Source: Pseudomonadota bacterium
GTDB taxonomy: Bacteria; Pseudomonadota; Alphaproteobacteria; Rhizobiales; Aestuariivirgaceae
Direction of reading: 5' to 3'
Assembly: GCA_020161855.1 (NCBI GenBank)
Contig: JAIUNJ010000003.1
Span: forward strand, 1-64,000
Length of the DNA: 64,000 bases
Part shown: positions 1-64,000 of the stretch, in pieces
Numbering within the stretch: the stretch's first letter is position 1
How the letters are laid out: each line of letters begins with the position of its first letter
The notes under the pieces: model-generated
Told to the model about the DNA's origin: nothing
Seen by the model: the letters and a program-made list of their open reading frames with translations, nothing else
The model's database searches: none
Program-made: the position numbers and the translations under genes

Positions 1-195
1 AAAGCGCCCCATACAGCGACTTTAAGCCAGTCGCATACAGCGTCGAGCAGCGCTCACGCCCCCCTTCGTCCCAGGTCTCAGGGGCCAGGCACCGGAAGGA
101 CCGGCGCCAATCAATGGCGAAGCTTTGACTCAATGCAACTCGACCCCGCGCCTGCTTCACGCTAGCTTTGCCCAACCCAAACAACGGCAGCCTTC
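1..195. other. Intergenic leader upstream of the amidase gene
   Basis: I see no convincing gene in this stretch. It holds two copies of CATACAGCG about 20 bases apart and leads into the amidase start at 196. It may include the end of an upstream transcription unit outside the window. Confidence 0.4.
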
Positions 196-1647
196 ATGAC
201 CGCACTTATCTTTAAATCCGCCCTCGAGCTCGGCCGCATGCTGCGGAAGAAGCAGATCTCTTCGATGGAGCTTCTGGGGGAATGCCTCACCCAGTATGCC
301 CGCCACAACGAAAGCATCAACGCCGTCATCCTCACCGATCTGGTGCGCGCCCGCACCGCGGCTGCGGCGGCAGACAAGCGGCTGGCCAAGGAAGAGCCGC
401 TCTCGCCTTTCGATGGCGTGCCCATGACTGCGAAGGAAAGCTTCGACTGGACCGGCCATCCCTCGACCTGGGGTGATCCGGCGCTCGTCGAGAACATTCC
501 GGCCAAGAATGCCGTCGCCCTGCAGCGCATGCTCGATGCCGGTGCGGTCATGTATGGCAAGACGAACGTGCCCTACATGCTCTCCGACTGGCAGAGCTTC
601 AACGCCGTCTACGGCACAACCAACAATCCCTGGGATGTGACCCGCACGCCGGGTGGCTCCTCCGGCGGTTCCGCAGCAGCGCTCGCCACCGGCATGACGG
701 CGCTCGAGATCGGCTCCGACATCGGCGCCTCCATCCGCAACCCGGCGCATTATTGCGGCGTCTATGGCCACAAGCCCACCTACGGCGTCGTCCCCTATCG
801 CGGCCATCTCCTGCCCGGCAGCGTTTCGATCAGCGACATCACAGTGGCAGGCCCCCTCGCCCGTTCAGCCAAGGACCTGATGGCCATGATGGCGATGCTC
901 GCCGGCACAGAGGGCATCGAGGCCCGCGGCCTGCAGGTGAAACTGCCCAAGCCCCGGGTACAGTCGCTCAAGGACCTGCGCGTGGCGGTCAAGCTCACCA
1001 GTCCCGTCAGCGATGTGGACAAGCCCTATCAGGACCTGATCATCAAGCTCGGCGAGTTCCTGAAGAAGCGGGCCCGCAAGGTGTCCTATGAGGCCGCTCC
1101 CGGCTTCAGCGATCACGAGGCTTATGAGAACTACATCACCCTGCTCCGCGCCACCGCCACCAAGCGCATGTCAGCGGAGGAGATCGAAGCCGCTGCCGCC
1201 AAGGCCCGGACCTTCGATCCCGGCGACAACTCCTATGTGCCATTGATGAACCGCGCCTTCGCGCTCTCCCATGGCGGCTGGCTCCGGGCCAACGAGCGCC
1301 GCCATCAGATGCGTCAGATCTGGGATTCCTTCTTTGACGATTGGGATGTGCTGCTCTGTCCAGTGGGTGCATCTGCCGCCTGGCCGCATGATCAGGTTGG
1401 CGAGCGTCACGAGCGCCTCATCACCGTCAATGGCCGCCAGGTTTCCACCATCGACCAGCGCTTCTGGGCTGGCTACTCCTGCAACTTCTTCCTGCCCTCC
1501 AGCGTCGCGCCCATCGGGCTCGCAGGCGGCAAGCTCCCCGTCGGAATCCAGATCATCACGCGCGAATACGATGATCTTCTCGCCATAAAGGTCGCCGAGT
1601 GGATCGAGGACAATTACTACGCCTTCAAGGCGCCGCCGGGATATTGA
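196..1647 (+). CDS. Amidase signature family hydrolase
   Basis: This 483-residue protein belongs to the amidase signature family, which hydrolyses carboxamides by a Ser-cisSer-Lys triad. Lys80 (in VPMTAKESF), the glycine/serine stretch GGSSGGS at 153-159 and the nucleophile Ser179 (in DIGASIR) are all present. The length suits a stand-alone cytoplasmic amidase rather than the GatA subunit, since no gatB or gatC lies nearby. Its 3' end overlaps the convergent alpha/beta hydrolase gene by 23 bases. The substrate cannot be read from sequence. The ATG at 196 has no clear ribosome binding site, but the protein aligns with the family from its first residues. Confidence 0.9.
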   Translation: MTALIFKSALELGRMLRKKQISSMELLGECLTQYARHNESINAVILTDLVRARTAAAAADKRLAKEEPLSPFDGVPMTAKESFDWTGHPSTWGDPALVENIPAKNAVALQRMLDAGAVMYGKTNVPYMLSDWQSFNAVYGTTNNPWDVTRTPGGSSGGSAAALATGMTALEIGSDIGASIRNPAHYCGVYGHKPTYGVVPYRGHLLPGSVSISDITVAGPLARSAKDLMAMMAMLAGTEGIEARGLQVKLPKPRVQSLKDLRVAVKLTSPVSDVDKPYQDLIIKLGEFLKKRARKVSYEAAPGFSDHEAYENYITLLRATATKRMSAEEIEAAAAKARTFDPGDNSYVPLMNRAFALSHGGWLRANERRHQMRQIWDSFFDDWDVLLCPVGASAAWPHDQVGERHERLITVNGRQVSTIDQRFWAGYSCNFFLPSSVAPIGLAGGKLPVGIQIITREYDDLLAIKVAEWIEDNYYAFKAPPGY

Positions 1648-2449
1648 AGCCGGCCTTCGCGTTCAGGAAATCGATCTCGCGTGCCCACGTTTCTTCGTTG
1701 AATATCATGTGGTTGGCACCAGGAATTTCAACAAAGACCTTAGGTTCGTTGGCGGCCTCGAAAAGCTTTCGCGAAAAGCCGATGGGAACGCTCTCGTCCA
1801 GCGTTCCGTGCTGGAAAAGAACAGGCACATGAACATTTCCGATAGCACCCAGCGCATTGAATTCGTGCCGGACGAGACGCCGCACCGGCACATACCAGTA
1901 GCGGTCGGCGGCAACGTCAACGACCGAACTGTAGGGCGCTTCCAGCAGGAGCGCCGCTGACGGCACGCGCGCTGCCAGCATCACCGCAACACCGGTGCCG
2001 AGCGACTCTCCCACCAGCACGATGTCATTGGCCGCAACGCCCTTGCCACGCAGGAAATCGTAGGATGCTTGCGCATCGATCATGAAACCGGCTTCGCTCG
2101 CAGTCCCGCTGCTTGCGCCATAGCCGCGATATTCGACGAAGAGAATGCCAAGGCCATGCGCCGCATAGAAGGCGAAGCGCCGTGGGCGTTCCGAGATCGT
2201 GCCGCCCTTGCCATGGAAGAACAGAAGCGTCGGCTGCCCGGGATCGGGCGGCCGGTACCAGGCCATGAGCTGTTCGCCATCGGGCGTTGCGATCCGCACC
2301 TCCTGCGCATCGGCAAGCCCGAGTGACGCCGGCGGCTGATAGTCACTGCGCGCATCAAAGAGCAGCACGTCCTGGCGCAGGTAGAGGACTGTGACGAGCA
2401 CGGCATAGAGGAGCGCGCAGCACAGGATCGTCAGGCCGAGAATGCGCAT
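1625..2449 (-). CDS. Membrane-anchored alpha/beta hydrolase
   Basis: This is a 274-residue serine hydrolase of the BEM46/YfhR type. A hydrophobic segment at residues 3-24 should anchor it in the membrane with the catalytic domain outside. The oxyanion region HGKGG follows near residue 79, the nucleophile elbow GESLGTG places Ser149, and an Asp in GTLDESVP and a His in GANHMIF complete the triad. It is the last gene of a leftward operon that begins with the creatinase, and it starts on the base after the cupin gene ends. Its substrate is unknown. The family is certain; any link to creatine or sulfur metabolism is only by context. Confidence 0.85.
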   Translation of the reverse strand: MRILGLTILCCALLYAVLVTVLYLRQDVLLFDARSDYQPPASLGLADAQEVRIATPDGEQLMAWYRPPDPGQPTLLFFHGKGGTISERPRRFAFYAAHGLGILFVEYRGYGASSGTASEAGFMIDAQASYDFLRGKGVAANDIVLVGESLGTGVAVMLAARVPSAALLLEAPYSSVVDVAADRYWYVPVRRLVRHEFNALGAIGNVHVPVLFQHGTLDESVPIGFSRKLFEAANEPKVFVEIPGANHMIFNEETWAREIDFLNAKAGFNIPAAP

Positions 2450-3088
2450 TCAGGCTTTCGCCGTCTCATCGAGGGCGCAGAGCCGCGCGCTGGTTTCTGT
2501 CTGCCGCGTCCACACATAAACGGCGAGCAGCGGCTGCTTCCGGGTGATCGTCGCATGCGTGACCATCGAGGGATGCCAGATCACCTCGCCCTGCTGGCGC
2601 TCGACGAAGTCGCTGCCGCCCTTGCGCCACAGCGATCCGGGTGTGAGCGGCCAGTAGAGTTCGGGGGCCGGATGATAGTGGTCCAGATAGTGCCGGTCCG
2701 GGCCGAGCAGGAGAAGGCCGAGCTGAAAATCGTCGCCCGCGAAAAAGCCGTCACCACCGACAAGCTGCGCCCAGGCATAGTTCTGCGAGAAGCCTTCACC
2801 CAGAATGTCGTCGCTGTAGCTGGCGCTCTGGGCCCAGTGCAAAGCCGGCGCGGCGGCTGAAAGCGCATCCGCCATGCCGGCGTCCATGGCTTTCAAAGCC
2901 TTCAGGGTTTTGTCCAGGACGCGCACCACGGGCTTTGCCGCGGGCGCCGGCATCCTGAAGGCAGCATCCGAGAAATCCTGTGCGGCAAGGCGCTCGCGCA
3001 CTTCGGCCACGCCATCGCCGCCGCACGCCGCCAGCCCATTTTCAATCCTGTCGAGGATGTCGCGTACCAGTCCAGCGTCTGCGGTCAT
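2450..3088 (-). CDS. DMSP-lyase-like cupin protein (DddQ/DddL/DddW superfamily)
   Basis: This 212-residue protein resembles the dimethylsulfoniopropionate lyase cupin family. Cupin motif 1 is complete: Gly129, His137, His139, Glu143, Tyr145 and Gly151, with the family-typical HPAPELY string. Motif 2 offers His172 and His178, followed by PLLAVYVW. These residues would bind a divalent metal. Known members cleave DMSP to acrylate and dimethyl sulfide, but many relatives in this superfamily have weak or no DMSP activity, so the reaction is not established here. It overlaps the upstream DUF1194 gene by 4 bases and abuts the hydrolase gene downstream. No acrylate-catabolism genes (acuI, acuN, acuK) are seen nearby, which weakens the DMSP reading. 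Confidence 0.75.
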   Translation of the reverse strand: MTADAGLVRDILDRIENGLAACGGDGVAEVRERLAAQDFSDAAFRMPAPAAKPVVRVLDKTLKALKAMDAGMADALSAAAPALHWAQSASYSDDILGEGFSQNYAWAQLVGGDGFFAGDDFQLGLLLLGPDRHYLDHYHPAPELYWPLTPGSLWRKGGSDFVERQQGEVIWHPSMVTHATITRKQPLLAVYVWTRQTETSARLCALDETAKA

Positions 3089-3789
3089 GTCATGCCCGGT
3101 CCCGTGATTTCACGGACCAGCTTTTTCAGCATTGCAGCGCCAAAGTCATCATAGGAGTGCGCCTTGATCACAAAATTTCCCTGTCCACCCACCACCTGGT
3201 TTTCCAGATAGCTGTCGAGCGTCGGCCACTCATTGGCGATGGCAAGGCCGTTGATGACGATACCGCGCGCCACAACGGTGTCGCGGGCTCGTGGTGCCGG
3301 GCCTCCCATGTTGTTACGGCCGTCGGTCGAAAGATCAATCACCTGCCGCGTCGACGCGGGCGCCAGATTGAACAAGGCGGCCCCGAAGATCAGGGCGGAC
3401 GAGATACCGGTGCCGCCTAGCTTGATATTGCGCGGCATGCGCGTCATGCGGTCCCCGAGAGCTTTCGCCTCCCCGGCGGTGCTGACAATCGTCCAGGGCT
3501 GGATCACCTGCTGGTCCTCGGCGTCCGACCAGTGAAACACGGCAATGGCAATCTTCTGGTGCGGCCCGCTCTGGATCGCCTCATGCACCTCGGGGCTGGC
3601 GAGCGCTGCACCCAGACCCGCCATCTGCAATTGATACTCGCTCTTGTCGACACTGAAGGAACAATCGATGGCCAGGATCAGGGCGAGATCGACTTCTGAG
3701 TCATCGCCCTTGGCGAAGGTTACGGCAAAAACCAGGCCTGCCGCCACCAGCAACGCGCCACCTGCCTTGCGTGCAGAGCGCCAGTTCAT
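3085..3789 (-). CDS. DUF1194 protein with von Willebrand A-like fold
   Basis: This is a 234-residue secreted or periplasmic protein of family DUF1194. A hydrophobic N-terminal segment (residues 9-26) is a signal peptide or anchor. A MIDAS-type metal motif DCSFS lies at 42-46, and a STDGRNN string downstream supplies further metal-site residues as in von Willebrand A domains. The function of the family is unknown; the fold suggests metal-dependent protein binding. It sits 8 bases after the ABC ATPase gene and overlaps the cupin gene by 4 bases, so the operon is very tight. Confidence 0.8.
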   Translation of the reverse strand: MNWRSARKAGGALLVAAGLVFAVTFAKGDDSEVDLALILAIDCSFSVDKSEYQLQMAGLGAALASPEVHEAIQSGPHQKIAIAVFHWSDAEDQQVIQPWTIVSTAGEAKALGDRMTRMPRNIKLGGTGISSALIFGAALFNLAPASTRQVIDLSTDGRNNMGGPAPRARDTVVARGIVINGLAIANEWPTLDSYLENQVVGGQGNFVIKAHSYDDFGAAMLKKLVREITGPGMT

Positions 3790-3797
3790 GGTCCCGG

Positions 3798-4934
3798 CTA
3801 GTGGGTGGCAAACTCGACGTAGTCGAGCGCCCTGCAGTCCGCGGCCTTCCAGCCCACCTGCACCGCCTTGCCTTCCTCGACAGCGCCCGAGGTCGACTTG
3901 TTCGGCACCTTGACGATGAAATCCTTGTGGCCAGCGACCTCAAGGCGGGCGCGGATGTGATCACCCAGATAAATCAGCTCGGCGATACGGCCCTTGAGCA
4001 GGCCATCGACAGCACTCTTGCCGGGATTGATTTCCACGCGCTCCGGGCGCACCGAAAGAAGCGTGCGGTCGCCCTTCTTGACGTTGACCGCAACGGCCTT
4101 GACCACGTCGCCGCTGTCCAGCGTCACGGTGGAGGTGCCATCCTTGGTCACTTCACCAACAGTGCCACGCAGCTTGTTGTTCTCGCCGATGAACTGGGCG
4201 ACGAAGGAATTCTGCGGACGCTCATAGAGTTCGTCGGGGGACGACAGTTGCTGCACCACGCCATCGTTGAATACCGCGATGCGGTTCGACATGGTCAGCG
4301 CCTCGGACTGGTCATGCGTCACATAGACGACAGTCACGCCAAGCCGATCATGGATGTGCTTGATCTCGTACTGCATCTGCTCGCGCAGCTGCTTGTCGAG
4401 AGCGCCTAGCGGCTCGTCCATGAGCACGAGGTCAGGCTCGAACACGAGGGCGCGCGCCACGGCGATGCGCTGCTGCTGGCCGCCCGACAACTGGCCGGGG
4501 CGGCGGTTCGCCATGTTGGGCAGCTGCACCATGTCGAGAATCTTCTTCACCCGCGTCTCGATCTCGGCCTTGCCAAGGCTGCGCACTTCCAGAGGGAAGG
4601 CCAGGTTCTCGGCAACCGTCATGTGCGGGAACAGGGCATAGTTCTGGAACACCATGCCGATGCCGCGCTTGTGGGGCGGCACATTATTGATCGGCTTGTC
4701 CTTGAGATAGATTTCGCCGTGCGTTGCTGGCTCAAAGCCCGCAAGCATCATCAGCGTCGTTGTCTTGCCCGAACCTGAGGGCCCGAGCATGGTCAGGAAC
4801 TCGCCGCGGGCAATGTCCAGGTTCAGGTTCTTCACCACCAGTGTTTCGCCATCGTAGCTCTTCTGCACGTTGACGAAACGGACCATTGCGTCGGACTTGC
4901 TCACGTGACCCACCTCCGGATTTGTTTGGATCAT
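3798..4934 (-). CDS. ABC transporter ATP-binding protein, PotA-like
   Basis: This is a 378-residue ATPase of the spermidine/putrescine/Fe(III)/sugar import class (PotA, MalK, FbpC). Walker A is GPSGSGKT at 51-58, the signature is LSGGQQQR, Walker B is LVLMDEP, and the C-terminal third has the TOBE-type beta domain. It is an orphan: no permease or binding-protein gene is adjacent. It must work with a transporter encoded elsewhere, or serve one lost from this locus. It lies 42 bases downstream of the creatinase gene in the same operon, so a role in uptake of creatine or another guanidino or amine compound is possible but unproven. The N-terminal 16 residues may be dispensable, because Met17 starts the conserved region. 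Confidence 0.92.
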   Translation of the reverse strand: MIQTNPEVGHVSKSDAMVRFVNVQKSYDGETLVVKNLNLDIARGEFLTMLGPSGSGKTTTLMMLAGFEPATHGEIYLKDKPINNVPPHKRGIGMVFQNYALFPHMTVAENLAFPLEVRSLGKAEIETRVKKILDMVQLPNMANRRPGQLSGGQQQRIAVARALVFEPDLVLMDEPLGALDKQLREQMQYEIKHIHDRLGVTVVYVTHDQSEALTMSNRIAVFNDGVVQQLSSPDELYERPQNSFVAQFIGENNKLRGTVGEVTKDGTSTVTLDSGDVVKAVAVNVKKGDRTLLSVRPERVEINPGKSAVDGLLKGRIAELIYLGDHIRARLEVAGHKDFIVKVPNKSTSGAVEEGKAVQVGWKAADCRALDYVEFATH

Positions 4935-4976
4935 CTTATCAAGCGATGGCGGGCACGCAAGCGCATCAGGCCCCGA

Positions 4977-6227
4977 TCACTTTCTTTTGGCGGGCTTGCG
5001 TCCCTTTTTCGCAGGAATGATCAGGTGTTCCGGGCCATAAGGGAACGCAGTGATGTTCCGGTTGCCCTTCTCCGTGATGACCAGGATGTCGTGCTCGCGA
5101 TAGCCGCCAGAACCTTTCTGCCCTTCCGGGATCATGATCATCGGTTCCATTGAAACCACCATGCCGGGTTCCAGCACGGTATGGCAGTCCTCGCGCAGCT
5201 CCAGCCCGCCTTCGCGCCCATAATAGTGGCAGAGCACGCCGAAAGAGTGACCATATCCGAAGGTACGATACTTCAGCAGGTCATGTGATGCATAAATCTC
5301 GTTCAGCGCCTTAGCGATGTCCGAGCATTTCTTTCCGGGCACAAGCAGCTTCTTGCCTTCGTCGTGAACCCTGCAGTTGATCTCCCAGAGGCGAAGATGG
5401 TCTTTCGAAGCGGTTTCGGCGAAAAGAGTCCGCTCAAGCGCCACGTAGTAACCGGCAGCCATTGGAAAGCAGTTGAGGCTGAGGATGTCGCCGCGCTTGA
5501 TCCGGCGGGACGTAACCGGATTATGGGCGCCATCCGTGTTGATGCCCGACTGAAACCAGGTCCAAGTATCCATAAGCTCGGCCTGCGGCCAGACCCGGGC
5601 AATCTCCCGCACCATGGCGGCAGTGGAATGCAGCGCCACCTCATGTTCCGCCGCGCCAATACTGATCGCCTCGACACAGGCCGCGCCACCGAGGTCGGCG
5701 ATCTTCGTCATCTTGGAAATATGACGGATTTCCTCGTCCGACTTGATCATGCGCAGGCGCATGGACGGCGCAGCCGCGTCCACCCAGTCAATGTTGGGGA
5801 AAGCCTCCTGCAGGGCTTTGCGCAGATCGAGCGTCACGTGATCAAACTCGATGCCGATGCGCTTGGCGCCCTTGATCAAGCCCTTGAGGGCCGTGAAGTA
5901 GTTATTCTTTGACCAGTCCGTGTAGGTGATGTTGTCGCCAAAGCTGCGCCGGGCAGGCTGGCCACCGTCAATCGCCGCTGAGACGCTCGTCGCGTTGTCC
6001 TGGGTGATGACGAGCCCATACTTCCGGCCAAAGGAGCAATAGAGAAAGTCCGAGAGATAGCAGATGTTGTGGTAGGAGGTGAAAAGCGCCGCATCCACCG
6101 AATTTCGCGCCATCCAGCCCCTGATGTTGTCCTGGCGGCGCTGCATCTCCTTTGCCGAGAAAGTCGGCTTGGGCGGCTTGCCATTCTTTCGATAGTCAAC
6201 AAGGGCGGGCCTCTCGAGGGCGGTCAT
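4977..6227 (-). CDS. Creatinase (creatine amidinohydrolase)
   Basis: This 416-residue M24-fold enzyme hydrolyses creatine to sarcosine and urea. It matches the Pseudomonas putida creatinase family along its length: the SYHN and SDFLYCSFGR strings near residues 51-68, DGGQP near 87, and the segment MDTWTWFQSGINTDGAHNPV that carries the catalytic histidine, here His235 (His232 in P. putida). The later motifs FGYGHSFG, LEPGMVVSMEPM and GGYREHDI are also conserved, and the metal-binding residues of true aminopeptidases are absent as expected. It heads a five-gene leftward operon and is transcribed away from a LysR regulator. No creatininase, sarcosine oxidase or urease gene is present in this window. 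Confidence 0.9.
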   Translation of the reverse strand: MTALERPALVDYRKNGKPPKPTFSAKEMQRRQDNIRGWMARNSVDAALFTSYHNICYLSDFLYCSFGRKYGLVITQDNATSVSAAIDGGQPARRSFGDNITYTDWSKNNYFTALKGLIKGAKRIGIEFDHVTLDLRKALQEAFPNIDWVDAAAPSMRLRMIKSDEEIRHISKMTKIADLGGAACVEAISIGAAEHEVALHSTAAMVREIARVWPQAELMDTWTWFQSGINTDGAHNPVTSRRIKRGDILSLNCFPMAAGYYVALERTLFAETASKDHLRLWEINCRVHDEGKKLLVPGKKCSDIAKALNEIYASHDLLKYRTFGYGHSFGVLCHYYGREGGLELREDCHTVLEPGMVVSMEPMIMIPEGQKGSGGYREHDILVITEKGNRNITAFPYGPEHLIIPAKKGRKPAKRK

Positions 6228-6242
6228 GGATGTCTCCGGAGC

Positions 6243-6322
6243 ATGAGTTTCATTCGTATTTGTTGCGAGAAACAGCTTGTGTCAAAGGCGCTTTCCTCAC
6301 TAACGTGATGAATGAAATTCAT
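6243..6322. promoter_or_regulatory. Creatinase/LysR divergent control region with two ATGA...TCAT inverted repeats
   Basis: The gap between the divergent creatinase and LysR genes holds two related inverted repeats. ATGA-GTT-TCAT is at 6243-6253 and ATGAAT-GAA-ATTCAT at 6308-6322. They lie near the two start codons, about 65 bases apart. LysR-type regulators usually bind such a divergent region at an activation and a repression site, so these are candidate operators. The assignment is inference from position and symmetry. Confidence 0.45.
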
Positions 6323-6333
6323 GGTTGCTCGTG

Positions 6334-7221
6334 ATGCCAAAGCTCCCGCCCCTGAATGCGTTGCGTTGCTTCGAGGCTGCCGCCCGGCTGCGGAACTTTT
6401 CGCGCGCGGCTGACGAGTTGCACGTCACCCAGTCGGCCGTCAGCCATCAGGTGCGTCTGCTTGAGGATTGGTTCGAGATGCAGCTGTTTGAGCGTCAGGG
6501 GCGCCAGACCATCCCGACACCTCGGGGAGAGGCTCTCGCCCATAGCCTGCACGAAGCCTTCGGTCTCATGAAAGAGGCATGCAGGCAGGTGAAGATCTCG
6601 CAGTCCGGCGCGACACTGACCATCGCCGTGCTGCCGTCGATTGCCACGATCTGGCTCATTCCAAGGCTCGACGACTTCTTCCGCACTTACCCGCAGATCC
6701 CGGTCAAGGTGGTCTATCTGATCGCCGGCCAACCATTGAATTTCGACGAGATCGACATCGCTGTCACATGGGGGAAGTCGGGGCCTGCGGAAGGTGTGTC
6801 GACACGGCTCTTTCCGGGGGACACGGTGGCCGTGGCAAATCCGCAGCTCATCTCCCGGGCTGGCCCTTTCGACAAAGCCAATGCCCTGCTGCACGCCCCC
6901 CTCCTGCACGACACGGACAGGCAGGGCTGGCAACGCTTCATGAAGCGGCTCGGCCTCCGCCACGCCAATCCTGAAGGCGGCCCGGTCTTTGAGGACTTCA
7001 ACCTGCTCAGGGCGGCCGCCTTGGCGGGCCAGGGCATTGCCCTGTGTCCGCGCTCCCTGGTGGCCGAGGACGTGCAGGCCGGGCGCCTCGTTTTCCTCTA
7101 TGAAGGAACCGCCATTAACGAAGACATGGGCTATTGGCTAGTCGAACCGGAGAACAAGGAAGGCCGGATTGGACCGATTGCCGCCTTTAAATCATGGCTT
7201 TCTGCCAAGACTGGCGCTTGA
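6334..7221 (+). CDS. LysR-family transcriptional regulator, GcvA-like
   Basis: This is a 295-residue regulator. The N-terminal winged helix includes [16 protein letters not shown] and the recognition region [15 protein letters not shown], which is typical of the GcvA/AmpR branch. The remainder is the effector-binding domain. The ATG at 6334 is preferred over an in-frame TTG at 6325 because family members begin with [10 protein letters not shown]-like sequence. It is divergent from the creatinase operon and probably controls it, responding to creatine or a product. Effector and polarity of control are unknown. Confidence 0.88.
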
Positions 7222-7252
7222 CCCGGAAGGCCGCCTCCCCCAAATTTGGACC

Positions 7253-8260
7253 ATGTCGTCGCCTCCTGCCCTGATTGATCCCTTCGGCCGCCACGTGAGC
7301 TATCTGCGCGTGTCAGTCACGGATCGTTGCGACTTCCGCTGCACCTACTGCATGGCCGAAGACATGACCTTCCTGCCGAAGCGCGACCTGCTGACGCTTG
7401 AGGAACTGGACCGTGTCTGCTCCGCCTTTATCGATCAGGGCGTCAAGAAGATCAGGCTGACGGGCGGCGAGCCACTCGTGCGCAAGGGCATCATGACGCT
7501 GGTGGAAAGCCTGTCTCGCCATCTCAAGTCCGGCGCACTTGATGAACTGACCTTCACCACAAATGGCAGCCAGTTAGCGCGCTTTGCCCCAGAACTCGCC
7601 GCGCATGGCGTCAGGCGCATCAATGTATCCGTTGATACGCTCGATCCGGCAAAGTTCCGCCAGATCACACGTTGGGGCGAACTCGCAAAAGTTCAGGAAG
7701 GCCTCAAGGCCGCCAAGGCCGCTGGCATCGCCATCAAGATCAATGCAGTTGCCCTGAAAGGTGTCAACGAACACGAGATTCCGGAGATGATCCGCTGGGC
7801 CCATGGCGAAGGCATGGACCTGACCATCATCGAAACCATGCCCATGGGCGACATCGACGGGGACCGGACCGATCAATACCTGCCGCTTTCGGTGCTCCGT
7901 GCGCAGCTGCTCGAACAGTTCACGCTTGAAGACATTCCCTACAAGACGGGTGGCCCGGCGCGCTATGTGCACGTGAAAGAAACAGGCGGCCGCCTCGGCT
8001 TCATTACTCCGCTGACCCACAATTTCTGCGAAAGCTGCAACCGTGTGCGCCTGACCTGCACAGGTACACTCTACATGTGCCTGGGTCAGGACGACGCGGC
8101 AGACCTGCGCGCGCCGCTGCGCGCTTCTGAAGGCAACGAATTGCTGAACCGCGCGATACTCGAAGCCATCGGGCGGAAACCCAAGGGCCACGATTTCATC
8201 ATCGACCGGCGACATAACAAGCCTGCGGTCTCCCGCCACATGTCAGTGACGGGCGGCTGA
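7253..8260 (+). CDS. moaA: GTP 3',8-cyclase MoaA
   Basis: This 335-residue radical SAM enzyme performs the first step of molybdenum cofactor synthesis, converting GTP to 3',8-cyclo-GTP, which MoaC then processes. The N-terminal [4Fe-4S] cysteines are Cys26, Cys30 and Cys33 (CDFRCTYC). The second cluster is bound by the C-terminal cysteines in [12 protein letters not shown] and the later cysteine of YMC. The protein ends in Gly-Gly, a hallmark of functional MoaA. The ATG at 7253 is preferred because upstream in-frame codons overlap the regulator gene and lack family similarity. It begins 31 bases after the LysR gene; no other moa or mob genes lie here. Confidence 0.96.
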
Positions 8261-8273
8261 CACCCCAGATCGA

Positions 8274-8921
8274 TCAGCCGATCCGCCAGGCTTTCACATG
8301 CTCTGGCACCGTGACGCCTGCAAGCACGCGAGGATCGCTGACCGGCTCCGACACCTGCATGGCGATCGGCACCACACCGCCCCAGATCGGCAAGGCATAG
8401 TCTTCCTCGTCGTCCCCCGGCATGCCGGTGCGGACCTTTGCGGAAACCTCGTTCAGTTCCAGCCCGAGCACCGTGGTGGCCTTCAGTTCTTTCTGAGACA
8501 TGGGCCTCAGCACGTCCCAACGGCCGGGCCACAGCGTCTCCACGAAGTTGCGAAGCCGTTCTTCTTTCTCGGCCACATCCGTCACCTTGAATGCAGTGCC
8601 AAACGCCATCACAGAGCGGTAGTTGCAGGAATGATTGAACGCCGAACGCGCCATCACCATGCCGTCAAAGATGGTGACGTTGACGCAGACCTCCGTGTTT
8701 TCGCAGGCTTCCAACATCCGGCTGGCAGATGAACCGTGCCAATATATATTGCCACCCTCGCGCCATTGCAGCGTTGGCGTGACCACCGGCTTGCCGTCAA
8801 AGACATAGCCTACCGAGCAGAGTGGCTGGGCATCGAGAATGCCGTGGATGGTGACCTCGTCATAGGCTGCGCGTTTGAACATGCGGCGCAGGCGCGCCCG
8901 GTCGGTCGGGGCTTGGCTCAT
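8274..8921 (-). CDS. Pyridoxamine 5'-phosphate oxidase-fold flavoprotein
   Basis: This 215-residue protein has the split-barrel FMN-binding fold of the pyridoxamine 5'-phosphate oxidase-related proteins (nitroreductase/FMN-binding branch). Seen in the sequence are YDEVTIHGILDAQPLCSVGY at the N-terminus, IYWHGSSASRML in the middle, and RSVMAFGTAF. It is divergent from a MocR/PdxR-type regulator, an arrangement typical of genes controlled by that family. The reaction is unknown; relatives bind FMN, F420 or heme. The start at 8921 is chosen because upstream in-frame sequence would run into the divergent gene. Confidence 0.82.
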   Translation of the reverse strand: MSQAPTDRARLRRMFKRAAYDEVTIHGILDAQPLCSVGYVFDGKPVVTPTLQWREGGNIYWHGSSASRMLEACENTEVCVNVTIFDGMVMARSAFNHSCNYRSVMAFGTAFKVTDVAEKEERLRNFVETLWPGRWDVLRPMSQKELKATTVLGLELNEVSAKVRTGMPGDDEEDYALPIWGGVVPIAMQVSEPVSDPRVLAGVTVPEHVKAWRIG

Positions 8922-8962
8922 GGCTGATCTCCTTGTGTCGCATTGCTCCATGGCCAAGTTTA

Positions 8963-9015
8963 TGGTCTGGTGAAACGACCAATCATGACCACAAAGACCA
9001 GACCAGTTTTGACCA
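8963..9015. promoter_or_regulatory. Candidate MocR-type operator: TGGTC/GACCA half-sites
   Basis: Around the start of the MocR-family gene there is an inverted repeat, TGGTCTGGT at 8963-8971 and ACCAGACCA at 8997-9005. Further GACCA half-sites lie at 8977, 8987, 8996, 9001 and 9011. MocR and PdxR regulators commonly bind repeated half-sites between divergent genes. Several copies lie inside the regulator coding start, consistent with autoregulation. This is inference from pattern and location. Confidence 0.5.
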
Positions 9016-10430
9016 GCTCCACCTTGGAACTGGGGATCGACCGCGAAGACGCCGAGCCCTTTCAGTCGCAGATTGCCCGCCAGGTGCGCAGTCTCGTGCT
9101 CGGCGGCCGATTGAAACCCGGCGCGAAGCTGCCATCCAGCCGGTCGCTCAGCGACCAACTGGCCGTCGCCCGGGCAACTGTGGTCGAAGCCTACGAACAG
9201 CTGATCGGCGAAGGCTATCTGGAAACCCGGCTCGGGTCAGGCACCACTGTTGCAACAGAGCTTCCAGAGCAGTTGCTGAAGAGCGGCAATGGCCGGCAGG
9301 CGCAGGGCAGTGCCGCTACATCCAGAAGCAAGCGCGAACCGGCCCGGCCATTCCGCCAGGGACTGGTGGACTGGGAAACCTTCCCGCACGACGATTGGGG
9401 CCGCGTGCTCGGGCGCTATTGGCGCAATCCGCCGATCACGCTTCTGGAACACAATGACCCCTTTGGTTGGCTCCCGTTGCGAGCCGCCATCGCAAGCCAT
9501 CTTTTCGAATGGCGCGGCATGGAATGCGAGCCATCCCAGGTGATCATCACGGCAGGTGGCTCAGACGCTTTTGACCTGATCCGCCGCGCGGTCTTCAAGC
9601 CGGGAGACCGGCTCTGGCTGGAAGAGCCGGGTTACGCCACCGCACGCCGCGTCTTTGCATTGGGTGGTGTCGCCGTCGATGCCATGGCAACCGACCATGA
9701 GGGACTCGTGGTGAGTGAAGCCCGCAGCAAGTCACCGAACGCCCGCGGTGCCTTCGTCACGCCGGCCCGGCAATATCCCACCGGCGTCACCATGCCATTG
9801 ACCCGCCGCCTTGAGCTCCTGTCCTGGGCCAAGGAAGCTGGCGCCATCGTCATCGAGGACGACTACGACAGCGAGTACCGCTACGTGGGCAGACCCCTGC
9901 CGTCGCTTATGTCGCTCGACCGCGACGCTCTCGTGATCTACTCGGGCACTTTCTCCAAGGTCTTCTCGCCCATCATCCGGCTGGGTTTCATCGTGGTGCC
10001 GAAGCCCATGGTGCCGCGCTTTCAGGACGAGCGCAGCAACTTCGGCGCTCCGCCTTCGCTTCTGGTCCAGCCGGCTCTTGCCCAGTTCATGGAGCAAGGG
10101 CAGTTCGCCATGCATATCCGGCGCATGCGCAGGCTCTACTCGGCACGGCGTTCCGCCCTCATGGAAGCGCTGCAACCGGGGCAACCTCACCTGTTCACCG
10201 TCGACGCCCCGCCCTCGGGCCTTATGGTGCTCCTGCGCTTCAAGGCCAGCGCCAGCGATGAACACCTGGCAAAAACGCTTCTCGAAGCGGGGATCGAAAC
10301 TCAGACCCTGTCCAGTCACTATGCGGGACGGAAGAAGGAACAGGGCCTTCTTCTGAGCTTTGCCGGCTTCCGCGAGGAAGAGTTGCGGTCGTCGGCTGAG
10401 AGGCTGATGCATGTCCTGAGTAAAGTGTGA
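8985..10430 (+). CDS. MocR/PdxR-family regulator (GntR HTH fused to aminotransferase-like domain)
   Basis: This is a 481-residue two-domain regulator. Residues about 20-90 form a GntR winged helix (LKPGAKLPSSRSLSDQLAVA and VVEAYEQLIGEGYLETR). The rest is a fold-type I aminotransferase domain with IEDDYDSEYRY and the PLP-binding lysine in YSGTFSKVFSP. Such proteins use pyridoxal phosphate as ligand or cofactor and often act on divergent vitamin B6 or amino-acid genes. Here the divergent neighbour is a PNPOx-fold protein, which supports a link to B6 or flavin chemistry. The ATG at 8985 is preferred over upstream in-frame codons. Confidence 0.9.
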   Translation: MTTKTRPVLTSSTLELGIDREDAEPFQSQIARQVRSLVLGGRLKPGAKLPSSRSLSDQLAVARATVVEAYEQLIGEGYLETRLGSGTTVATELPEQLLKSGNGRQAQGSAATSRSKREPARPFRQGLVDWETFPHDDWGRVLGRYWRNPPITLLEHNDPFGWLPLRAAIASHLFEWRGMECEPSQVIITAGGSDAFDLIRRAVFKPGDRLWLEEPGYATARRVFALGGVAVDAMATDHEGLVVSEARSKSPNARGAFVTPARQYPTGVTMPLTRRLELLSWAKEAGAIVIEDDYDSEYRYVGRPLPSLMSLDRDALVIYSGTFSKVFSPIIRLGFIVVPKPMVPRFQDERSNFGAPPSLLVQPALAQFMEQGQFAMHIRRMRRLYSARRSALMEALQPGQPHLFTVDAPPSGLMVLLRFKASASDEHLAKTLLEAGIETQTLSSHYAGRKKEQGLLLSFAGFREEELRSSAERLMHVLSKV

Positions 10431-10528
10431 GTGGTGAGCGCCCGATCCTTTAGCTCTGTTCACTTGCCACCTTTCCGCCCTGCTGTCATGGAACGCTGAC
10501 GCTTATGCATCAACATCGAAGGCCGAAC

Positions 10529-11005
10529 ATGAACCGCCGCACACTGCTTGCTACACTTGCCGTTCTGCCACTGGGAGGCCAGTGGGCCTGGGCCAGCAGC
10601 ATCATGGTCATGGATGCCTATGCGCGGGCCTCATTGACGCCTGTCGCGAAGACGGGCGCTGTCTACCTTCAGGTGATGAACCACGGTTCGGAAGCTGACG
10701 CATTGATCAAGGTGACAAGCGACGCTTCAGAAAGTGCGCAGGTCCATGAAACGAAAATGGTCGGCGACGTCATGCAGATGAGGCCAATGGAACGTCTGGA
10801 CATCGAGCCGAACCAGACCGTCAAGCTCGCCCCCGGCGGCAATCATATCATGCTCGAAGGTCTCAAGGCTCCCTTGAAGAATGGCAGCACAATCTCCCTC
10901 CTGCTCACCTTTGAAAAGGCCGGAGAGATCAGGCTCGACGTCCCCGTGCGGAAGATCGGTGCGTCAGGAGACGCTGAACATCAACACGAGGAAGGACAGC
11001 AATAG
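10529..11005 (+). CDS. Periplasmic copper chaperone, PCu(A)C family
   Basis: This 158-residue exported protein binds Cu(I) and usually helps load the CuA or CuB centre of cytochrome oxidase. A signal peptide covers about the first 25 residues (RRTLLATLAVLPLGG, with cleavage near WAWAS). The family metal motif H-x(n)-M...H-x-M is visible as VHETKM, MQMRPM and GGNHIML. A histidine-containing tail (EHQHEEGQQ) may add copper capacity. It appears to be a single-gene unit, with no Sco gene beside it. Confidence 0.88.
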   Translation: MNRRTLLATLAVLPLGGQWAWASSIMVMDAYARASLTPVAKTGAVYLQVMNHGSEADALIKVTSDASESAQVHETKMVGDVMQMRPMERLDIEPNQTVKLAPGGNHIMLEGLKAPLKNGSTISLLLTFEKAGEIRLDVPVRKIGASGDAEHQHEEGQQ

Positions 11006-11362
11006 TCAGAGGTCCTCGACCTTGACTGAAAGGATGAGGCCTTCGGCATCAAAGACAATCGTCTCCTTGCCGCGGCGCTCAACCACCTGAGCCGTTTTGC
11101 TGTTGGTCGCCTTCAGATGCCACTCACAGGCGGCGATGCGGTCCGACACATTCCACACCCTGTCGTCCCAGGCCTTGTGATCCGGCGACGTGGCAAAATA
11201 GCTCTCGATCGAGGCGAGAACGGCGGCGCGCCCTGACAAGACGCCCAAGCCGGGAGACTCATAAGTAACGTCCTCACTCAGCGCTGCCCGGATCTTCGGT
11301 ACGTCATGGCTATCAAGTGCCGCATGATAGGCCACGAGTTTTGCCGAGGGATCAAAGGTCAT
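11006..11362 (-). CDS. SnoaL/NTF2-like small protein
   Basis: This is a 118-residue single-domain protein with the cone-shaped NTF2-like fold signature: an N-terminal helix (KLVAYHAALDSHDVPKIRAAL), then DVTYESPG, and a late strand pair (CEWHLKATNS, IVFDAEGLI). Such proteins may be small-molecule isomerases, hydrolases or ligand binders, and nothing in the sequence fixes which. It is the third gene of the M20 peptidase operon and overlaps the previous gene by 4 bases, so translation is probably coupled. It ends one base after the convergent copper chaperone gene. Confidence 0.75.
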   Translation of the reverse strand: MTFDPSAKLVAYHAALDSHDVPKIRAALSEDVTYESPGLGVLSGRAAVLASIESYFATSPDHKAWDDRVWNVSDRIAACEWHLKATNSKTAQVVERRGKETIVFDAEGLILSVKVEDL

Positions 11363-12756
11363 TGGCCAAGTGCGCCCATGATGCGCACCCAGCTCCGCAT
11401 GCCGCGGTGGAAGCTCGACAGATTGTATTTTTCATTGGGGCTGTGGATGGCATCGTCATCGAGACCGAAGCCGACCAGGACGCTGTCCATGCCAAGAATA
11501 TCCTTGAAATGACGCACGATGGGGATCGAGCCGCCCGATCCCATCAGCACCGCTTCGCGCTTGAACTCCGCCTTGAGAGCGGCGGCGGAGAGCCTGATGA
11601 AAGGATTACTCTCGCTGATCTCGGAGGCAGGGCTGCCGCCACCTTTGCCTGAAAAGGCGATCTTTGCATCGCCCATCATCTGCTCCCTGGCAAAGCGCTG
11701 GAACGCCTTCAGCACCTTCGCGGGGTTCTGCTTGCCGACCAGCCGGAAAGTGAACTTGGCAAAGGCCTTGGATGGAATGACGGTCTTCGTGCCAGCCCCG
11801 GTATAACCACCCCACATGCCATTCAGTTCAGCAGTAGGCCGGGCCCAGATCTGCTCCAGAACACTCCGCCCCTTCTCTCCTGCGGCTGTCTTGAGACCCA
11901 CAGCGCCAAGGAATTTCTTTTCAGAGAACTTGAGTGATGCCCATTGCTTCTTCACTGCCGCGGGCAGCTCGGAAACGCCTTCATAGAAACCCGGGATGGT
12001 GACCTTGCCCTTGGCATCATGGAGCGACGACACCAGCCGCGACAGTGCCCTGATCGGATTGGTGGCGGGCCCGCCATACATGCCGGAGTGCAGATCAATC
12101 GACGGGCCAATCACTGTCACTTCCTCGTGGACGAGGCCCCGCAGCCGCGTGGTAATGGCCGGCGTCTTTGCGTCCCACATGTTTGTATCGCAGACAAAGG
12201 CGACATCGCAGGAAAGCTCTTCGCGATTTTCCTTCAGGAACGGAACCAGCGACGGGGAACCACTCTCCTCCTCACCTTCGATCAGGAACGTGGCCTTGAA
12301 AGGCAGCGAACCATTGGTAGCGATGAGAGCTCGCGCCGCCTCCACAAAGGTCATGAGCTGGCCCTTGTCGTCCGCCGTGCCACGCCCGACGAGCAGTTCG
12401 ACGCCTGCCTTGTTCTTGATGCGCTGTGGCTCGAAGGGAGGGTTTTTCCACAAGTCCAGCGGATCGGCCGGCTGCACATCGTAGTGACCGTAGAACAGGA
12501 CATGAGGCAGCTTCCGGCCGGAATCCGGCGGCGTGTAGTGTGCCACGACCATGGGCTTGCCCGGTGTCGGCCGGACACTGGCCTTGCATCCCAAGGCCTG
12601 GAACTCGGCGGCGATCCAGGCCGCTGCCTTGTCGCAATCCGCCGAATAGGCAGGGTCGGCCGAGATCGACGGAATTCTCACAAACGAGAACAAACGCTCG
12701 ATGGCGCCTTCCAGTGAGTCATCGATCAGCTTCAGAGCGGCTGTGGCGTCAGTCAT
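11359..12756 (-). CDS. M20-family dipeptidase/metallopeptidase (second copy)
   Basis: This 465-residue enzyme belongs to the M20 dinuclear zinc peptidases. The first metal site is in FYGHYDVQPADP, and the catalytic acid pair follows in IEGEEESGSPS. A typical dimerisation lid domain occupies the middle. It is most like cytosolic non-specific dipeptidases. It shares extensive similarity with the gene directly upstream, and the two overlap by 4 bases, so they appear to be a tandem duplication. Substrates are unknown. Confidence 0.9.
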   Translation of the reverse strand: MTDATAALKLIDDSLEGAIERLFSFVRIPSISADPAYSADCDKAAAWIAAEFQALGCKASVRPTPGKPMVVAHYTPPDSGRKLPHVLFYGHYDVQPADPLDLWKNPPFEPQRIKNKAGVELLVGRGTADDKGQLMTFVEAARALIATNGSLPFKATFLIEGEEESGSPSLVPFLKENREELSCDVAFVCDTNMWDAKTPAITTRLRGLVHEEVTVIGPSIDLHSGMYGGPATNPIRALSRLVSSLHDAKGKVTIPGFYEGVSELPAAVKKQWASLKFSEKKFLGAVGLKTAAGEKGRSVLEQIWARPTAELNGMWGGYTGAGTKTVIPSKAFAKFTFRLVGKQNPAKVLKAFQRFAREQMMGDAKIAFSGKGGGSPASEISESNPFIRLSAAALKAEFKREAVLMGSGGSIPIVRHFKDILGMDSVLVGFGLDDDAIHSPNEKYNLSSFHRGMRSWVRIMGALGQ

Positions 12757-14183
12757 GGCTTTTCCGTTTCCAATACAATCTCTTCAATCATGCGCGCCCA
12801 ACTGCGGATTCCCTTGCGGTAGGACTCAACATCGTATTTTTCGTCGGGGCTGTGAATCGCGTCATCCGCGTTGGCAAAGCCGATCAGGACCGAATCCACC
12901 TTGAGGTGCCTGGCAAAACTCTCGACGACGGGGATAGACCCGCCTTCGCCAGCCACGACAGGCGCAACACCCCATTCGTCCACCAGCGCCTTCCGGGCCT
13001 TGCTGATCCAGTGGCTGTCCTGGGCAATGGCCACGCCAGCGCTATCGCCACCATAGGTCTCAAAGGTCACCTTGCAGTCCTTCGGCAGTTTTGACCGGAC
13101 ATAAGCCTGGAAGGCCTTCCTCACCTTGCGGGGATCCTGGCCCTGCACGAGACGAAAGCTGAGTTTCGCAGAAGCCTGAGCCGGCAGCACGGTCTTGCTG
13201 CCAGCCCCCATATAGCCACCCCAGATGCCATTCACCTCCGCGGTGGGCCTGGCCCAAACCTGCTCAAGAACCGAGTAGTCCTTCTCACCGACACTGGTTT
13301 TCAAGCCGGCGTTGGCCAGAAAGGCCTTCTCTTCGAACGGAACCTTCTTCCAGGCCTTTCGGGTTGCTGCATTCGGAGCCTTTACCCCATCATAAAACCC
13401 CGGAATCGTGACACGCCCGTTCCGGTCATGCATGCCATCCAGAATACGCGACAATACCTTGATCGGATTGATCGCCGGGCCGCCGAAATAGCCTGAATGC
13501 AGATCAATGCGCGGGCCTGTGATGGTGACGTCCTCACAGATGCAACCCCGCAGTGACGACACGATCATCGGTGTCTTCGGGTCCCAGAGGCCGGTGTCAC
13601 AAACGAGTGCAACATCGCCCTTCAGCCTGCTCTTGTTACGCACCAGGAAATCGTCCAGCGGACCGGCATCCCCCTCCTCGTCACCTTCGATCAACATGGT
13701 CAGGCGGAACGGCAAGGAACCAGCAATCTCCAACCAGGCCCTGCTGGCTTCGACAAAGGTCATGACTTGGCCCTTGTCGTCGGAAGCACCCCGGGCATAG
13801 ATGCAGTCCCGGCCGTCCTTTCCGGGCCTCACGTGCGGCGAGAAAGCAGGCGTCGTCCAAAGGTCATGAGGGTCGGCGGGCTGCACATCATAATGCCCGT
13901 AGAAGAGGACATGCGGCACATGACGAAGCCCCTTGACCACGGATTCCGGCGGCTCATAGCGCGCCAGCACAAGCGGCCTGCCCGTCGTCTGCTCAACGCT
14001 GGCCGCAAAACCCATGCGGGCCAGGGTGCCTTTGAGCCATTCAGCGGCAGCCCGGCAATCGGCGGCATGGGCAGGATCCGTGCCAATGCTCGGAAACCGC
14101 AGCAATTCGAAAAGCCGTTCCATACTTGCCGGAAATCCGCCATCAATGCGGTCCAGCACACGGTCAATCCTCTGCGTTTTCAT
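12753..14183 (-). CDS. M20-family dipeptidase/metallopeptidase (first copy)
   Basis: This 476-residue paralogue of the next gene has the same plan: metal motif FYGHYDVQPADP, catalytic IEGDEEGDAGP, a lid domain, and a C-terminal metal residue region near NADDAIHSPDEKY. The ATG at 14183 is preferred; an in-frame TTG at 14219 would add residues with no family support. It begins only about 50 bases from the divergent anion transporter gene, so the short gap must hold both promoters. The two copies differ throughout, so the duplication is not recent, and they may form distinct homodimers or a heterodimer. Confidence 0.9.
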   Translation of the reverse strand: MKTQRIDRVLDRIDGGFPASMERLFELLRFPSIGTDPAHAADCRAAAEWLKGTLARMGFAASVEQTTGRPLVLARYEPPESVVKGLRHVPHVLFYGHYDVQPADPHDLWTTPAFSPHVRPGKDGRDCIYARGASDDKGQVMTFVEASRAWLEIAGSLPFRLTMLIEGDEEGDAGPLDDFLVRNKSRLKGDVALVCDTGLWDPKTPMIVSSLRGCICEDVTITGPRIDLHSGYFGGPAINPIKVLSRILDGMHDRNGRVTIPGFYDGVKAPNAATRKAWKKVPFEEKAFLANAGLKTSVGEKDYSVLEQVWARPTAEVNGIWGGYMGAGSKTVLPAQASAKLSFRLVQGQDPRKVRKAFQAYVRSKLPKDCKVTFETYGGDSAGVAIAQDSHWISKARKALVDEWGVAPVVAGEGGSIPVVESFARHLKVDSVLIGFANADDAIHSPDEKYDVESYRKGIRSWARMIEEIVLETEKP

Positions 14184-14230
14184 TGCGAATCCTGCGGTAA
14201 TCTCCTGAAAATAGACCAAAGCCCTGCCGC

Positions 14231-15790
14231 ATGACAGCCCTCACCGACCAGCACCAGTTCAATCTTGCCAGAGACAGCCTCCTGGCACACGAACCAACGG
14301 TGGGGCTGACACGGGCGCGCCGCCGCGGCTACCAGCGCTATCGGCAGTTCATGTCCAATGTGGACCTCGCGCTGCTGTGGAAGCGCCGCTGGTTCATCGT
14401 GACCATGATCGTGGGCTTTGCCCTCATGTCCGCCCCGACTCCATCCGGACTAACCCACGACGGTCAGGTCGTCCTCGTGATGACGCTGATGGCCACAATG
14501 CTTTTCATCACAGAGGCCGTGCCGCTCCCAGCGGTCGCCCTGCTGATTGTCGTAGGCCAGGTGCTGCTGCTCGGCATTGATTCCACCACGGTCGCCCGAA
14601 GTCTCATGACAGACGCGGTGCTCTTCATCATGGGCTCGCTTATGCTCGCCGTTGCGGTTGTGAAACAGAAGCTCGACAAAAGGATCGCGCTCGCCATCGT
14701 CCGCGTTACCGGCACCAGCGTCTTCTGGATCTGTTTCGGCATTACCGCTGTCTGCGGCGCATTGGCATCGTTCATCGGTGAACATACCGTGGCAGCCATG
14801 ATGCTCCCGGTTGGCGTCACGCTCATCAGCCTGACTTCAAACGACCCCAAGAAGATTCACAATCTGGCAGCCGTCATTCTTTTCTCCATCTCCTTCGGCT
14901 GTTCGATTGCAGGCGTCACAACGCCCTCGGGCGGTGCGCGCAACGCCATCATCATCAGCTACTGGAAGGACTTCTTCTACGACCCCAGCGATCCGGTCAC
15001 CTATCGCTACCTCATGGACTATCTGACCTGGACACTCTACGCGCTCCCCATGTTCCTGCTGCGTCTGCCGGTCGTGACGCTGCTTCTGATTTTCACCTTC
15101 AAGCCCGAGATCAGCAACCTGAGCCGCGCCGTCAGCAAGCTCCGCACCCAGGTCAAGCTCGAAGGCCCGATGAAACCATCTGGCTGGCTGACCATCATCG
15201 TCTTCGCCTTCGTCATTGTCGGCTGGTCGGTATTTTCGACCGGTGTCGGCCTCGGCACCGTGGCGATCGCCGGTGCCGTAACCTATCTCGTGCTCGGCCT
15301 CGTGCGCTGGGAGGACATCAACAGCGGCGTCAACTGGGGTATCGTGCTCCTATACGCCGCTGCCATCTCGCTCGGCGTGCAAATGAAAGAAACAGGCGCT
15401 GCCGAGTGGTTTGCCGCGAGCCTGATGCGTGGTTTGATCGATGCGGGCATGACCAGCACGATTGCTTTCGACGCGGCCTCCTCGATCCTGACCATTCTCG
15501 TGTCGAACACCATGACGGCCGGTGCGGCTGTCGCCGTGCTGTCGCCCATCATCTTGAAGATGGCAGCGGTCTCCGGCCACGATCCGCTGATTGCCGGTTT
15601 CGTCACCGCCATCTCGTCGGCATTCGGTTATCTCACACCGGCGGCGCAACCGGCCTTCACCATCATCTATGCCTCGGGCTATCTGAAGGCCAAGGACTTC
15701 TTCAAGATCGGTTCACGCATGACCGCACTTTCATTCGCCGTGCTGATGCTTGTGAGCATCTTCTACTGGCCCATGCTGGCGGTGGACTAA
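14231..15790 (+). CDS. DASS/SLC13-type anion:sodium symporter
   Basis: This is a 519-residue inner-membrane carrier of the divalent anion/sodium symporter family, which moves dicarboxylates, sulfate or related anions. About 40 cytoplasmic residues come first, then a dozen or so hydrophobic segments. Family motifs include FITEAVPLPAVALL, VAVVKQKLDKRIAL, ASFIGEHTVAAMMLP and the symmetrical SNTMTAGAAVAVLSPI. The paired 'S-N-T'-like clamp regions fit substrate and sodium sites. It is followed after 3 bases by a tandem universal stress protein gene, so the two are surely co-expressed. The substrate is undetermined. Confidence 0.88.
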   Translation: MTALTDQHQFNLARDSLLAHEPTVGLTRARRRGYQRYRQFMSNVDLALLWKRRWFIVTMIVGFALMSAPTPSGLTHDGQVVLVMTLMATMLFITEAVPLPAVALLIVVGQVLLLGIDSTTVARSLMTDAVLFIMGSLMLAVAVVKQKLDKRIALAIVRVTGTSVFWICFGITAVCGALASFIGEHTVAAMMLPVGVTLISLTSNDPKKIHNLAAVILFSISFGCSIAGVTTPSGGARNAIIISYWKDFFYDPSDPVTYRYLMDYLTWTLYALPMFLLRLPVVTLLLIFTFKPEISNLSRAVSKLRTQVKLEGPMKPSGWLTIIVFAFVIVGWSVFSTGVGLGTVAIAGAVTYLVLGLVRWEDINSGVNWGIVLLYAAAISLGVQMKETGAAEWFAASLMRGLIDAGMTSTIAFDAASSILTILVSNTMTAGAAVAVLSPIILKMAAVSGHDPLIAGFVTAISSAFGYLTPAAQPAFTIIYASGYLKAKDFFKIGSRMTALSFAVLMLVSIFYWPMLAVD

Positions 15791-15793
15791 GTC

Positions 15794-16813
15794 ATGAGCG
15801 TCTTCGATTTCTTCAGGCGAACGGAGCTCTCGGACCGGCAGGAAGCGGCCGTGATGAAGACGTTCTCGACCTTGCGCGCCCATCGCCGCAGCCGCTTCCG
15901 CATCCTTGCCTGCATCGATGGCAGCGAAGCAGGCGACATGGCAGTGCGCTTTGCCGCCCGCTTCGCCGTCTCGAACAACTGCGACATCATCATTCTCCAT
16001 GTCCGCCCCATTGACCAGGGCCTGCACTCAGGTGGCCTGCAGGTGCGCCTGGCACGGCAAAACATGATCGACGCCGGCTTTGAGCTGCCGGGCGTGAAGT
16101 ACCTGAAGCACGCCCTCGACGTGCTGAAAGAAGAAGGCATCGACGTCTCGGGTTGGCAGAGTGCCACCGCCCACGAAAATGCCTGGGGTGATGCTGCCGG
16201 TGACACCAAGGTGGAGTACCAGAGCGCTGACGGTCGCACGGTGGTGTTGAAGCTCAAGACTGCGCCCGACGTGGCGGGCGGCATTCTCGATCAGTATGAG
16301 CTCGGTCCCTATAATCTCATCATTCTTGGAGAGCCCTCCCGCTGGCGGAGCGAATTCATGTCATTCTTCGACGCCGGTATCGTTCAGACCGTGGCAACTG
16401 TTGCCCCCTGCTCTGTTCTCGTTGCCCGCAACAGTCTCGAAAAGCGCGGCTTCTTCATCTGCACCGACGGCTCGTCCCGCTCGCTCCAGGCCGTCCGCAG
16501 GGCGGCAGTACTGGCAACCGTGATCGGGGAGCACGTCACGCTCTTTTCAGTTGCGCCTGATGAGATCGCCAAACCAGCGGCCGAAGAAGCCGTGGCCAAC
16601 GCCAAGGCACTGCTCAAGGCCATGAAGGTTGACGTGGCCGAGGCGAAAGCTGTCGTCGGCAATGTGCTCGAGGAAATCGTCGAGCGCGGCTCTCTCTATA
16701 AGGTCATCGTTGTCACCGATGAAGGCCGGAGCCGCATACAACGCCTGTTCAAGGGATCGCTGGCAACGGAATCCGTCCGCCGCGCGCGCACCAGCGTACT
16801 CGATGTGAGGTGA
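15794..16813 (+). CDS. Tandem universal stress protein (two UspA domains)
   Basis: This 339-residue cytoplasmic protein has two Usp-like domains, roughly residues 35-205 and 215-339. The first starts FRILACIDGSEAGDMAVRFA and the second FFICTDGSSRSLQAVRRA; the second domain ends with a short RIQRLFKGSLATESVRR segment like the G-(S/T)-x-(S/T) nucleotide end of ATP-binding Usps. Its start lies 3 bases after the transporter stop, so it may regulate or sense the state of that transporter. Such transporter plus Usp pairs are known, but the partnership here is inference. Confidence 0.85.
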   Translation: MSVFDFFRRTELSDRQEAAVMKTFSTLRAHRRSRFRILACIDGSEAGDMAVRFAARFAVSNNCDIIILHVRPIDQGLHSGGLQVRLARQNMIDAGFELPGVKYLKHALDVLKEEGIDVSGWQSATAHENAWGDAAGDTKVEYQSADGRTVVLKLKTAPDVAGGILDQYELGPYNLIILGEPSRWRSEFMSFFDAGIVQTVATVAPCSVLVARNSLEKRGFFICTDGSSRSLQAVRRAAVLATVIGEHVTLFSVAPDEIAKPAAEEAVANAKALLKAMKVDVAEAKAVVGNVLEEIVERGSLYKVIVVTDEGRSRIQRLFKGSLATESVRRARTSVLDVR

Positions 16814-16870
16814 ATTGACATCAAGGCGCCTTAATTGAAGTTAGTGTAGATATCTTCTGGGGGATGAGAG

Positions 16871-17494
16871 ATGGCGACGTTCAAGCTCTATTGTTTCGGC
16901 GAGTCCGGCAATGCCTACAAGGCAGCGCTGATGCTCCAGTGTGCCGGTCTCGACTGGGAGCCAATCTGGGTTGACTTCTTCAACGGCGAGACCAGGTCCG
17001 ACACGTTCCGCAGTACTGTGAATGCCATGGGCGAGGTGCCCGTTCTTGTGCACGGTGACAAGACGCTGGCGCAGTCCGGCGTGATCCTCGACTACCTGGC
17101 CGAATTCTCCCGCAAGTTCGGCCCGAAAAGTGACGACGAGCGGCGCGAAATCCTGCGCTGGATGCTATTCGACAACCACAAGCTGACGAGCTCGATTGCC
17201 AGCCTGCGATTTCTCGTGACCTTGATGAAGAAGCCGGAAGACGCCCTGACGGAATGGCTCCGAACCCGCGCGCTCGGTACGCTGAAGATTGTCGATGGCC
17301 ACCTGGCATCGCGCGACTTCCTGCTCGGCAAGCGTCCAACCATCGCTGATTTTTCGCTTTGCGGCTATCTCTACTATGGCGACGAACTGCCCTTCGACCT
17401 CGGCCAGTTCACCCATGTGATGAACTGGCTGGACCGGATCAAGGCGCTGCCCGGCTGGAAGCACCCCTATGTTCTGATGCCACGCGGCAAGTAG
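16871..17494 (+). CDS. Glutathione S-transferase
   Basis: This 207-residue protein has the two-domain GST layout: an N-terminal thioredoxin-fold part (FKLYCFGESGNAYKAALML, with the cis-proline region GEVPVLVHGD and the SGVILDYLAE glutathione-binding motif) and a helical C-terminal domain with the conserved TIADFSLCGYL motif. It probably conjugates or reduces small electrophiles with glutathione. The ribosome binding site GGGGGATGAGAG lies just upstream of the ATG. It forms a single-gene unit convergent with the next gene. Confidence 0.9.
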   Translation: MATFKLYCFGESGNAYKAALMLQCAGLDWEPIWVDFFNGETRSDTFRSTVNAMGEVPVLVHGDKTLAQSGVILDYLAEFSRKFGPKSDDERREILRWMLFDNHKLTSSIASLRFLVTLMKKPEDALTEWLRTRALGTLKIVDGHLASRDFLLGKRPTIADFSLCGYLYYGDELPFDLGQFTHVMNWLDRIKALPGWKHPYVLMPRGK

Positions 17495-17508
17495 CTCCGC
17501 GTGCCGGA

Positions 17509-18330
17509 TTATTCCGGCTGGGTTGCGTCGAGATACTCGTTGAGATGTTCAATGTTTTCGAAGCGCATCCAGCCTTCGTCTGTCTCGGCCTCGACGGTGC
17601 CGTCCGACAGGATACGTGCCGGACGGCCCCGTATCACCTTGTCCTCGACAACATAGAGATCAGAGCCATCGGACGGGGCAGCTTCTGCCTCCACAGCCGG
17701 TTCTTCGGCAGGAGGCGCAGGCGGCTCAACAATCGGGGCAACAGGTTCAAGCACTGGCGGCGGCGGAACAGCAACGCCGCCGATCGCCTTGTTGAGATCG
17801 ACGCGCGCCTGTTCGAGCGCTTCGATGGTCTGCTGCACGGAAGGCGACAATGTAGCACCTCCTGCCGCTGCAGCGGCAGCACTGGCGGCCGGTGAATCGG
17901 GCTTGCGGCCGAATCCCGGGAACCGCAGGCGGCTCGACAGCGGGGCTTCTTCTTTTGGCGGCGCCGGAGGAACGATCACAGCAGGCTCTGCCGCAATCTC
18001 GGGCTCCAGGTCAGGCTCAGGCTCCGGCGTAATCACTGCCGGCGCGGGTTCGGCCTCGCTGACGACAGGCGTGCGGCGAAGGGGAACCTCCTCAATAGGT
18101 TCAAAGTCATCGATAGCGACGGAAGCCGGGCGGCCCTTCTCCAAGGCGGCAATGACCCCACCAATGCCAAAAGCCAGCACACCACCGACAAACAACATGA
18201 CTGCCGATTGCAGGAACCCCTGCAGTTGCAGCGCTGCTGGCAAATGCTCCGGACTGACTAGACCCCACACCGCAAGTACAAGGCCAACAGCAAGAAGAAT
18301 GATCCCAAGGATCGAGATCAGTTTCGACAT
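17509..18330 (-). CDS. Membrane protein with acidic Pro/Ala-rich region, unknown function
   Basis: This 273-residue protein is not assigned to a known family. Two hydrophobic segments lie at residues 4-25 and about 38-62. They are followed by a long low-complexity stretch rich in Pro, Glu and Ala, a coiled or helical part (VQQTIEALEQARVDLNKAI), another Pro/Glu-rich spacer, and a small C-terminal globular module with IRGRPARILSDGTVEAETDE and a FENIEHLNEYLDA helix. The ATG at 18330 follows a GGGGAG ribosome binding site and is preferred over an upstream TTG. The architecture suggests an inner-membrane anchor with a flexible linker carrying a small binding domain. Confidence 0.65.
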   Translation of the reverse strand: MSKLISILGIILLAVGLVLAVWGLVSPEHLPAALQLQGFLQSAVMLFVGGVLAFGIGGVIAALEKGRPASVAIDDFEPIEEVPLRRTPVVSEAEPAPAVITPEPEPDLEPEIAAEPAVIVPPAPPKEEAPLSSRLRFPGFGRKPDSPAASAAAAAAGGATLSPSVQQTIEALEQARVDLNKAIGGVAVPPPPVLEPVAPIVEPPAPPAEEPAVEAEAAPSDGSDLYVVEDKVIRGRPARILSDGTVEAETDEGWMRFENIEHLNEYLDATQPE

Positions 18331-18424
18331 GGCGCTACTCCCCAAACGTTTTCCCGCCGGATTTTCAACTTATCAGGTTAACCAATGGTTTGGACAAGGC
18401 TTTTTTTGATACACCGGACAAGCC

Positions 18425-19534
18425 TCATTCAAAGCTGATCTTCGGGGCGGGCCTGGCAAGATTCCCGCCTTCCACCGCCGCCCAGACCTGCCGGGCGATG
18501 TCCTTGTAGATTGCCGCGTGCCGCGACTCCGGAGCCGTCGCCACAATGGGTTCGCCACTGTCCGACCTGATGCGGACATCAATATCAAGCGGCACCTCGC
18601 CGAGGAAAGGCACATCCAGCCTCTCGGCTTCGGCCTTTGCACCACCATGGCCGAAAATGTCATGGCGCTCGCCGCACTTGCTGCAGACGAAGTAGCTCAT
18701 GTTTTCGACAATGCCGAGCACAGGCACGCTCACCTTTCGGAACATGGCGAGCCCCTTCCGGGCGTCTATCAGTGCCAGATCCTGCGGGGTAGAGACAATG
18801 ACAGCCCCCGACAGCGGCGTTTGCTGCGCCAGCGTGAGCTGGGCATCGCCTGTGCCAGGTGGCATGTCGATGATCATGATATCAGCATCCGACCAGTCGA
18901 CCTCCCGCAGCAGCTGCGTCAACGCCGACATCACCATGGGCCCGCGCCAGATCATCGGCGTGTCCTCATCGACGAGGAAGCCGATTGACGACACCTCGAC
19001 GCCAAAGCGGCTCATGGGCTTCATCCGCTTGCCAGCTTTGTCGCTGGCCAGCGGGCGGCCTGTCAGGCCAAAGAGCTTCGGCATGGATGGTCCGTAGACG
19101 TCAGCATCCAGCACAGCGACCTTGAGACCAAGCGCCTTAAGCCCCAGAGCAAGATTGATCGCAGTGGTCGACTTACCCACGCCACCCTTGCCGGAAGCAA
19201 CGGCAACAAGATGCTTGATGCCCGGTATGCCCGTCTGTCGCGCTCCCGCAGGTGCTGCGCTGGCAGATCCGCCGCGAGACGGGCCGCGTTCAGCCGTCAG
19301 TGCCACCGTTGCACGGGTGACACCGGGAATGCCGCGCACCGCCTTTTCGACCACACCCTGCAACTGCTCCATCGTCTTGATGCGGGATGGATCGGCACTG
19401 AGCGCAAAGGTGACGGCAGCGCCATCAATGATGATATCGGAGACGAGCCCCGCGGAAACGATATTGCCACGCCCGTCCGGCGCGGCGATGCGCTTGAGTT
19501 CCTCAAGGACGCGTTCTTTACTCAGTTCAACCAT
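18425..19534 (-). CDS. apbC: Mrp/ApbC (NBP35-type) iron-sulfur cluster carrier ATPase
   Basis: This 369-residue P-loop ATPase carries [4Fe-4S] clusters to apoproteins. An N-terminal DUF59/MIP18-like domain (residues 3-80) is followed by the deviant Walker A GKGGVGKST at about 115-123. The cluster-binding pair CSKC lies toward the C-terminus in YFVCSKCGERHDIFG. DADVYGPSMP and IDMPPGTGD are further family hallmarks. The ATG at 19534 is favoured over upstream in-frame starts because it begins the conserved VELSKERVLEELK helix. It is a single-gene unit. Confidence 0.93.
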   Translation of the reverse strand: MVELSKERVLEELKRIAAPDGRGNIVSAGLVSDIIIDGAAVTFALSADPSRIKTMEQLQGVVEKAVRGIPGVTRATVALTAERGPSRGGSASAAPAGARQTGIPGIKHLVAVASGKGGVGKSTTAINLALGLKALGLKVAVLDADVYGPSMPKLFGLTGRPLASDKAGKRMKPMSRFGVEVSSIGFLVDEDTPMIWRGPMVMSALTQLLREVDWSDADIMIIDMPPGTGDAQLTLAQQTPLSGAVIVSTPQDLALIDARKGLAMFRKVSVPVLGIVENMSYFVCSKCGERHDIFGHGGAKAEAERLDVPFLGEVPLDIDVRIRSDSGEPIVATAPESRHAAIYKDIARQVWAAVEGGNLARPAPKISFE

Positions 19535-19688
19535 TAGCCCCACGCCACTCATCTTCGGCAATTGTCAGGCCAAGCGATGGACCAGACCCGCCGAAAAACC
19601 AACCCAAATTTTACCAAATACCCCAAACCGCCCTTAAGTGACCCCGTGTTAGCTCACCTCCGATGGAAGGGATGTTCCTGGGGAAACT

Positions 19689-21164
19689 ATGGTTAACATG
19701 GGCATGACGTCTAGGCCGGAAGGTGAGCAGTCACAGGCGAAAGTCGCCTGGCAAGGTGAAGTGCTGAAGCTCTTCATGCGCAACCAGTTGCTGGTCGCGC
19801 CGGTGATGCCGATCCTTGCCACGCTCATGGCCATGACGGCGCTCGGCTGGGTTCCGTTCTGGACTGCCACGGCCTGGCTCATGGCAGCCCTTGGCTGTTG
19901 CGGCGTGCAACTCTATCTTTGCAAGGCCTACTTCAAGCGCGAGCGTGATCTCAGCGAACAGAATGACTGGATCGGCATTCTTGCAGCCTCAGAACTGTTT
20001 CAGGGCATGGTCTGGGTACTCACCCTCTTCATTTTCTGGCCAAATTCCACGTCTCTCCAAAATGCATTTCTGATCGCCGCCATTATTTCCGTAAGCGTGG
20101 TGCGCCTGCTGATCGTATCGAACTTCATGCCGGTGCTCATTGCCGGAACGGGTGTCATGACCATCGGCGTCGCCGTCCGCTGTGCCGCGGGAGGTGACAC
20201 CATCTACCTGGCGCTGGCTGGCCTGATCATCACGCTGGAAGTCTTCTACCTCTTCGTCGCCCGGCAACTGCAGGAAACCACGCGTGACATGGTAACCTAC
20301 CGGGCGCAGAAGGATGAGCTCATAACCGCCCTCAAGGCCGAGCGCGATCGCGCCGAGGAGGAGCGGCGCAAAGCTGAAGAAGCGAACAAGGCAAAATCAA
20401 CTTTCCTTGCAAACATGAGCCACGAACTGCGCACTCCGCTCAATGCCATTCTCGGATTCTCGGAAGTGTTGGAGCGAGAGCTGTTCGGCCCGCTGGCAAA
20501 CCGCACCTACAAGGACTACGCCGGCGACATAAATACCTCCGGCCGCTATCTGCTAGGCCTCATCAACGACATTCTCGACCTGTCTCGTATCGAGGCTGGA
20601 CGTGTAGAGCTTCGCGAAGAACCGATCAATCTCGTTCAGGTCATGGAGAACGCACGCCATCTGCTGGGGCTCAAGGCCGCTGAGAAAGATACGCTGATCG
20701 AAATCGAGAGCGATGCAGCCCTGCCGAAGATCCTCTGCGACGAACGCTCCATCAACCAGATCGCAATCAACCTGCTGACCAACGCCATCAAGTTCACACC
20801 GTCGAAAGGGCGCGTCAAACTGTCGGCAAGCCGCCAACAGGACGGCAGTGTCTGCATCCGCGTGACCGATTCAGGCCCTGGCATTCCCGCGGAAGAGATC
20901 GATCGTGTGATGTCCGCTTTCTCGCGCGGTTCGCTTGCCACCAAGAAAGCAATCGATGGCGTAGGCCTCGGCCTGCCGATCGTCAAAGGACTGATGGAAC
21001 TTCACGACGGCACGCTGCAGATCATATCCACGCTGGGCCGAGGCACGGAAGTTGCCTGTGTCTTCCCGGCGTCCCGCGTTCTCTCCGGGCCGCGCAACAG
21101 CATCATGGCCTCGCCTTTGGTGGCGACCGACAGCCAGCGCAAGCTCATCTCGATGACGGCGTAA
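19689..21164 (+). CDS. Membrane sensor histidine kinase
   Basis: This 491-residue kinase has a membrane domain of about six hydrophobic segments (residues 36-190), a coiled-coil linker rich in Glu/Lys/Arg (205-238), the HisKA motif with phospho-acceptor His245 (MSHELRTPLNAILGFSE), and a HATPase domain with NLLTNAIKFTP (N box), DSGPGIP (G1) and GVGLGLPIV (G2). The A-L-N-A-I-L-G-F-S-E style resembles alphaproteobacterial DivJ/PdhS-type kinases. No response regulator is adjacent, so it is an orphan with an unknown partner. The signal may be sensed within the membrane, because no periplasmic domain is evident. Confidence 0.9.
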   Translation: MVNMGMTSRPEGEQSQAKVAWQGEVLKLFMRNQLLVAPVMPILATLMAMTALGWVPFWTATAWLMAALGCCGVQLYLCKAYFKRERDLSEQNDWIGILAASELFQGMVWVLTLFIFWPNSTSLQNAFLIAAIISVSVVRLLIVSNFMPVLIAGTGVMTIGVAVRCAAGGDTIYLALAGLIITLEVFYLFVARQLQETTRDMVTYRAQKDELITALKAERDRAEEERRKAEEANKAKSTFLANMSHELRTPLNAILGFSEVLERELFGPLANRTYKDYAGDINTSGRYLLGLINDILDLSRIEAGRVELREEPINLVQVMENARHLLGLKAAEKDTLIEIESDAALPKILCDERSINQIAINLLTNAIKFTPSKGRVKLSASRQQDGSVCIRVTDSGPGIPAEEIDRVMSAFSRGSLATKKAIDGVGLGLPIVKGLMELHDGTLQIISTLGRGTEVACVFPASRVLSGPRNSIMASPLVATDSQRKLISMTA

Positions 21165-21166
21165 AC

Positions 21167-22186
21167 TCAGACCTCCTTGCCTGAGACACCTGCGCTCTCA
21201 AACGTTGCCATGCCGTTGTGCGTGGCGGCGGCAGCCTTGACGACACCCGCGGCCAGCGCCGCACCCGAAGCTTCTCCCAGCCTCATGCCAAGATCGAGGA
21301 TGGGTGCAAGACCGAGCTTCGCAAGCGCCTTGCGATGCGCCGGCTCGGCTGAAACATGGGCGGCCATGCAGTGATCGAGCGCCTTCGGATCGGCGGCATG
21401 CAGGATCGCAGCGGCTGCCGTTGCAACATAACCGTCAATCAGCACCGGCACGTTCTGTGTGCGGGCACCCAGAATGGCACCAGCCATGGCCGCAAGCTCA
21501 CGTCCGCCCAGGCGCCGCAAAACTTCCAAAGGATCCTTGAGATGCTCCTTGTGAAGCGAGACGCCGCGCGCCACCGCCGAAGCCTTTCGCTTGAGACCTT
21601 CAGCATCGACCCCGGTGCCGGGGCCGACCCAGTCTTCGGCCGCACCACCATAGAGTGCATGACATATGGCGGCAGCCACCGTCGTATTGCCAATCCCCAT
21701 TTCACCGATACAAAGCAGGTCGCAGCCACCGGCGATGGCTTCCATGCCGTAAGCCATGGTGGCGGCGCAGTCGGCCTCCTCCAGTGCAGCGGCCTCGGTG
21801 AAATCGCGCGTAGGAACCTCCAGGGCCAACTCAAACACCTTGAGTCCGAGATCGAAGGTCTTGCAGATCTGGTTGATCGCAGCCCCGTCATTCTGGAAAT
21901 TCGCCACCATCTGGGCCGTCACGGCTTGTGGGAAGGCCGCAACGCCCTGCGCAACGACGCCGTGGTTGCCGGCAAAGACCGCCACGACAATGCGGTCCGT
22001 CCGGGGCCGGTCTCGGCCTTGCCAGGCCGCCAGCCATTCGACAATCGCCTCCAGCCTGCCAAGCGCCCCGGGGGGCTTGGTCAGTTGCCGGTCGCGGGCT
22101 CTGACGTTCTCGACGGCGGCCAGATCAGGTGCCGGCATTGACGTCAGCAGGGCACGTATGTCGTCAAAGGGAAGACCTGTAGTCAT
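21167..22186 (-). CDS. cobT: Nicotinate-nucleotide--dimethylbenzimidazole phosphoribosyltransferase
   Basis: This 339-residue enzyme makes alpha-ribazole phosphate for the lower ligand of cobalamin from nicotinate mononucleotide and dimethylbenzimidazole. Recognisable family parts are LTKPPGALGRLE near residue 35, FAGNHGVVAQGVAAFP, IGEMGIGNTTVAAAI, and the C-terminal DLGMRLGEASGAALA that contains the catalytic glutamate. Length matches the family. It is divergent from cobS, the next-step enzyme, and ends 2 bases from the convergent histidine kinase gene. No riboswitch lies in front of it. Confidence 0.95.
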   Translation of the reverse strand: MTTGLPFDDIRALLTSMPAPDLAAVENVRARDRQLTKPPGALGRLEAIVEWLAAWQGRDRPRTDRIVVAVFAGNHGVVAQGVAAFPQAVTAQMVANFQNDGAAINQICKTFDLGLKVFELALEVPTRDFTEAAALEEADCAATMAYGMEAIAGGCDLLCIGEMGIGNTTVAAAICHALYGGAAEDWVGPGTGVDAEGLKRKASAVARGVSLHKEHLKDPLEVLRRLGGRELAAMAGAILGARTQNVPVLIDGYVATAAAAILHAADPKALDHCMAAHVSAEPAHRKALAKLGLAPILDLGMRLGEASGAALAAGVVKAAAATHNGMATFESAGVSGKEV

Positions 22187-22278
22187 TTGGGAAAATCTGT
22201 GCTTTCAGCAAGGGTGGGGCTGCGGGTTTGCAGGAATTCCATGCACCCCGCAAGGAAGCCAGCGACGCGTTTTGTACC

Positions 22279-23088
22279 GTGAGCACCACGCCGCCCGATG
22301 AACCCCCGAAGCGTGGCCGGATCAGGCCATTCGCCGAATTGCTGGCAAGCCTGCGATTCCTGACCCGCTTGCCCATTCCCTTTGCCCGGACCATCGACCC
22401 GCCGCCCCTGTCGCAAAGCATGCGGCTATTCCCCTTGGCAGGCGCCATAATCGGTGGCCTCACCGGAAGCATGTTCTGGCTGTTCGTCTGGCTTGAAGCA
22501 GGATCGCTGTTGAGCGCCGCCCTTGCCGTGACCTTTGGCCTGCTGGTGACCGGCGCCCTGCATGAGGACGGACTGGCCGACACCGCCGATGGCTTCGGGG
22601 GCGGCAAGACCCGCGACCAGCGCCTCGAGATCATGCGAGACAGCCGGATCGGCACATATGGAACGCTGGCACTGGTGATGGCGATGCTGATCCGCACGGC
22701 CGAACTTGAATCCCTCGCTGAGTATGACCCCCTGACCATCATCGGCCTCCTGGCTGCAACCGGCGCTTTCTCGCGCGCCCTCATGGTGGATCTGCTCTGG
22801 GCCACCCGGCCAGCGCGTGGAGACGGGCTCTCGGCCATGGCAGGGACGCCGGGGCGCAACGGCGCCGCCTTTGCCATCATCACCGGCGCAGGCCTTACCA
22901 TTCTCGTCGGGCTGCGCACGACGCCGGAAAGCGCGCTGCTGGCGCTTGCCGCGGGCCTGGCCGTGACCGCGATCCTCCGCCGCATGACCATCCGCCTGAT
23001 CGGCGGCCAGACCGGCGATGTCTGCGGTGCCGTGCAGGTTCTGAGCGAGATCGCCATGCTCGCCGTCTTCGTCGCAACCAGCGGTTAA
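22279..23088 (+). CDS. cobS: Adenosylcobinamide-GDP ribazoletransferase (cobalamin synthase)
   Basis: This membrane enzyme (269 residues from GTG 22279; a TTG at 22228 would give 286) joins adenosylcobinamide-GDP to alpha-ribazole, completing the nucleotide loop of adenosylcobalamin. The family signature is clear: SLRFLTRLPIP near the start, GALHEDGLADTADGFGGG with the acidic metal-binding residues, DSRIGTYG, and several hydrophobic helices. The GTG start fits the known N-terminal length better, but neither start has a strong ribosome binding site. It is divergent from cobT. Confidence 0.94.
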   Translation: MSTTPPDEPPKRGRIRPFAELLASLRFLTRLPIPFARTIDPPPLSQSMRLFPLAGAIIGGLTGSMFWLFVWLEAGSLLSAALAVTFGLLVTGALHEDGLADTADGFGGGKTRDQRLEIMRDSRIGTYGTLALVMAMLIRTAELESLAEYDPLTIIGLLAATGAFSRALMVDLLWATRPARGDGLSAMAGTPGRNGAAFAIITGAGLTILVGLRTTPESALLALAAGLAVTAILRRMTIRLIGGQTGDVCGAVQVLSEIAMLAVFVATSG

Positions 23089-23181
23089 CCTTGCCAGCAG
23101 CTTTTCACCAAGCGTGAACCATTCCTGCAAGTAGCGCCTTCTAGATTCGCAGACACGCAAGTTTGTTCGTGAGTTGTGTCC

Positions 23182-23670
23182 ATGCGCCTCTCCAATCCCC
23201 TGCTCAGCGTCGTGCTGGCCACCCTGTTGACGGCCAGCGCCGGCCTGCCGGGCTGGCATCCCCGCGGCGGGATCGACCCGGTGCCGCAACTCCGTCTCAT
23301 GGCGATCACTGAACTGAAGGCTGTGCAAGGCGGGCATTTCGTGACCGAGGCCGACATCAACGGCAGCCCCGTCACAGTGCTGGTCGATACCGGCGCGACC
23401 ATGGTGGCCCTCAGCTATGAGGATGCCGAGAAGGTGGGTCTCAAACCGCATGCCCTCGATTTCAACGTTCCTGTCTCGACCGCCAATGGCGTCGGCAAGG
23501 CGGCCCGCGTGCAGCTGCGCCAGATCATGATCGACAACGTGAAAGTCCGCGACGTCGATGGACTGGTGCTGCAACAGGGCGTGATGAGGGGAACACTTCT
23601 GGGCATGAGTTTTCTCAGCCGGCTGCGCAGCTTCGCGGTTGAGGACGGCAAGCTGCTGCTCAAAAACTAG
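23182..23670 (+). CDS. Retropepsin-like aspartic protease, TIGR02281 family
   Basis: This 162-residue protein starts with a signal peptide or anchor (about residues 1-22, LLSVVLATLLTASAG). The single-copy aspartic protease motif VLVDTGATMVALSYEDA lies near residue 75, with further family strands TANGVGKAARVQL and GTLLGMSFLSRL. As in retroviral proteases, it should act as a homodimer, here in the periplasm. Substrates of this bacterial family are not established. Confidence 0.85.
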   Translation: MRLSNPLLSVVLATLLTASAGLPGWHPRGGIDPVPQLRLMAITELKAVQGGHFVTEADINGSPVTVLVDTGATMVALSYEDAEKVGLKPHALDFNVPVSTANGVGKAARVQLRQIMIDNVKVRDVDGLVLQQGVMRGTLLGMSFLSRLRSFAVEDGKLLLKN

Positions 23671-23749
23671 CGCACCGTTGACGCAAGTTCACCACGCCCC
23701 GCCGCTTTCGCGCCTAGGCGAAGCATCGCGCGATCCCTAGATTGACGCC

Positions 23750-23986
23750 ATGGACGACTTTGCCCCGCTCCTGATCGAGACGCCTTGCGTCAAGATTTGC
23801 GTTGTCGATCCCGAGACCGGTTTCTGCATCGGCTGCGGGCGGACGCGCATGGAGATCGCGGGCTGGCTGGGCATGGCACCTCAGGAGCGCCGCCAGGTCA
23901 TGACCACCCTGCCCGAGCGCGTCGCGACCCTCACCTCGCGCAAGACCCGCCGCGGCGGACGGCGCGGACGGCTCGCCGCCGAATAG
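23750..23986 (+). CDS. DUF1289 small cysteine-containing protein
   Basis: This 78-residue protein has the DUF1289 pattern: [12 protein letters not shown] then [15 protein letters not shown], giving four cysteines that probably bind zinc or an Fe-S cluster. The C-terminus is basic ([12 protein letters not shown]), consistent with nucleic-acid contact. The function of the family is unknown. The gene stands alone, about 65 bases before the porin gene. Confidence 0.85.
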
Positions 23987-24052
23987 ATTCCGGCGCCGGT
24001 TGCCGCTTCGTCCGGGCTGGTGCTAAGACTGAGTCGGGATCGGAGGGCGGCT

Positions 24053-24883
24053 ATGAACCAGCGGATACTTGGTCTTTCGTCTGTTGCGCTGTTGTGCGCC
24101 ATGACTGCCGCTGCTTCCGCCGATGACGCCAGCTTCGATCTGGGCTTCGAGTTCACGGCAGCCTCCGACTACATGGATACGGGCCTGACGAACTCCGATC
24201 ATGATCCGTCCTTCAGCATGAAGTTTTCGCCGAGCTACGGCATTTTCTATGGCGAGATTTATGGTGCGACGATCGACTATGGTGTCCCCGAGCCAAAGCT
24301 GGAAACCAAGCTCGCCATCGGCGCAACACCGCAGTTCGGCAATCTCTCCGTTGATTTCAATCTCGCCCGCCGCATGAAGTTCGACGATGCGTCCGCAGAC
24401 CGTTGGCTGCCCTATGTGACGGCGACCTACACGTTCAGTGATGCCTTCAATGCCTCGGCCGGCGCCGGCTATTACTACTACGACGACAAGGCCGTGCATG
24501 ACTTCTGGGAACTGTATCTCGGCGCGACCTACAGCCACGCAAGCGGTTCATCCCTTGCGGGCGAGTTCTACTGGGAACCGGACTCCGACGGCGCCGACAA
24601 CCACTACTATGAATTGATCGGTACACTGACGGTTCCGTTCATGGAAAAATTCGAAGCCGTCGCGAAGCTTGGCTATGAAGGTTATGAGGACCCGGCCGTT
24701 GCGTCCTATCTTTGGTATGAAGCACGGCTCAACTACAGCATCACCAATCACCTCGTGCTGAGTGCTGTCTATCACGGCAACAATCTGTCGAACGGCGATT
24801 GCCCGACACAGGCCTGGACCGATTGTGACAGTGCGCTCTTTGCCGTCCTGACGGTCAAAGGAAATCTCAGCGACCTGCGTTGA
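24053..24883 (+). CDS. TorF-family putative outer-membrane porin
   Basis: This 276-residue protein has a cleavable signal peptide (residues 1-23, ending AAASADD) and then alternating aromatic and polar strands typical of a beta-barrel, for example FEFTAASDYMDTGLT, YYYYDDKAVHDFWELYLGATY and YELIGTLTVPF. The opening resembles the TorF-type family of putative porins. A cysteine pair near the end (DCPTQAWTDCD) may form a surface loop disulfide. The start at 24053 follows a GGAGGGC ribosome binding site. Solute specificity is unknown. Confidence 0.8.
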   Translation: MNQRILGLSSVALLCAMTAAASADDASFDLGFEFTAASDYMDTGLTNSDHDPSFSMKFSPSYGIFYGEIYGATIDYGVPEPKLETKLAIGATPQFGNLSVDFNLARRMKFDDASADRWLPYVTATYTFSDAFNASAGAGYYYYDDKAVHDFWELYLGATYSHASGSSLAGEFYWEPDSDGADNHYYELIGTLTVPFMEKFEAVAKLGYEGYEDPAVASYLWYEARLNYSITNHLVLSAVYHGNNLSNGDCPTQAWTDCDSALFAVLTVKGNLSDLR

Positions 24884-24904
24884 GTGGCAGTCCGCCGCCG
24901 TTGC

Positions 24905-25912
24905 TCAGGCGGCGTCTTTCATGCGCGCCGCCTGCGCCTCGACAGCATCCAGCGCCTTCACAAGAACGCTGGCATCGGCACCGGGCTTCACCGCATCCTG
25001 CGACAGGATCTGGCGCCAGAGGCGGCCACCCGGCTGGGCGTGATAGAGGCCCAGCATGTGCCGGGTGATACGGTGGAGCAGCAGGCCCGCCGAGACCTGT
25101 TCCCGCACATAGGGCAGCATGGCTTCCACCGCCGCGCGGCGCGAGGCAACGGGATTCGCCTCTCCCGTGAACAACCGGTCGACATCCGCCAGGATCCACG
25201 GCGTCTGATAGGCCGCCCGGCCGTACATAAGTCCATCCAGATCAATAAGATGAGAAAAATCTCCTGCCGGGCTTGACATTCCTCCGTTAAGTATTATATC
25301 CTTTTTAGGAAAGGAGGCCTTGAGGCGATGTACGCGGTCATAGTTCAGTGGTGGTATTTCACGATTCTCTTTCGGGCTGAGGCCTTTGAGCCAGGCCTTG
25401 CGCGCATGCACGATGAAGGTCTCGCAGCCCGCCTGCGCCACCTGCTCGACGAAACTCTGCAGCGCCTCCTCCTCATCCTGGTCGTCGATGCCGATGCGGC
25501 ACTTGACGGTGACCGGGACGCGGACCGCCGCCCGCATCGCAGCCACGCAATCCGCCACCAGCGCAGGCTCGGCCATCAGGCAGGCGCCAAAGCGGCCCTC
25601 CTGCACCTTGTCCGACGGGCAGCCCACATTGAGATTGATTTCGACATAACCAAACTGCTCGCCGATGCGCGCCGCTTCTGCCAGGCCCTTCGGACTGCTG
25701 CCACCCAGCTGAAGCGCCACGGGCTGCTCGCGCACATCAAAGCCCAGAAGCTTGTCCCGGTCGCCATGGCGCACGGCCATCTCCGTCACCATCTCGGTGT
25801 AGAGCAAGGCATGGCGCGTGAGGACGCGGTGGAAGACACGGCAGTGCCTGTCCGTCCAATCCATCATAGGCGCAACGGAAAATTGTGGTTTCTGTGGATG
25901 ACGAGTTGACAT
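24905..25912 (-). CDS. dusA: tRNA-dihydrouridine synthase A with element-derived N-terminus
   Basis: This 335-residue FMN enzyme reduces uridines in the tRNA D-loop. It has the opening SVAPMMDWTDRHCR, the catalytic cysteine region NVGCPSDKVQEGRFGACLM, the VKCRIGIDD motif and the FMN-binding NGGM. The first eleven residues (MSTRHPQKPQF) are encoded by the end of an inserted element. The native first coding segment survives upstream at 27002-27082. The insertion therefore split the gene but restored an open reading frame, so the protein is probably functional. The new start has no strong ribosome binding site. Confidence 0.93.
   Translation of the reverse strand: MSTRHPQKPQFSVAPMMDWTDRHCRVFHRVLTRHALLYTEMVTEMAVRHGDRDKLLGFDVREQPVALQLGGSSPKGLAEAARIGEQFGYVEINLNVGCPSDKVQEGRFGACLMAEPALVADCVAAMRAAVRVPVTVKCRIGIDDQDEEEALQSFVEQVAQAGCETFIVHARKAWLKGLSPKENREIPPLNYDRVHRLKASFPKKDIILNGGMSSPAGDFSHLIDLDGLMYGRAAYQTPWILADVDRLFTGEANPVASRRAAVEAMLPYVREQVSAGLLLHRITRHMLGLYHAQPGGRLWRQILSQDAVKPGADASVLVKALDAVEAQAARMKDAA
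25857..25878. repeat. att-like copy at the intact dusA side
   Basis: This 22-base segment matches 27015-27036 at 18 positions, with mismatches at 25859, 25868, 25871 and 25874. It encodes the conserved dusA start region (SVAPMMDW). Part of the match reflects coding constraint, but the second copy sits in an otherwise dead fragment, which supports a recombination site. Confidence 0.7.
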
Positions 25913-26004
25913 TGAAATCGCCGTTGAATGGTGTTGCGGCAGTGCAGATCGATCCGGCTGCATAGTGCGAAAACAGCAACAAACACAGGGCCTTCTACAG
26001 CCAA

Positions 26005-26042
26005 GTATCACATCGGTATCACAAAACAGGTCTTGTGATACC
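26005..26042. repeat. Left-end GTATCACA repeats and inverted copy
   Basis: GTATCACA occurs at 26005-26012 and 26016-26023, spaced 11 bases start to start. The second copy is also the left arm of a perfect 10-base inverted repeat, GGTATCACAA (26015-26024) and TTGTGATACC (26033-26042). Identical octamers occur inside the other end of the element. Such repeats resemble arm-type binding sites of a tyrosine recombinase or its directionality factor. Confidence 0.65.
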
Positions 26043-26087
26043 GCCCGCCCGTTCATCGCTGTGAAGCCGGTCGGGTTCATCGATCCG

Positions 26088-26113
26088 GTGATCGGCCCGA
26101 GCGGGCCGATCAC
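26088..26113 (-). terminator. Strong hairpin directly after the element gene
   Basis: A perfect inverted repeat of 11-base arms, GTGATCGGCCC and GGGCCGATCAC, with a 4-base loop, begins immediately after the stop codon of the element gene. It should form a stable RNA hairpin. No U-run follows, so it may act as a Rho-aided end or mRNA 3' stabiliser rather than a classic intrinsic terminator. Confidence 0.5.
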
Positions 26114-26854
26114 TCAGACTTCACCAGCAACCCTGATGATTTCCCCAAGCAACACGTCCAGGTCTGCCGCAAAATCGACCTGAACAGCAGTTGGAACGTC
26201 TTCTCGGGGGCGAATAGGCGAATGCAGGTGCATATCGGCGATGTTGCGCAGCGACGTTTCCAGGCGCTGCATGTTACCCTTGAACGAGCGGTTCGACTTC
26301 GGCCCGCCATAGTTACTTGCGACTTCGGCGAAGGTGTTGAAGCCAAGGACAGGCGGCACATGGTTCAGGATCGTGCGCAGCAGCATCGCCGTGGTCATAT
26401 GGCATCGGTGCGCATGTGCGACGTTCAGTTCCCGGCAGAGTTCGACCAGACGCGAGAAGTCCCAAGTGCCGCCGCTCATCGACTGCAAAGCCGCGATCCT
26501 AGACAGATCGACATAGGGCTTCGCCTCAGGGGCTGGCTTGGGTGGCTGGACACGCTTCCGATTGATGGCCCGAACAGATGCGAGAACAATCTTCGAAGCC
26601 TCTTCTACTGAAGCGTATGAAGGCCCACCCAATATGCCACCAGCACCGGAGTTTACAGCACTGATCAGGCCAAGCGAAAACTGGTTCGCCATCCCAAGTT
26701 CCTGGTCGATGATGGACTGCGCTTCGATGGCAAGGGCTTTGAAGGTGGCAGCGTGTTCGGTCGGAAGTATCAAGCCCGACATACGCCCCCCGTCTTTGAA
26801 GATGGGCAGAAGCGCGGACATGTCGTTCGCGATAGAGGTCAGTTCTTCGGTCAT
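26114..26854 (-). CDS. Unrecognised cargo protein of the dusA element
   Basis: I do not recognise a named family for this 246-residue protein. Residues 1-110 are helical, with a conserved-looking VDLSRI segment near 117 preceded by a proline-rich linker. The C-terminal half (about 130-246) has a compact pattern: WDFSRLVELCRELNVA, MTTAMLLRTILNHVPP, FAEVASNY, a basic RSFKGNMQRLETSLRNIADMHLH, and an ending VDFAADLDVLLGEIIRVA. No signal peptide or membrane segment is seen. The only gene in the element, it lies in the same direction as dusA. The ATG at 26854 is favoured because a candidate promoter lies between it and an upstream TTG. A host-defence or element-maintenance role is a guess from context only. 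Confidence 0.7.
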   Translation of the reverse strand: MTEELTSIANDMSALLPIFKDGGRMSGLILPTEHAATFKALAIEAQSIIDQELGMANQFSLGLISAVNSGAGGILGGPSYASVEEASKIVLASVRAINRKRVQPPKPAPEAKPYVDLSRIAALQSMSGGTWDFSRLVELCRELNVAHAHRCHMTTAMLLRTILNHVPPVLGFNTFAEVASNYGGPKSNRSFKGNMQRLETSLRNIADMHLHSPIRPREDVPTAVQVDFAADLDVLLGEIIRVAGEV

Positions 26855-26914
26855 GTGCGGAAAGTAGACCACCCGCTGCAATGGCGGAAGACAGCCTTGA
26901 GCGGAACCCACGGG

Positions 26915-26942
26915 GGTATAAAACGACAAACCTACAGATCAA
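26915..26942 (-). promoter_or_regulatory. Candidate promoter of the element gene
   Basis: On the minus strand TTGATC (26942-26937) and TATACC (26920-26915) are separated by 16 bases, close to sigma-70 -35 and -10 boxes. Transcription would start about 50 bases before the ATG at 26854. It sits just inside the GTATCACA pair, so a protein bound there could control it. Confidence 0.45.
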
Positions 26943-26958
26943 TCACCTGAGTTTCTGA

Positions 26959-26978
26959 GTATCACAAATCGTATCACA
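26959..26978. repeat. Right-end GTATCACA repeat pair
   Basis: Two direct copies of GTATCACA lie at 26959-26966 and 26971-26978, spaced 12 bases start to start, about 40 bases inside the right att-like copy. They match the octamers at the left end exactly and have the same orientation on the plus strand. Confidence 0.65.
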
Positions 26979-27001
26979 CGGTTTGTAACTATCGGAAATC
27001 G

Positions 27002-27082
27002 CTAGACCCCCGCCCAGTCCATCATGGGGGCCACGGCGAATGTCTTTCGCTTCGCTGCGGCCATCGTCACATCATCGCTCAT
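27002..27082 (-). pseudogene. dusA: Severed native 5' end of dusA
   Basis: A short open frame starts at the ATG at 27082 and encodes about 26 residues, MSDDVTMAAAKRKTFAVAPM followed by MDWAGV and a stop inside the element. Residues AVAPMMDW match the opening of DusA, which continues only across the element at 25912. This is the original N-terminus, cut off by integration. The native dusA promoter should lie just upstream and may now transcribe the element gene. Confidence 0.85.
27015..27036. repeat. att-like copy at the severed dusA side
   Basis: This is the partner of 25857-25878, located within the severed dusA start (codons for AVAPMMDW). The crossover must have taken place within or next to this segment, because frame and similarity to DusA end a few codons later. 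Confidence 0.7.
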
Positions 27083-27139
27083 GGCCGACCATTTAGGCGC
27101 TTCACCCGTGAGGCTCAACCCGTCAGCGGATGGCGGCCT

Positions 27140-28087
27140 TCACACTTTCTCAGGCCCGAGAGGCACGATGCCACCCGGGTTCAGCGCCTTGATGGAATAA
27201 TAGCCGCGCTTGATGTGATCGATGTTGACCGTGCCATCGACGCCAGGAATGGCCCGGACGCGATCCTTGTAGGCCGAAAGAGCGGGATAGTCGGTGATGC
27301 GGCGCAGGTTTGTCTTGAAGAGGCCGTGATAGGCCGCGTCAAAGCGGATCAGCGTGACGAACAGGCGGATGTCGGCCTCGGTGAAGCGCCCGCCGAAGAG
27401 AAAGCTGCGGCCGTCGGACAGGCGCTGCTCCAGTTCATCCAGCATCTCGAAGACGCCCCGGAAAGCCTCCTCATAGGCAATCTGCGTCGTGGCGAAACCC
27501 GCCCGGTAAACACCGTTGTTGAGTTTGGCATAGACCTTGTCGTTGAGTGGGTCGATCGCGGCGCGGAGCTCTTCCGGATAGAGATCATATGTGTCGGTGG
27601 CGAGCGCGCCGAAGCCGGCATTGAAGATGCGAACGATGTCGGCGGATTCATTGTTGACGATGGTCTGGCGCTGCCTGTCCCACAATACCGGAACAGTGGC
27701 CCGGCCGGTAAACTCCGGCGCCGCGCGCGTGTAGATCTCGTGCATGTAGACAGCACCATTGACGCTGTCCGGGATGGCGCCGGGGAAGGTGCCAAAACGC
27801 CAGCCCTGATCCGTGATGGCCGGCTCGGTGATGCTGAGCGAGACAACGTCTTCAAGGCCCTTCAGCTTGCGTGCGATCAGCGTGCGCGAGGCCCAGGGAC
27901 AGATGAGCGCGACATAGAGATGATAGCGCCCAGCCTCGGCCTTGAACCTCGGCTCTCCGGTTGGGCCTGCGCTGCCATCCGGTGTGACCCAATTGCGGAA
28001 GCTCGACACCTGGCGCACGAAGCCGCCCTTCTCGTCCTTGGCCTGCACGGGCTGCCAGTTTTCGACCCACGTTCCGTTCACAAGCAT
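27140..28087 (-). CDS. Glutathionyl-hydroquinone reductase (YqjG/ECM4-type GST)
   Basis: This is a 315-residue Xi-class glutathione transferase. It reduces glutathionyl-hydroquinones by a catalytic cysteine, here Cys63 in LICPWASRTL. The family motif DLYPEELR and the C-terminal FTEADIRLFVTLIRFDAAYHG are typical, and length fits the YqjG family. A DoxX gene lies just upstream in the same direction, as in the E. coli yqjF-yqjG pair, but a terminator-like hairpin lies between them, so expression may be only partly shared. Confidence 0.92.
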   Translation of the reverse strand: MLVNGTWVENWQPVQAKDEKGGFVRQVSSFRNWVTPDGSAGPTGEPRFKAEAGRYHLYVALICPWASRTLIARKLKGLEDVVSLSITEPAITDQGWRFGTFPGAIPDSVNGAVYMHEIYTRAAPEFTGRATVPVLWDRQRQTIVNNESADIVRIFNAGFGALATDTYDLYPEELRAAIDPLNDKVYAKLNNGVYRAGFATTQIAYEEAFRGVFEMLDELEQRLSDGRSFLFGGRFTEADIRLFVTLIRFDAAYHGLFKTNLRRITDYPALSAYKDRVRAIPGVDGTVNIDHIKRGYYSIKALNPGGIVPLGPEKV

Positions 28088-28103
28088 TGCTTCACTCCTT
28101 CAT

Positions 28104-28139
28104 GAAAAAGGCCGGGCGCAAGACATGCGCACCCGGCCC
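28104..28139 (-). terminator. Intrinsic terminator after the DoxX gene
   Basis: Reading the minus strand, GGCCGGGTGCGC and GCGCCCGGCC form a GC-rich stem with a small bulge around a 7-base loop and are followed by TTTTTC. The stem plus U-run is a classic Rho-independent terminator. It lies 20 bases downstream of the DoxX stop and before the reductase gene start. Confidence 0.75.
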
Positions 28140-28158
28140 AGCATATTGCAAAGACGTA

Positions 28159-28599
28159 TCAGTTCTTCTTCAGCTTGAGCGCATAGGCGCCATCACCGAG
28201 CAGAGACTGAACAGCAAGCGCCACGGCCCAGAAAGCCGGAAACTCCCAGCCGCCGCCCTGGTTCGAGAAGAAGAAGCCGGCCGCGCCATGAGGGGCATAG
28301 ATGGAGCCGAGCAGGATGGGAATGAGCGCCAGCGAAACCCAGCGGGTGGCAACGCCAGCGATGAGCGCAAGACCACCGAGAAGTTCGGCTGCGATCACGA
28401 CATAGGCGAGGAAGCCCGGAAAACCGATGCTCTCGAAGAACTGAGCGGTGCCTGCGGGCGTGAAGACGGCGATCTTCAGCCAGGCATGGGCGAGGAAGAA
28501 GCCGCCCATGGTGACGCGGAGGATGAAGGCAGCGAGGGAAGGATTGGCGATTGCCGTTCCGGCCTGCCAGCCCGTGGCCGTGTTGGAGATGTTGGACAT
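28159..28599 (-). CDS. DoxX-family membrane protein
   Basis: This 146-residue protein has four hydrophobic segments with the DoxX signature: AAFILRVTMGGFFLAHAWLKI, FFESIGFPGFLAYVVIAAELLGGLALIAG, then two more helices and a short basic tail. DoxX proteins take part in thiol or quinone-linked redox stress. It is part of a leftward group with an NADP oxidoreductase upstream and a hydroquinone reductase downstream. Its exact chemistry is unknown. Confidence 0.88.
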   Translation of the reverse strand: MSNISNTATGWQAGTAIANPSLAAFILRVTMGGFFLAHAWLKIAVFTPAGTAQFFESIGFPGFLAYVVIAAELLGGLALIAGVATRWVSLALIPILLGSIYAPHGAAGFFFSNQGGGWEFPAFWAVALAVQSLLGDGAYALKLKKN

Positions 28600-28633
28600 G
28601 ATGGTTTCCTTTCAGATGTGTGTTGATTGATGA

Positions 28634-29251
28634 TCAGGCGGCGCGCAGCCAGGTGGGGGCGATGGAAGTTCCAAGACCTTTGCCGTAGCCGAGCGCGATG
28701 TTGAGGCCGGCAACCGGCTCGAGATAACGGGCGACCTTGAGGCCGCCGCTCTGGATGACGGCGAAGCCCGCCTTTGAAGCGATGTCGCCCACGGTCTTGA
28801 CGGCGGTTTCGTCGTCACCGGCGACGAAGACCGTTGCAGGCGTGGCACCCACCTTGCCGCCCGACTGGAAGAGCGATGCAAAAATGGTGTTGAACGCCTT
28901 CACCACCTTGGCCTTGGGCGCGAGCTTCTGAATTTCCTCGGCAGCGCTGGTGTCGTGGCCGATGGTCAGGCCCATATAGTCTGCCGTCAGGGGATTGGTG
29001 AGATCGACGACCGTCTTGCCAGCGAGACCGCCGGCATTCGCCACGGCTTCGGCCACGGCCGTGAATGGCACGGCGAGGAACACCACGTCGGCCTTCGCTG
29101 CCGACGTCTTGATGTCTTCGACCTTCACGCCGGCGGGAGCCTTGGCCTTGCCGGCATCGCGCGAGCCCAGCGTGACCGCATAGCCGGCCTTGGACAGAAC
29201 GGTGGCAAGCCCCTGAGCCATGTTGCCGGTGCCGAGAATGGTGATGTTCAT
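28634..29251 (-). CDS. NADP-dependent F420-type oxidoreductase family protein
   Basis: This 205-residue protein has an N-terminal Rossmann fold with ILGTGNMAQGLA (GxGxxA class) and the following GSRDAGKA, which favours NADPH. The middle part (VFLAVPFTAV, VVDLTNPLT, KVVKAFNTIFA) is typical of F420-dependent NADP reductase relatives. Those relatives outside actinobacteria and archaea often do not use F420, so I call only the fold. It lies 34 bases before the DoxX gene and is probably co-transcribed. Confidence 0.82.
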   Translation of the reverse strand: MNITILGTGNMAQGLATVLSKAGYAVTLGSRDAGKAKAPAGVKVEDIKTSAAKADVVFLAVPFTAVAEAVANAGGLAGKTVVDLTNPLTADYMGLTIGHDTSAAEEIQKLAPKAKVVKAFNTIFASLFQSGGKVGATPATVFVAGDDETAVKTVGDIASKAGFAVIQSGGLKVARYLEPVAGLNIALGYGKGLGTSIAPTWLRAA

Positions 29252-29372
29252 GAGCTTCTCCTGTTCGCTGGACGCCGATTGCGGCAGCGCTGATGGTCAG
29301 GAGATAGCCACCTTCCAATTGCATGATAATACGGGAATATGGCAGATTATTAATTCCAAAATGGAAGTAATT

Positions 29373-30284
29373 CTACCAGCCCTGATCCCAGACCGGCTGG
29401 CCGGCGAAGCGTTCCGCCAGAAAATCGACGAGGACACGGACCTTTGCGGCCAGATGGCGCCCCGGTGGATAGATTGCGTAGATGCCGCGGGGCTCCGCCT
29501 CAAACTCCGGGAACAACCGGACCAGCGCGCCGGCCCTGAGCCGCGGCCCCGCCATGAAACTGGGACCATAGGCAACCCCCAGGCCCTGCTCGGCCGCCAC
29601 AAGACAGGCCTCCGGCGAGGAGAACTGCAAACGGCCCACGACCGGAACCGAAAATTCCTCTTTCGATTCCGGATCCCGGAAATGCCAGGAGAAAGGATCG
29701 CGCAGGTTGGTATCGAGGATGCAATTGCAGCGGCCAAGATCGCGGGGATGCAGGAGGCCCGGATTGGCCTTCAGAAAATCCCGCGAGGCCGTCTGCACGA
29801 TGCGCGCATCACAAAGCCTGCGGGCGATGAGCGTGGAATCGGCGGGGGAGCCGATACGCACACCCGCATCGAAGCCTTCATCGATCAGGTTCACCACGCG
29901 ATCATTGTAGCTGACGTGCAGCTCGATGGCGGGATAGGCCCTCGCAAAGGCAGCGAGCAGCGATGACAGCACCACGCCGAAGGACATGGGCACCGTGAGC
30001 CGAAGCCTGCCGGTCGGCGCCCCTGAACGCGACTTCACGGCATCGTTCAGGACATCGATATCCTCGAGCACATGGCGGATGCGCTCGAAATAGGCGCGGC
30101 CTACCTCGGTCGGCGATATTGCCCGCGTCGAACGATTGAGCAGGCGCGCGCCCAGTTCCTGTTCAAGCCGCGACACCATCTTGGACGCCTGCCCGGAGCT
30201 TGTGCCCAGCCGCTCCGCCGCGCGCGCAAAACTTCCGGATTCCATGATGGCAACAAACATGCGGTCGCACGACAAGCGGTCCAT
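29373..30284 (-). CDS. LysR-family transcriptional regulator
   Basis: This is a 303-residue regulator. The winged helix (FVAIMESGSFARAAERLGTSSGQASKMVSRLEQELGARL is the family region) is followed by an effector domain with LRLTVPMSFG and YNDRVVNLIDEGFDAGVRIG, typical of the CrgA/AaeR-like branch. The start at 30284 (MDRLSCDRMF) fits the family length. It lies upstream of, and in line with, the redox genes (NADP oxidoreductase, DoxX, hydroquinone reductase) and may control them; a 121-base gap separates it from the first. Confidence 0.87.
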   Translation of the reverse strand: MDRLSCDRMFVAIMESGSFARAAERLGTSSGQASKMVSRLEQELGARLLNRSTRAISPTEVGRAYFERIRHVLEDIDVLNDAVKSRSGAPTGRLRLTVPMSFGVVLSSLLAAFARAYPAIELHVSYNDRVVNLIDEGFDAGVRIGSPADSTLIARRLCDARIVQTASRDFLKANPGLLHPRDLGRCNCILDTNLRDPFSWHFRDPESKEEFSVPVVGRLQFSSPEACLVAAEQGLGVAYGPSFMAGPRLRAGALVRLFPEFEAEPRGIYAIYPPGRHLAAKVRVLVDFLAERFAGQPVWDQGW

Positions 30285-30336
30285 GCCCGGACATTCCAAC
30301 ATCGCCGGACTGATTCCAAGGCAGTTGCACCAGCCT

Positions 30337-31686
30337 CTATTGCGGGATCGCAGCGCTGCCCTTCAGTGTGGCCCGCATGTCTTCATAGGCGCGAAGCCAG
30401 GCCGGTACGGGATCGATCTGGCGTGGCTGCACAAGGTGGGACAGCGGCAAGGCCTGGCCAGTTGCTGCCTCGGCAGCGAGCAGCGCAGCACTGGCCGCCA
30501 CAAGCTCAACATGACCCACAGTGTGCACGGCTTCGCCGAAGATCGTGGCCCTGAGTTCCGCCAGCGCCGTCGACCGCGACCATCCGCCCGTCATGTAGAT
30601 AGGCCGGTCTGGCACACCAAGGTCTGCCATGGCGTCGAACATCAGGCGGGCCCGCAGCGAGATTGCCTCAAAGGCCCGGCGGATAGCGCCTTCCTCCGAG
30701 TCATCAATGGCACCCGGGATGCCGGCAAAGCGCGGACGCCGCAGTGCAGCCTGAAAGACTGCTTCATCCTTTCGCACCGGCTGCATGTGATTGGAGAATT
30801 CCATGACCCCGAGGCACGATACCCCCAGCATGCCTTGCGGCGGCAGGGAGAAGGACAGCTCCGGCGTTGCCTGCGCTTCAAAAAGCGCGGAGGTTTCGCC
30901 ATAGACAAGATTGGCTGTGCCAACGGAATCCACACGCGCTTCCGCCGCAAGCGCCCGCAACACCACAGCCGCCATGGGATGATCATGGCCGCCCGCAACC
31001 AGCAATGTATCGGCGGATGCCGCACCACTGTCACGCAAGGGCCCTTTCGCCATGCCACCCACCACGCCGCCTGCCGGAATAAGCGGCGGCAGTGGCGGTG
31101 CATGCGCAGCCGCCAGCATTTCATCCAGCCAGCGGCGCGCAAAGACATCATAGCAACCGGTTCGTGGCGCCAGGCTAAGGCTCATGAAGGGGCGGCCGGA
31201 CCAATGCACCAGCGGAAAATCGGTCAGCGTGATCCAGTGGGCGGCATCCTGGAACTCCGACGGCCTGTGCCGCGACAACCACAGCCACTTGGCGGCGGTG
31301 CGATCGGCGGCAACGGCAATCCCGGTGTTGGAAAGCGCCTCTTTCACCGACTGAAGCAGAGCCGCTTCTTCCCTTGCACGAAGGTCAAACCAGGGAATGG
31401 CCAAACCTGTCGGCCGCAGACCTTTCGTGACGCAGACGCCGTCCTCGCCCACACCTGCCGTGGAAATGGAACGCAGCGGAGCCCGATGGCCACAGGATCG
31501 CCAGCCTTCGATAATCAGCGCTTCGAGTTCCGCAACGAGCGCAGGTGCATCGGTAGCGATGGCAGTGCCATCGGCAACACGGGGCGCAGGTACCGCCCGG
31601 CTGAATGCCACACGGCCATCCTCATCGAGCAGAACGACCTTGAGGTTCGTGCTGCCGATGTCGATACCGCAATGAAGCCCCGTCAC
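30337..31686 (-). CDS. FGGY-family carbohydrate kinase
   Basis: This 449-residue kinase has the FGGY N-terminal phosphate motif GIDIGSTNLKVVLLDEDG and the second-domain pattern AGGHDHPMAAV and MTGGWSRSTALAELRATIFG. It phosphorylates a sugar or sugar derivative. It lies 10 bases downstream of a DhnA/LsrF-type aldolase and a GntR regulator, which suggests a small catabolic module. No sugar transporter is next to it. The pairing of an FGGY kinase with an LsrF-like aldolase recalls LsrK/LsrF, but similarity to the AI-2 system is not shown. Confidence 0.86.
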   Translation of the reverse strand: MTGLHCGIDIGSTNLKVVLLDEDGRVAFSRAVPAPRVADGTAIATDAPALVAELEALIIEGWRSCGHRAPLRSISTAGVGEDGVCVTKGLRPTGLAIPWFDLRAREEAALLQSVKEALSNTGIAVAADRTAAKWLWLSRHRPSEFQDAAHWITLTDFPLVHWSGRPFMSLSLAPRTGCYDVFARRWLDEMLAAAHAPPLPPLIPAGGVVGGMAKGPLRDSGAASADTLLVAGGHDHPMAAVVLRALAAEARVDSVGTANLVYGETSALFEAQATPELSFSLPPQGMLGVSCLGVMEFSNHMQPVRKDEAVFQAALRRPRFAGIPGAIDDSEEGAIRRAFEAISLRARLMFDAMADLGVPDRPIYMTGGWSRSTALAELRATIFGEAVHTVGHVELVAASAALLAAEAATGQALPLSHLVQPRQIDPVPAWLRAYEDMRATLKGSAAIPQ

Positions 31687-31696
31687 GGCCTGGTGC

Positions 31697-32491
31697 CTAC
31701 CAGCGCCGCGTGAAATGCTTGCGTGTGATGGCCGAAATTTCCTTCATCATGTCCTTGGCTTCCTCGGGTGGACGCTGCCAGATCTTGCGCCCGACGACGA
31801 CTCCTTGTGCCCCGGCCTCGATGGCCTCCTTGATATCCTTCACCGTGGACTTGGCGTCACCACTCCTCGGCCCACCCGCAACGACCACCGGAATATCGAG
31901 CTCAGCACAAAGCTTGGCGGTGGCGTCAGGGCCCGGGAACGTGATCTTGATGATGTCGGCACCTAGGTCATAGCCGACGCGCGCCACTTCAAGCTCCGCC
32001 TCAATGATTTCAGGCGTGCGTGGCGCTGCCAGGAACACAGGCTCGACCATCACCGGGATGTGCCACTTCGAAGCCTCTGAAACGACCGCACCAACGCGCT
32101 TGCAATAGAGCACCTTCTCGGCATCATTCACGTTCCAGGGCAGCAGCATCTTGACGCAATCAACACCCAGCCGAACGGCGTCCTCGACACTCGCAACCAA
32201 CGTGCCCGTTCCGGTGTCGGGAGTACCCGTTGGCCAGAAGGCGTCTATCGCGAGGATACGGGCAAGATGCGAGGCCTTGGCCAGATCGACCTCCGACTGT
32301 TTGACGATACCAGTCGAAACCATGAAACCCGTGATGTCCTCGGGGATGTAGCGACGCATCACCGTGACGGGCGCTTCCAGGGCAGGCACCCTGCCCCAGA
32401 CCAGACCATGATCGATGGGAACGACAAGCGCGGCGCGGTCATTCCGCAGCACGCGGTTCATGCGGTAGTTGGTGGAATAGCGGTTCGGCAC
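31697..32491 (-). CDS. Class I DhnA/LsrF-type aldolase
   Basis: This 264-residue TIM-barrel enzyme is of the DhnA class I fructose-bisphosphate aldolase / LsrF family. The Schiff-base lysine is in GADIIKITFPG; the phosphate-binding end VVVAGGPRSGDAKS and EAGAQGVVVGRKIWQ is typical. The GTG at 32491 lies a few bases after an AGGAGAG ribosome binding site, so it is the start. It sits between the kinase and the GntR regulator. The likely job is cleavage or thiolysis of the phosphorylated product of the kinase. Confidence 0.88.
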   Translation of the reverse strand: MPNRYSTNYRMNRVLRNDRAALVVPIDHGLVWGRVPALEAPVTVMRRYIPEDITGFMVSTGIVKQSEVDLAKASHLARILAIDAFWPTGTPDTGTGTLVASVEDAVRLGVDCVKMLLPWNVNDAEKVLYCKRVGAVVSEASKWHIPVMVEPVFLAAPRTPEIIEAELEVARVGYDLGADIIKITFPGPDATAKLCAELDIPVVVAGGPRSGDAKSTVKDIKEAIEAGAQGVVVGRKIWQRPPEEAKDMMKEISAITRKHFTRRW

Positions 32492-32525
32492 ATCTCTCTC
32501 CTGTGATCTGATGGTATGTCGCAAT

Positions 32526-33281
32526 TCAGATATCGTCACCGGCCATCTGGGCCTCCACGGTGACATTGACTACATCGGTCCTGACCCATGAGGTGTAGTA
32601 GTCGAAGGGCCGGCGCTCCTTGCCCCAGGATACGGAGGTGACAAGGAGCAAGGGTGATTGCGGCTCAACCTTCAGCAGCTTCGCGATCCGCGTCGGCGCC
32701 GCAACGCCTGCCACGCTGCGCCGTGCGCCAAAGATATGATAGCCCGCCGCACGCAGAACGCGGTTGAGCGAACCGCGAGGCGCGACAGCATCGCTGCCAA
32801 GGATGACCGGCTGCAACTCCGGCAAAAGATAGTTCTCCGAGTAGAGCGCCAGTTTGCCGTCGAGCCGGCGCAGACGCTTGAGCAGGAAGCCCGCCCCCTG
32901 CGGTGCAAGATTGAGAGCCTGCGCAGCCGCCTCCGGCAATCGGCACGACTCGGCTGCAAGAATCTTTGTCTCGACCTCGCGCTTGTTGCCATCAACCTCA
33001 CCTTCGAAAAAGCCGGCCGTGACCTGAAGGCCCCAGCCATCCTGCTCCTTCACAAAGGCGCCGCGCCGCGGCACGAGCCTGACCAATCCCCTCTCATGAA
33101 GATGGCGCAGCGTCTCGCGCACTGTCGACCGCGCCAGATCATAGCGGCGGCACAGATCACTTTCCCCGGGCATCCTGTCACCGGCAGCGAAAGCGCCGGA
33201 CTCGATCGCACCTTCCATGATGCGCGCGAGCTGCAAATAGAATGGCTCGGCGGAGCTACGGTCGATCGCAGTAATCAGCAT
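32526..33281 (-). CDS. GntR-family (HutC/UTRA) regulator
   Basis: This 251-residue regulator has a GntR winged helix (LARIMEGAIESGAFAAGDRM, then STVRETLRHLHERGLV) and a UTRA ligand domain with LLKRLRRLDGKLALYSENYL. Such proteins repress sugar or amino-acid genes until a ligand, often phosphorylated, binds. It is first in the order GntR-aldolase-kinase, so autoregulation through the palindrome at 33318-33329 would control all three. The ATG at 33281 suits the family start. Confidence 0.88.
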   Translation of the reverse strand: MLITAIDRSSAEPFYLQLARIMEGAIESGAFAAGDRMPGESDLCRRYDLARSTVRETLRHLHERGLVRLVPRRGAFVKEQDGWGLQVTAGFFEGEVDGNKREVETKILAAESCRLPEAAAQALNLAPQGAGFLLKRLRRLDGKLALYSENYLLPELQPVILGSDAVAPRGSLNRVLRAAGYHIFGARRSVAGVAAPTRIAKLLKVEPQSPLLLVTSVSWGKERRPFDYYTSWVRTDVVNVTVEAQMAGDDI

Positions 33282-33317
33282 GAACGTATCAGTCCGGATT
33301 TGTATCGTCCGTACGCC

Positions 33318-33329
33318 TTGTACGTACAA
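33318..33329. promoter_or_regulatory. Perfect palindrome TTGTACGTACAA, candidate GntR operator
   Basis: A 12-base perfect palindrome lies 37 bases upstream of the GntR-family start. The core GTAC-GTAC fits the G-T-n-n-A-C style sites of HutC-type regulators. A second partial GTACG lies at 33311. This is the best candidate operator for the kinase/aldolase module. Confidence 0.55.
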
Positions 33330-33404
33330 AACGCTCCGGAGTCAATGGCCCCTAAGCGCGCGGACCGCGGCTATCCAGATTATATAACATCATTTCATTG
33401 ATTT

Positions 33405-33449
33405 AGATTCATTCCCTGAATCTCTTTCAGAAGAGCCCGCCGGCGGGCT
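33405..33449. repeat. Two inverted repeats ahead of the B12 riboswitch
   Basis: AGATTCA (33405-33411) and TGAATCT (33417-33423) form a perfect 7-base inverted repeat with a 5-base spacer. Just downstream AGCCCGCCGGCGGGCT at 33434-33449 is a perfect 16-base palindrome. They lie between the GntR promoter and the riboswitch. They may be a regulator site and a terminator-like element; the function is not clear. Confidence 0.4.
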
Positions 33450-33480
33450 TGCGCAACTTTTCGACTCTGACTAGGGTCGC

Positions 33481-33676
33481 TGGCAATGGTGCTGCGGTCG
33501 GTTGACCACTGCCGCGGCTTAAAAGGGAACACGGTGAGGATGACCCAACTGGGGCCGAAACCGTGGCTGCCCCCGCAACTGTAAGCGGCGAGGCTCCTTG
33601 CACATGCCACTGGCCAGAAGGCCGGGAAGGCGCAAGGAGCCGCAGAACCGCGAGCCAGGAGACCTGCCATTGACCA
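33481..33676 (+). promoter_or_regulatory. Cobalamin riboswitch
   Basis: The RNA shows the conserved parts of the cobalamin aptamer: a TTAAAAGGGAA junction near 33519, GCCGAAACC then GCCCCCGCAACTGTAAGC (33570s), the B12-box sequence ATGCCACTGG near 33604, GAAGGC, and the final GCCAGGAGACCTGCC. The closing stem P1 is TGGCAATGG (33481-33489) with CCATTGACCA (33667-33676). It precedes the DUF1636/ABC transporter operon, so B12 should switch that operon off. Adenosylcobalamin-binding and the translation or transcription mechanism are inferred. Confidence 0.95.
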
Positions 33677-33705
33677 GTTACAATCTCAACGGACGGGGTG
33701 ATCCG

Positions 33706-33894
33706 ATGCTTGTGTTTTTCGTGAATGATGCCGTGACCGGTTCTCCGTGCGGCAACGCCATGATGACGAGCGCTCTGAGCCCCGAAGGCGGTTCATGGCT
33801 CAAGTCTCAAAATCCCATCGCGTCGTGGTTTGCACGACCTGTCGGCACACCGGCGAAATCTGTCAGCCCGGCCTTACCCTCATTGCGCAACTGA
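33706..33894 (+). CDS. Possible leader peptide after the riboswitch
   Basis: A 62-codon frame starts with an ATG at 33706, eight bases after GACGGGG, and overlaps the DUF1636 gene by 100 bases in another frame. It resembles no known family. Its position directly after the riboswitch suggests it could couple the switch to translation, but it may also be chance. Confidence 0.25.
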   Translation: MLVFFVNDAVTGSPCGNAMMTSALSPEGGSWLKSQNPIASWFARPVGTPAKSVSPALPSLRN

Positions 33895-34205
33895 ATGCCG
33901 CCATTGCGGCGGCAGGCCCCACTCTCGAACAATCGTTTGAGGTCAGCGGCACAACGTGCATGGCCGGCTGCAACCGGCCCTGCACCGTTGCATTCTCTGC
34001 ATCTGCAAAGGCCAGCTACCTGTTCGGCGACATCGGCACAGAGGCCGATATCGATAGCCTGACAGAGTTTGCGAGATTCTATGCCGACCGCGCCGATGGC
34101 ATGAGCCGCATGGCCGAACGCCCGGCCAGATTGCGGCACAAGCTGATGGCCCGCATTCCAGCGTCTCTGGTGGTCACAGAAGCTGCGGAAAGCCTGCTGC
34201 AATGA
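33795..34205 (+). CDS. DUF1636 cysteine-rich metal-binding protein
   Basis: This 136-residue protein has the DUF1636 cysteine pattern: Cys13 and Cys16 (CTTC), Cys23, then Cys55, Cys59 and Cys63. The layout is like a thioredoxin-fold [2Fe-2S] ferredoxin. The family is found near cobalamin genes and is thought to handle a metal or cluster, but its role is not known. It is the first full gene after the cobalamin riboswitch and overlaps the ABC ATPase by 4 bases. The ATG at 33795 follows a GAAGGCGG sequence. Confidence 0.85.
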   Translation: MAQVSKSHRVVVCTTCRHTGEICQPGLTLIAQLNAAIAAAGPTLEQSFEVSGTTCMAGCNRPCTVAFSASAKASYLFGDIGTEADIDSLTEFARFYADRADGMSRMAERPARLRHKLMARIPASLVVTEAAESLLQ

Positions 34206-35017
34206 CCTGCGATGCGGTTGCCGCGGCATTGACTGTCGAGAACCTGTCATGGGGACCTTCGACGCGCCTGCCGATCATCCACGGCATCTCATTCAACGTG
34301 AAGGCCGGCGAACGCATTGCCATCATCGGCCCGAACGGGGCGGGTAAGTCCTCTCTCTTGCGCTGCCTCTATCGCGTCAACAGGCCGTTGCACGGCACTG
34401 TCCGGATCGACGGCGACGACATCTGGTCCATGCCGGCGCAAGCCGTTGCCCGCCGGGTAGCCGCAGTCCTGCAGGAGATGCCGTCCGACTTTCCCTTCAC
34501 CGTCTCAGACATCGTGCGCACGGGCCGCATTCCACACCAGAAATTGTTCTTCGCGGACCATGAAGCCGAGGCACGCAAGGTGAGCCATGCCCTTGAACAC
34601 CTCGGCCTGACCGGCATGAGCCAGCGCCACTTCGCCAGCCTTTCGGGAGGCGAGAAGCAGCGTGTCGTGATTGCCCGCGCGTTAGCTCAGGATCCTGCAA
34701 TTCTGATCCTCGACGAGCCGACAAACCATCTCGATATCAGGCATCAACTCGAGATCCTCCAGAGTCTGCAGCAGCTCGGCATCACTGTCATCACCACATT
34801 GCACGACATCAACCACGCAGCGAGCTTTGCCGATCGTGTCGCCATCATCAGTGGCGGAAAGCTCACGGCATTTGGGAGGCCCGGCGCCGTTCTTACCAAC
34901 AGTGCCATCGGCGAAGCCTTCAGTGTGCAGGCCAACCGATACACCGTGTCGGTCCGGCCCGGACCACATTTCTTCTTCTCTCTTCCCCGCACAACACAAC
35001 AGGAGAACCAACAATGA
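34202..35017 (+). CDS. Corrinoid-type ABC transporter ATPase (BtuD/FecE-like)
   Basis: This is a 271-residue ATPase with Walker A GPNGAGKSS, signature LSGGEKQR and Walker B ILILDEPTNHLD, matching the iron-siderophore/vitamin B12 import class. It overlaps both neighbours by 4 bases, so the operon is translationally coupled. Control by the cobalamin riboswitch suggests the substrate is cobalamin, a precursor, or cobalt in complex form; a siderophore would normally be Fur-controlled. Confidence 0.92.
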   Translation: MTCDAVAAALTVENLSWGPSTRLPIIHGISFNVKAGERIAIIGPNGAGKSSLLRCLYRVNRPLHGTVRIDGDDIWSMPAQAVARRVAAVLQEMPSDFPFTVSDIVRTGRIPHQKLFFADHEAEARKVSHALEHLGLTGMSQRHFASLSGGEKQRVVIARALAQDPAILILDEPTNHLDIRHQLEILQSLQQLGITVITTLHDINHAASFADRVAIISGGKLTAFGRPGAVLTNSAIGEAFSVQANRYTVSVRPGPHFFFSLPRTTQQENQQ

Positions 35018-35967
35018 GAACCTCGGGAATATTTGGCGTGGCCATCGCAACTGGCCTGTTTGCCGGTGCAGCCTTCGCCGAACCGGTCACGGTGAGGAGT
35101 TGCAACCGGGATGTGACCTTCGATGCCACGCCAACACGTGCCGTTTCCAACGATGTCAATCTGACCGAAATGATGCTCGCGCTGAAGCTTCAGGACAACA
35201 TGGTGGGCTACACCGGGGTCTCGGGCTGGAAAACGCTGGACGCCAGCTTGCGCGAGGGTGTGAAAGAACTGCCGGAGCTCTCGCCCAAATACCCCACCAA
35301 GGAAGTTCTGCTCGAGGCCAACGCGGATTTCTATTTCGCGGGCTGGAACTACGGCATGAAAGTTGGAGGCGAAGTGACGCCAGAGACACTCGCCGCATAC
35401 AACATCAAAGTATATGAGTTGACGGAATCCTGCATCCACATCATGAGCAGGAACAAGCCGACAATGGATGACATGTTCATTGACATGCTCAACCTCGGAA
35501 AGATCTTCAGGGTCGAGGATCGCGCCCGGGATCTGGTGAGCAGCTACCAGGCGGGCCTGGCCGAAATCGTCAAGAAGATTGGTAAGATCGAAAAACCGGT
35601 GCGCGTCTTCGTCTATGATTCTGGCGAAGCCGCGCCCTTCACTTCAGGAAAGTACGGCATTCCCACTGCGATGATTGAAGCCGCTGGTGGCACCAACATC
35701 ATGGAGGATGTGGAGAAGAGCTGGACGGAAGTGTCATGGGAACCGGTTGTAGAGCGCAACCCCGAGGTTGTGGTCATCGTCAACTATGGCGATGTGACCG
35801 CCGAACAGAAGATCGCATTCATGAAGGGCAATCCCGCCTTCAAGAATCTTGATGCAGTGAAGAACGACCGGTTCGTTGTGCTTGAATATGTGGAAGCTAC
35901 GCCGGGACCGCGAAACATCACTGCAATCGGGCGGCTGGCCAAGTCCCTCCATCCGGAAAAATTCTGA
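35014..35967 (+). CDS. Periplasmic corrinoid-type binding protein (BtuF-like)
   Basis: This 317-residue protein starts with a signal peptide (residues 1-22, ending AAFAEPV). It has the two-lobe type III fold joined by a helix, as in BtuF and FhuD: an N-lobe with PTRAVSNDVNLTEMMLAL and a C-lobe with AMIEAAGGTNIMEDV and VVIVNYGD. It supplies the permease encoded next. The ligand is inferred from the riboswitch. Confidence 0.88.
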   Translation: MRTSGIFGVAIATGLFAGAAFAEPVTVRSCNRDVTFDATPTRAVSNDVNLTEMMLALKLQDNMVGYTGVSGWKTLDASLREGVKELPELSPKYPTKEVLLEANADFYFAGWNYGMKVGGEVTPETLAAYNIKVYELTESCIHIMSRNKPTMDDMFIDMLNLGKIFRVEDRARDLVSSYQAGLAEIVKKIGKIEKPVRVFVYDSGEAAPFTSGKYGIPTAMIEAAGGTNIMEDVEKSWTEVSWEPVVERNPEVVVIVNYGDVTAEQKIAFMKGNPAFKNLDAVKNDRFVVLEYVEATPGPRNITAIGRLAKSLHPEKF

Positions 35968-35973
35968 TCCATC

Positions 35974-37023
35974 ATGTCGAGGACCAGGGCAGCAACGGAC
36001 GGCCGGAGAAGCTTTCTGCTTCTCGTTCTGCTCGGCCTGGCCGCCCTGGCTCTTTCCATAGGTTTCGGGATTTCGCTTGGCTCGGCCCCAATCCCGCTTT
36101 CAACGGTCTGGTCGGTCTTCCTGAACAAACTCGGTCTGACCAGCATCGCACCAACATGGACGGCGGGACGCGAAAGCATCATCTGGGACGTGCGGGCTCC
36201 GCGGGCGATCCTGGCAAGTGTTGTCGGAGCCGGGCTGGCGGTGGTTGGCGCTGTACTCCAGCCAGCAACCCGCAATCCACTTGCAGACCCACATCTTCTC
36301 GGGGTTTCATCAGGGGCAGCCTTTGGTGCCATTCTTGCGCTTATGCATACCGGCCTTGTTGTCGGGCCCATGACGGCGCCTCTATTTGCATTTGCCGGGG
36401 CGCTCGGAGCAACGGCACTGGTGTTCTTCGTTGCCAGGATCACATCATCCACCACGGCAGACCGGCTCATTCTTTCAGGCGTCGCCGTCTCGTTTGTCGT
36501 GATGTCACTTGCCAATCTGCTGGTCTTTCTGGGGGATCCGCGTGCCGCTCACACTGTTATCTTCTGGATGCTTGGCGGTCTGGGCCTCGCACAGTGGAGT
36601 CATCTGCTTCTACCAACCACCACATTGGTTGTGTGCGTTTCGCTTCTCATGGCGAAGGCGAGGGCATTGAACGCACTTGCACTGGGCGATGAAACAGCAA
36701 CTTCACTGGGTCTGCAGGTCAGGCCACTACGGATGCAGCTCTTTATCCTCACCGCCCTTCTCACTGGCGTCATGGTTGCCTTCGCAGGGGCCATTGGATT
36801 TGTGGGTCTGATGGTGCCGCACATCGTCCGGTTGATCGTGGGGAGCGACAACCTGAAAGTCTTGCCGGCTTCGGCCATTCTCGGGGCTACCGGCCTCATA
36901 TGGGCAGACATCGCTGCCCGGCTCGCCATGGCTCCGGAGGACCTGCCGATCGGCGTCATCACCGGGCTTGCGGGTGGGCTTGCATTCGTACTTCTTCTGG
37001 CGAGAAACCGTCACGCCTCGTAG
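35974..37023 (+). CDS. FecCD-family ABC permease (BtuC-like)
   Basis: This is a 349-residue permease with about ten membrane helices and the family elements LRAPRAILASVVGAGLAVVGAVLQ-like start, LADPHLLGVSSGAAFGAI (coupling region), and GFVGLMVPHIVRLIVG. A single permease gene implies a homodimer, as in BtuC. It starts 6 bases after the binding protein gene and ends the riboswitch operon; the next gene begins after 110 bases. Confidence 0.9.
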   Translation: MSRTRAATDGRRSFLLLVLLGLAALALSIGFGISLGSAPIPLSTVWSVFLNKLGLTSIAPTWTAGRESIIWDVRAPRAILASVVGAGLAVVGAVLQPATRNPLADPHLLGVSSGAAFGAILALMHTGLVVGPMTAPLFAFAGALGATALVFFVARITSSTTADRLILSGVAVSFVVMSLANLLVFLGDPRAAHTVIFWMLGGLGLAQWSHLLLPTTTLVVCVSLLMAKARALNALALGDETATSLGLQVRPLRMQLFILTALLTGVMVAFAGAIGFVGLMVPHIVRLIVGSDNLKVLPASAILGATGLIWADIAARLAMAPEDLPIGVITGLAGGLAFVLLLARNRHAS

Positions 37024-37133
37024 CTTTGGGAGAGGCTGTGCAAGTACGTTGATCTTTCCTGCAAAGAGCGCGATAGGAACCACCAAGAGAGACAGGCGCG
37101 CCAGATGCCAGAACTTCCGGGAGCCAATCGAGA

Positions 37134-38048
37134 ATGACACAGACAACCGCAGCGGCTAAGGCCGCCGTGATCGGCCTCGGCTCCATGGGCTTTGGAATGG
37201 CCCAGTCACTCAGAAGAGCCGGGTTCGATGTAACAGGCTGCGATGTCAGCGCTGCAAATGTTATGCGCTTTACCGCCGATGGCGGCCGCGTCTCAAGGAC
37301 ACCAGCTGAGGCGGCGAGCGGGGCCGATGCGGTCGTCTCGGTCGTCGTCAATGCCGCCCAGACCGAAAGCATTCTCTTTGGCCCGCAGGGTGTCGCGGAG
37401 ACATTGGCGCCGGGCGCTGTATTCATCTCCTGCGCCACGATGGATCCGCAAGCAGCAAAGGCCCTTGCCGCGAGGCTTGAGGCAACTGGACGCCTCTACC
37501 TTGATGCCCCGATCAGCGGCGGCTCGGTGCGCGCGGCCGAAGGCGCCCTGACAGTTCTCGCCTCCGGGACTCCCGCTGCTTTTGAGAAAGCGAAGACAGC
37601 GCTATCCGCCATGGCCGCCAAGGTCTACGAACTGGGGGACGCCGCGGGCACAGGCGCGGCCTTCAAGATGATCAACCAGCTTCTGGCCGGTGTTCACATC
37701 GCCGTCGCCAGCGAGGCCATCACCTTTGCGGCCAAGCAAGGCCTCGATATCGCGAAGGTCTATGAAGTCATCACCGCGTCCGCTGGCAACTCATGGATGT
37801 TCGAAAACCGCGTGCCTCATGTGCTCGACGGCGATTACACTCCCAGAAGCGCTGTAGAAATCTTCGTGAAGGATTTGGGCATCATCCAGGACATGGCACG
37901 TTCGCAGCGCTATCCTGTGCCTCTCGCCGCCGCCGCTCTTCAGATGTTCTTGATGACGGCAAGTGCCGGCATGGGAGGTGACGACGACGCTTCCGTGGCG
38001 AGACTCTATGCTCGGAACACCGGGACAAAACTTCCGGGAGATATTTGA
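37134..38048 (+). CDS. Beta-hydroxyacid dehydrogenase, LtnD (L-threonate dehydrogenase)-like
   Basis: This 304-residue protein is of the 3-hydroxyisobutyrate dehydrogenase superfamily. It has the Rossmann motif GLGSMGFGMAQSL, the substrate motif DAPISGGSVRAAEGALT, and the catalytic lysine in GAAFKMINQLL. The subgroup resembles L-threonate dehydrogenases, which act with an OtnK kinase and an OtnC aldolase; neither lies next to it. The 3-hydroxyacid class is sure, the substrate is not. It is convergent with the chemotaxis block. Confidence 0.82.
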   Translation: MTQTTAAAKAAVIGLGSMGFGMAQSLRRAGFDVTGCDVSAANVMRFTADGGRVSRTPAEAASGADAVVSVVVNAAQTESILFGPQGVAETLAPGAVFISCATMDPQAAKALAARLEATGRLYLDAPISGGSVRAAEGALTVLASGTPAAFEKAKTALSAMAAKVYELGDAAGTGAAFKMINQLLAGVHIAVASEAITFAAKQGLDIAKVYEVITASAGNSWMFENRVPHVLDGDYTPRSAVEIFVKDLGIIQDMARSQRYPVPLAAAALQMFLMTASAGMGGDDDASVARLYARNTGTKLPGDI

Positions 38049-38058
38049 CCGGGCTGCC

Positions 38059-38445
38059 CTACTCGGGCCCCTGTATGACATCGACCGGATCGGACATCAG
38101 CCCGCTGCGGACGCGGGCAAGCTTCAAGACCGACAGGATGGCAGGATCGAGTTCATGGGTGTCGCTGGCCTTCAGGGTGGCAACAAGACTGACCGCCATC
38201 GCAAGGTCACCAAGGATCTGACGCAGCAGGTCAAGGGACTGCAGCTGCCATGGCGCCGACAAGGAGGCAGTCTGCGACTGGAACATCGTCTCAGACAAAA
38301 GTGTCTCAATCCGGCTCGCTGTATCCTCGCAGGCCTTTAGTTCCTTTGAAAGATTGCGCAGAAACATCGGCAAGGTGATACCTGCCGAAGCGGCTTCGTG
38401 CCCGGCATCGCCGACATCGTCAAAAGAGATCCAGTTCGCCTGCAT
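38059..38445 (-). CDS. CheT-like protein with CheZ-type DxxxQ motif
   Basis: This 128-residue protein lies at the last position of the chemotaxis operon, where S. meliloti has CheT. It is mostly helical. Residues Asp72 to Gln76 (SLDLLRQ) give the DxxxQ motif used by CheZ to dephosphorylate CheY. The gene starts inside cheD, overlapping it by 26 bases. A CheY phosphatase role is inferred from the motif and position; the protein is shorter than CheZ. An upstream in-frame region exists but lies wholly within cheD. Confidence 0.65.
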   Translation of the reverse strand: MQANWISFDDVGDAGHEAASAGITLPMFLRNLSKELKACEDTASRIETLLSETMFQSQTASLSAPWQLQSLDLLRQILGDLAMAVSLVATLKASDTHELDPAILSVLKLARVRSGLMSDPVDVIQGPE

Positions 38446-38944
38446 TCCTGTCACCACTGGGCTTGAATGTTGGTACCGCGACCTCTTGCGGCACCTCACG
38501 AATGAGAATCTGGCGCACGCGGCCGTTGGCGGGCCAGAACTCGATACGGCGGCCCGATTGTCCACCGACGCTCTCGCCAACAATCGGGATGCTCTCACGC
38601 GCCAGAAACTCGCGGGCAAAAGCAATGTTCCTGGAACCGATATCGCTCAGGCCGCGCACAGTACGCGCTCCCCCGAAAATCTTTGCCTGCAGCCTGTTTC
38701 TGCGTGCACCACTGCGCATGAGGCCGTTGATCAGGAGCTCCATCAGGTGAACACCATAGCGGCCGTTTGGATTTGAATCGGCTACATCACCGGGCAGAAG
38801 AAAATGATTCATGCCACCAACCTGCACCTCAAAATCGAAGATACAGGTCGCGACGCAAGACCCCAGAAGTGTCGTAATGTTCGCCTCGGCTTCAGACGCA
38901 ACGGCAAACTCTCCCTGCACAATATTGGTGCGGTCACGGTTCAT
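38420..38944 (-). CDS. cheD: Chemoreceptor glutamine deamidase CheD
   Basis: This 174-residue enzyme deamidates glutamines on chemoreceptors. The catalytic cysteine is in TTLLGSCVATCIFD, the histidine in GGMNHFLLPG, and the region KIFGGAR is conserved. The start at 38944 (MNRDRTN) overlaps cheY2 by 4 bases. Confidence 0.93.
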   Translation of the reverse strand: MNRDRTNIVQGEFAVASEAEANITTLLGSCVATCIFDFEVQVGGMNHFLLPGDVADSNPNGRYGVHLMELLINGLMRSGARRNRLQAKIFGGARTVRGLSDIGSRNIAFAREFLARESIPIVGESVGGQSGRRIEFWPANGRVRQILIREVPQEVAVPTFKPSGDRNAGELDLF

Positions 38945-39330
38945 GATAACTTGCCGACCACCTGCTCCACGCACTTTCGCAGCCCATCATTGTTGAAGGG
39001 CTTGGGAAGGAAATTGTTGAGTCCGAACTTCTTGCCGTGATCGATCAGGGCCTTGTCGCCGCGCCCGGTAACGAGAATGAATCCGATGTTTCGCGTCGGC
39101 GTGTATTCCCGCAATGCCTGGAGCAGCTGCAGGCCATCAAGCTTTGGCATGTTGTAGTCAGATATAACCAGATGGCATGGCGTCGCCATGAGCTGCTTCA
39201 GCGCTTGCTCGCCGTCAGCCGCGACAACGACGTCACCGACGCCGAAGCTCCACAGCCCATCGCAGACCAGCATGCGGCTGACTGACGTATCGTCCACCAC
39301 CATGACTTTCAACTGTTTCGCAAATGGCAT
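38941..39330 (-). CDS. cheY: CheY-type response regulator (CheY2 position)
   Basis: This 129-residue single receiver domain has the acid pair DD near residue 13, phospho-acceptor Asp58 (ISDYNMP), a threonine/serine in VTGRGD and Lys near 110 (LPKPF). It is in the cheY2 position of rhizobial operons, where CheY2 binds the motor and CheY1 acts as a phosphate sink. It overlaps cheD and lies 2 bases from cheB. Confidence 0.93.
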   Translation of the reverse strand: MPFAKQLKVMVVDDTSVSRMLVCDGLWSFGVGDVVVAADGEQALKQLMATPCHLVISDYNMPKLDGLQLLQALREYTPTRNIGFILVTGRGDKALIDHGKKFGLNNFLPKPFNNDGLRKCVEQVVGKLS

Positions 39331-39332
39331 CG

Positions 39333-40376
39333 CTAGTTCTCCACTCTCGCCACCGCTGTCAATTCGGTGATTGCTTCAGAAATCCTGCCAAGGGGCAACT
39401 GGCGCTCAACTGCCCCCAGGTTATGGGCAACGCGCGGCATTCCATAGACCACGCACGTGCGCTCATCCTGTCCGATGGTACGCGCACCTGCCTGCCGCAT
39501 GTGCAGCAAGCCCTCTGCACCGTCGCCGCCCATGCCCGTCAAGATCACCCCGACGGCACGCTTGCCCGCAGCCCGCGCAACAGAATTGAAGAGCACGTCC
39601 ACAGACGGACGATGCCCGTTCACGGGATCACCTGCGCGAAGGGCGCAGCAGAGCGTCGAGCCGCCGGCAATCTCGAGATGCCTGTCGCCGCCCGGCGCAA
39701 TGTAGACATGCCCCTTGCTGAGAGGGGCACCATGGCTGGCCTCGACAACCGTGGGTGGGCAACTCCGATTGAGACGGTCCGCCAGACTTCGCGTGAAATT
39801 GGGTGGCATGTGCTGGGTGATGACAATCGGCGGGCAATTGGATGGCACGCCCGCGAGGACGACGGCAAGCGCCTCGACACCACCCGTCGACGATCCGATA
39901 GCAACAACCACGTCTTCCGGACGATAGGATGAATCGATCCTGCCCGCGGCCGGCGCGAGGCCGGCCTGCATCAGAGGCCTGACCTTCGCCTGCGCGGCAG
40001 CCTTCACTTTGTCAGGCAATAGCATGAGAGACGTTTGGTTTGTGGCGTTTGGCTTTACAACGCAATCGATCGCGCCGAGTTCGAGAGCGTGCAACGTCGC
40101 GTCGGTGCCACGGTCGGTCAACGTCGACACCATGATCACCGGCATCGGCCTCAGCCGCATGATCTTCTCCAGGAATTCAATGCCGTTCATGCCCGGCATT
40201 TCGATATCTAGCGTCACGACATCGGGGTTGAGGCTCTTGATTGCCTGGCGGGCCTCTGCCGCATCGGAGGCGGAGCCGACCACTAAGATGCCGGGATCCG
40301 CTTCGAGCACCGTGCGGATGATCTGCCGCATCGTACTGGAGTCGTCGACAATGAGGACTTTGATGGGATCTTTCAT
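39333..40376 (-). CDS. cheB: Chemotaxis methylesterase CheB
   Basis: This 347-residue protein has a receiver domain (Asp57 in VTLDIEMPG) and a methylesterase domain with the catalytic set: Ser in [12 protein letters not shown], His in TQHMPPNFT and Asp in GMGGDGAEG. It demethylates receptors opposite CheR and is stimulated by CheA. It overlaps cheR by 4 bases. Confidence 0.95.
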
Positions 40377-41251
40377 GCAGCAGCAGCCTTCCGCACCAGG
40401 TAAGTCGTGATGCCATCGACAGCAAAATGAGACATGGCAGGCCCGGAGATACGTTCGGAATGGCCAATATAAACGGCCCCCGAAGGTGACAGCAGCGGTA
40501 GCATTTTCTGCCAGATCTGGACCTGCGTGGCCTCACCGAAGTAGATCACTACATTCCTGCAGAAAATGGCGTCGAATGGTCCCTTCATGGGCCAATTGCC
40601 AATCAGGTTTAGGGACTTCAGTGTCACGAGTCCCTTAACCGCATCATCGAGACGAAAATGTTCAGCTTCGGATTCGATCCAGGACCGGCGCATGCCCACC
40701 GGAATGCCCTCGAGCTCTTCAATGGGATATCTCGCGTTCCGCGCCGTACCCAGCACGTTCTCACTGATGTCAGTCGCAAGGATTTTGACGTCATAGGAGC
40801 GCGCATCCGGTAGCATGTCGAGTATAGTCAGCGCAATTGAATATGGCTCCTGCCCCGACGAGCAGCCGGCTGACCATATCCTGAGACGGCCTCCCGCCTT
40901 GATGCGATTGATCGCGGGTGCAAGCACATGCTTGCGCAGATGTTCAAAGTGATGCGGCTCACGGAAGAAACGAGTGACGTTTGTCGTCAGGGCATCGCGC
41001 ATGCGCGCCCGTTCTTCAGTGCCGCGGTCACCGCGGATGAGATCGCAATACTCATCAAAACTCTGCAGACGGAGCGCATGCAGGCGCTTGATCAGACGGG
41101 AATGTATGAGCGCCTGCTTTGTCTTGCTGAATTCAATGCCGCAGTCGCGCAACATGATGCTCGCGATCTCAGCGAAATTCTTCTCCGAGAGCGGGATGTC
41201 GCTGCTGGAGCGGCCTGATACCGGCGCGATAGGGAGAGACACCGATGTCAT
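40373..41251 (-). CDS. cheR: Chemoreceptor methyltransferase CheR
   Basis: This 292-residue enzyme methylates receptor glutamates with S-adenosylmethionine. It has the N-terminal helical domain, [12 protein letters not shown], the SAM-binding [26 protein letters not shown] and FCRNVVIYF. The last receptor of the operon ends in GWQEF, a CheR-docking type tail. It overlaps cheB and cheW by 4 bases each. Confidence 0.95.
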
Positions 41252-41709
41252 GCCGCCTCTGCCTTGTGGCGAGGCATGATTGCCTCGATCGAGACAAGGC
41301 TGACCATGCGGCCTTCGACCCCTATGACGCCTGTCACAAAATCCCGGTTTGAATGACCAACAGCAACTTCCGGCGTAGGCTGTATCTCTGTGCGGTCAAT
41401 GGAGATTATGTCCGAAACTGAATCCACCAGCAGGCCAACGAGCTGGTTCTTCACTTCTGTCACGATGATGGCATTTCGTTCGTTCGGCTGTGATGGAGGC
41501 AAGCCAAAGCGATCGGCCAGGTCGATGATGGGCAGCACCGTGCCGCGCAGGTTTATGACACCAAGCATATAGTGTTGTGCATGCGGGATGGGTGTTGCCG
41601 GCGTCCAGCCACGGATCTCCCTCACCTGCATGATGTCGACGCAGTAGTCGATTGATGCAAGGCGAAAGACAATGAGCTCGATGTCCGCTGGTGTTGAGTT
41701 GCTGGTCAT
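41248..41709 (-). CDS. cheW: Chemotaxis coupling protein CheW
   Basis: This 153-residue protein is a single CheW-like beta domain (FRLASIDYCVDIMQVREIRGW, INLRGTVLPIIDLADRFG, IVTEVKNQLVGLLVDSVSDI). It bridges chemoreceptors and CheA. It lies 13 bases downstream of cheA. Confidence 0.94.
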   Translation of the reverse strand: MTSNSTPADIELIVFRLASIDYCVDIMQVREIRGWTPATPIPHAQHYMLGVINLRGTVLPIIDLADRFGLPPSQPNERNAIIVTEVKNQLVGLLVDSVSDIISIDRTEIQPTPEVAVGHSNRDFVTGVIGVEGRMVSLVSIEAIMPRHKAEAA

Positions 41710-41722
41710 TTTCTATCTTCCC

Positions 41723-43945
41723 CTAGCTTGCTTTTGCGTAGACCATGTTCTGGGCGGAGGAGGTTGACTCGCTGCCCCGGCCTATCAACGTATCGACATC
41801 AAGGATCATCGCGACCCGTCCATCACCAAGTATGGTTGCAGCGGCAACCCCTTCGACGGGACCGTAGTTGGTCTCCAGGCTCTTGATGACGACCTGCCGC
41901 TGGTCCTGGATGCGATCGACAATCAACGCGCTTTTGCCATGTCCGTCGGTCTCCACGAGAACCGCAACGCACGAGTTCCGGTCCGCAGGTTCACTGCGGA
42001 TTCCGATCACCTGACCAACGTCCACGACCGGCAGAAAGCGGTCACGAACGCGGATGGCCTGACCATTGGCTCCTAGGCTGCTCAGCATGCCACTCTCTGG
42101 CATGAGGGTTTCAACGACAGCCGTCAGCGGCACGACATATGTCTGGTCGGCAACCGAAACAACAATGCCGTCCAGAACGGCAAGTGTCAGTGGCAAGCTC
42201 ATGGTGAAGACTGAACCGTGCCCCGGCTTGGAATCGATCGAGATTCTGCCGCCAAGAGACTGGATCGAACGCTTCACAACGTCCATGCCGACCCCCCTGC
42301 CCGAGATGCTCGATACATTTGTTGCCGTCGAGAATCCGGGAAGGAAGAGAAGATTGTCGATTTCGTTGTCGGAGAGCTGGGCCGTTTCAGTGACCAGTCC
42401 TTTCCGGCGTGCAATTTCAAGTACCTTCGGGCGATTGATTCCGGCACCGTCATCCGCGATCGTAATCACCACCTTCCCGGATTTATGTGCGGCGGAAAGG
42501 CGGACAGTGCCTTCTTCGGGCTTGCCGACTTCCCGTCGCCGGTCCGGCATCTCAAGTCCATGATCCACCGCATTCCTGATCATGTGGGTTAGAGGATCAG
42601 CCAGCAGGTCAACGACGGTCTTGTCGATCTCGGTAGCTTCGCCATCGGTGCGCAGTCTGACGGCCTTGCCGGTCTGGTCAGCAACCTCACGCACAATACG
42701 GGACATGCGCTGGAACAGCGATTTTACGGGCTGGGCCCGTATTGCCATGACGCTTTCCTGGATATCCCGGGTCAACCGTTCAAGTTCCTCAAGGCTCGAG
42801 CCAACATTGGCCGCAACAACCGCCCCGGACTGGCTCACCCGGAGGCTCAACATCGCCTGATTGATGACGAGTTCGCCAACGAGATTGATCAGCCGGTCAA
42901 TGCGATCGAGATCGACACGAATGGCCTTCGTGGCGGGCCCCTTCTCTGTCCCCCTGTCTGCGGCTTTCTCAACAGGCTTCTCTGCCCTTTCGTCTACTGC
43001 TGACGTACCAGCAGGCAAGGCAATCACCTCGCCAGTTGGTTCGGACCCTGCTTGCCTGCCCAGGACACGCGCAATAATGTCATCTGCCGTCGGCATCGTG
43101 TCATTGACAGGTGCTTCAAGGACGGGTGAATCCGCCGGTGCGGGCGCAACGTCGTCACCGGCCAGCATCTCGATCTTGAGATCACAATCACCTTCTACAA
43201 ACTCGAAAAGGCTAGTGATGTCATCGTAGGAGGGATTGCCTTCAATCGAGATCTCAAAGGACAGGTAGTTCTCGGCCGGATCAAAGGCCTCGATATCCGG
43301 AAGCAAGTCAAAACTCGTCCGGCAAGCCAGCTTACCGAGGGTCGCCAGCTCGCGGATGATCACAAGTGGTTCATTTGCCTTGGCATAAAGACCTGAATGA
43401 GGTCGGAACATGATGCTGGCGACAGGACCGACAGCCTCCCCGGAAGCCTCACTCATACCTGTAGGTTCAGCGGGCTCTGATTCAAACCCGCCAACGGCGA
43501 TAACCGTGGGCGTAAAGTCGATGCTTCCAAAATCATCTTCCGCGGATTGATCGTCAGCCAAGCCACCGACCACGTTCTCCAGCTCGGCCTGAAGTCCCTC
43601 GTAGAGTGACTTCTCTATTGCAGTTCCCTGGCGGCAACGGGTCACGAGATCCGCTAGAATATCGGCCGAGCGCAGGAGCAACTTGATGACATCGGGATCA
43701 GGCTGAAGCGTCTGGCTGCGGATTTTATCAAGACAGGTCTCAAAGACATGTGCGAATGAAACAAGCTCGGTGAGCTTGAAAGCACCAGCGCCGCCCTTGA
43801 TTGAATGCACAGCGCGAAAGACGGCATTGACGGTATCGAGGGACGTGTTGCCGTCCTCCATCTCCAACAAGCCCTCTTCAAGCGCCGAGAGCTGTTCTTC
43901 GCATTCCTGAAAGAATGTGTCCCGAATGGCTGCCATTGGATCCAT
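41723..43945 (-). CDS. cheA: Chemotaxis histidine kinase CheA
   Basis: This is a 740-residue kinase with the usual five domains. The Hpt domain has His47 (AVHSIKGGAGAF); the long CheY/CheB-binding linker follows (about 140-330); then the dimerisation helices, the HATPase domain with MIRNAVDHGLEM (N box), IADDGAGIN and GRGVGMDVVK, and the C-terminal CheW-like regulatory domain. It phosphorylates CheY1, CheY2 and CheB. It is transcribed 11 bases after cheY1. Confidence 0.96.
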   Translation of the reverse strand: MDPMAAIRDTFFQECEEQLSALEEGLLEMEDGNTSLDTVNAVFRAVHSIKGGAGAFKLTELVSFAHVFETCLDKIRSQTLQPDPDVIKLLLRSADILADLVTRCRQGTAIEKSLYEGLQAELENVVGGLADDQSAEDDFGSIDFTPTVIAVGGFESEPAEPTGMSEASGEAVGPVASIMFRPHSGLYAKANEPLVIIRELATLGKLACRTSFDLLPDIEAFDPAENYLSFEISIEGNPSYDDITSLFEFVEGDCDLKIEMLAGDDVAPAPADSPVLEAPVNDTMPTADDIIARVLGRQAGSEPTGEVIALPAGTSAVDERAEKPVEKAADRGTEKGPATKAIRVDLDRIDRLINLVGELVINQAMLSLRVSQSGAVVAANVGSSLEELERLTRDIQESVMAIRAQPVKSLFQRMSRIVREVADQTGKAVRLRTDGEATEIDKTVVDLLADPLTHMIRNAVDHGLEMPDRRREVGKPEEGTVRLSAAHKSGKVVITIADDGAGINRPKVLEIARRKGLVTETAQLSDNEIDNLLFLPGFSTATNVSSISGRGVGMDVVKRSIQSLGGRISIDSKPGHGSVFTMSLPLTLAVLDGIVVSVADQTYVVPLTAVVETLMPESGMLSSLGANGQAIRVRDRFLPVVDVGQVIGIRSEPADRNSCVAVLVETDGHGKSALIVDRIQDQRQVVIKSLETNYGPVEGVAAATILGDGRVAMILDVDTLIGRGSESTSSAQNMVYAKAS

Positions 43946-43956
43946 GGGCTATGTCC

Positions 43957-44322
43957 TCACGCGGCTACGCGCCGAATGGCGGAAACCAGCTTCTCCGGCT
44001 CGAATGGCTTGACGATCCATCCAGTTGCGCCGGAACTCCTGGCCCTGTCCTTGAGGGCCTGGCCGCTTTCGGTCGTCAATACGAGGATTGGAACGTTGTT
44101 ATAGGCCGACTGCGCGCGAACGGCTTCGATGAAGCCGAAGCCATCCATGCGCGGCATGTTGATGTCGGTCACGATAACGTTTGGCCTGAAGCCGGACAGG
44201 ACCTCCAGGCCATGAACGCCGTCTTCGGCCTGTTGCACATTCATGCCTGCGCTTGTGAGAGCAATGCGAAGCATGTCCCGCATCGTGCGGGAGTCATCGA
44301 CAGTAAGTATGGAGAGGGTCAT
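43957..44322 (-). CDS. cheY: CheY-type response regulator (CheY1 position)
   Basis: This 121-residue receiver domain has the DD pair at 9-10, Asp53 (VTDINMP), the Thr/Ser in VLTTESG and the lysine in VKPFEP. By order it is CheY1, which in S. meliloti drains phosphate from CheY2 via CheA; a CheS-like gene precedes it. It resembles CheY2 only moderately, so the two are distinct. Confidence 0.94.
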   Translation of the reverse strand: MTLSILTVDDSRTMRDMLRIALTSAGMNVQQAEDGVHGLEVLSGFRPNVIVTDINMPRMDGFGFIEAVRAQSAYNNVPILVLTTESGQALKDRARSSGATGWIVKPFEPEKLVSAIRRVAA

Positions 44323-44325
44323 GAT

Positions 44326-44595
44326 CTACCCGATATTTGCCTGGAGGGATTTCTTGTCGTAGCCGACGAGATCGAGAGTCTTGCTGAAAGATTCAGTCAT
44401 GCCGGTGATGGTGAGCTTCGTTCCGTCCGCGCGCCACGTTTCAGCAGCGCAGTGCAGAAGTTGCAGCAGGAGGGCGCCAAGACGATGTACTTCTGTGAGA
44501 TCGATCTCCAAGTCCCGTCGTCGGCTTGATGCGAACTGTGCCTGAAGGGCGCGGAGATCGGAGAGCGTAGGATAGTCTGGAACTGCGATTTTCAT
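44326..44595 (-). CDS. STAS-domain protein at the CheS position
   Basis: This 89-residue protein looks like a single STAS domain: LEIDLTEVHRLGALLLQLLHCA followed by GTKLTITGMTESFSKTLDLVG. The usual phospho-acceptor serine of the DSxG-like turn is replaced, which suggests a binding rather than a phospho-switch role. It is at the place of S. meliloti cheS (orf2), whose product helps CheA bind CheY1 and speed its dephosphorylation. The match to CheS is by position and size. Confidence 0.6.
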   Translation of the reverse strand: MKIAVPDYPTLSDLRALQAQFASSRRRDLEIDLTEVHRLGALLLQLLHCAAETWRADGTKLTITGMTESFSKTLDLVGYDKKSLQANIG

Positions 44596-44644
44596 TCTCT
44601 TGCCTTGTCAACTGACGGTCAAACACGGGATGGCAGTTTCAAAG

Positions 44645-46606
44645 TCAGAACTCCTGCCAACCATCGTCTGCGGCAGCGGCGGCGGCCGTTGCTGTGCGCC
44701 TGACTTTTGGAGCTGGAACATAGGGCTGAAATCGAGTGGCGTTGTCCTGGGCCGGCGCTGCCGGGCGAACATCGGCCTTTGCTGCGGGTTCGACGACTGG
44801 TCTTGCGGCCGTTTGAGACGCTGACAGATTGCGCGCCGCAGCAAGCGTAAAGCGAGCTACGAGCTGCGCAAGTTCTCCCGACTGCTGCGTCAGCGCACGG
44901 GTGGCCGCCGTAGTCTGCTCCACCATGGATGCGTTTTGCTGCGTAACCTGATCCATCTGATCAACGGCAGTGTTCACCTCTTGCAGGCCCGTCGCCTGCT
45001 GTTCCGCACTTGCCGAAATCTCAGCAACAATCGAGTTGATCTCGGCAACCCGGGAAATGATCGCCTGGAGCGATGTCCCGGTTTCAGCAACCAGTCCAAC
45101 ACCCTGTTCCACGGCTGCCTGCGAAGTGGAAAGCAACTGCTTGATTTCCCGTGCAGCATCAGCGGAGCGCTGTGCGAGTGCGCGCACTTCACTGGCAACG
45201 ACCGCGAAGCCGCGGCCAGCTTCGCCTGCCCGCGCCGCTTCCACCCCGGCGTTCAAGGCCAGAAGGTTGGTCTGGAACGCGATCTCGTCGATAACGCCGA
45301 TGATCTGCGTGATACGCTGAGACGACTGCTCAATCTGCTGCATTGCACCCACGGCGCGGCGAACCACCTCTCCACTACGGTCAGCTTCGTCCTTCGCCAA
45401 ACCTACCACCGACCGGGCGTGCACAGCACCGCTGGCTGTCTGCTTCACCTTGTTGGTAATCTCGGCAACGGCGGCCGCCGTCTCTTCAAGATTGGCTGCC
45501 TGGTTCTCAGTACGCCTGGACAGATCGTCGGAGGCATGCGCAATTTCTTCCGTGCCAGACTTTATGCCGTCAGTGCCAAGCCTGACCTTGGAAAGCGTCT
45601 CCTGAAGAGCGTCGGCTGCGTCATTGAAATGCTGGCGCAGCGCATCAAGTGCAGGAGCGAATGGCTCATTGATCCTGAATGTGAGGTTGCCGGATGAGAG
45701 CTGGCGAAGACCTGTGCCCAGTGACTTGATGACCATTTCGCTTTGGGTCTTGTTTTCGTTATTTTCATTGGCCTGGCGCTTGAAGATGGAGACAGCTTTT
45801 GCCATCGCACCAATCTCATCCCGTCGTTGCTCGTAGGGAATGGCTGCCTGCAGATCCCCTCCCGCCAGCTTGTCCATGGCGCCCGAGATGCCCGTAACGG
45901 CTTTGACGACACTGCGCTGGGCCAGAAGCACCAGCGAGACCACGATCATGCAAAGCAATATCGCAAGAACGATCACCATGCGTAGAACGCCGTTCGATGA
46001 CTCGACGGCCTCATCCTGGCGCACCTGGGATAAACGTATGAAGGCTTGCGTGTCTTGATCGATGGTCGAAAGCGCATCGATGAAGTCATGTGTAAACTTT
46101 ACCAACATCCTGTCCTGATCAGGACTGTTGTTGCGGATTGCCGGGATCAGATCGGACTGCAGCGTGGTCCAGAACTTGTCGCCACGTTCCTTGATCTTGT
46201 CGCGAAGGGCTGACCACTCCGCCCCCTTGACATCCCCTTCAGCGGCAAACTTCTCGGTCCAGAATTTGATGCGCTCGTCAAACAGCTGGTGCAGCTGGTT
46301 GAATTTCTCGACCCTGGCCTCAACGTCCGTCGCAGGGTCGATTTTCATCTGCTGGATTCTGGCAAAGGCCTCCATTGGCAGAAGCGGCGGCGGAACGATG
46401 TCGGCTACGTAGTCCTTGGCGTCTGTGATCTCGAAGTAAGCCGGACTGCCGATCCTGTTGCTCACCAACTGACGGTAGAAGAATATTGAGTTTCCGGCCA
46501 CGGAGAGGACCAGAAAAATACCCGCAAAGAGGGTAATCCTTTTGATAGAAAAGAAGCCCTGATGTTTGTCAAAGGTTGTACTTGAAGACATATTCCCGCC
46601 AAGCAT
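44645..46606 (-). CDS. Methyl-accepting chemotaxis protein with CheR-docking tail
   Basis: This 653-residue receptor has a first membrane helix (about residues 22-42), a helical periplasmic sensor of some 170 residues, a second membrane helix (about 215-240), a HAMP domain with a linker, and a long signalling hairpin whose tip region contains [26 protein letters not shown] (split over the tip). The C-terminus is GWQEF, a CheR/CheB-binding pentapeptide type. The start at 46606 follows GGGGAATTGGC; a second Met at 46591 is also possible. It heads the chemotaxis operon. Confidence 0.92.
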
Positions 46607-46791
46607 TGCCAATTCCCCATGATTCTGACGACCTAGACTATGGATTTCATAGGTAGCGTGTAGCTGGAAGAGGAAATACACCTTTAACGAGTATTAGATA
46701 GCATGATCTCTAACGCCTAGACACTACTTAAAATAGCATCAAAGCGCGGACGCCGGTCTCTGTGTTGGGCAAATCTCAGGTGAGCTCAGGC
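46607..46791 (-). promoter_or_regulatory. Gap upstream of the chemotaxis operon
   Basis: This 185-base gap is the longest within the motility block and is AT-richer than its surroundings. It should hold the promoter of the mcp-che operon. A partial inverted repeat TTAGA/TCTAA lies near 46690-46710. No strong sigma-70, sigma-28 or sigma-54 box pair is obvious to me. Confidence 0.4.
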
Positions 46792-47382
46792 TCAAACCAT
46801 AAGAACGACAGCAATCAGAATGCTGACGCCCGCCAGAATGAAGACAAAGCGCTGCAGCATCTCGGGTATTCCACCGCTCTCCGGGGGAGAGTCAGACATT
46901 TGCATCTGCTCGCGGAACAGGTGCCGGGAATTGAGACCAAGAGACTCAATGGCCTTCTCGATATCTTCCGCCGTCGGCCGGAAGGGTGTGGCCACCCCGT
47001 CGGCATCAACCGACATCTTGTCGCCCAGGGGCCCGTTCATCAGTGCTTGCAGCACCGACTCAAGCTCCCAGTGACGGGCTGCCTGATGTGTGCGCAGACC
47101 ATTCATGCTCTCGGTCGAGGCATTAGACATACGCCATGCACCCGGCGCATCTTCCGGCGGCAGTTCGGCCTCCGGCGCAGCCGGCGGAGTCTCGACGGCC
47201 TTCTCGACTCCGAGTTCCTTCTGGAGACGATTGATGATCGAAAGTTTGGTCGGCGTATCAGACGCAGTCTTGAGTTCTTCGACAAGCCTTGCAAGCGCAA
47301 CCGACTTCCGGCCCTGAACACCGCCAATACTGGCCTGATGATGCAGCAGCGATAGAAGAGCGTGAACCGGATTGATCCGCAA
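46792..47382 (-). CDS. Uncharacterised C-terminally anchored protein of the motility block
   Basis: This 196-residue protein is not recognised. It has a helical N-terminal part, a Pro/Glu/Ala-rich linker (PPAAPEAELPPEDAPG), an amphipathic part (AEDIEKAIESLGLNSRHLFREQMQ) and a C-terminal hydrophobic segment (FVFILAGVSILIAVVLMV) with no residues after it. The layout is that of a tail-anchored inner-membrane protein. It lies 14 bases downstream of the next gene and is last of a run of small genes; its role in motility is likely but unknown. Confidence 0.6.
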   Translation of the reverse strand: MRINPVHALLSLLHHQASIGGVQGRKSVALARLVEELKTASDTPTKLSIINRLQKELGVEKAVETPPAAPEAELPPEDAPGAWRMSNASTESMNGLRTHQAARHWELESVLQALMNGPLGDKMSVDADGVATPFRPTAEDIEKAIESLGLNSRHLFREQMQMSDSPPESGGIPEMLQRFVFILAGVSILIAVVLMV

Positions 47383-47396
47383 GGAGCGCTCCGTCC

Positions 47397-47864
47397 CTAG
47401 CCCGCCTGGAAGCGATTGCCGCGAATCTGAGAGGCCGGCACGAAATTGAACTGCTCCAGATTGACAGCCTTGACGGCGTCCTTCCCAAACTTCTCGTTGG
47501 CAAGCTTCATGACGGTGTCAGCGAAACTCTTGACCTCGGCGACGCGGATCTCGCGCATTCCGTTTGCGGAAAATTCGAAAGCCGCCCGGAAGACGGAGTC
47601 ACTGATATAGGGATTGAGAATCATGTCCGGCGAGGGAACTTTTGAAATATCGATGGTGCTCGAAGCCCGCACCACCAGATAACCAAGCACCCTGCCATCG
47701 ATGACAACGGGGACGGCTGTTATCTCTGTCGAGATCTGCTGCAGTTGGGGTTCATGGTCTGCCGACTCTCCCTCACCCGCAGGAGCATTGAGCGCCTGGG
47801 ACAGGTAGACCCCGCCGCCCGCCGCCGTAACCCCGAGCAAGCCCACCAATAAAAGCTTCATCAT
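47397..47864 (-). CDS. Uncharacterised membrane-anchored flagellar-cluster protein
   Basis: This 155-residue protein has an N-terminal membrane helix or signal (LLLVGLLGVTAAGGGVYL), a short acidic linker and a compact domain with DGRVLGYLVVRASSTID, a region SVFRAAFEF and a C-terminal NLEQFNFVPASQIRG. Topology and size recall FliL, but FliL motifs are not seen. It is co-directional with genes on both sides (14 bases each), so a basal-body or motor role is plausible. Confidence 0.6.
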   Translation of the reverse strand: MMKLLLVGLLGVTAAGGGVYLSQALNAPAGEGESADHEPQLQQISTEITAVPVVIDGRVLGYLVVRASSTIDISKVPSPDMILNPYISDSVFRAAFEFSANGMREIRVAEVKSFADTVMKLANEKFGKDAVKAVNLEQFNFVPASQIRGNRFQAG

Positions 47865-47878
47865 GGCGAAGCTCGCTG

Positions 47879-48244
47879 TTAGCCCATCCTGTCGTAGGTG
47901 CCATCAGCCTCTTCGGCAATGGCGACATCCGTCAGCATAGAGGTGATTTCCGTCATGGCGTCGACATGGGCGCGCAGCAGATCATAGTTGCGGTCGACAA
48001 GCTCACGCACCTTCTGCAACTCTTCCCGGATGCCCGGGATCTCCAGAATGCCGCTATCGCCCCTCTGATACATCATGAGTTCTCGCAGAATCTGATTCTT
48101 GCGCGCGATGAAAGACTCATGGCTGGCTGCCGACTTGCTTTCGAGAACACCATTCTCCTCGTTCAAGACATCGCGCAAGCGAACAAGTGTCTGGGAAATG
48201 GCCTCCGGAGAAACGGAACGGGCGTTGTGACGATCTTCAAGCAT
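47879..48244 (-). CDS. FlgN-like export chaperone candidate
   Basis: This 121-residue all-helical protein shows the heptad-like patterns of FlgN-type chaperones (ISQTLVRLRDVLNEENGVLES, FIARKNQILRELMMYQR, REELQKVRELVDRNYDLLRAHVDAM). FlgN binds FlgK and FlgL, both encoded in this block. Sequence similarity to FlgN is weak, so this is a fold-level guess supported by context. Confidence 0.5.
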   Translation of the reverse strand: MLEDRHNARSVSPEAISQTLVRLRDVLNEENGVLESKSAASHESFIARKNQILRELMMYQRGDSGILEIPGIREELQKVRELVDRNYDLLRAHVDAMTEITSMLTDVAIAEEADGTYDRMG

Positions 48245-48279
48245 GGCTGCGGCGCTGCCTCATCTCAATGAAGGTTGCG

Positions 48280-48843
48280 TCAGGACGCATAGGGCGTCAC
48301 GTCACGTTGAACGAAGTAAGGCCATTGCGGGGTCCGTATCACGGCGGAGGCCGAACGCTCCTCCCGCGGTGCAAGGCTCGTCATGTCTCCAAGGCTGAGG
48401 ACGCCATCCTTGGCGGCCGCCTCAGCGATCTGCTGCACGTGCATGTCACGCCAGACTTCGCCAGCCGTGCCACTGCCATAGAGGCCGCCATTATCCTTCG
48501 GCATCATCTCCTGCACCAGCGTCGTAAGAAGTGCAGCTTCGAGCTTGGTACCTGCATCCTTGCCGGAATCGGCATCGGCAACAGCGGTCTCGGAGCCCAT
48601 GCCCTCAAGCTTCGCCATTGCCATTTCAGCCTTTTCGCGCGGAGCGGCCTTCATCACCTGCGCAATGAGGTCGACGCCCTGATCACCCGCAGGCTCAGCC
48701 TGGGGCTTTTTCTTCACCGCGTTCACGATGCGTGTGAATAGGCTGCTTTCGCCCCGGTCCAGTGCCACAAGCTTCTTATGAGCCGAACTTGCCTGCTGCT
48801 TGTCGGCGGCACCAATAACACTCATGATCAGATCAACAGACAT
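48280..48843 (-). CDS. flgJ: Rod-binding protein (FlgJ N-terminal domain only)
   Basis: This 187-residue protein has the FlgJ rod-binding signature near residues 100-145: LEAALLTTLVQEMMPKDNG, then GLYGSGTAGEVWRDMHVQQIAEA. The peptidoglycan hydrolase domain of enteric FlgJ is missing, as in many alphaproteobacteria; a separate transglycosylase is encoded at 57511-58113. It helps cap and guide rod assembly. Confidence 0.82.
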   Translation of the reverse strand: MSVDLIMSVIGAADKQQASSAHKKLVALDRGESSLFTRIVNAVKKKPQAEPAGDQGVDLIAQVMKAAPREKAEMAMAKLEGMGSETAVADADSGKDAGTKLEAALLTTLVQEMMPKDNGGLYGSGTAGEVWRDMHVQQIAEAAAKDGVLSLGDMTSLAPREERSASAVIRTPQWPYFVQRDVTPYAS

Positions 48844-48864
48844 GCAAACGGCCCTCTGGCATTG

Positions 48865-49281
48865 TCATGCCAGTTTAGGCCCCCGGTCTTGTGTGAAGCT
48901 TGAACGGGCGACCGCCTGGGAAAGATGTTCAAGCTGCAGTTCTTCGAGTTCCTGCCATTCCTGCCGGTCGACAATGCCGGCGATCAACTCCGAAATCTTG
49001 TCGCGGCGCATCTCGCTCTGGAGGATCCGCTTCTCCAGCACAGCAATCTCTGCAGCAAGATCCCGCTTTTCCTTGTCGATGCGGCGCATGCGGCGCGTGA
49101 GCGAGGTCGTCACCAGAGCGATGGACAATTCGGAACGGCCCAGCACACGGACACAGTCCAATGCCTCCTCCTCCAGCGCAGCAAACTTCTGGTGCAGAGG
49201 CGCCAGTTCGGCCTTCTGCTGGTCGATAAGCTGTTGCTGCGCCTTTCTGAGGCGGATCAGGACTCGGGGATCATCCATCAC
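48865..49281 (-). CDS. Coiled-coil flagellar-cluster protein (FliJ-like shape)
   Basis: This 138-residue protein is highly charged and predicted as a long helical hairpin: IRLRKAQQQLIDQQKAELAPL then RRIDKEKRDLAAEIAVLEKRI. Size and shape fit the export chaperone FliJ, but no direct match can be claimed. It overlaps fliR by 4 bases, and so should be made with the export gate. Confidence 0.5.
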   Translation of the reverse strand: MMDDPRVLIRLRKAQQQLIDQQKAELAPLHQKFAALEEEALDCVRVLGRSELSIALVTTSLTRRMRRIDKEKRDLAAEIAVLEKRILQSEMRRDKISELIAGIVDRQEWQELEELQLEHLSQAVARSSFTQDRGPKLA

Positions 49282-50039
49282 AACGATGAGTTCTCCAGCC
49301 AGCCAGCATAGGCGTTGATGGGGATCGAGAGAATGCCAGGCGCAATGAGCGCAAGAATGGCAAGTGACAGCAAGACCGTCAGACCCAGCGAGGCGAAGTA
49401 AACCTGAAGCTGGGGTGTAAACTTGCTGCAGAATCCCAGGGCAAGGTTGAGCACCACGGCAACGACGATAAAGGGGCTCGCGACCTGCAAGGCCAGCGTG
49501 GATGTGCCGCTGATGATACTGATGGTGTTCTGTCCGAGCCAGGTGCCTCCCGGCACTTCGCCGACGGGGAAAGCCTCATAGGATTGGGTCAGTGCGCGCA
49601 ACGCCAGGAGATGCAAATCTGTCGCAAAGACCAGCGCCGTGGCTACAAGTGAAAGCAGTGTGCCGAGATGGCTGGTGGGATCATGCTCATCGATCGGTTG
49701 CCCCGGGACACCCGCCAGACCTGTGACAGTTGCAATGATACTGGCCGCAAACCGCGAGGCATGGAGGAAGCAATAGCACCAGAAGCCAAAGGCGAGGCCG
49801 ATGACACTTTCCGTTGCGACGATCTTCCAGAAGCGGCCAGAAGCCGCAATCGGCCCGAGCCCGTTGATCGATTCTTTCAAGTAGGGAGTCAGCACCATCG
49901 TCGTAACGAGTGCAAAGAGGATTCTGCTGAAAGCCGGGAAGCGTGGATTAGCCAGACCTGGCAAAAGAACAAGGGCTGCCCCCAGCCGCGCAAAGATGAT
50001 GAAATAGCCGAGCACCAGATCCGGCAGATCCGGTGTCAC
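49278..50039 (-). CDS. fliR: Flagellar export gate protein FliR
   Basis: This 253-residue inner-membrane protein has about six hydrophobic segments and the FliR signature ([21 protein letters not shown], a conserved P-F-I region [20 protein letters not shown]). It forms the FliPQR export gate. It overlaps flhA and the gene after it by 4 bases. FliP and FlhB are not in the window. Confidence 0.94.
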
Positions 50040-52117
50040 GCCACCGCCCCGATGACTTCGATCTGAACCGCCTTGGCCACCTCCACATGCGAAAGCACGG
50101 GCAGGTTGGGGAAGACCCGGTCGATGATCATGCGCACATAGGGGCGCGATTCCGGCGCGCAGGCCAGCGCGAAACTAAGGCCCGATTCCAGATGAGGCCG
50201 GATGGCCGCAGTAGCTTCATTGGCGAAGGCTTCAAGCTGCTTGGGCTCGATATCAAATTCGATGATCTCGCCCTTGTTGTCACGCTTGAGGGCCTGAAGG
50301 AACACACCGTCCCATTTGCTGCCAAGCCGGAGCACGCGCAGCTTGCCCTGGTGACTGATGTCGCCACAAATCTGCTGGGCCAGGCGGATGCGGACGTGCT
50401 CGGCCACCACTTCCGGCTTACGGGTATGCGGCACGACTTCGGCAATTGACTCGAGCACCAGATGCAGGTTGCGGATCGAAACGCGCTCGGCGAGAAGGAT
50501 CTTGAGAACGCCCTGCAGGGAAGAAAAGGAAAGCATCGCCGGTGTGATCTCATCCAGCAGCTTCTTGTATTCAGGCTCAAGCCCCTCGGTAAGGGCGCGC
50601 AGGTCGCGATAGGACAGGAGCTGGGCGAGATTGTTGCGCACGACTTCAGAGAGATGCGTGAGCATCACCGACATGGGATCAAAGGCGCTGTATCCAGCGT
50701 TACGCACTTCTTCCGCGAACATGTCCGGCACCCACAGTGCATCCAGGCCGAACGCCGGTTCCTTCACGTCATCACCGGGGATATCTGGCCGTGACTTGCC
50801 AGCGGTGACGACAAGAAGTTCACCCGGCCGCAGCTCATAGGACGCAACCTCGGTGCCGTGGATCTTGATCTTGTAGCTCTTCGGTGCGATCCGAAGGTCA
50901 TCGCTGACCTTGATCTCGGGCACCACGAATCCATAGAGCTGGGCAAATTTCTTGCGCATCTTGGCAACGCGATGCGCTAGTTCACCATGATTAAGTAGCA
51001 TGAGGCTCATCAACTGCTTGCCAAGCGAAAGTTCAATCTCCGGAGTGCGGAGAAGGTTCTTGGCGGAGTCGGGCTCATTTGCTGGCTTGGCTTCGTCAGC
51101 CTTCTTCTTGGCCTCCTCGGCGACCTTCGCTTCTGCTTCCTTCGTCCGGCGCAACATGACCGAACCGACGAAAAGCAGCGCGCTCAAGGTGGCAAAGGGC
51201 AGGAAGGGCAACCCGGGCAGAAGTGCCATCAGAATGAGCATGGCCGCCGCCACGACCAGTGCCCTGGGGTAGCCGCCGAGCTGCGATATGATGGCGCGAT
51301 CGGCCGTACCACGGTTGCCACCCTTCGACACGACAAGACCGGCTGCAAGAGACACAATGAGCGCCGGAATCTGGGTCACCAGGCCGTCACCTACCGTCAG
51401 CTTGATGAAGGCGTCAGCTGCCGTGCCAAAGTCCATGCCGTGGCGCGTGACGCCGATGATGACACCGCCAAATGAGTTCACGAAGGTGATGATGAGACCG
51501 GCAACGGCATCACCACGCACGAACTTCGAAGCACCGTCCATGGAGCCGTAGAAAGAGCTTTCCTGTTCAAGTTCTGCACGGCGCCGGCGCGCCTCGGCTT
51601 CATCGATGAGGCCGGAATTCAGGTCGGCGTCGATCGCCATCTGCTTGCCGGGGATAGCATCAAGGGTGAAGCGCGCGCCAACTTCGGCGATACGGGTAGC
51701 GCCCTTGGAAATCACGATAAAATTGACCGTGAGCAGGATGATGAAGACAACTGCGCCGATGACGAAGTCGCCACCCATCACAAGGTTGGCAAAGCCGCCA
51801 ACCATGTTGCCAGCTGCTGACGGCCCTTCATGGCCGTGAGACAGGATAAGGCGGGTCGTGGCCACATTGAGAGCGAGGCGCAGCATGGTGGTCACCAGCA
51901 GCACCATTGGAAAAGCAGAGAAGTCGAGCGGCCGCTCGATCCACAGGGCGACCATCAGGATGAGGATGGCAACAGAAATGGAACACGCCAGCCCGAGATC
52001 AAGCAGAATGGGCGGAATCGGGACAAAGAGAATCGCCAGGATGCAGGCAATGCCGACGGCAAAGCCCACGTCCATTGAGCGGCGCGAAGCCACGGGCAGA
52101 TTTTCAACGGCACTCAC
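50036..52117 (-). CDS. flhA: Flagellar export protein FlhA
   Basis: This 693-residue protein has eight membrane helices in the first half with the family motifs [35 protein letters not shown] and the proton-path [20 protein letters not shown], followed by a cytoplasmic domain that forms a nonameric ring and docks chaperone-substrate pairs (region with [18 protein letters not shown]). It energises flagellar secretion. Confidence 0.96.
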
Positions 52118-52186
52118 GTCAGATGACTCCCGCCACTAACTAGCGTATCAAAGCTTGCGTGAGGGTGTCTTGCGGGAGTTGCCGGC

Positions 52187-52453
52187 TCAGAAGCCGGTTT
52201 CAATCCGACCGTAGAGCTGTTCGGTGATGGTATGCAGCTGGGCGGCGATGAACGTACCCGTCAGCATGGCAGCAAAAAACACCACGAGTATCTTCGGCAC
52301 GAAGGTCAGCGTCGCTTCCTGCACCTGGGTCAGCGCCTGGCCGAAGGCAATGGCAATACCCACGAGCATGGCAGGAACCACAAGGGGGCTCGACACCAGG
52401 ATTGTGGTCCAGAGCGCCTGCTGCACGATCTCGAGGGCATCGACTTCGTTCAT
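52187..52453 (-). CDS. fliQ: Flagellar export gate protein FliQ
   Basis: This 88-residue protein has two membrane helices (IVQQALWTTILVSSPLVVPAMLVGIAIAFG, LTFVPKILVVFFAAMLTGTF) with the FliQ motif IQVQEATLTFVPK. It is part of the FliPQR gate. It lies 69 bases before flhA and overlaps flgD by 4 bases. Confidence 0.95.
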   Translation of the reverse strand: MNEVDALEIVQQALWTTILVSSPLVVPAMLVGIAIAFGQALTQVQEATLTFVPKILVVFFAAMLTGTFIAAQLHTITEQLYGRIETGF

Positions 52454-52851
52454 GCGGCTGTGATTCTCAAGCCGCCGGAGACATCAATCTTGCTGCCGTC
52501 CGTGAGAATGGCCTGAGCATTCCCAGCGCTCACTTCAACAGCAACAACCACACCGGACTTGCCGCTTGTCAGAGATTCGATGTTCTTGCCAATCAGCGCA
52601 GCAGAGTCACCCGCGAGCTTCTGCTGAAGCAGTGTGCTCAGCTTGTCATTGATCTTGATGCTCTGCTCGACATTGCTGAAGGACGCCAACTGCGCCAGGC
52701 TCTGGGTCTGGTCGACAGGGTTGGTTGGATCCTGCGACTTCAGTTGCTGAAGCATCAGTTTGAGAAATGCGTCATAGTTCAGAGATGCTTTCTCGGCATC
52801 AGTCTTCTGCTGGGTGACGACGGTATTGTTCTGGACACCACCAACGACCAT
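52450..52851 (-). CDS. flgD: Hook-capping protein FlgD (short form)
   Basis: This 133-residue protein has the conserved FlgD N-terminus DAFLKLMLQQLKSQDPTNPVDQTQ and an SLAQLASFSNVEQ motif. The C-terminal beta domains of enteric FlgD (about 230 residues) are mostly missing, as is common in rhizobia. It caps the growing hook. Confidence 0.9.
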   Translation of the reverse strand: MVVGGVQNNTVVTQQKTDAEKASLNYDAFLKLMLQQLKSQDPTNPVDQTQSLAQLASFSNVEQSIKINDKLSTLLQQKLAGDSAALIGKNIESLTSGKSGVVVAVEVSAGNAQAILTDGSKIDVSGGLRITAA

Positions 52852-52853
52852 GA

Positions 52854-53276
52854 TCAGGCTGCCCTTTCACTCTGCGGATGGGGAACTTCAGCTGGCGCGC
52901 TGCTGAGAATACGATCATCGATCTGAAACTCGCGGCGCAGGCATTTCAACGCCTCATAGTACTCAGCATCATTCACCTTCTTCTCGATATCATCGAGGAG
53001 TGCATGATACTCCTTGCTCGTTGCGACACGGCGCAGCTGAGCGAGATTTGCAGAGAACACGCACTTTGTGAGTTCAGAGTTTGCCGGATCAATCAGCATG
53101 GTCTGAGTGATGAAATAGAGCTGCCGAAGAGGTGTCGACGCCTCTTCCGGCTGCATGACGTGGCTTGCGAGCAGGAACTGGGCGTCGTTCAGAAGTTCAA
53201 TGGACCCGCGGCGATCCAGCTTGATCACAGCGCCGTTGATGAACAGCTTCTCGTTCTTCTTGAGATGGATAATCAT
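52854..53276 (-). CDS. flbT: Flagellar biosynthesis repressor FlbT
   Basis: This 140-residue protein has the FlbT family opening MIIHLKKNEKLFINGAVIK and continues through RRGSIELLNDAQFLLASHVM. In Caulobacter and Brucella relatives FlbT binds flagellin mRNA and controls its stability. It overlaps flaF by 4 bases; the two act in opposite ways on flagellin. Confidence 0.94.
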   Translation of the reverse strand: MIIHLKKNEKLFINGAVIKLDRRGSIELLNDAQFLLASHVMQPEEASTPLRQLYFITQTMLIDPANSELTKCVFSANLAQLRRVATSKEYHALLDDIEKKVNDAEYYEALKCLRREFQIDDRILSSAPAEVPHPQSERAA

Positions 53277-53629
53277 GCTGCCGTTCCAAGTCCCTTGCAG
53301 ATTGTTTCAGAGATTTCGATGAGCGGCTGAACGTCCCGCTTCTTGCCCACGCGCATTTCTTCCGCGTAGCGCAGGATCCAGATGCCGATTGAGATCAGCT
53401 TGGCACGCACATCGGCCGGCAGCGCATTTTCCGACGAAGCGAGGTCTTCCAGAAGAACGCCCCAGAGGCGGTTGAGAAAGAAAAGAGCTTCAACAGCTTC
53501 CCGCGAGCCCGGTCCCTTGTCCCTGGCCGCAGCCAGCAAACCGATGCTGTGCCGGAAGGCACGTTGCTCGTCCTGACGGATCCGGTCCGAGGCTTCCTCT
53601 GCAACTTCGCTGTAGAACTGCTGGTACAT
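53273..53629 (-). CDS. flaF: Flagellin regulator FlaF
   Basis: This 118-residue all-helical protein starts MYQQFYSEVAEEASDRIRQDEQRAF and matches FlaF along its length. FlaF binds flagellin and promotes its synthesis and export in alphaproteobacteria. It precedes flbT; no flagellin gene is in the window. Confidence 0.92.
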   Translation of the reverse strand: MYQQFYSEVAEEASDRIRQDEQRAFRHSIGLLAAARDKGPGSREAVEALFFLNRLWGVLLEDLASSENALPADVRAKLISIGIWILRYAEEMRVGKKRDVQPLIEISETICKGLGTAA

Positions 53630-53646
53630 AACGACTACAACAACCT

Positions 53647-54684
53647 CTAGATGTAATTCAGCAAACTAAGCCGGGAAATCCGGCCCGTCACAGTGTAAGA
53701 GGCTTCGAGTTGCGCGGTCAGCACGTTGATCCGCGTCGAAGCATCATACTCCGAGACTGTCTCGGTGTCGGTCACAGCGCCCTCAAGCAGCCCCCTCTGG
53801 GTCAGAAACCTCTGGTTGCTGCGTTCGATAGCCTGTTGGCCGAACCCGATCCTTGATTGAATGTCACCGATACCTTGCGCGGCGGTGGCCAAAACCGAGA
53901 GCGAGCGATCAATAACCGTCTGGAAGGTTTTCTGGTTAATGGGCGAGCCGGCCGTCTCGTAGACGAGGGTGATGGCTTTCAGGACTTCCTTGAAGGGGGT
54001 CTCGTTGATATTGGCCGAGACATCGGCCGTGGTGTTCGCGTCAACCCGCAAGGTGATGTTGTTTTCGGTGACCGGTGCCCAGTTGTCGCTCCAGTTCGGA
54101 TCGGCAAAGAGATCATCGAAGGCACCATTGATGAAGTCGGTCATCTCCTGTTCGGTGATGAACTCCGCCTGGGGGTCGGTCTTTGCGAAGCCGAAGGTCG
54201 CCTGGAAGGCATCGTCATAGGCTTGCTGTGCCCCCTGCCCCAGATACTGGTTCAGCGGCGGAATATCCGGATTACGGCCGGAGAAGACGAAGACACCGGC
54301 ATAGGTAACGGAAAGCGCATCCATGACGCTGCCAAGCGCATTGTCGGTGGCGACGCGGGAAAGGTCCTTGCCGTTCTGTGCGCCACGTGCGCCGATCAGC
54401 GTCTGACTGAGGCTGTCCACTGTCGATTTCACATTATCGATGGAGGCCTGGGTGATGCGCGCCTGCTCATTGAAGCGCGAATTGCGCTGCATGCTGGCGT
54501 CGATCCGGGCGATCTGGCTGCGCCAATCGAGATTGCGCCCCACATATGAGCCAAGCTTGAGGCCGACATCAGCATGGCGGCCCGACGACAGCTCAAGCTG
54601 GGCATTGGACAGGCGCGACTGGATTGTCCGGATCGACCCTTGCATCGCCCCCATCAGCGAGGATGTACTCACGCGTGTCAGCAT
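53647..54684 (-). CDS. flgL: Hook-filament junction protein FlgL
   Basis: This 345-residue protein has the flagellin-like N-terminal helix (MLTRVSTSSLMGAMQGSIRT, then QLELSSGRHADVGLKLG) and C-terminal helix (VLTAQLEASYTVTGRISRLSLLNYI) that build the D0/D1 core. It links hook to filament together with FlgK, encoded 3 bases upstream. Confidence 0.93.
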   Translation of the reverse strand: MLTRVSTSSLMGAMQGSIRTIQSRLSNAQLELSSGRHADVGLKLGSYVGRNLDWRSQIARIDASMQRNSRFNEQARITQASIDNVKSTVDSLSQTLIGARGAQNGKDLSRVATDNALGSVMDALSVTYAGVFVFSGRNPDIPPLNQYLGQGAQQAYDDAFQATFGFAKTDPQAEFITEQEMTDFINGAFDDLFADPNWSDNWAPVTENNITLRVDANTTADVSANINETPFKEVLKAITLVYETAGSPINQKTFQTVIDRSLSVLATAAQGIGDIQSRIGFGQQAIERSNQRFLTQRGLLEGAVTDTETVSEYDASTRINVLTAQLEASYTVTGRISRLSLLNYI

Positions 54685-54687
54685 GGC

Positions 54688-56160
54688 TTACCTCACAATA
54701 TCCATGAGAATGGAGAGCATATTGTCCACTGTGGTCATGACCTTGGCCGAAGCCTGGTAGGACTTCTCGAGACTGAGGAGTGTCGCCATTTCCTCGTCGA
54801 TGTTCACGCCCGACTTGCGCGACAATGCCTCGGAGGCGCGCTGCAGTGTGGCCTGCGAACTATCGAGATCGCGTGCCGCAGCAGAGCGCCGCTGCTCCAG
54901 CCAGCCAGCCGACTGGGTGGAGAAGGACAATATCGGGGCACTTCCAGAAAGCCCGCTGGAGGGATCAAAGCTCTGGTTCTGCGAGAGAAGGCTCGTCAGG
55001 CTGTCGAGCCTGGCCTGAAAGCCCGTTTCGCCTTCGCTATTATAGACATAGGCCGCACCATTGGCGCCACCGTCGCGAAGCAGCATGGGATTGCCACCCT
55101 TGCTCGCGTCAAACAGGACATTTACCCGCAACTGTGCAGCCATGCCGGGATAGCGCGTGCCGGTTGGCGGGACAGTTGGCGAACCATTATAGCTGAACAG
55201 TCCGGTGGCCGCATCGAGCGTCGGCGGATCCGACTGGTCTGTCTCGGCAAACAGCTGCACAAGCCCGCGCGCGACCTCATCCAGCTGCGCTTCATAGGTC
55301 ATTGCGAGTTGATCACGGATCGTCACATTGGCGACGATGCTGCCGCGCTGCAGTGGCATGGGCGAACCGGCACCAGTCACCTGGACCCCGTCTACATAGA
55401 CCGCATTGCCCGTGACGCCAGGTGCTATTGCACCATTGGCAGCGAAGGTCACCGCACGGGCCGAAACATCAAACAATGTGGCACCGCTATCCGTGTAGAT
55501 GGCAATCCCGTTGTTCGGCTTCGCCAGCGTGCGAACCCCCATCTCACTGGACAGTTGCTTGATCAGGGCATCGCGCTCATCCATCAGATCAGGAACGCTC
55601 ACCTCGGACTGCTTGCCCGAAGTGATCTGCGTGTTCAGTTCCTGTATCTTGCCGAGAATGGTGTTGATGTTTGAAACGGAAGCAGCAATCGCCGTGTCGG
55701 CCTCCTGACGGACTGTTGCCACTGTCTCTGCCGCCATGTTGAGCGATTGAGCAAGTGTGCTGGCAGCAGCAATTGTCTGCGACGCCATCGGCAAACTGCT
55801 GGGATTGGCTGCATATTCCGCCAGCGTCGCCTGCAGTTGCGTGATGCCCCAGGCAACCGAACCGTCAGCTTCCACATCGCCGATCGTTTCAGCCAGGCGC
55901 TCCAAGGCGTCATAGATCGCTGTCTTGCCTGCCTGGTCGCTGCTTGACGCATTGACGGAGTCAATCAGCTTCTTCTCGGCAGTGCGAGTGACATTGCCTG
56001 CCCGCACGTTGCCAAACAGATCGGTCGTCAGTCCGAGAATTTTGCGGGTATAGCCGTCGTCCGAAGCACGGGTGACGTTCTTTGATGCCACCGCACTCTG
56101 GCTCGATGTCACCATCAGTCCGGAAAGTGCGCTAGACAATGCTGTGGAAAGGCCTGCCAT
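54688..56160 (-). CDS. flgK: Hook-associated protein FlgK
   Basis: This 490-residue protein has the FlgK N-terminus (SALSSALSGLMVTSSQSAVASKNVTRASDDGYTRK) and the C-terminal NIDEEMATLLSLEKSYQASAKVMTTVDNM. It forms the first hook-filament junction ring. The gene lies 27 bases after flgE. Confidence 0.95.
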   Translation of the reverse strand: MAGLSTALSSALSGLMVTSSQSAVASKNVTRASDDGYTRKILGLTTDLFGNVRAGNVTRTAEKKLIDSVNASSSDQAGKTAIYDALERLAETIGDVEADGSVAWGITQLQATLAEYAANPSSLPMASQTIAAASTLAQSLNMAAETVATVRQEADTAIAASVSNINTILGKIQELNTQITSGKQSEVSVPDLMDERDALIKQLSSEMGVRTLAKPNNGIAIYTDSGATLFDVSARAVTFAANGAIAPGVTGNAVYVDGVQVTGAGSPMPLQRGSIVANVTIRDQLAMTYEAQLDEVARGLVQLFAETDQSDPPTLDAATGLFSYNGSPTVPPTGTRYPGMAAQLRVNVLFDASKGGNPMLLRDGGANGAAYVYNSEGETGFQARLDSLTSLLSQNQSFDPSSGLSGSAPILSFSTQSAGWLEQRRSAAARDLDSSQATLQRASEALSRKSGVNIDEEMATLLSLEKSYQASAKVMTTVDNMLSILMDIVR

Positions 56161-56187
56161 GGTTTCCTTGCTCAGAATCCCAAAGCG

Positions 56188-57453
56188 TTAGCGCTTCAGG
56201 TTCACCAGCAGATCCAGAAGCTCCGCGCCGGTCTGAAATACCTTCGAATTTGCAGTGTAGCCGCGCTGCGCGTCGATCATGTCGGTGAATTCCGAGGCGA
56301 TGTCCGTGGTTGACTGTTCAAGCACGCCGGACAACAGGCCGCCGAAATCCGCCTCTCCGGGGAAGCCGATGCGAACATCGCCAGACGCCGAAGTGGGGGT
56401 AAAGACATTGCCCGAAAGCGACGCCATGTTGTCAGGGCTTGCTACGGTCGCAAGTGGAATCTTGAACAAGGGTTTGCGGACGCCATTCGCAAAAGCGACA
56501 TAGAGCGTCCCGTCCTTCGAGACCTCGACGATCTCGGCTGAACTTGCGGCATTGCCGTTGACCTTGGCATCAAGGATGCTGAACGATGTGGCAAGCTGCG
56601 ACATGGACTTCAAGTCGAGTTCCAGCGTGTCACCGCCCGGAATGGCGATAGACAGGGAGTTGGGGCTCGACGAATCAAGCTTGCCGTTCGTGCCATCGAA
56701 TGTCAGCGTATCGCTGACGATCGGCCCGGACGCATAGGGGAAGGTTGTGGCAGGATCGGCATCCGCCTTGTTGAATACCGCCACCTCCCAGGTATTTGCG
56801 CCCGTCTTGGTGAAGTAGAGATCGAGCGTAATCTCTTCACCCAAGTTTCCATACGTCACGAGGGACGTCTTGGAAGTGTACTGCACACCAGACGGAGGAT
56901 TTGCCCCGGGAATATCGGCCGAAGTAATCTCAGCCGCATTTGATTGCAGGTTGGCGGCAAAATTGCCCGTCGTCGACGGTGTTGCCATAAGCTCCACATC
57001 ACTGACGCTGATTGGCACCAGGCCCGCATAACCGTTAACGGTGACGCTCGGCGTACCTGAGGTCAGGGGATAGCCCAGAAGCTGGAAACCGGCCGTGTTG
57101 ACGAGATTGCCGTTACCATCAGGCAGGAACGAGCCTGCACGGGTCAGAAAGGTACCGCCTGCTGAGTCAGACACAAGCATGAATCCATCGCCATCAATGG
57201 CGAGATCGGTGACTGAGCCCGTTGCATTGAGCGTGCCCTGATTACCCACCAGCCGGTGCACTTTGGTGTCTACCGAGCCGGAGTTATAGGCGGTGCCGCC
57301 GCTGCTGTTGATGAAGATGCTTGAGAATTCGGTACGCACCGATTTGTAGCCAACCGTGTTGGCATTGGCGACATTGTCTGCCACCGTTGAAATCCTGCTG
57401 GCCTGGGCATTCATGCCCGAGGTGCTGGTACGCATCACGCCGTAGAGACTCAT
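56188..57453 (-). CDS. flgE: Flagellar hook protein FlgE
   Basis: This 421-residue protein has the rod/hook family opening SLYGVMRTSTSGMNAQASRI with NVANANTVGYKS and the C-terminal EFTDMIDAQRGYTANSKVFQTGAELL. The start at 57453 is set by an AGGAG site 8 bases upstream. It polymerises into the hook, its length set by FliK. Confidence 0.96.
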   Translation of the reverse strand: MSLYGVMRTSTSGMNAQASRISTVADNVANANTVGYKSVRTEFSSIFINSSGGTAYNSGSVDTKVHRLVGNQGTLNATGSVTDLAIDGDGFMLVSDSAGGTFLTRAGSFLPDGNGNLVNTAGFQLLGYPLTSGTPSVTVNGYAGLVPISVSDVELMATPSTTGNFAANLQSNAAEITSADIPGANPPSGVQYTSKTSLVTYGNLGEEITLDLYFTKTGANTWEVAVFNKADADPATTFPYASGPIVSDTLTFDGTNGKLDSSSPNSLSIAIPGGDTLELDLKSMSQLATSFSILDAKVNGNAASSAEIVEVSKDGTLYVAFANGVRKPLFKIPLATVASPDNMASLSGNVFTPTSASGDVRIGFPGEADFGGLLSGVLEQSTTDIASEFTDMIDAQRGYTANSKVFQTGAELLDLLVNLKR

Positions 57454-57510
57454 AAGCAAACTCCTGTTTCGCGTCAGTATGACAGTCGGAGCTTGCGGCG
57501 GCCTGTAGCG

Positions 57511-58113
57511 TCAGCGCGTGCTGCAGAAGGACTTAGCCTCAGGTGTCCAGGCGCCGAGATCGCTAGCCACAAGATTGCGGATCACATTGCAGATGTATCT
57601 CTTCTGCGCCTTCTTGTTCTGCGCGCTGGCATGGTAACGCGCCACCGCCATGGTCCAGCTTCCATGTTCCTGCCGGAGCTGTTTCAGGAAGCGGGCCGCA
57701 TAGACAATGTTCTTCTCCGGAACCAGCATCTCCTCCGGGGACGCAAAATTGGAACCATGATAATAGTGGTTCACCTGCATGCAGCCGAGATCAATGAGCT
57801 TCTTGCCCTGCTTGCGAGCCATCGCAAACTGCCTGAGCGCATCCGACTTGTCGCGGGCGAACACCGTCTTGCCCTCGATGTTGAGGGCAAAGGGATGCAG
57901 CTTGCCCTTGTTGCCCGTCTCCGTAAGACCGACGGCATAGAGAACCGGAAGCGGCACCTGCTCCTGCGCAGAGATGCGCGCCATATAGCGCTCACAGACG
58001 AGGCCCGGCTTGCCGGTGGCCGACGCCTGGGCGACGCTAGAGGTAGATGCCAGCGCGACGATCAGCGCTGCCATCCCGAGCCGGCCGAAGCGCAGCAGCT
58101 GTTCCATCGTCAT
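57511..58113 (-). CDS. Lytic transglycosylase-like protein of the flagellar cluster
   Basis: This 200-residue protein has a signal peptide (residues 8-31) and an SLT domain: catalytic Glu65 in LYAVGLTETG, then LIDLGCMQVNHYYH and IVYAARFLKQL, ending in RYHASAQNKKAQKRYI. It should cut peptidoglycan so the rod can pass, replacing the missing FlgJ hydrolase domain. The start at 58113 follows GGGAG. It overlaps the 3' end of fliK by 77 bases. Confidence 0.85.
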   Translation of the reverse strand: MTMEQLLRFGRLGMAALIVALASTSSVAQASATGKPGLVCERYMARISAQEQVPLPVLYAVGLTETGNKGKLHPFALNIEGKTVFARDKSDALRQFAMARKQGKKLIDLGCMQVNHYYHGSNFASPEEMLVPEKNIVYAARFLKQLRQEHGSWTMAVARYHASAQNKKAQKRYICNVIRNLVASDLGAWTPEAKSFCSTR

Positions 58114-59383
58114 GCTGGAACTCCCGTGTCCACTGTGATTGCGTTGCGTACTGGCGCTGGGAACCATTGGACTGCCCTCCAGCCAGATTTTGTTGGGCCT
58201 GCTGTCCAAACTGGGCCGGTTCGGCTTGCGGCCGGCCCGCATCGCGGGAAGCTGTTGTTTCTCCGGTCGAAAGAACAACTGAAACTTCAACCACATCGAC
58301 GCCGGTGTTGCTGCCTGAAAGAGCGGCCTTGAGTTTTTCCTTGTCGGCTTCAAGCAGTTCCTTTGCCGCTGTCTCGTCAGCGGACAGGACAAGTATCATC
58401 TTGTTGCCCTGAAGTTTCATCGAGACACCGACCTCGCCCAGCGTCTCCGGCTGCAGCTTGAAGCGGAACGATTTTGCTGTTTCGGTCAGGCCGTTGAATA
58501 CCGGCCGCATCAGCACAGGCGAAGATTGCAGGATGTTGTGGGCGATCTGTGCTGCTGGCGAAGGCACGGCCCCGGCAATCGGAGGGGTCATCGCCAACGG
58601 TGTGCCCGTTGAGACAGCAGAGTCCGTCTTGCCACTTGATGGCAGGCGTGTCTCATCGGTCGCACGCCGCTCCATACGGGACTCGGTCTCAGCACGGCGC
58701 TCACCGACCAGACGTTCGGAAAGGAGCCTGGAGAGTGCTCGCTTGTCCGCATCAATGGAGGCGACGTGATCCGCGGAAGTGGCTTCTGCATGCTCAGCCG
58801 CTACTAAAGCCTGAGGCTGCCCCCCAGCTGTTGGCGGCGCATTGCGGGCGCGGCCCAGAGAAGGATCGAATGGGATGACCGTTGTCTGGGCAGATGTCTG
58901 AGATGCTTTGATTTGCGCCGGCAGGTCGCCACTTTCCACCAGGTTGAAGATGGTCGACGGGTCTTCGCCAGATCCGGGCACAGCACGGCCACGCAGGGCA
59001 ATGACGCGCGCACCCGCGCGCTCGACATCAATTGCGGGATCTGCAGACACGCCTTCGCCCGAAGCTACTGCGATGTTTTTGCAGGCTTCCTGGACCTTGG
59101 CTTCCACTCTGTCGAACAGAGTGCCAAAGAACGCATAATCGACCCAGCCGCTATAGTTCTCGGAGCTGTCTTCGGCAGGCAACTCCTGCGTATCCGGCGA
59201 TGCCTCTGTGGCTTCGATCAATTCTTCCGCGCTCGAGACACTGGCCTGCAAGGCTTCAAGAAAGGCATTGCCCGGATCATCCGAGCCGCCAGCGTCAGCA
59301 AGATTGCCCTCATCAGCATCTGCCTTGCCACCAACCTGAGAGCCTGGAAAAACCAGGACATTGCCACCAACTGCGACGCTCAT
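58037..59383 (-). CDS. fliK: Hook-length control protein FliK (rhizobial MotD)
   Basis: This 448-residue protein has an ill-conserved, acidic and Ala/Ser-rich N-terminal region that acts as a length ruler and a C-terminal FliK domain (FRFKLQPETLGEVGVSMKL, KMILVLSADETAAKELLEADKEKL). In rhizobia the gene at this place was first called motD. It follows motC with a 4-base overlap and ends inside the transglycosylase gene. Confidence 0.9.
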   Translation of the reverse strand: MSVAVGGNVLVFPGSQVGGKADADEGNLADAGGSDDPGNAFLEALQASVSSAEELIEATEASPDTQELPAEDSSENYSGWVDYAFFGTLFDRVEAKVQEACKNIAVASGEGVSADPAIDVERAGARVIALRGRAVPGSGEDPSTIFNLVESGDLPAQIKASQTSAQTTVIPFDPSLGRARNAPPTAGGQPQALVAAEHAEATSADHVASIDADKRALSRLLSERLVGERRAETESRMERRATDETRLPSSGKTDSAVSTGTPLAMTPPIAGAVPSPAAQIAHNILQSSPVLMRPVFNGLTETAKSFRFKLQPETLGEVGVSMKLQGNKMILVLSADETAAKELLEADKEKLKAALSGSNTGVDVVEVSVVLSTGETTASRDAGRPQAEPAQFGQQAQQNLAGGQSNGSQRQYATQSQWTREFQHDDGTAAALRPARDGSADRRAGIYL

Positions 59384-60777
59384 TGACCTGCCTTGTTCAA
59401 GGCATCCTTTGTAGTCTCCAATTGTTGTGCGACGCTTGCGAGCAACGTGTCATTGCCGACCTCTGGCTGCTCCACCGGCGGACGCTCGGCGTCTTCCAAA
59501 GTGGCGATGTTATCGGCAAGAATTGCCGTGGCCAGCTGCGTTGCGTCATCGAGAAGGCTCAAGTCGTCATCGGCCATCGTGCGGCGGTCAATGGATGTAA
59601 GCCTGTCCAATGCCCGTTGAGTATCGGTCACGACAGTGCAGGCCGACTGATAGAGGTTGAATCGAATATCTATTTCCCCCGTCTGATTGTAGCTGGTCAA
59701 GCCGAGGGTCGTCATGTCGATGCAAAGGTCGCGCATTCCAGCGATAGCCGCCTTTTGGGACACTTTAAGAAGAATGCGCGTGGCGCTGGCGCGATTCAGG
59801 CGTCCGAGAATGCCTATGATCCGCGCCGGTGCGATCTTGCCATTCTCCTTCTCTAGCCGCAGCAGAGCAACGGCAAACGATACTTCGAATTCCGACGTGT
59901 AGAGCGAGCGCGGGAATCTGCGGGCATAGCGCTCCGACCATTGCAGGAAGCCCTCGACGTCTCCCTCGCTGCCGAAGAATGCAATGAGACGGCGTGTCGC
60001 AGCTTCTTCCACCAATGTCCCCGGAGAAAGATTGGCAGCAATCATCAGGAGCTTGCGCCGCGCCTTGGCATCGTGCCCCTCGGCAAGCTGGGCCTGGGCG
60101 AGCGCAAGGCGTGCACTCAGCGTCCGCGGATAGTCTGACAGATCCAGATCGGCGAATAGCTTCTCGGCGTCTTCCTTTTTCGCCTGTGAGAAGGCCACCG
60201 CACCTTCCAGGACCTTGTGCATGCGATTGCTGCGCGGCAGCTTGACGAGCATGGCCTCGACAAGTTCCGGATCTCCGCCTGAAAGAATATAGACGGCAAC
60301 CGACTGCAATTCCTGGTCAGTCAGCTTGAGTGGATCCGAACGTCCAAGCTCTTCCTCGACATCGCGAAGCGCCGCACGTTGCCCAAAACCCGGAATGGTC
60401 ACACCGGCTGCGGCCGCTGACTGCACCAGATGCAGCTTTCTTACACGCTCGATAATCCGGCTTTCATTGCGCGGCATGGCAAGCTCAAGAGAATGAACTT
60501 CTCCTTCAGGATCCTTGCCGTGCCCGGTATCCTCGCCTGTATCCGGCTCGTCATGTGTTTCCTGGCGGATCTCTGGAGTATTATGCTTTGGTTTCGCCTC
60601 GGCCGCCGCATGTTCCGGCGTCTTGGTCTCGTGTCCGGAGACGGTGGCTGAGACCTCTTCGGCTCCCTTTGAGAAGGGCCAGAAGGACGGAAGCGGCGGT
60701 GGGAAGAAATAGAGGCCCGCGGCTCCGGAAAGAACCACAATCCCCGCTACTCCGAACAAGATCAGTTTCTTCTTCAT
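59380..60777 (-). CDS. motC: Rhizobial-type motility protein MotC
   Basis: This 465-residue periplasmic protein has an N-terminal anchor or signal (LILFGVAGIVVLSGAAGLYFF), a charged linker and a helical repeat region of about 350 residues (ELVEAMLVKLPRSN, ARRKLLMIAANLSPG and similar tetratricopeptide-like pairs). In S. meliloti MotC stabilises the MotB periplasmic domain. The operon order motB-motC-fliK/motD matches that species. Confidence 0.9.
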   Translation of the reverse strand: MKKKLILFGVAGIVVLSGAAGLYFFPPPLPSFWPFSKGAEEVSATVSGHETKTPEHAAAEAKPKHNTPEIRQETHDEPDTGEDTGHGKDPEGEVHSLELAMPRNESRIIERVRKLHLVQSAAAAGVTIPGFGQRAALRDVEEELGRSDPLKLTDQELQSVAVYILSGGDPELVEAMLVKLPRSNRMHKVLEGAVAFSQAKKEDAEKLFADLDLSDYPRTLSARLALAQAQLAEGHDAKARRKLLMIAANLSPGTLVEEAATRRLIAFFGSEGDVEGFLQWSERYARRFPRSLYTSEFEVSFAVALLRLEKENGKIAPARIIGILGRLNRASATRILLKVSQKAAIAGMRDLCIDMTTLGLTSYNQTGEIDIRFNLYQSACTVVTDTQRALDRLTSIDRRTMADDDLSLLDDATQLATAILADNIATLEDAERPPVEQPEVGNDTLLASVAQQLETTKDALNKAGQ

Positions 60778-60801
60778 TGAGGAATTCCATTTCCCCCAAG
60801 A

Positions 60802-62145
60802 TCAGCGCGTCAACAGAAACTCAACGCGGCGATTCTCGTCTGCCAGCGGATCCGCCTTGTTGATCGGCTCGGACGAACCAAATCCCTCAATCCTGCTAAT
60901 ACGTTCTTCCTGCAATCCGCCCCGTATCAGCATGTAGCTCGCCATGTGCGCGCGTTCAGTCGAAAGCTGCCAGTTGTCATAGCTTCTGACGCGAAAGCGG
61001 CGCGCGTCCGTGTGACCGCGAATGATCACGCCACCCTTCTGTTGCGAGAGAATGCCACCGATCTTCCCGATGATTTCAACCAGGGCCGGGTTGGGCTGTG
61101 CGGAACCGATGGAAAACATGCTGCGGCCACTGCCATCCTCGAGCACAACCAGAATCCCCTCTTCCGTGGCGCGCACACTTGTCCTGATCCCGATGTCGAG
61201 GGAGAGTTCGCCGACCTTTTTTTCAATCTCCTTGCCGATATCTGCAGCGAGCTTGAGATCCTGGGGTGATGGCGCGTGCTCCTGCGCCCCGCCCTTCCCC
61301 GGCTTGCTTTCACCGTCGGGCTGCTGGCCGGACATGGCATCGCCTGCACTCTGCAAACCGGCAAACTTCTCGCCAGTCGCGGCATTTCCGGACTTTTTCA
61401 GCCCTGCAGCCTGCTCCCCTGATTTCTCTTCACCCAACTCATCAAGTCCGGGGCGCATTTCGCCGACTGGCACTTCCCCGGACTGCAGACTTTGAGCGGC
61501 AGATTTCTGGCTGGCCGCTTCCACATCTGCCGGCTTGCTATCATCTTCAGTGCTGAGCTTCGCAGTCTTGGAACCTTCCTTAAGTTTTTGTTCGCCGGCG
61601 GTGCCCTGCTCTGCCGATTCCTGATGCTGATCGTCTACCTGCGAAAGCATTTCATAGGATTGTGGATCGAAGGGATCGCCGATAACCTGGCTATCCCCCA
61701 CTTTCGGCACTTTTCCGCTATTGAAGCTGGAGTGCTTCACCAGATCATCAAGATAGGCATAGGGGTCCTTGAGCATCTCATCTTCCGAGACTTTCAATGC
61801 GGCCGCAACGGCCTCCCCGGTGCTCTTCTCCGCTGTCTCGCCTTGTGCACTTTCGTCGGAATCGAGGTTGTTCTTCGGATTCTGCGGTTCGGTCGTCTGC
61901 TTCAGCCCGCGCTTTGCAGGCGAAGCGTCCGTCATCTTGATCGGGTTGAAATAGCTGGCAACGCGCGCCTTCGTCACCTCATTTGCCGAATTGATCAGCC
62001 ACATCACCAGAAAGAAGGCCATCATGGCGGTGACGAAGTCGGCATAGGCGATCTTCCACGCGCCACCCTTGTGCGCAGCATTATCGTCGCCACCGCCACG
62101 GCGGATGATCAGCAGTTCCTGCTTCGGCTGCGCATCGTCGGTCAC
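60802..62145 (-). CDS. motB: Flagellar stator protein MotB with linker repeats
   Basis: This 447-residue stator protein has the single membrane helix YADFVTAMMAFFLVMWLINS with the proton-binding Asp36, and a C-terminal OmpA domain that grips peptidoglycan (GHTDARRFRV, GFGSSEPINKADPLADENRRVEF). Between them lie an acidic region and, at residues 220-278, four repeats of about 15 residues of the form LxxxGxxxxGExxxG. Usual MotB has about 300 residues and rhizobial MotB about 400, so the linker is long. It overlaps the FliH-like gene by 4 bases. Confidence 0.95.
   Translation of the reverse strand: MTDDAQPKQELLIIRRGGGDDNAAHKGGAWKIAYADFVTAMMAFFLVMWLINSANEVTKARVASYFNPIKMTDASPAKRGLKQTTEPQNPKNNLDSDESAQGETAEKSTGEAVAAALKVSEDEMLKDPYAYLDDLVKHSSFNSGKVPKVGDSQVIGDPFDPQSYEMLSQVDDQHQESAEQGTAGEQKLKEGSKTAKLSTEDDSKPADVEAASQKSAAQSLQSGEVPVGEMRPGLDELGEEKSGEQAAGLKKSGNAATGEKFAGLQSAGDAMSGQQPDGESKPGKGGAQEHAPSPQDLKLAADIGKEIEKKVGELSLDIGIRTSVRATEEGILVVLEDGSGRSMFSIGSAQPNPALVEIIGKIGGILSQQKGGVIIRGHTDARRFRVRSYDNWQLSTERAHMASYMLIRGGLQEERISRIEGFGSSEPINKADPLADENRRVEFLLTR
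61312..61488 (-). repeat. Fifteen-residue tandem repeats in the MotB linker
   Basis: MotB residues 220-278 hold four copies starting Leu220, Leu234, Leu249 and Leu264, each with Gly at positions 5, 10 and 15 (the first lacks one residue). A degenerate fifth copy may follow. The DNA copies differ, so the repeat is old or under selection for the protein. Confidence 0.7.
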
Positions 62146-62711
62146 GTCGTCAGCATCCTCTCCAGGTTCTGAATCGCCGGCTTGGTCTGTGTCTCGATCC
62201 GGGTGTCAGCAACCTGCAGGACCAGTTCGTCCTCGTCGACCGGTTCGGTCGAGAGAACAAGTCCACGCCGAGACAGCTCCGACACAAACATGGGGTGCAT
62301 GGCTTCCGGCACACGGACCACTGTGTCGTGCGGCAAGATATTGGAGAACTTGCTCTCCAGCATTCCGCAGACTTCCTCAACGGCCTTTGCCCTGAGCGAT
62401 TCCTTGACGATTGGCCCAACAATCTCTGCCATGGCGCGCATCAGGCGGAGCTTGATTTCACGCACCTGCGCTTCAACGCTTGAGGTCACAAGAGCGCTTT
62501 GATCCTGCACCCAGGCCCCTAGAACGTCTCTTTGTCTGGTCGCACACTCGAGAACGCCATAGAGCGGCATGCCTTCGAGCAATTTCTGAGAAATGCCATC
62601 AAGTTCATCGCCATGCGCTTCGGCCTCCGCAAGCCGATCGGCTTCCTCCTGCTGCGCAAATCCCAGGTCACGGCTCAAGCGATCCCTTGACCATGCCAGA
62701 AAGCTCTTCAT
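62142..62711 (-). CDS. FliH-like flagellar export protein candidate
   Basis: This 189-residue protein has a helical N-terminal half and a C-terminal domain pattern like FliH/YscL (IVGPIVKESLRAKAVEEVCGM, then VVRVPEAMHPMF and DTRIETQTKPAIQNLERML). FliH regulates the export ATPase FliI. The gene starts 4 bases inside the end of fliF and overlaps motB by 4 bases. FliI is not in the window. Assignment rests on the C-terminal pattern and position. Confidence 0.55.
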   Translation of the reverse strand: MKSFLAWSRDRLSRDLGFAQQEEADRLAEAEAHGDELDGISQKLLEGMPLYGVLECATRQRDVLGAWVQDQSALVTSSVEAQVREIKLRLMRAMAEIVGPIVKESLRAKAVEEVCGMLESKFSNILPHDTVVRVPEAMHPMFVSELSRRGLVLSTEPVDEDELVLQVADTRIETQTKPAIQNLERMLTT

Positions 62712-64000
62712 GCCGCTTCCTTGGCCGGCTTGTCGAGCCACTGCTTGAGAACCTGGGCGGCGCGGTCAACATCGATGCCCACCATCTTGTTCAACTTGTC
62801 GACGGATTCGGGTTGTTGAGTGCTGTCGCCAGCACCAAAGTCGCCCATTGCCATCGGGAGCGCCATTGAGCCGCCAAGATCAGGCAGCGCAGTCCCCATG
62901 CCCCCCATATCGCCCATCCCGGGCGAGGCGGCTGGTGCTTCGAGAAGCATTTTCATTGCAGGGCGCAAGCCAAGCATGATGACAACGACCAAGGCCACGA
63001 TCAGGCCAATCACGTTGATGATCGTTCCCAGGTTGCCTTGCAGCGTCTCCATGATGGACGGCCCAGCGGCGGGCTCCATGACGGTTTCATCCGTCACGAA
63101 GTCAATCAGAGACACGGTCACGGTATCATTACGGTTTGCATCAAAGCCGGAAGCGGACTTGACCAGTTGTTCGATCTGAGCCACGCGCTCCTTGATTTTT
63201 GCCTCATCCGGCGCGCTGCCATCTGCAGGCAAGAAGATCTTGCGATTGATGACGACAGCAACAGACATCTTCTGGACTCTGAAGCCCTGAGACACCGTTG
63301 CCGTCTGCCGGCTGTCAACCTCATAGTTGATCAGCTCTTCCTTGCTTTCTCGCTTCTTGGAGGAAGAATCATCCGGCGCGGGCGCGGTCACCTCCCGCGG
63401 AACATTCTGGTCTGCCGAAACCGGCCGCGCCGAGGTGCTGTCACTGGTCTGGTCAGACGACTTGACGAGACGTGTCGAGCGCTCGACCTTTGACTCCGGA
63501 TCGTAGTTTGTCTCCGTCGTCTGCCGCTTGTCGAGATCAAGCTGGGAAGCAACGCTTACACGCAGATTCGTCAGGCCCGTTACGGGGCCAAGGGTCCGCT
63601 CGATGCGCTCTTGCGCCTCAGTTGAAATGCGGGCTTCGAGCTCAATCATCCTGTTTGGCTCTTCGCCTTCGGTCTCACCGGCGGTCGACAAAAGCCGTCC
63701 GTCGGTCGTCATCACCGTGACCTGCTCAGCCTTGAGACCTGGGATCGCCGCCGCCACGATCTGACGGATGGAGGCCGCAGTGGCTTGCGATGGCGCCCCG
63801 TCAGCACGAATCACTACAGAAGCGGATGGCTGCTCTTCTCTGTTGCGAAAGGCGCCATCGGACTTGAGCGCAAGATGGACGCGTGCAGCCTTGATGCCTT
63901 CGAGTTGCTGGATGGTGCGCACAAGTTCGCCTTCCAACGCGCGCACACGCGTCACCTGCTGCATGAAGGACGTGAGTCCCAGGGAACCCATCTGGTCGAA
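62708..64000 (-). CDS. fliF: Flagellar MS-ring protein FliF (C-terminal part, cut by window edge)
   Basis: This is the C-terminal 430 residues of FliF; the reading frame continues past the window end (FDQMGSLGLTSFMQQVTRVRALEGEL). Seen are the second ring-building motif region (IKAARVHLAL, ASVVIRADGAPS), a long disordered part, the second membrane helix (INVIGLIVALVVVIMLGL), and the C-terminal FliG-binding tail (VDRAAQVLKQWLDK). Confidence 0.95.
   Translation of the reverse strand, partial: FDQMGSLGLTSFMQQVTRVRALEGELVRTIQQLEGIKAARVHLALKSDGAFRNREEQPSASVVIRADGAPSQATAASIRQIVAAAIPGLKAEQVTVMTTDGRLLSTAGETEGEEPNRMIELEARISTEAQERIERTLGPVTGLTNLRVSVASQLDLDKRQTTETNYDPESKVERSTRLVKSSDQTSDSTSARPVSADQNVPREVTAPAPDDSSSKKRESKEELINYEVDSRQTATVSQGFRVQKMSVAVVINRKIFLPADGSAPDEAKIKERVAQIEQLVKSASGFDANRNDTVTVSLIDFVTDETVMEPAAGPSIMETLQGNLGTIINVIGLIVALVVVIMLGLRPAMKMLLEAPAASPGMGDMGGMGTALPDLGGSMALPMAMGDFGAGDSTQQPESVDKLNKMVGIDVDRAAQVLKQWLDKPAKEAA

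Follow-up and report, generated by a model that had tools for sequence, protein, structure and literature searches.

An integrase-free, single-gene unit of 1.16 kb in dusA whose arm-like repeats match those of a phage-borne unit

Introduction

Phage satellites, such as PICI and P4-like elements, carry their own integrase together with regulatory or packaging-interference genes. One-gene cargo is known from the P2/P4 hotspots of phages, where a DUF4238 protein has been tested and found to protect against T7 as an anti-phage system of one gene (PMC9122126); in the part of that source considered here, such cargo lies inside larger phages or satellites and not between att sites alone.

The elements that come closest to the present case use dusA itself as their target. 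The DAI islands (Farrugia et al. 2015, PMC4482086) insert into the 5' end of dusA, where they produce imperfect repeats of ~21 bp and provide a new dusA start, and in the portion of the account on which we draw their defining feature is a tyrosine integrase next to the 5' end of dusA, and their usual length is 30-60 kb. For the Vibrio system, according to the relevant section of PMC8409611, a minimal dusA element is excised with no element proteins other than Int and RdfN. RdfN, a PrtN homologue, serves as the RDF, a role that the authors extend to most likely every dusA element. A mini-IE of IMEVchUSA3 placed in E. coli dusA is likewise a tiny dusA unit that excises with Int and RdfN, although it was constructed in the laboratory and carries int itself (PMC8409611). 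Two further kinds of element have lost their integration genes: the CIMEs (cis-mobilizable elements) of ICE/IME tandems, which lack integration and transfer genes, keep attL and attR and accrete in tandem with integrase-bearing elements (PMC5704250, as far as that description extends), and the ssrA islands without integration modules of Dehalococcoides (PMC3146451, with the same proviso).

Within the window, by which we mean the whole 64-kb stretch of DNA that was analysed, a unit of 1,158 bp interrupts dusA; it contains one open gene and no recombinase. As in a DAI, there is an imperfect direct repeat in the dusA 5' end and a new dusA start, but no tyrosine integrase adjoins dusA and the unit measures only 1.16 kb. 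As in a CIME, an element derived from an ICE or IME, integration and transfer genes are absent and a putative attL and attR are kept; the nearest relative of its ends resides in a phage, and its single gene has no family match. Compared with CIMEs and ssrA islands, this unit and that of viral contig L080 are small (1.2 and 0.6 kb), carry one gene each and are tied by their nearest end-relative to a phage rather than to a conjugative element. The unit appears to work like a CIME, but with a parent that appears to be a phage and with minimal size. It has none of the integrase, regulatory or packaging-interference genes of phage satellites. In contrast to the mini-IE it is natural and integrase-free, and its cargo is not DUF4238, a family that is nonetheless found in another dusA unit of 1.24 kb (genome G657). 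In open-licence literature, judged by titles and the start of abstracts, we recognised no description of integrase-less dusA units or phage-attP cassettes.

Results

Structure of the unit in dusA

A first-pass annotation, made from the sequence alone, had proposed that dusA is divided into a severed start at 27002-27082 and a restored body at 24905-25912, which flank an element of about 1.16 kb with a single gene and no integrase. Both dusA frames are confirmed here, and the junctions comprise the following features:

24905-25912, minus strand: dusA body with a new 5' end from the unit (MSTRHPQKPQFSVAPMMDW...); PF01207, E 1.3e-78
25852-25883, minus strand: attachment core copy beside the dusA body (CCAATCCATCAT at 25856-25867); direct repeat D1, 25/32
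25868-26045, no strand assigned: left end of the unit, with the dusA start, the upstream region and arm-like sites; 76% identity to the left end of the L080 unit
27010-27041, minus strand: attachment core copy beside the severed dusA start (CCAGTCCATCAT at 27014-27025); direct repeat, from core coordinates
27002-27082, minus strand: severed original dusA start with its TAG end just within the unit; from the reading frame

The body forms an open frame on the minus strand, which was assigned to PF01207 by a Pfam profile search. The severed start, from 27082 to 27002 on the minus strand, reads MSDDVTMAAAKRKTFAVAPMMDWAGV before a stop, and the original dusA read from 27082 gives MSDDVTMAAAKRKTFAVAPMMDW, then stop. 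The two junction copies lie 1,158 bp apart as direct repeats and match at 18 of 22 positions, the same count as obtained previously, or at 25 of 32 over a longer stretch. Fused at the core, the flanks encode a full in-frame DusA beginning MSDDVTMAAAKRKTFAVAPMMDWTDRHCRV, whereas in the present arrangement the new dusA start is re-supplied by the unit. The GC content of the unit is 55.9%, versus 63.6% for dusA, and its DNA has no second copy in its own genome. Between the cores there is one intact ORF, as first described, which takes up the greater part of the distance from end to end. The reported lack of an integrase also holds: 173 queries, comprising dusA-type integrase stretches and one PrtN, produced only seven scattered matches of 9-51 aa with a best E of 0.003, which is chance level given that number of queries.

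We consider it highly improbable that no insertion took place and that a gene was gained beside a dusA whose start is repeated by chance. Such a reading is already contradicted by the sequence, since the joined flanks give an in-frame DusA, both cores are flanked by the same repeats and the core falls within the dusA attachment region as published for the islands (PMC4482086, in the part considered).

A search for empty sites among relatives had been suggested with the first-pass annotation. Upstream synteny at dusA varies among the loci of the genus, and a site can therefore be judged only by whether the local sequence has a single core. The exact core is present at dusA in 26 of the 29 other loci of the genus, two of which have a further match ~2.2 kb downstream, and is absent from the remaining loci L031, L036 and L039; these counts cover the sequence near dusA, such that more distant islands are possible. 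None of these loci provides a same-species empty allele.

Arm-like repeats at both ends of the unit

Lambda-type integrases use arm sites. The sequence GTATCACA is present in five copies, all of which lie within the two ends of the unit and none elsewhere in the 64-kb window. Three copies are located at the left end, the third of them inverted, and two at the right end:

26005-26012, plus strand: arm-like site GTATCACA, +149 from the core; repeat scan
26016-26023, plus strand: arm-like site GTATCACA, +160 from the core; repeat scan
26034-26041, minus strand: arm-like site, inverted, +178 from the core; repeat scan
26959-26966, plus strand: arm-like site GTATCACA, -55 from the right core; repeat scan
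26971-26978, plus strand: arm-like site GTATCACA, -43 from the right core; repeat scan

None of 500 dinucleotide shuffles of the unit reaches five copies of any 8-mer, and the same is true for the L080 unit. The paired repeat pattern occurs in four of 385 genomes of the class, including that of the window, where its two matches are the two ends of the unit. GTATCAC precedes only 4 of 112 distinct dusA-type integrases, indicating that the repeat is a feature of a subgroup. Repeats on both sides of a core match those of a dusA-type integrase element and have the layout expected for the arm-type integrase sites of an attP, from which we infer that they are arm sites bound by an integrase. These sites were absent from the first-pass annotation, and the unit is more organised than first seen; the claim in that annotation that the ends and the cargo frame are intact is borne out, with both repeat sets in register and the ORF open.

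A phage-borne unit with the same geometry

A search with this repeat identified the viral contigs L080 and L093, in each of which two dusA cores 627 bp apart precede a dusA-type integrase. The integrase of L080 is 49% identical, over the alignment, to that of phage BcepMigl. The 627-bp unit between the cores has no integrase, contains a 108-aa ORF that differs from the cargo of the window unit, and is situated between phage genes and the dusA-type integrase of the phage, with its inner core 192 bp ahead of the latter. Its repeats are positioned at -55/-43 and +149/+161/+178 (inverted), with which the offsets of the window unit (-55, -43 and +149, +160, +178 inverted) agree within 1 bp, and the phage's own sites at -43 and +151/+181 (inverted) adopt nearly the same register.

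The L080 record spans 47 kb and encodes terminase, head-tail, tail and lysis genes, it has no Dus match, and ORFs are also present on the outer side of the unit, which places the unit in a phage attachment region rather than in a chromosome. We take the record, whose ends overlap by exactly 92 bp, to be a closed circle, but do so cautiously since that stretch falls in a repetitive gene. L093 has 3 differences from L080 in 10,605 bases, and their starts are no more than 4 bases apart; L093 confirms the L080 assembly, but is not clearly an independent case, as the source may be the same. Within the viral collection, 98 stretches have paired repeats, five of them with a strong dusA-type integrase match. 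Double exact cores within 2.6 kb are seen at two of 101 distinct integrase loci, each of which offers at least 700 bp of upstream sequence, some of them less than the full 2.6 kb.

Over ~180 bp, from the core to the inverted repeat, the left ends of the window and L080 units share 76% identity, and the similarity fades just past that repeat. In alignment score the L080 unit (76) is followed among 130 left ends by a phage end at 39, whereas the L080 phage's own left end reaches 21.5, and 20 shuffles give no more than 16.5. When the viral collection was scanned with three patterns, which need near-exact matches, this type of left end came from L080 and L093 only, and plasmid and phage records contain no DNA similar to it. 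At the right ends, the window and L080 units have the repeats and the core in common and little else. The right end of the L080 unit is nearly identical to that of its own phage, which would fit an origin by deletion from such a phage.

The arrangement in L080 could alternatively be a local duplication of the phage attP, with the window unit a product of recombination at such a double attP, an attP scar that holds a phage gene and has no lineage of its own. The ~35 bp ahead of both L080 cores are indeed nearly identical, and cores in direct repeat would make the segment excisable in principle anyway. However, the two left ends of L080 are clearly different alleles, scoring 22.5 against each other compared with 76 between the unit and the window, a difference that simple duplication does not produce, and we regard this explanation as improbable.

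The cargo gene

The single intact ORF of the unit (26114-26929) encodes 271 aa from a TTG at 26929. The ATG at 26854 is the likelier start, because conservation with three relatives begins there:

26114-26854, minus strand: cargo gene read from the ATG at 26854 (246 aa; start by conservation; the open frame extends to the TTG at 26929, 271 aa)
26088-26113, minus strand: perfect 12-bp inverted repeat just past the cargo stop, a hairpin without a T tract; inverted repeat I5

These relatives, of 66-71% identity, are found in two viral contigs (L017, L018) and one Rhodospirillales MAG (L013), and a fourth, truncated relative lies at a contig end (L014); an exact dusA core and the repeat are both missing from all four loci. 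In the MAG, the cargo homologue (L013:1556-2326) stands alone among other ORFs of a 7.3-kb locus. In five of six pairs pN is 0.17-0.23 and pS 0.67-0.85, and the closest pair has 0.09 versus 0.44. With synonymous differences so far above non-synonymous ones, the gene is real and constrained, and by this measure is under purifying selection.

The cargo matches no domain or family in Pfam, PADLOC, PHROGs, NCBIfam or PDB sequences. By tblastn it has no match in phage records and distant matches in 15 plasmid records. As to the search of related genomes proposed with the first-pass annotation, the protein is absent from the 99 other genomes of relatives searched, and the sole match in 384 other genomes of the class is a weak one of 45 residues (E 6e-4). 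Given the relatives in two viral contigs and the purifying selection on the gene, a role as a moron-type gene, possibly anti-phage, would be plausible. A HEPN-like motif of the Rx4-6H kind, RNIADMH, was spotted by eye in the protein, for which we make no HEPN claim. The region 26060-26135 around the hairpin past the stop folds with -38.2 kcal/mol (z -3.64), and a terminator search found no terminator-like site there.

Other integrase-less units at dusA

An order-wide survey matched the core in 241 of 387 genomes, 14 of which were re-queried, and its list of core pairs is a lower bound. Among the matches listed, short same-strand pairs occur in the window genome (1,158 bp) as well as in G657 (1,238 bp), G043 (3,858 bp), G042 (4,501 bp) and G580 (5,283 bp). 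The G657 unit (L396:2468-3706, G657:C1) resides in dusA with one DUF4238 gene and has no significant repeated octamer. The G042 unit (L384:1547-6048, G042:C22; L385) has no integrase, encodes one AEP-TOTE primase-helicase and is in tandem with an integrase-bearing dusA stretch of about 71 kb between cores, the end repeat of which, GGACCAA, is absent from the ends of the 4.5-kb unit. We considered both as members of the lineage of the window unit and rejected this, as matching repeats are absent. The G580 pair encloses two large ORFs that by eye resemble an RND efflux pair.

In viral contig L317 (1519-3798), which has no Dus match, the 2,279 bp from one core to the other contain two overlapping ORFs (251 and 153 aa) followed by a PrtN-family gene (PF11112; an excisionase family in PHROGs), and the repeat of its phage is found at one end of the unit only. 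The PrtN/RdfN-like gene with which this unit ends resembles a gene just outside it, the outer one judged by eye. A tandem with an integrase-bearing element is seen for the L080 and L317 units and is absent at the window unit. Short integrase-less dusA units thus recur in these sequences, from which the mobility of all of them does not follow.

Small size and a missing integrase do not by themselves decide whether the window unit is a non-autonomous satellite or a remnant, the two options named in the first-pass annotation, because remnants also occur at dusA. The 3,858-bp unit of G043 (L383), from the same family, has a 184-aa ORF beside a Fic-domain gene, and since this ORF resembles by eye the N-terminal part of an integrase, we take the unit as a decayed remnant. 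By analogy, the window unit may descend from a dusA prophage of the L080 kind that lost everything between the arm sites bar one moron gene and is now immobile, its intact ends being leftovers. Such decayed elements, the cargo homologues in two viral contigs and the description of CIMEs as decay products (PMC5704250, in the part considered) make this a possibility to be taken seriously, yet we would sooner doubt it: the two sets of repeats, like the cargo frame, are undamaged and keep their register, there is no credible integrase trace, and among the ends compared the closest left end belongs to an integrase-less unit rather than to an integrase-bearing element. Of the earlier pair of options, the arm sites and a geometry that matches a phage-borne unit favour a helper substrate over debris.

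Discussion

On balance, we think that the unit is probably a compact non-autonomous element, built on the complete attP of a dusA-specific tyrosine integrase with one cargo gene, that would be mobilisable in trans and portable by phages. Deletion remnants are not exclusive of this reading, since a remnant could still be an integrase substrate, and the likelihoods that we attach to the two overlap because deletion origin and mobility can both be true. The finding goes further than the first-pass annotation, in that the integrase-free element has a seemingly complete attP and belongs with a phage-borne unit in one class. A single-gene insertion in a chromosome is thereby connected with a unit that a phage carries next to its integrase.

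A mover would have to come from elsewhere if it is of the dusA type, because the host genome has no dusA-type integrase at E ≤ 1e-30, in an assembly that is 92% complete and may thus miss ~8%. Eight other Phage_integrase matches are present, one of which is weakly similar to the dusA type (23% identity, E 3e-5). At the same threshold, such an integrase is encoded by 54 of the 397 order genomes, including two from the genus, and in G012 and G014 it lies beside dusA.

In the scenario that we envisage, the integrase would be supplied in trans by a helper phage resembling L080, together with an RDF such as RdfN/PrtN, and that both would act on the two junctions of the unit to excise it as a circle. 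The circle would then recombine into dusA or into the helper's own attP, such that the helper would carry the unit within the phage genome. A phage with this tandem attP could integrate at dusA and, upon departing via its own pair of sites, could leave the unit alone at dusA, which would give the state seen in the window. More tentatively, integrase-free single-gene cassettes of ~0.6-1.2 kb, each consisting of a dusA-phage attP and a cargo gene, could form a lineage that hops between dusA and temperate-phage attP, travels in virions and is dropped at dusA when the phage leaves; this would amount to a system of gene cassettes that phage integrases operate in trans.

If true, single genes, possibly including defence genes, could spread by using the attachment chemistry of temperate phages, with no mobility protein of their own. 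Searches based on integrases would miss such units, whereas a scan for double cores in dusA would catch them.

Three or four same-strand dusA cores, spaced 20-91 kb apart within one contig, are also present in G093:C1, G574:C1 and G501:C19, suggesting tandem arrays of dusA elements.
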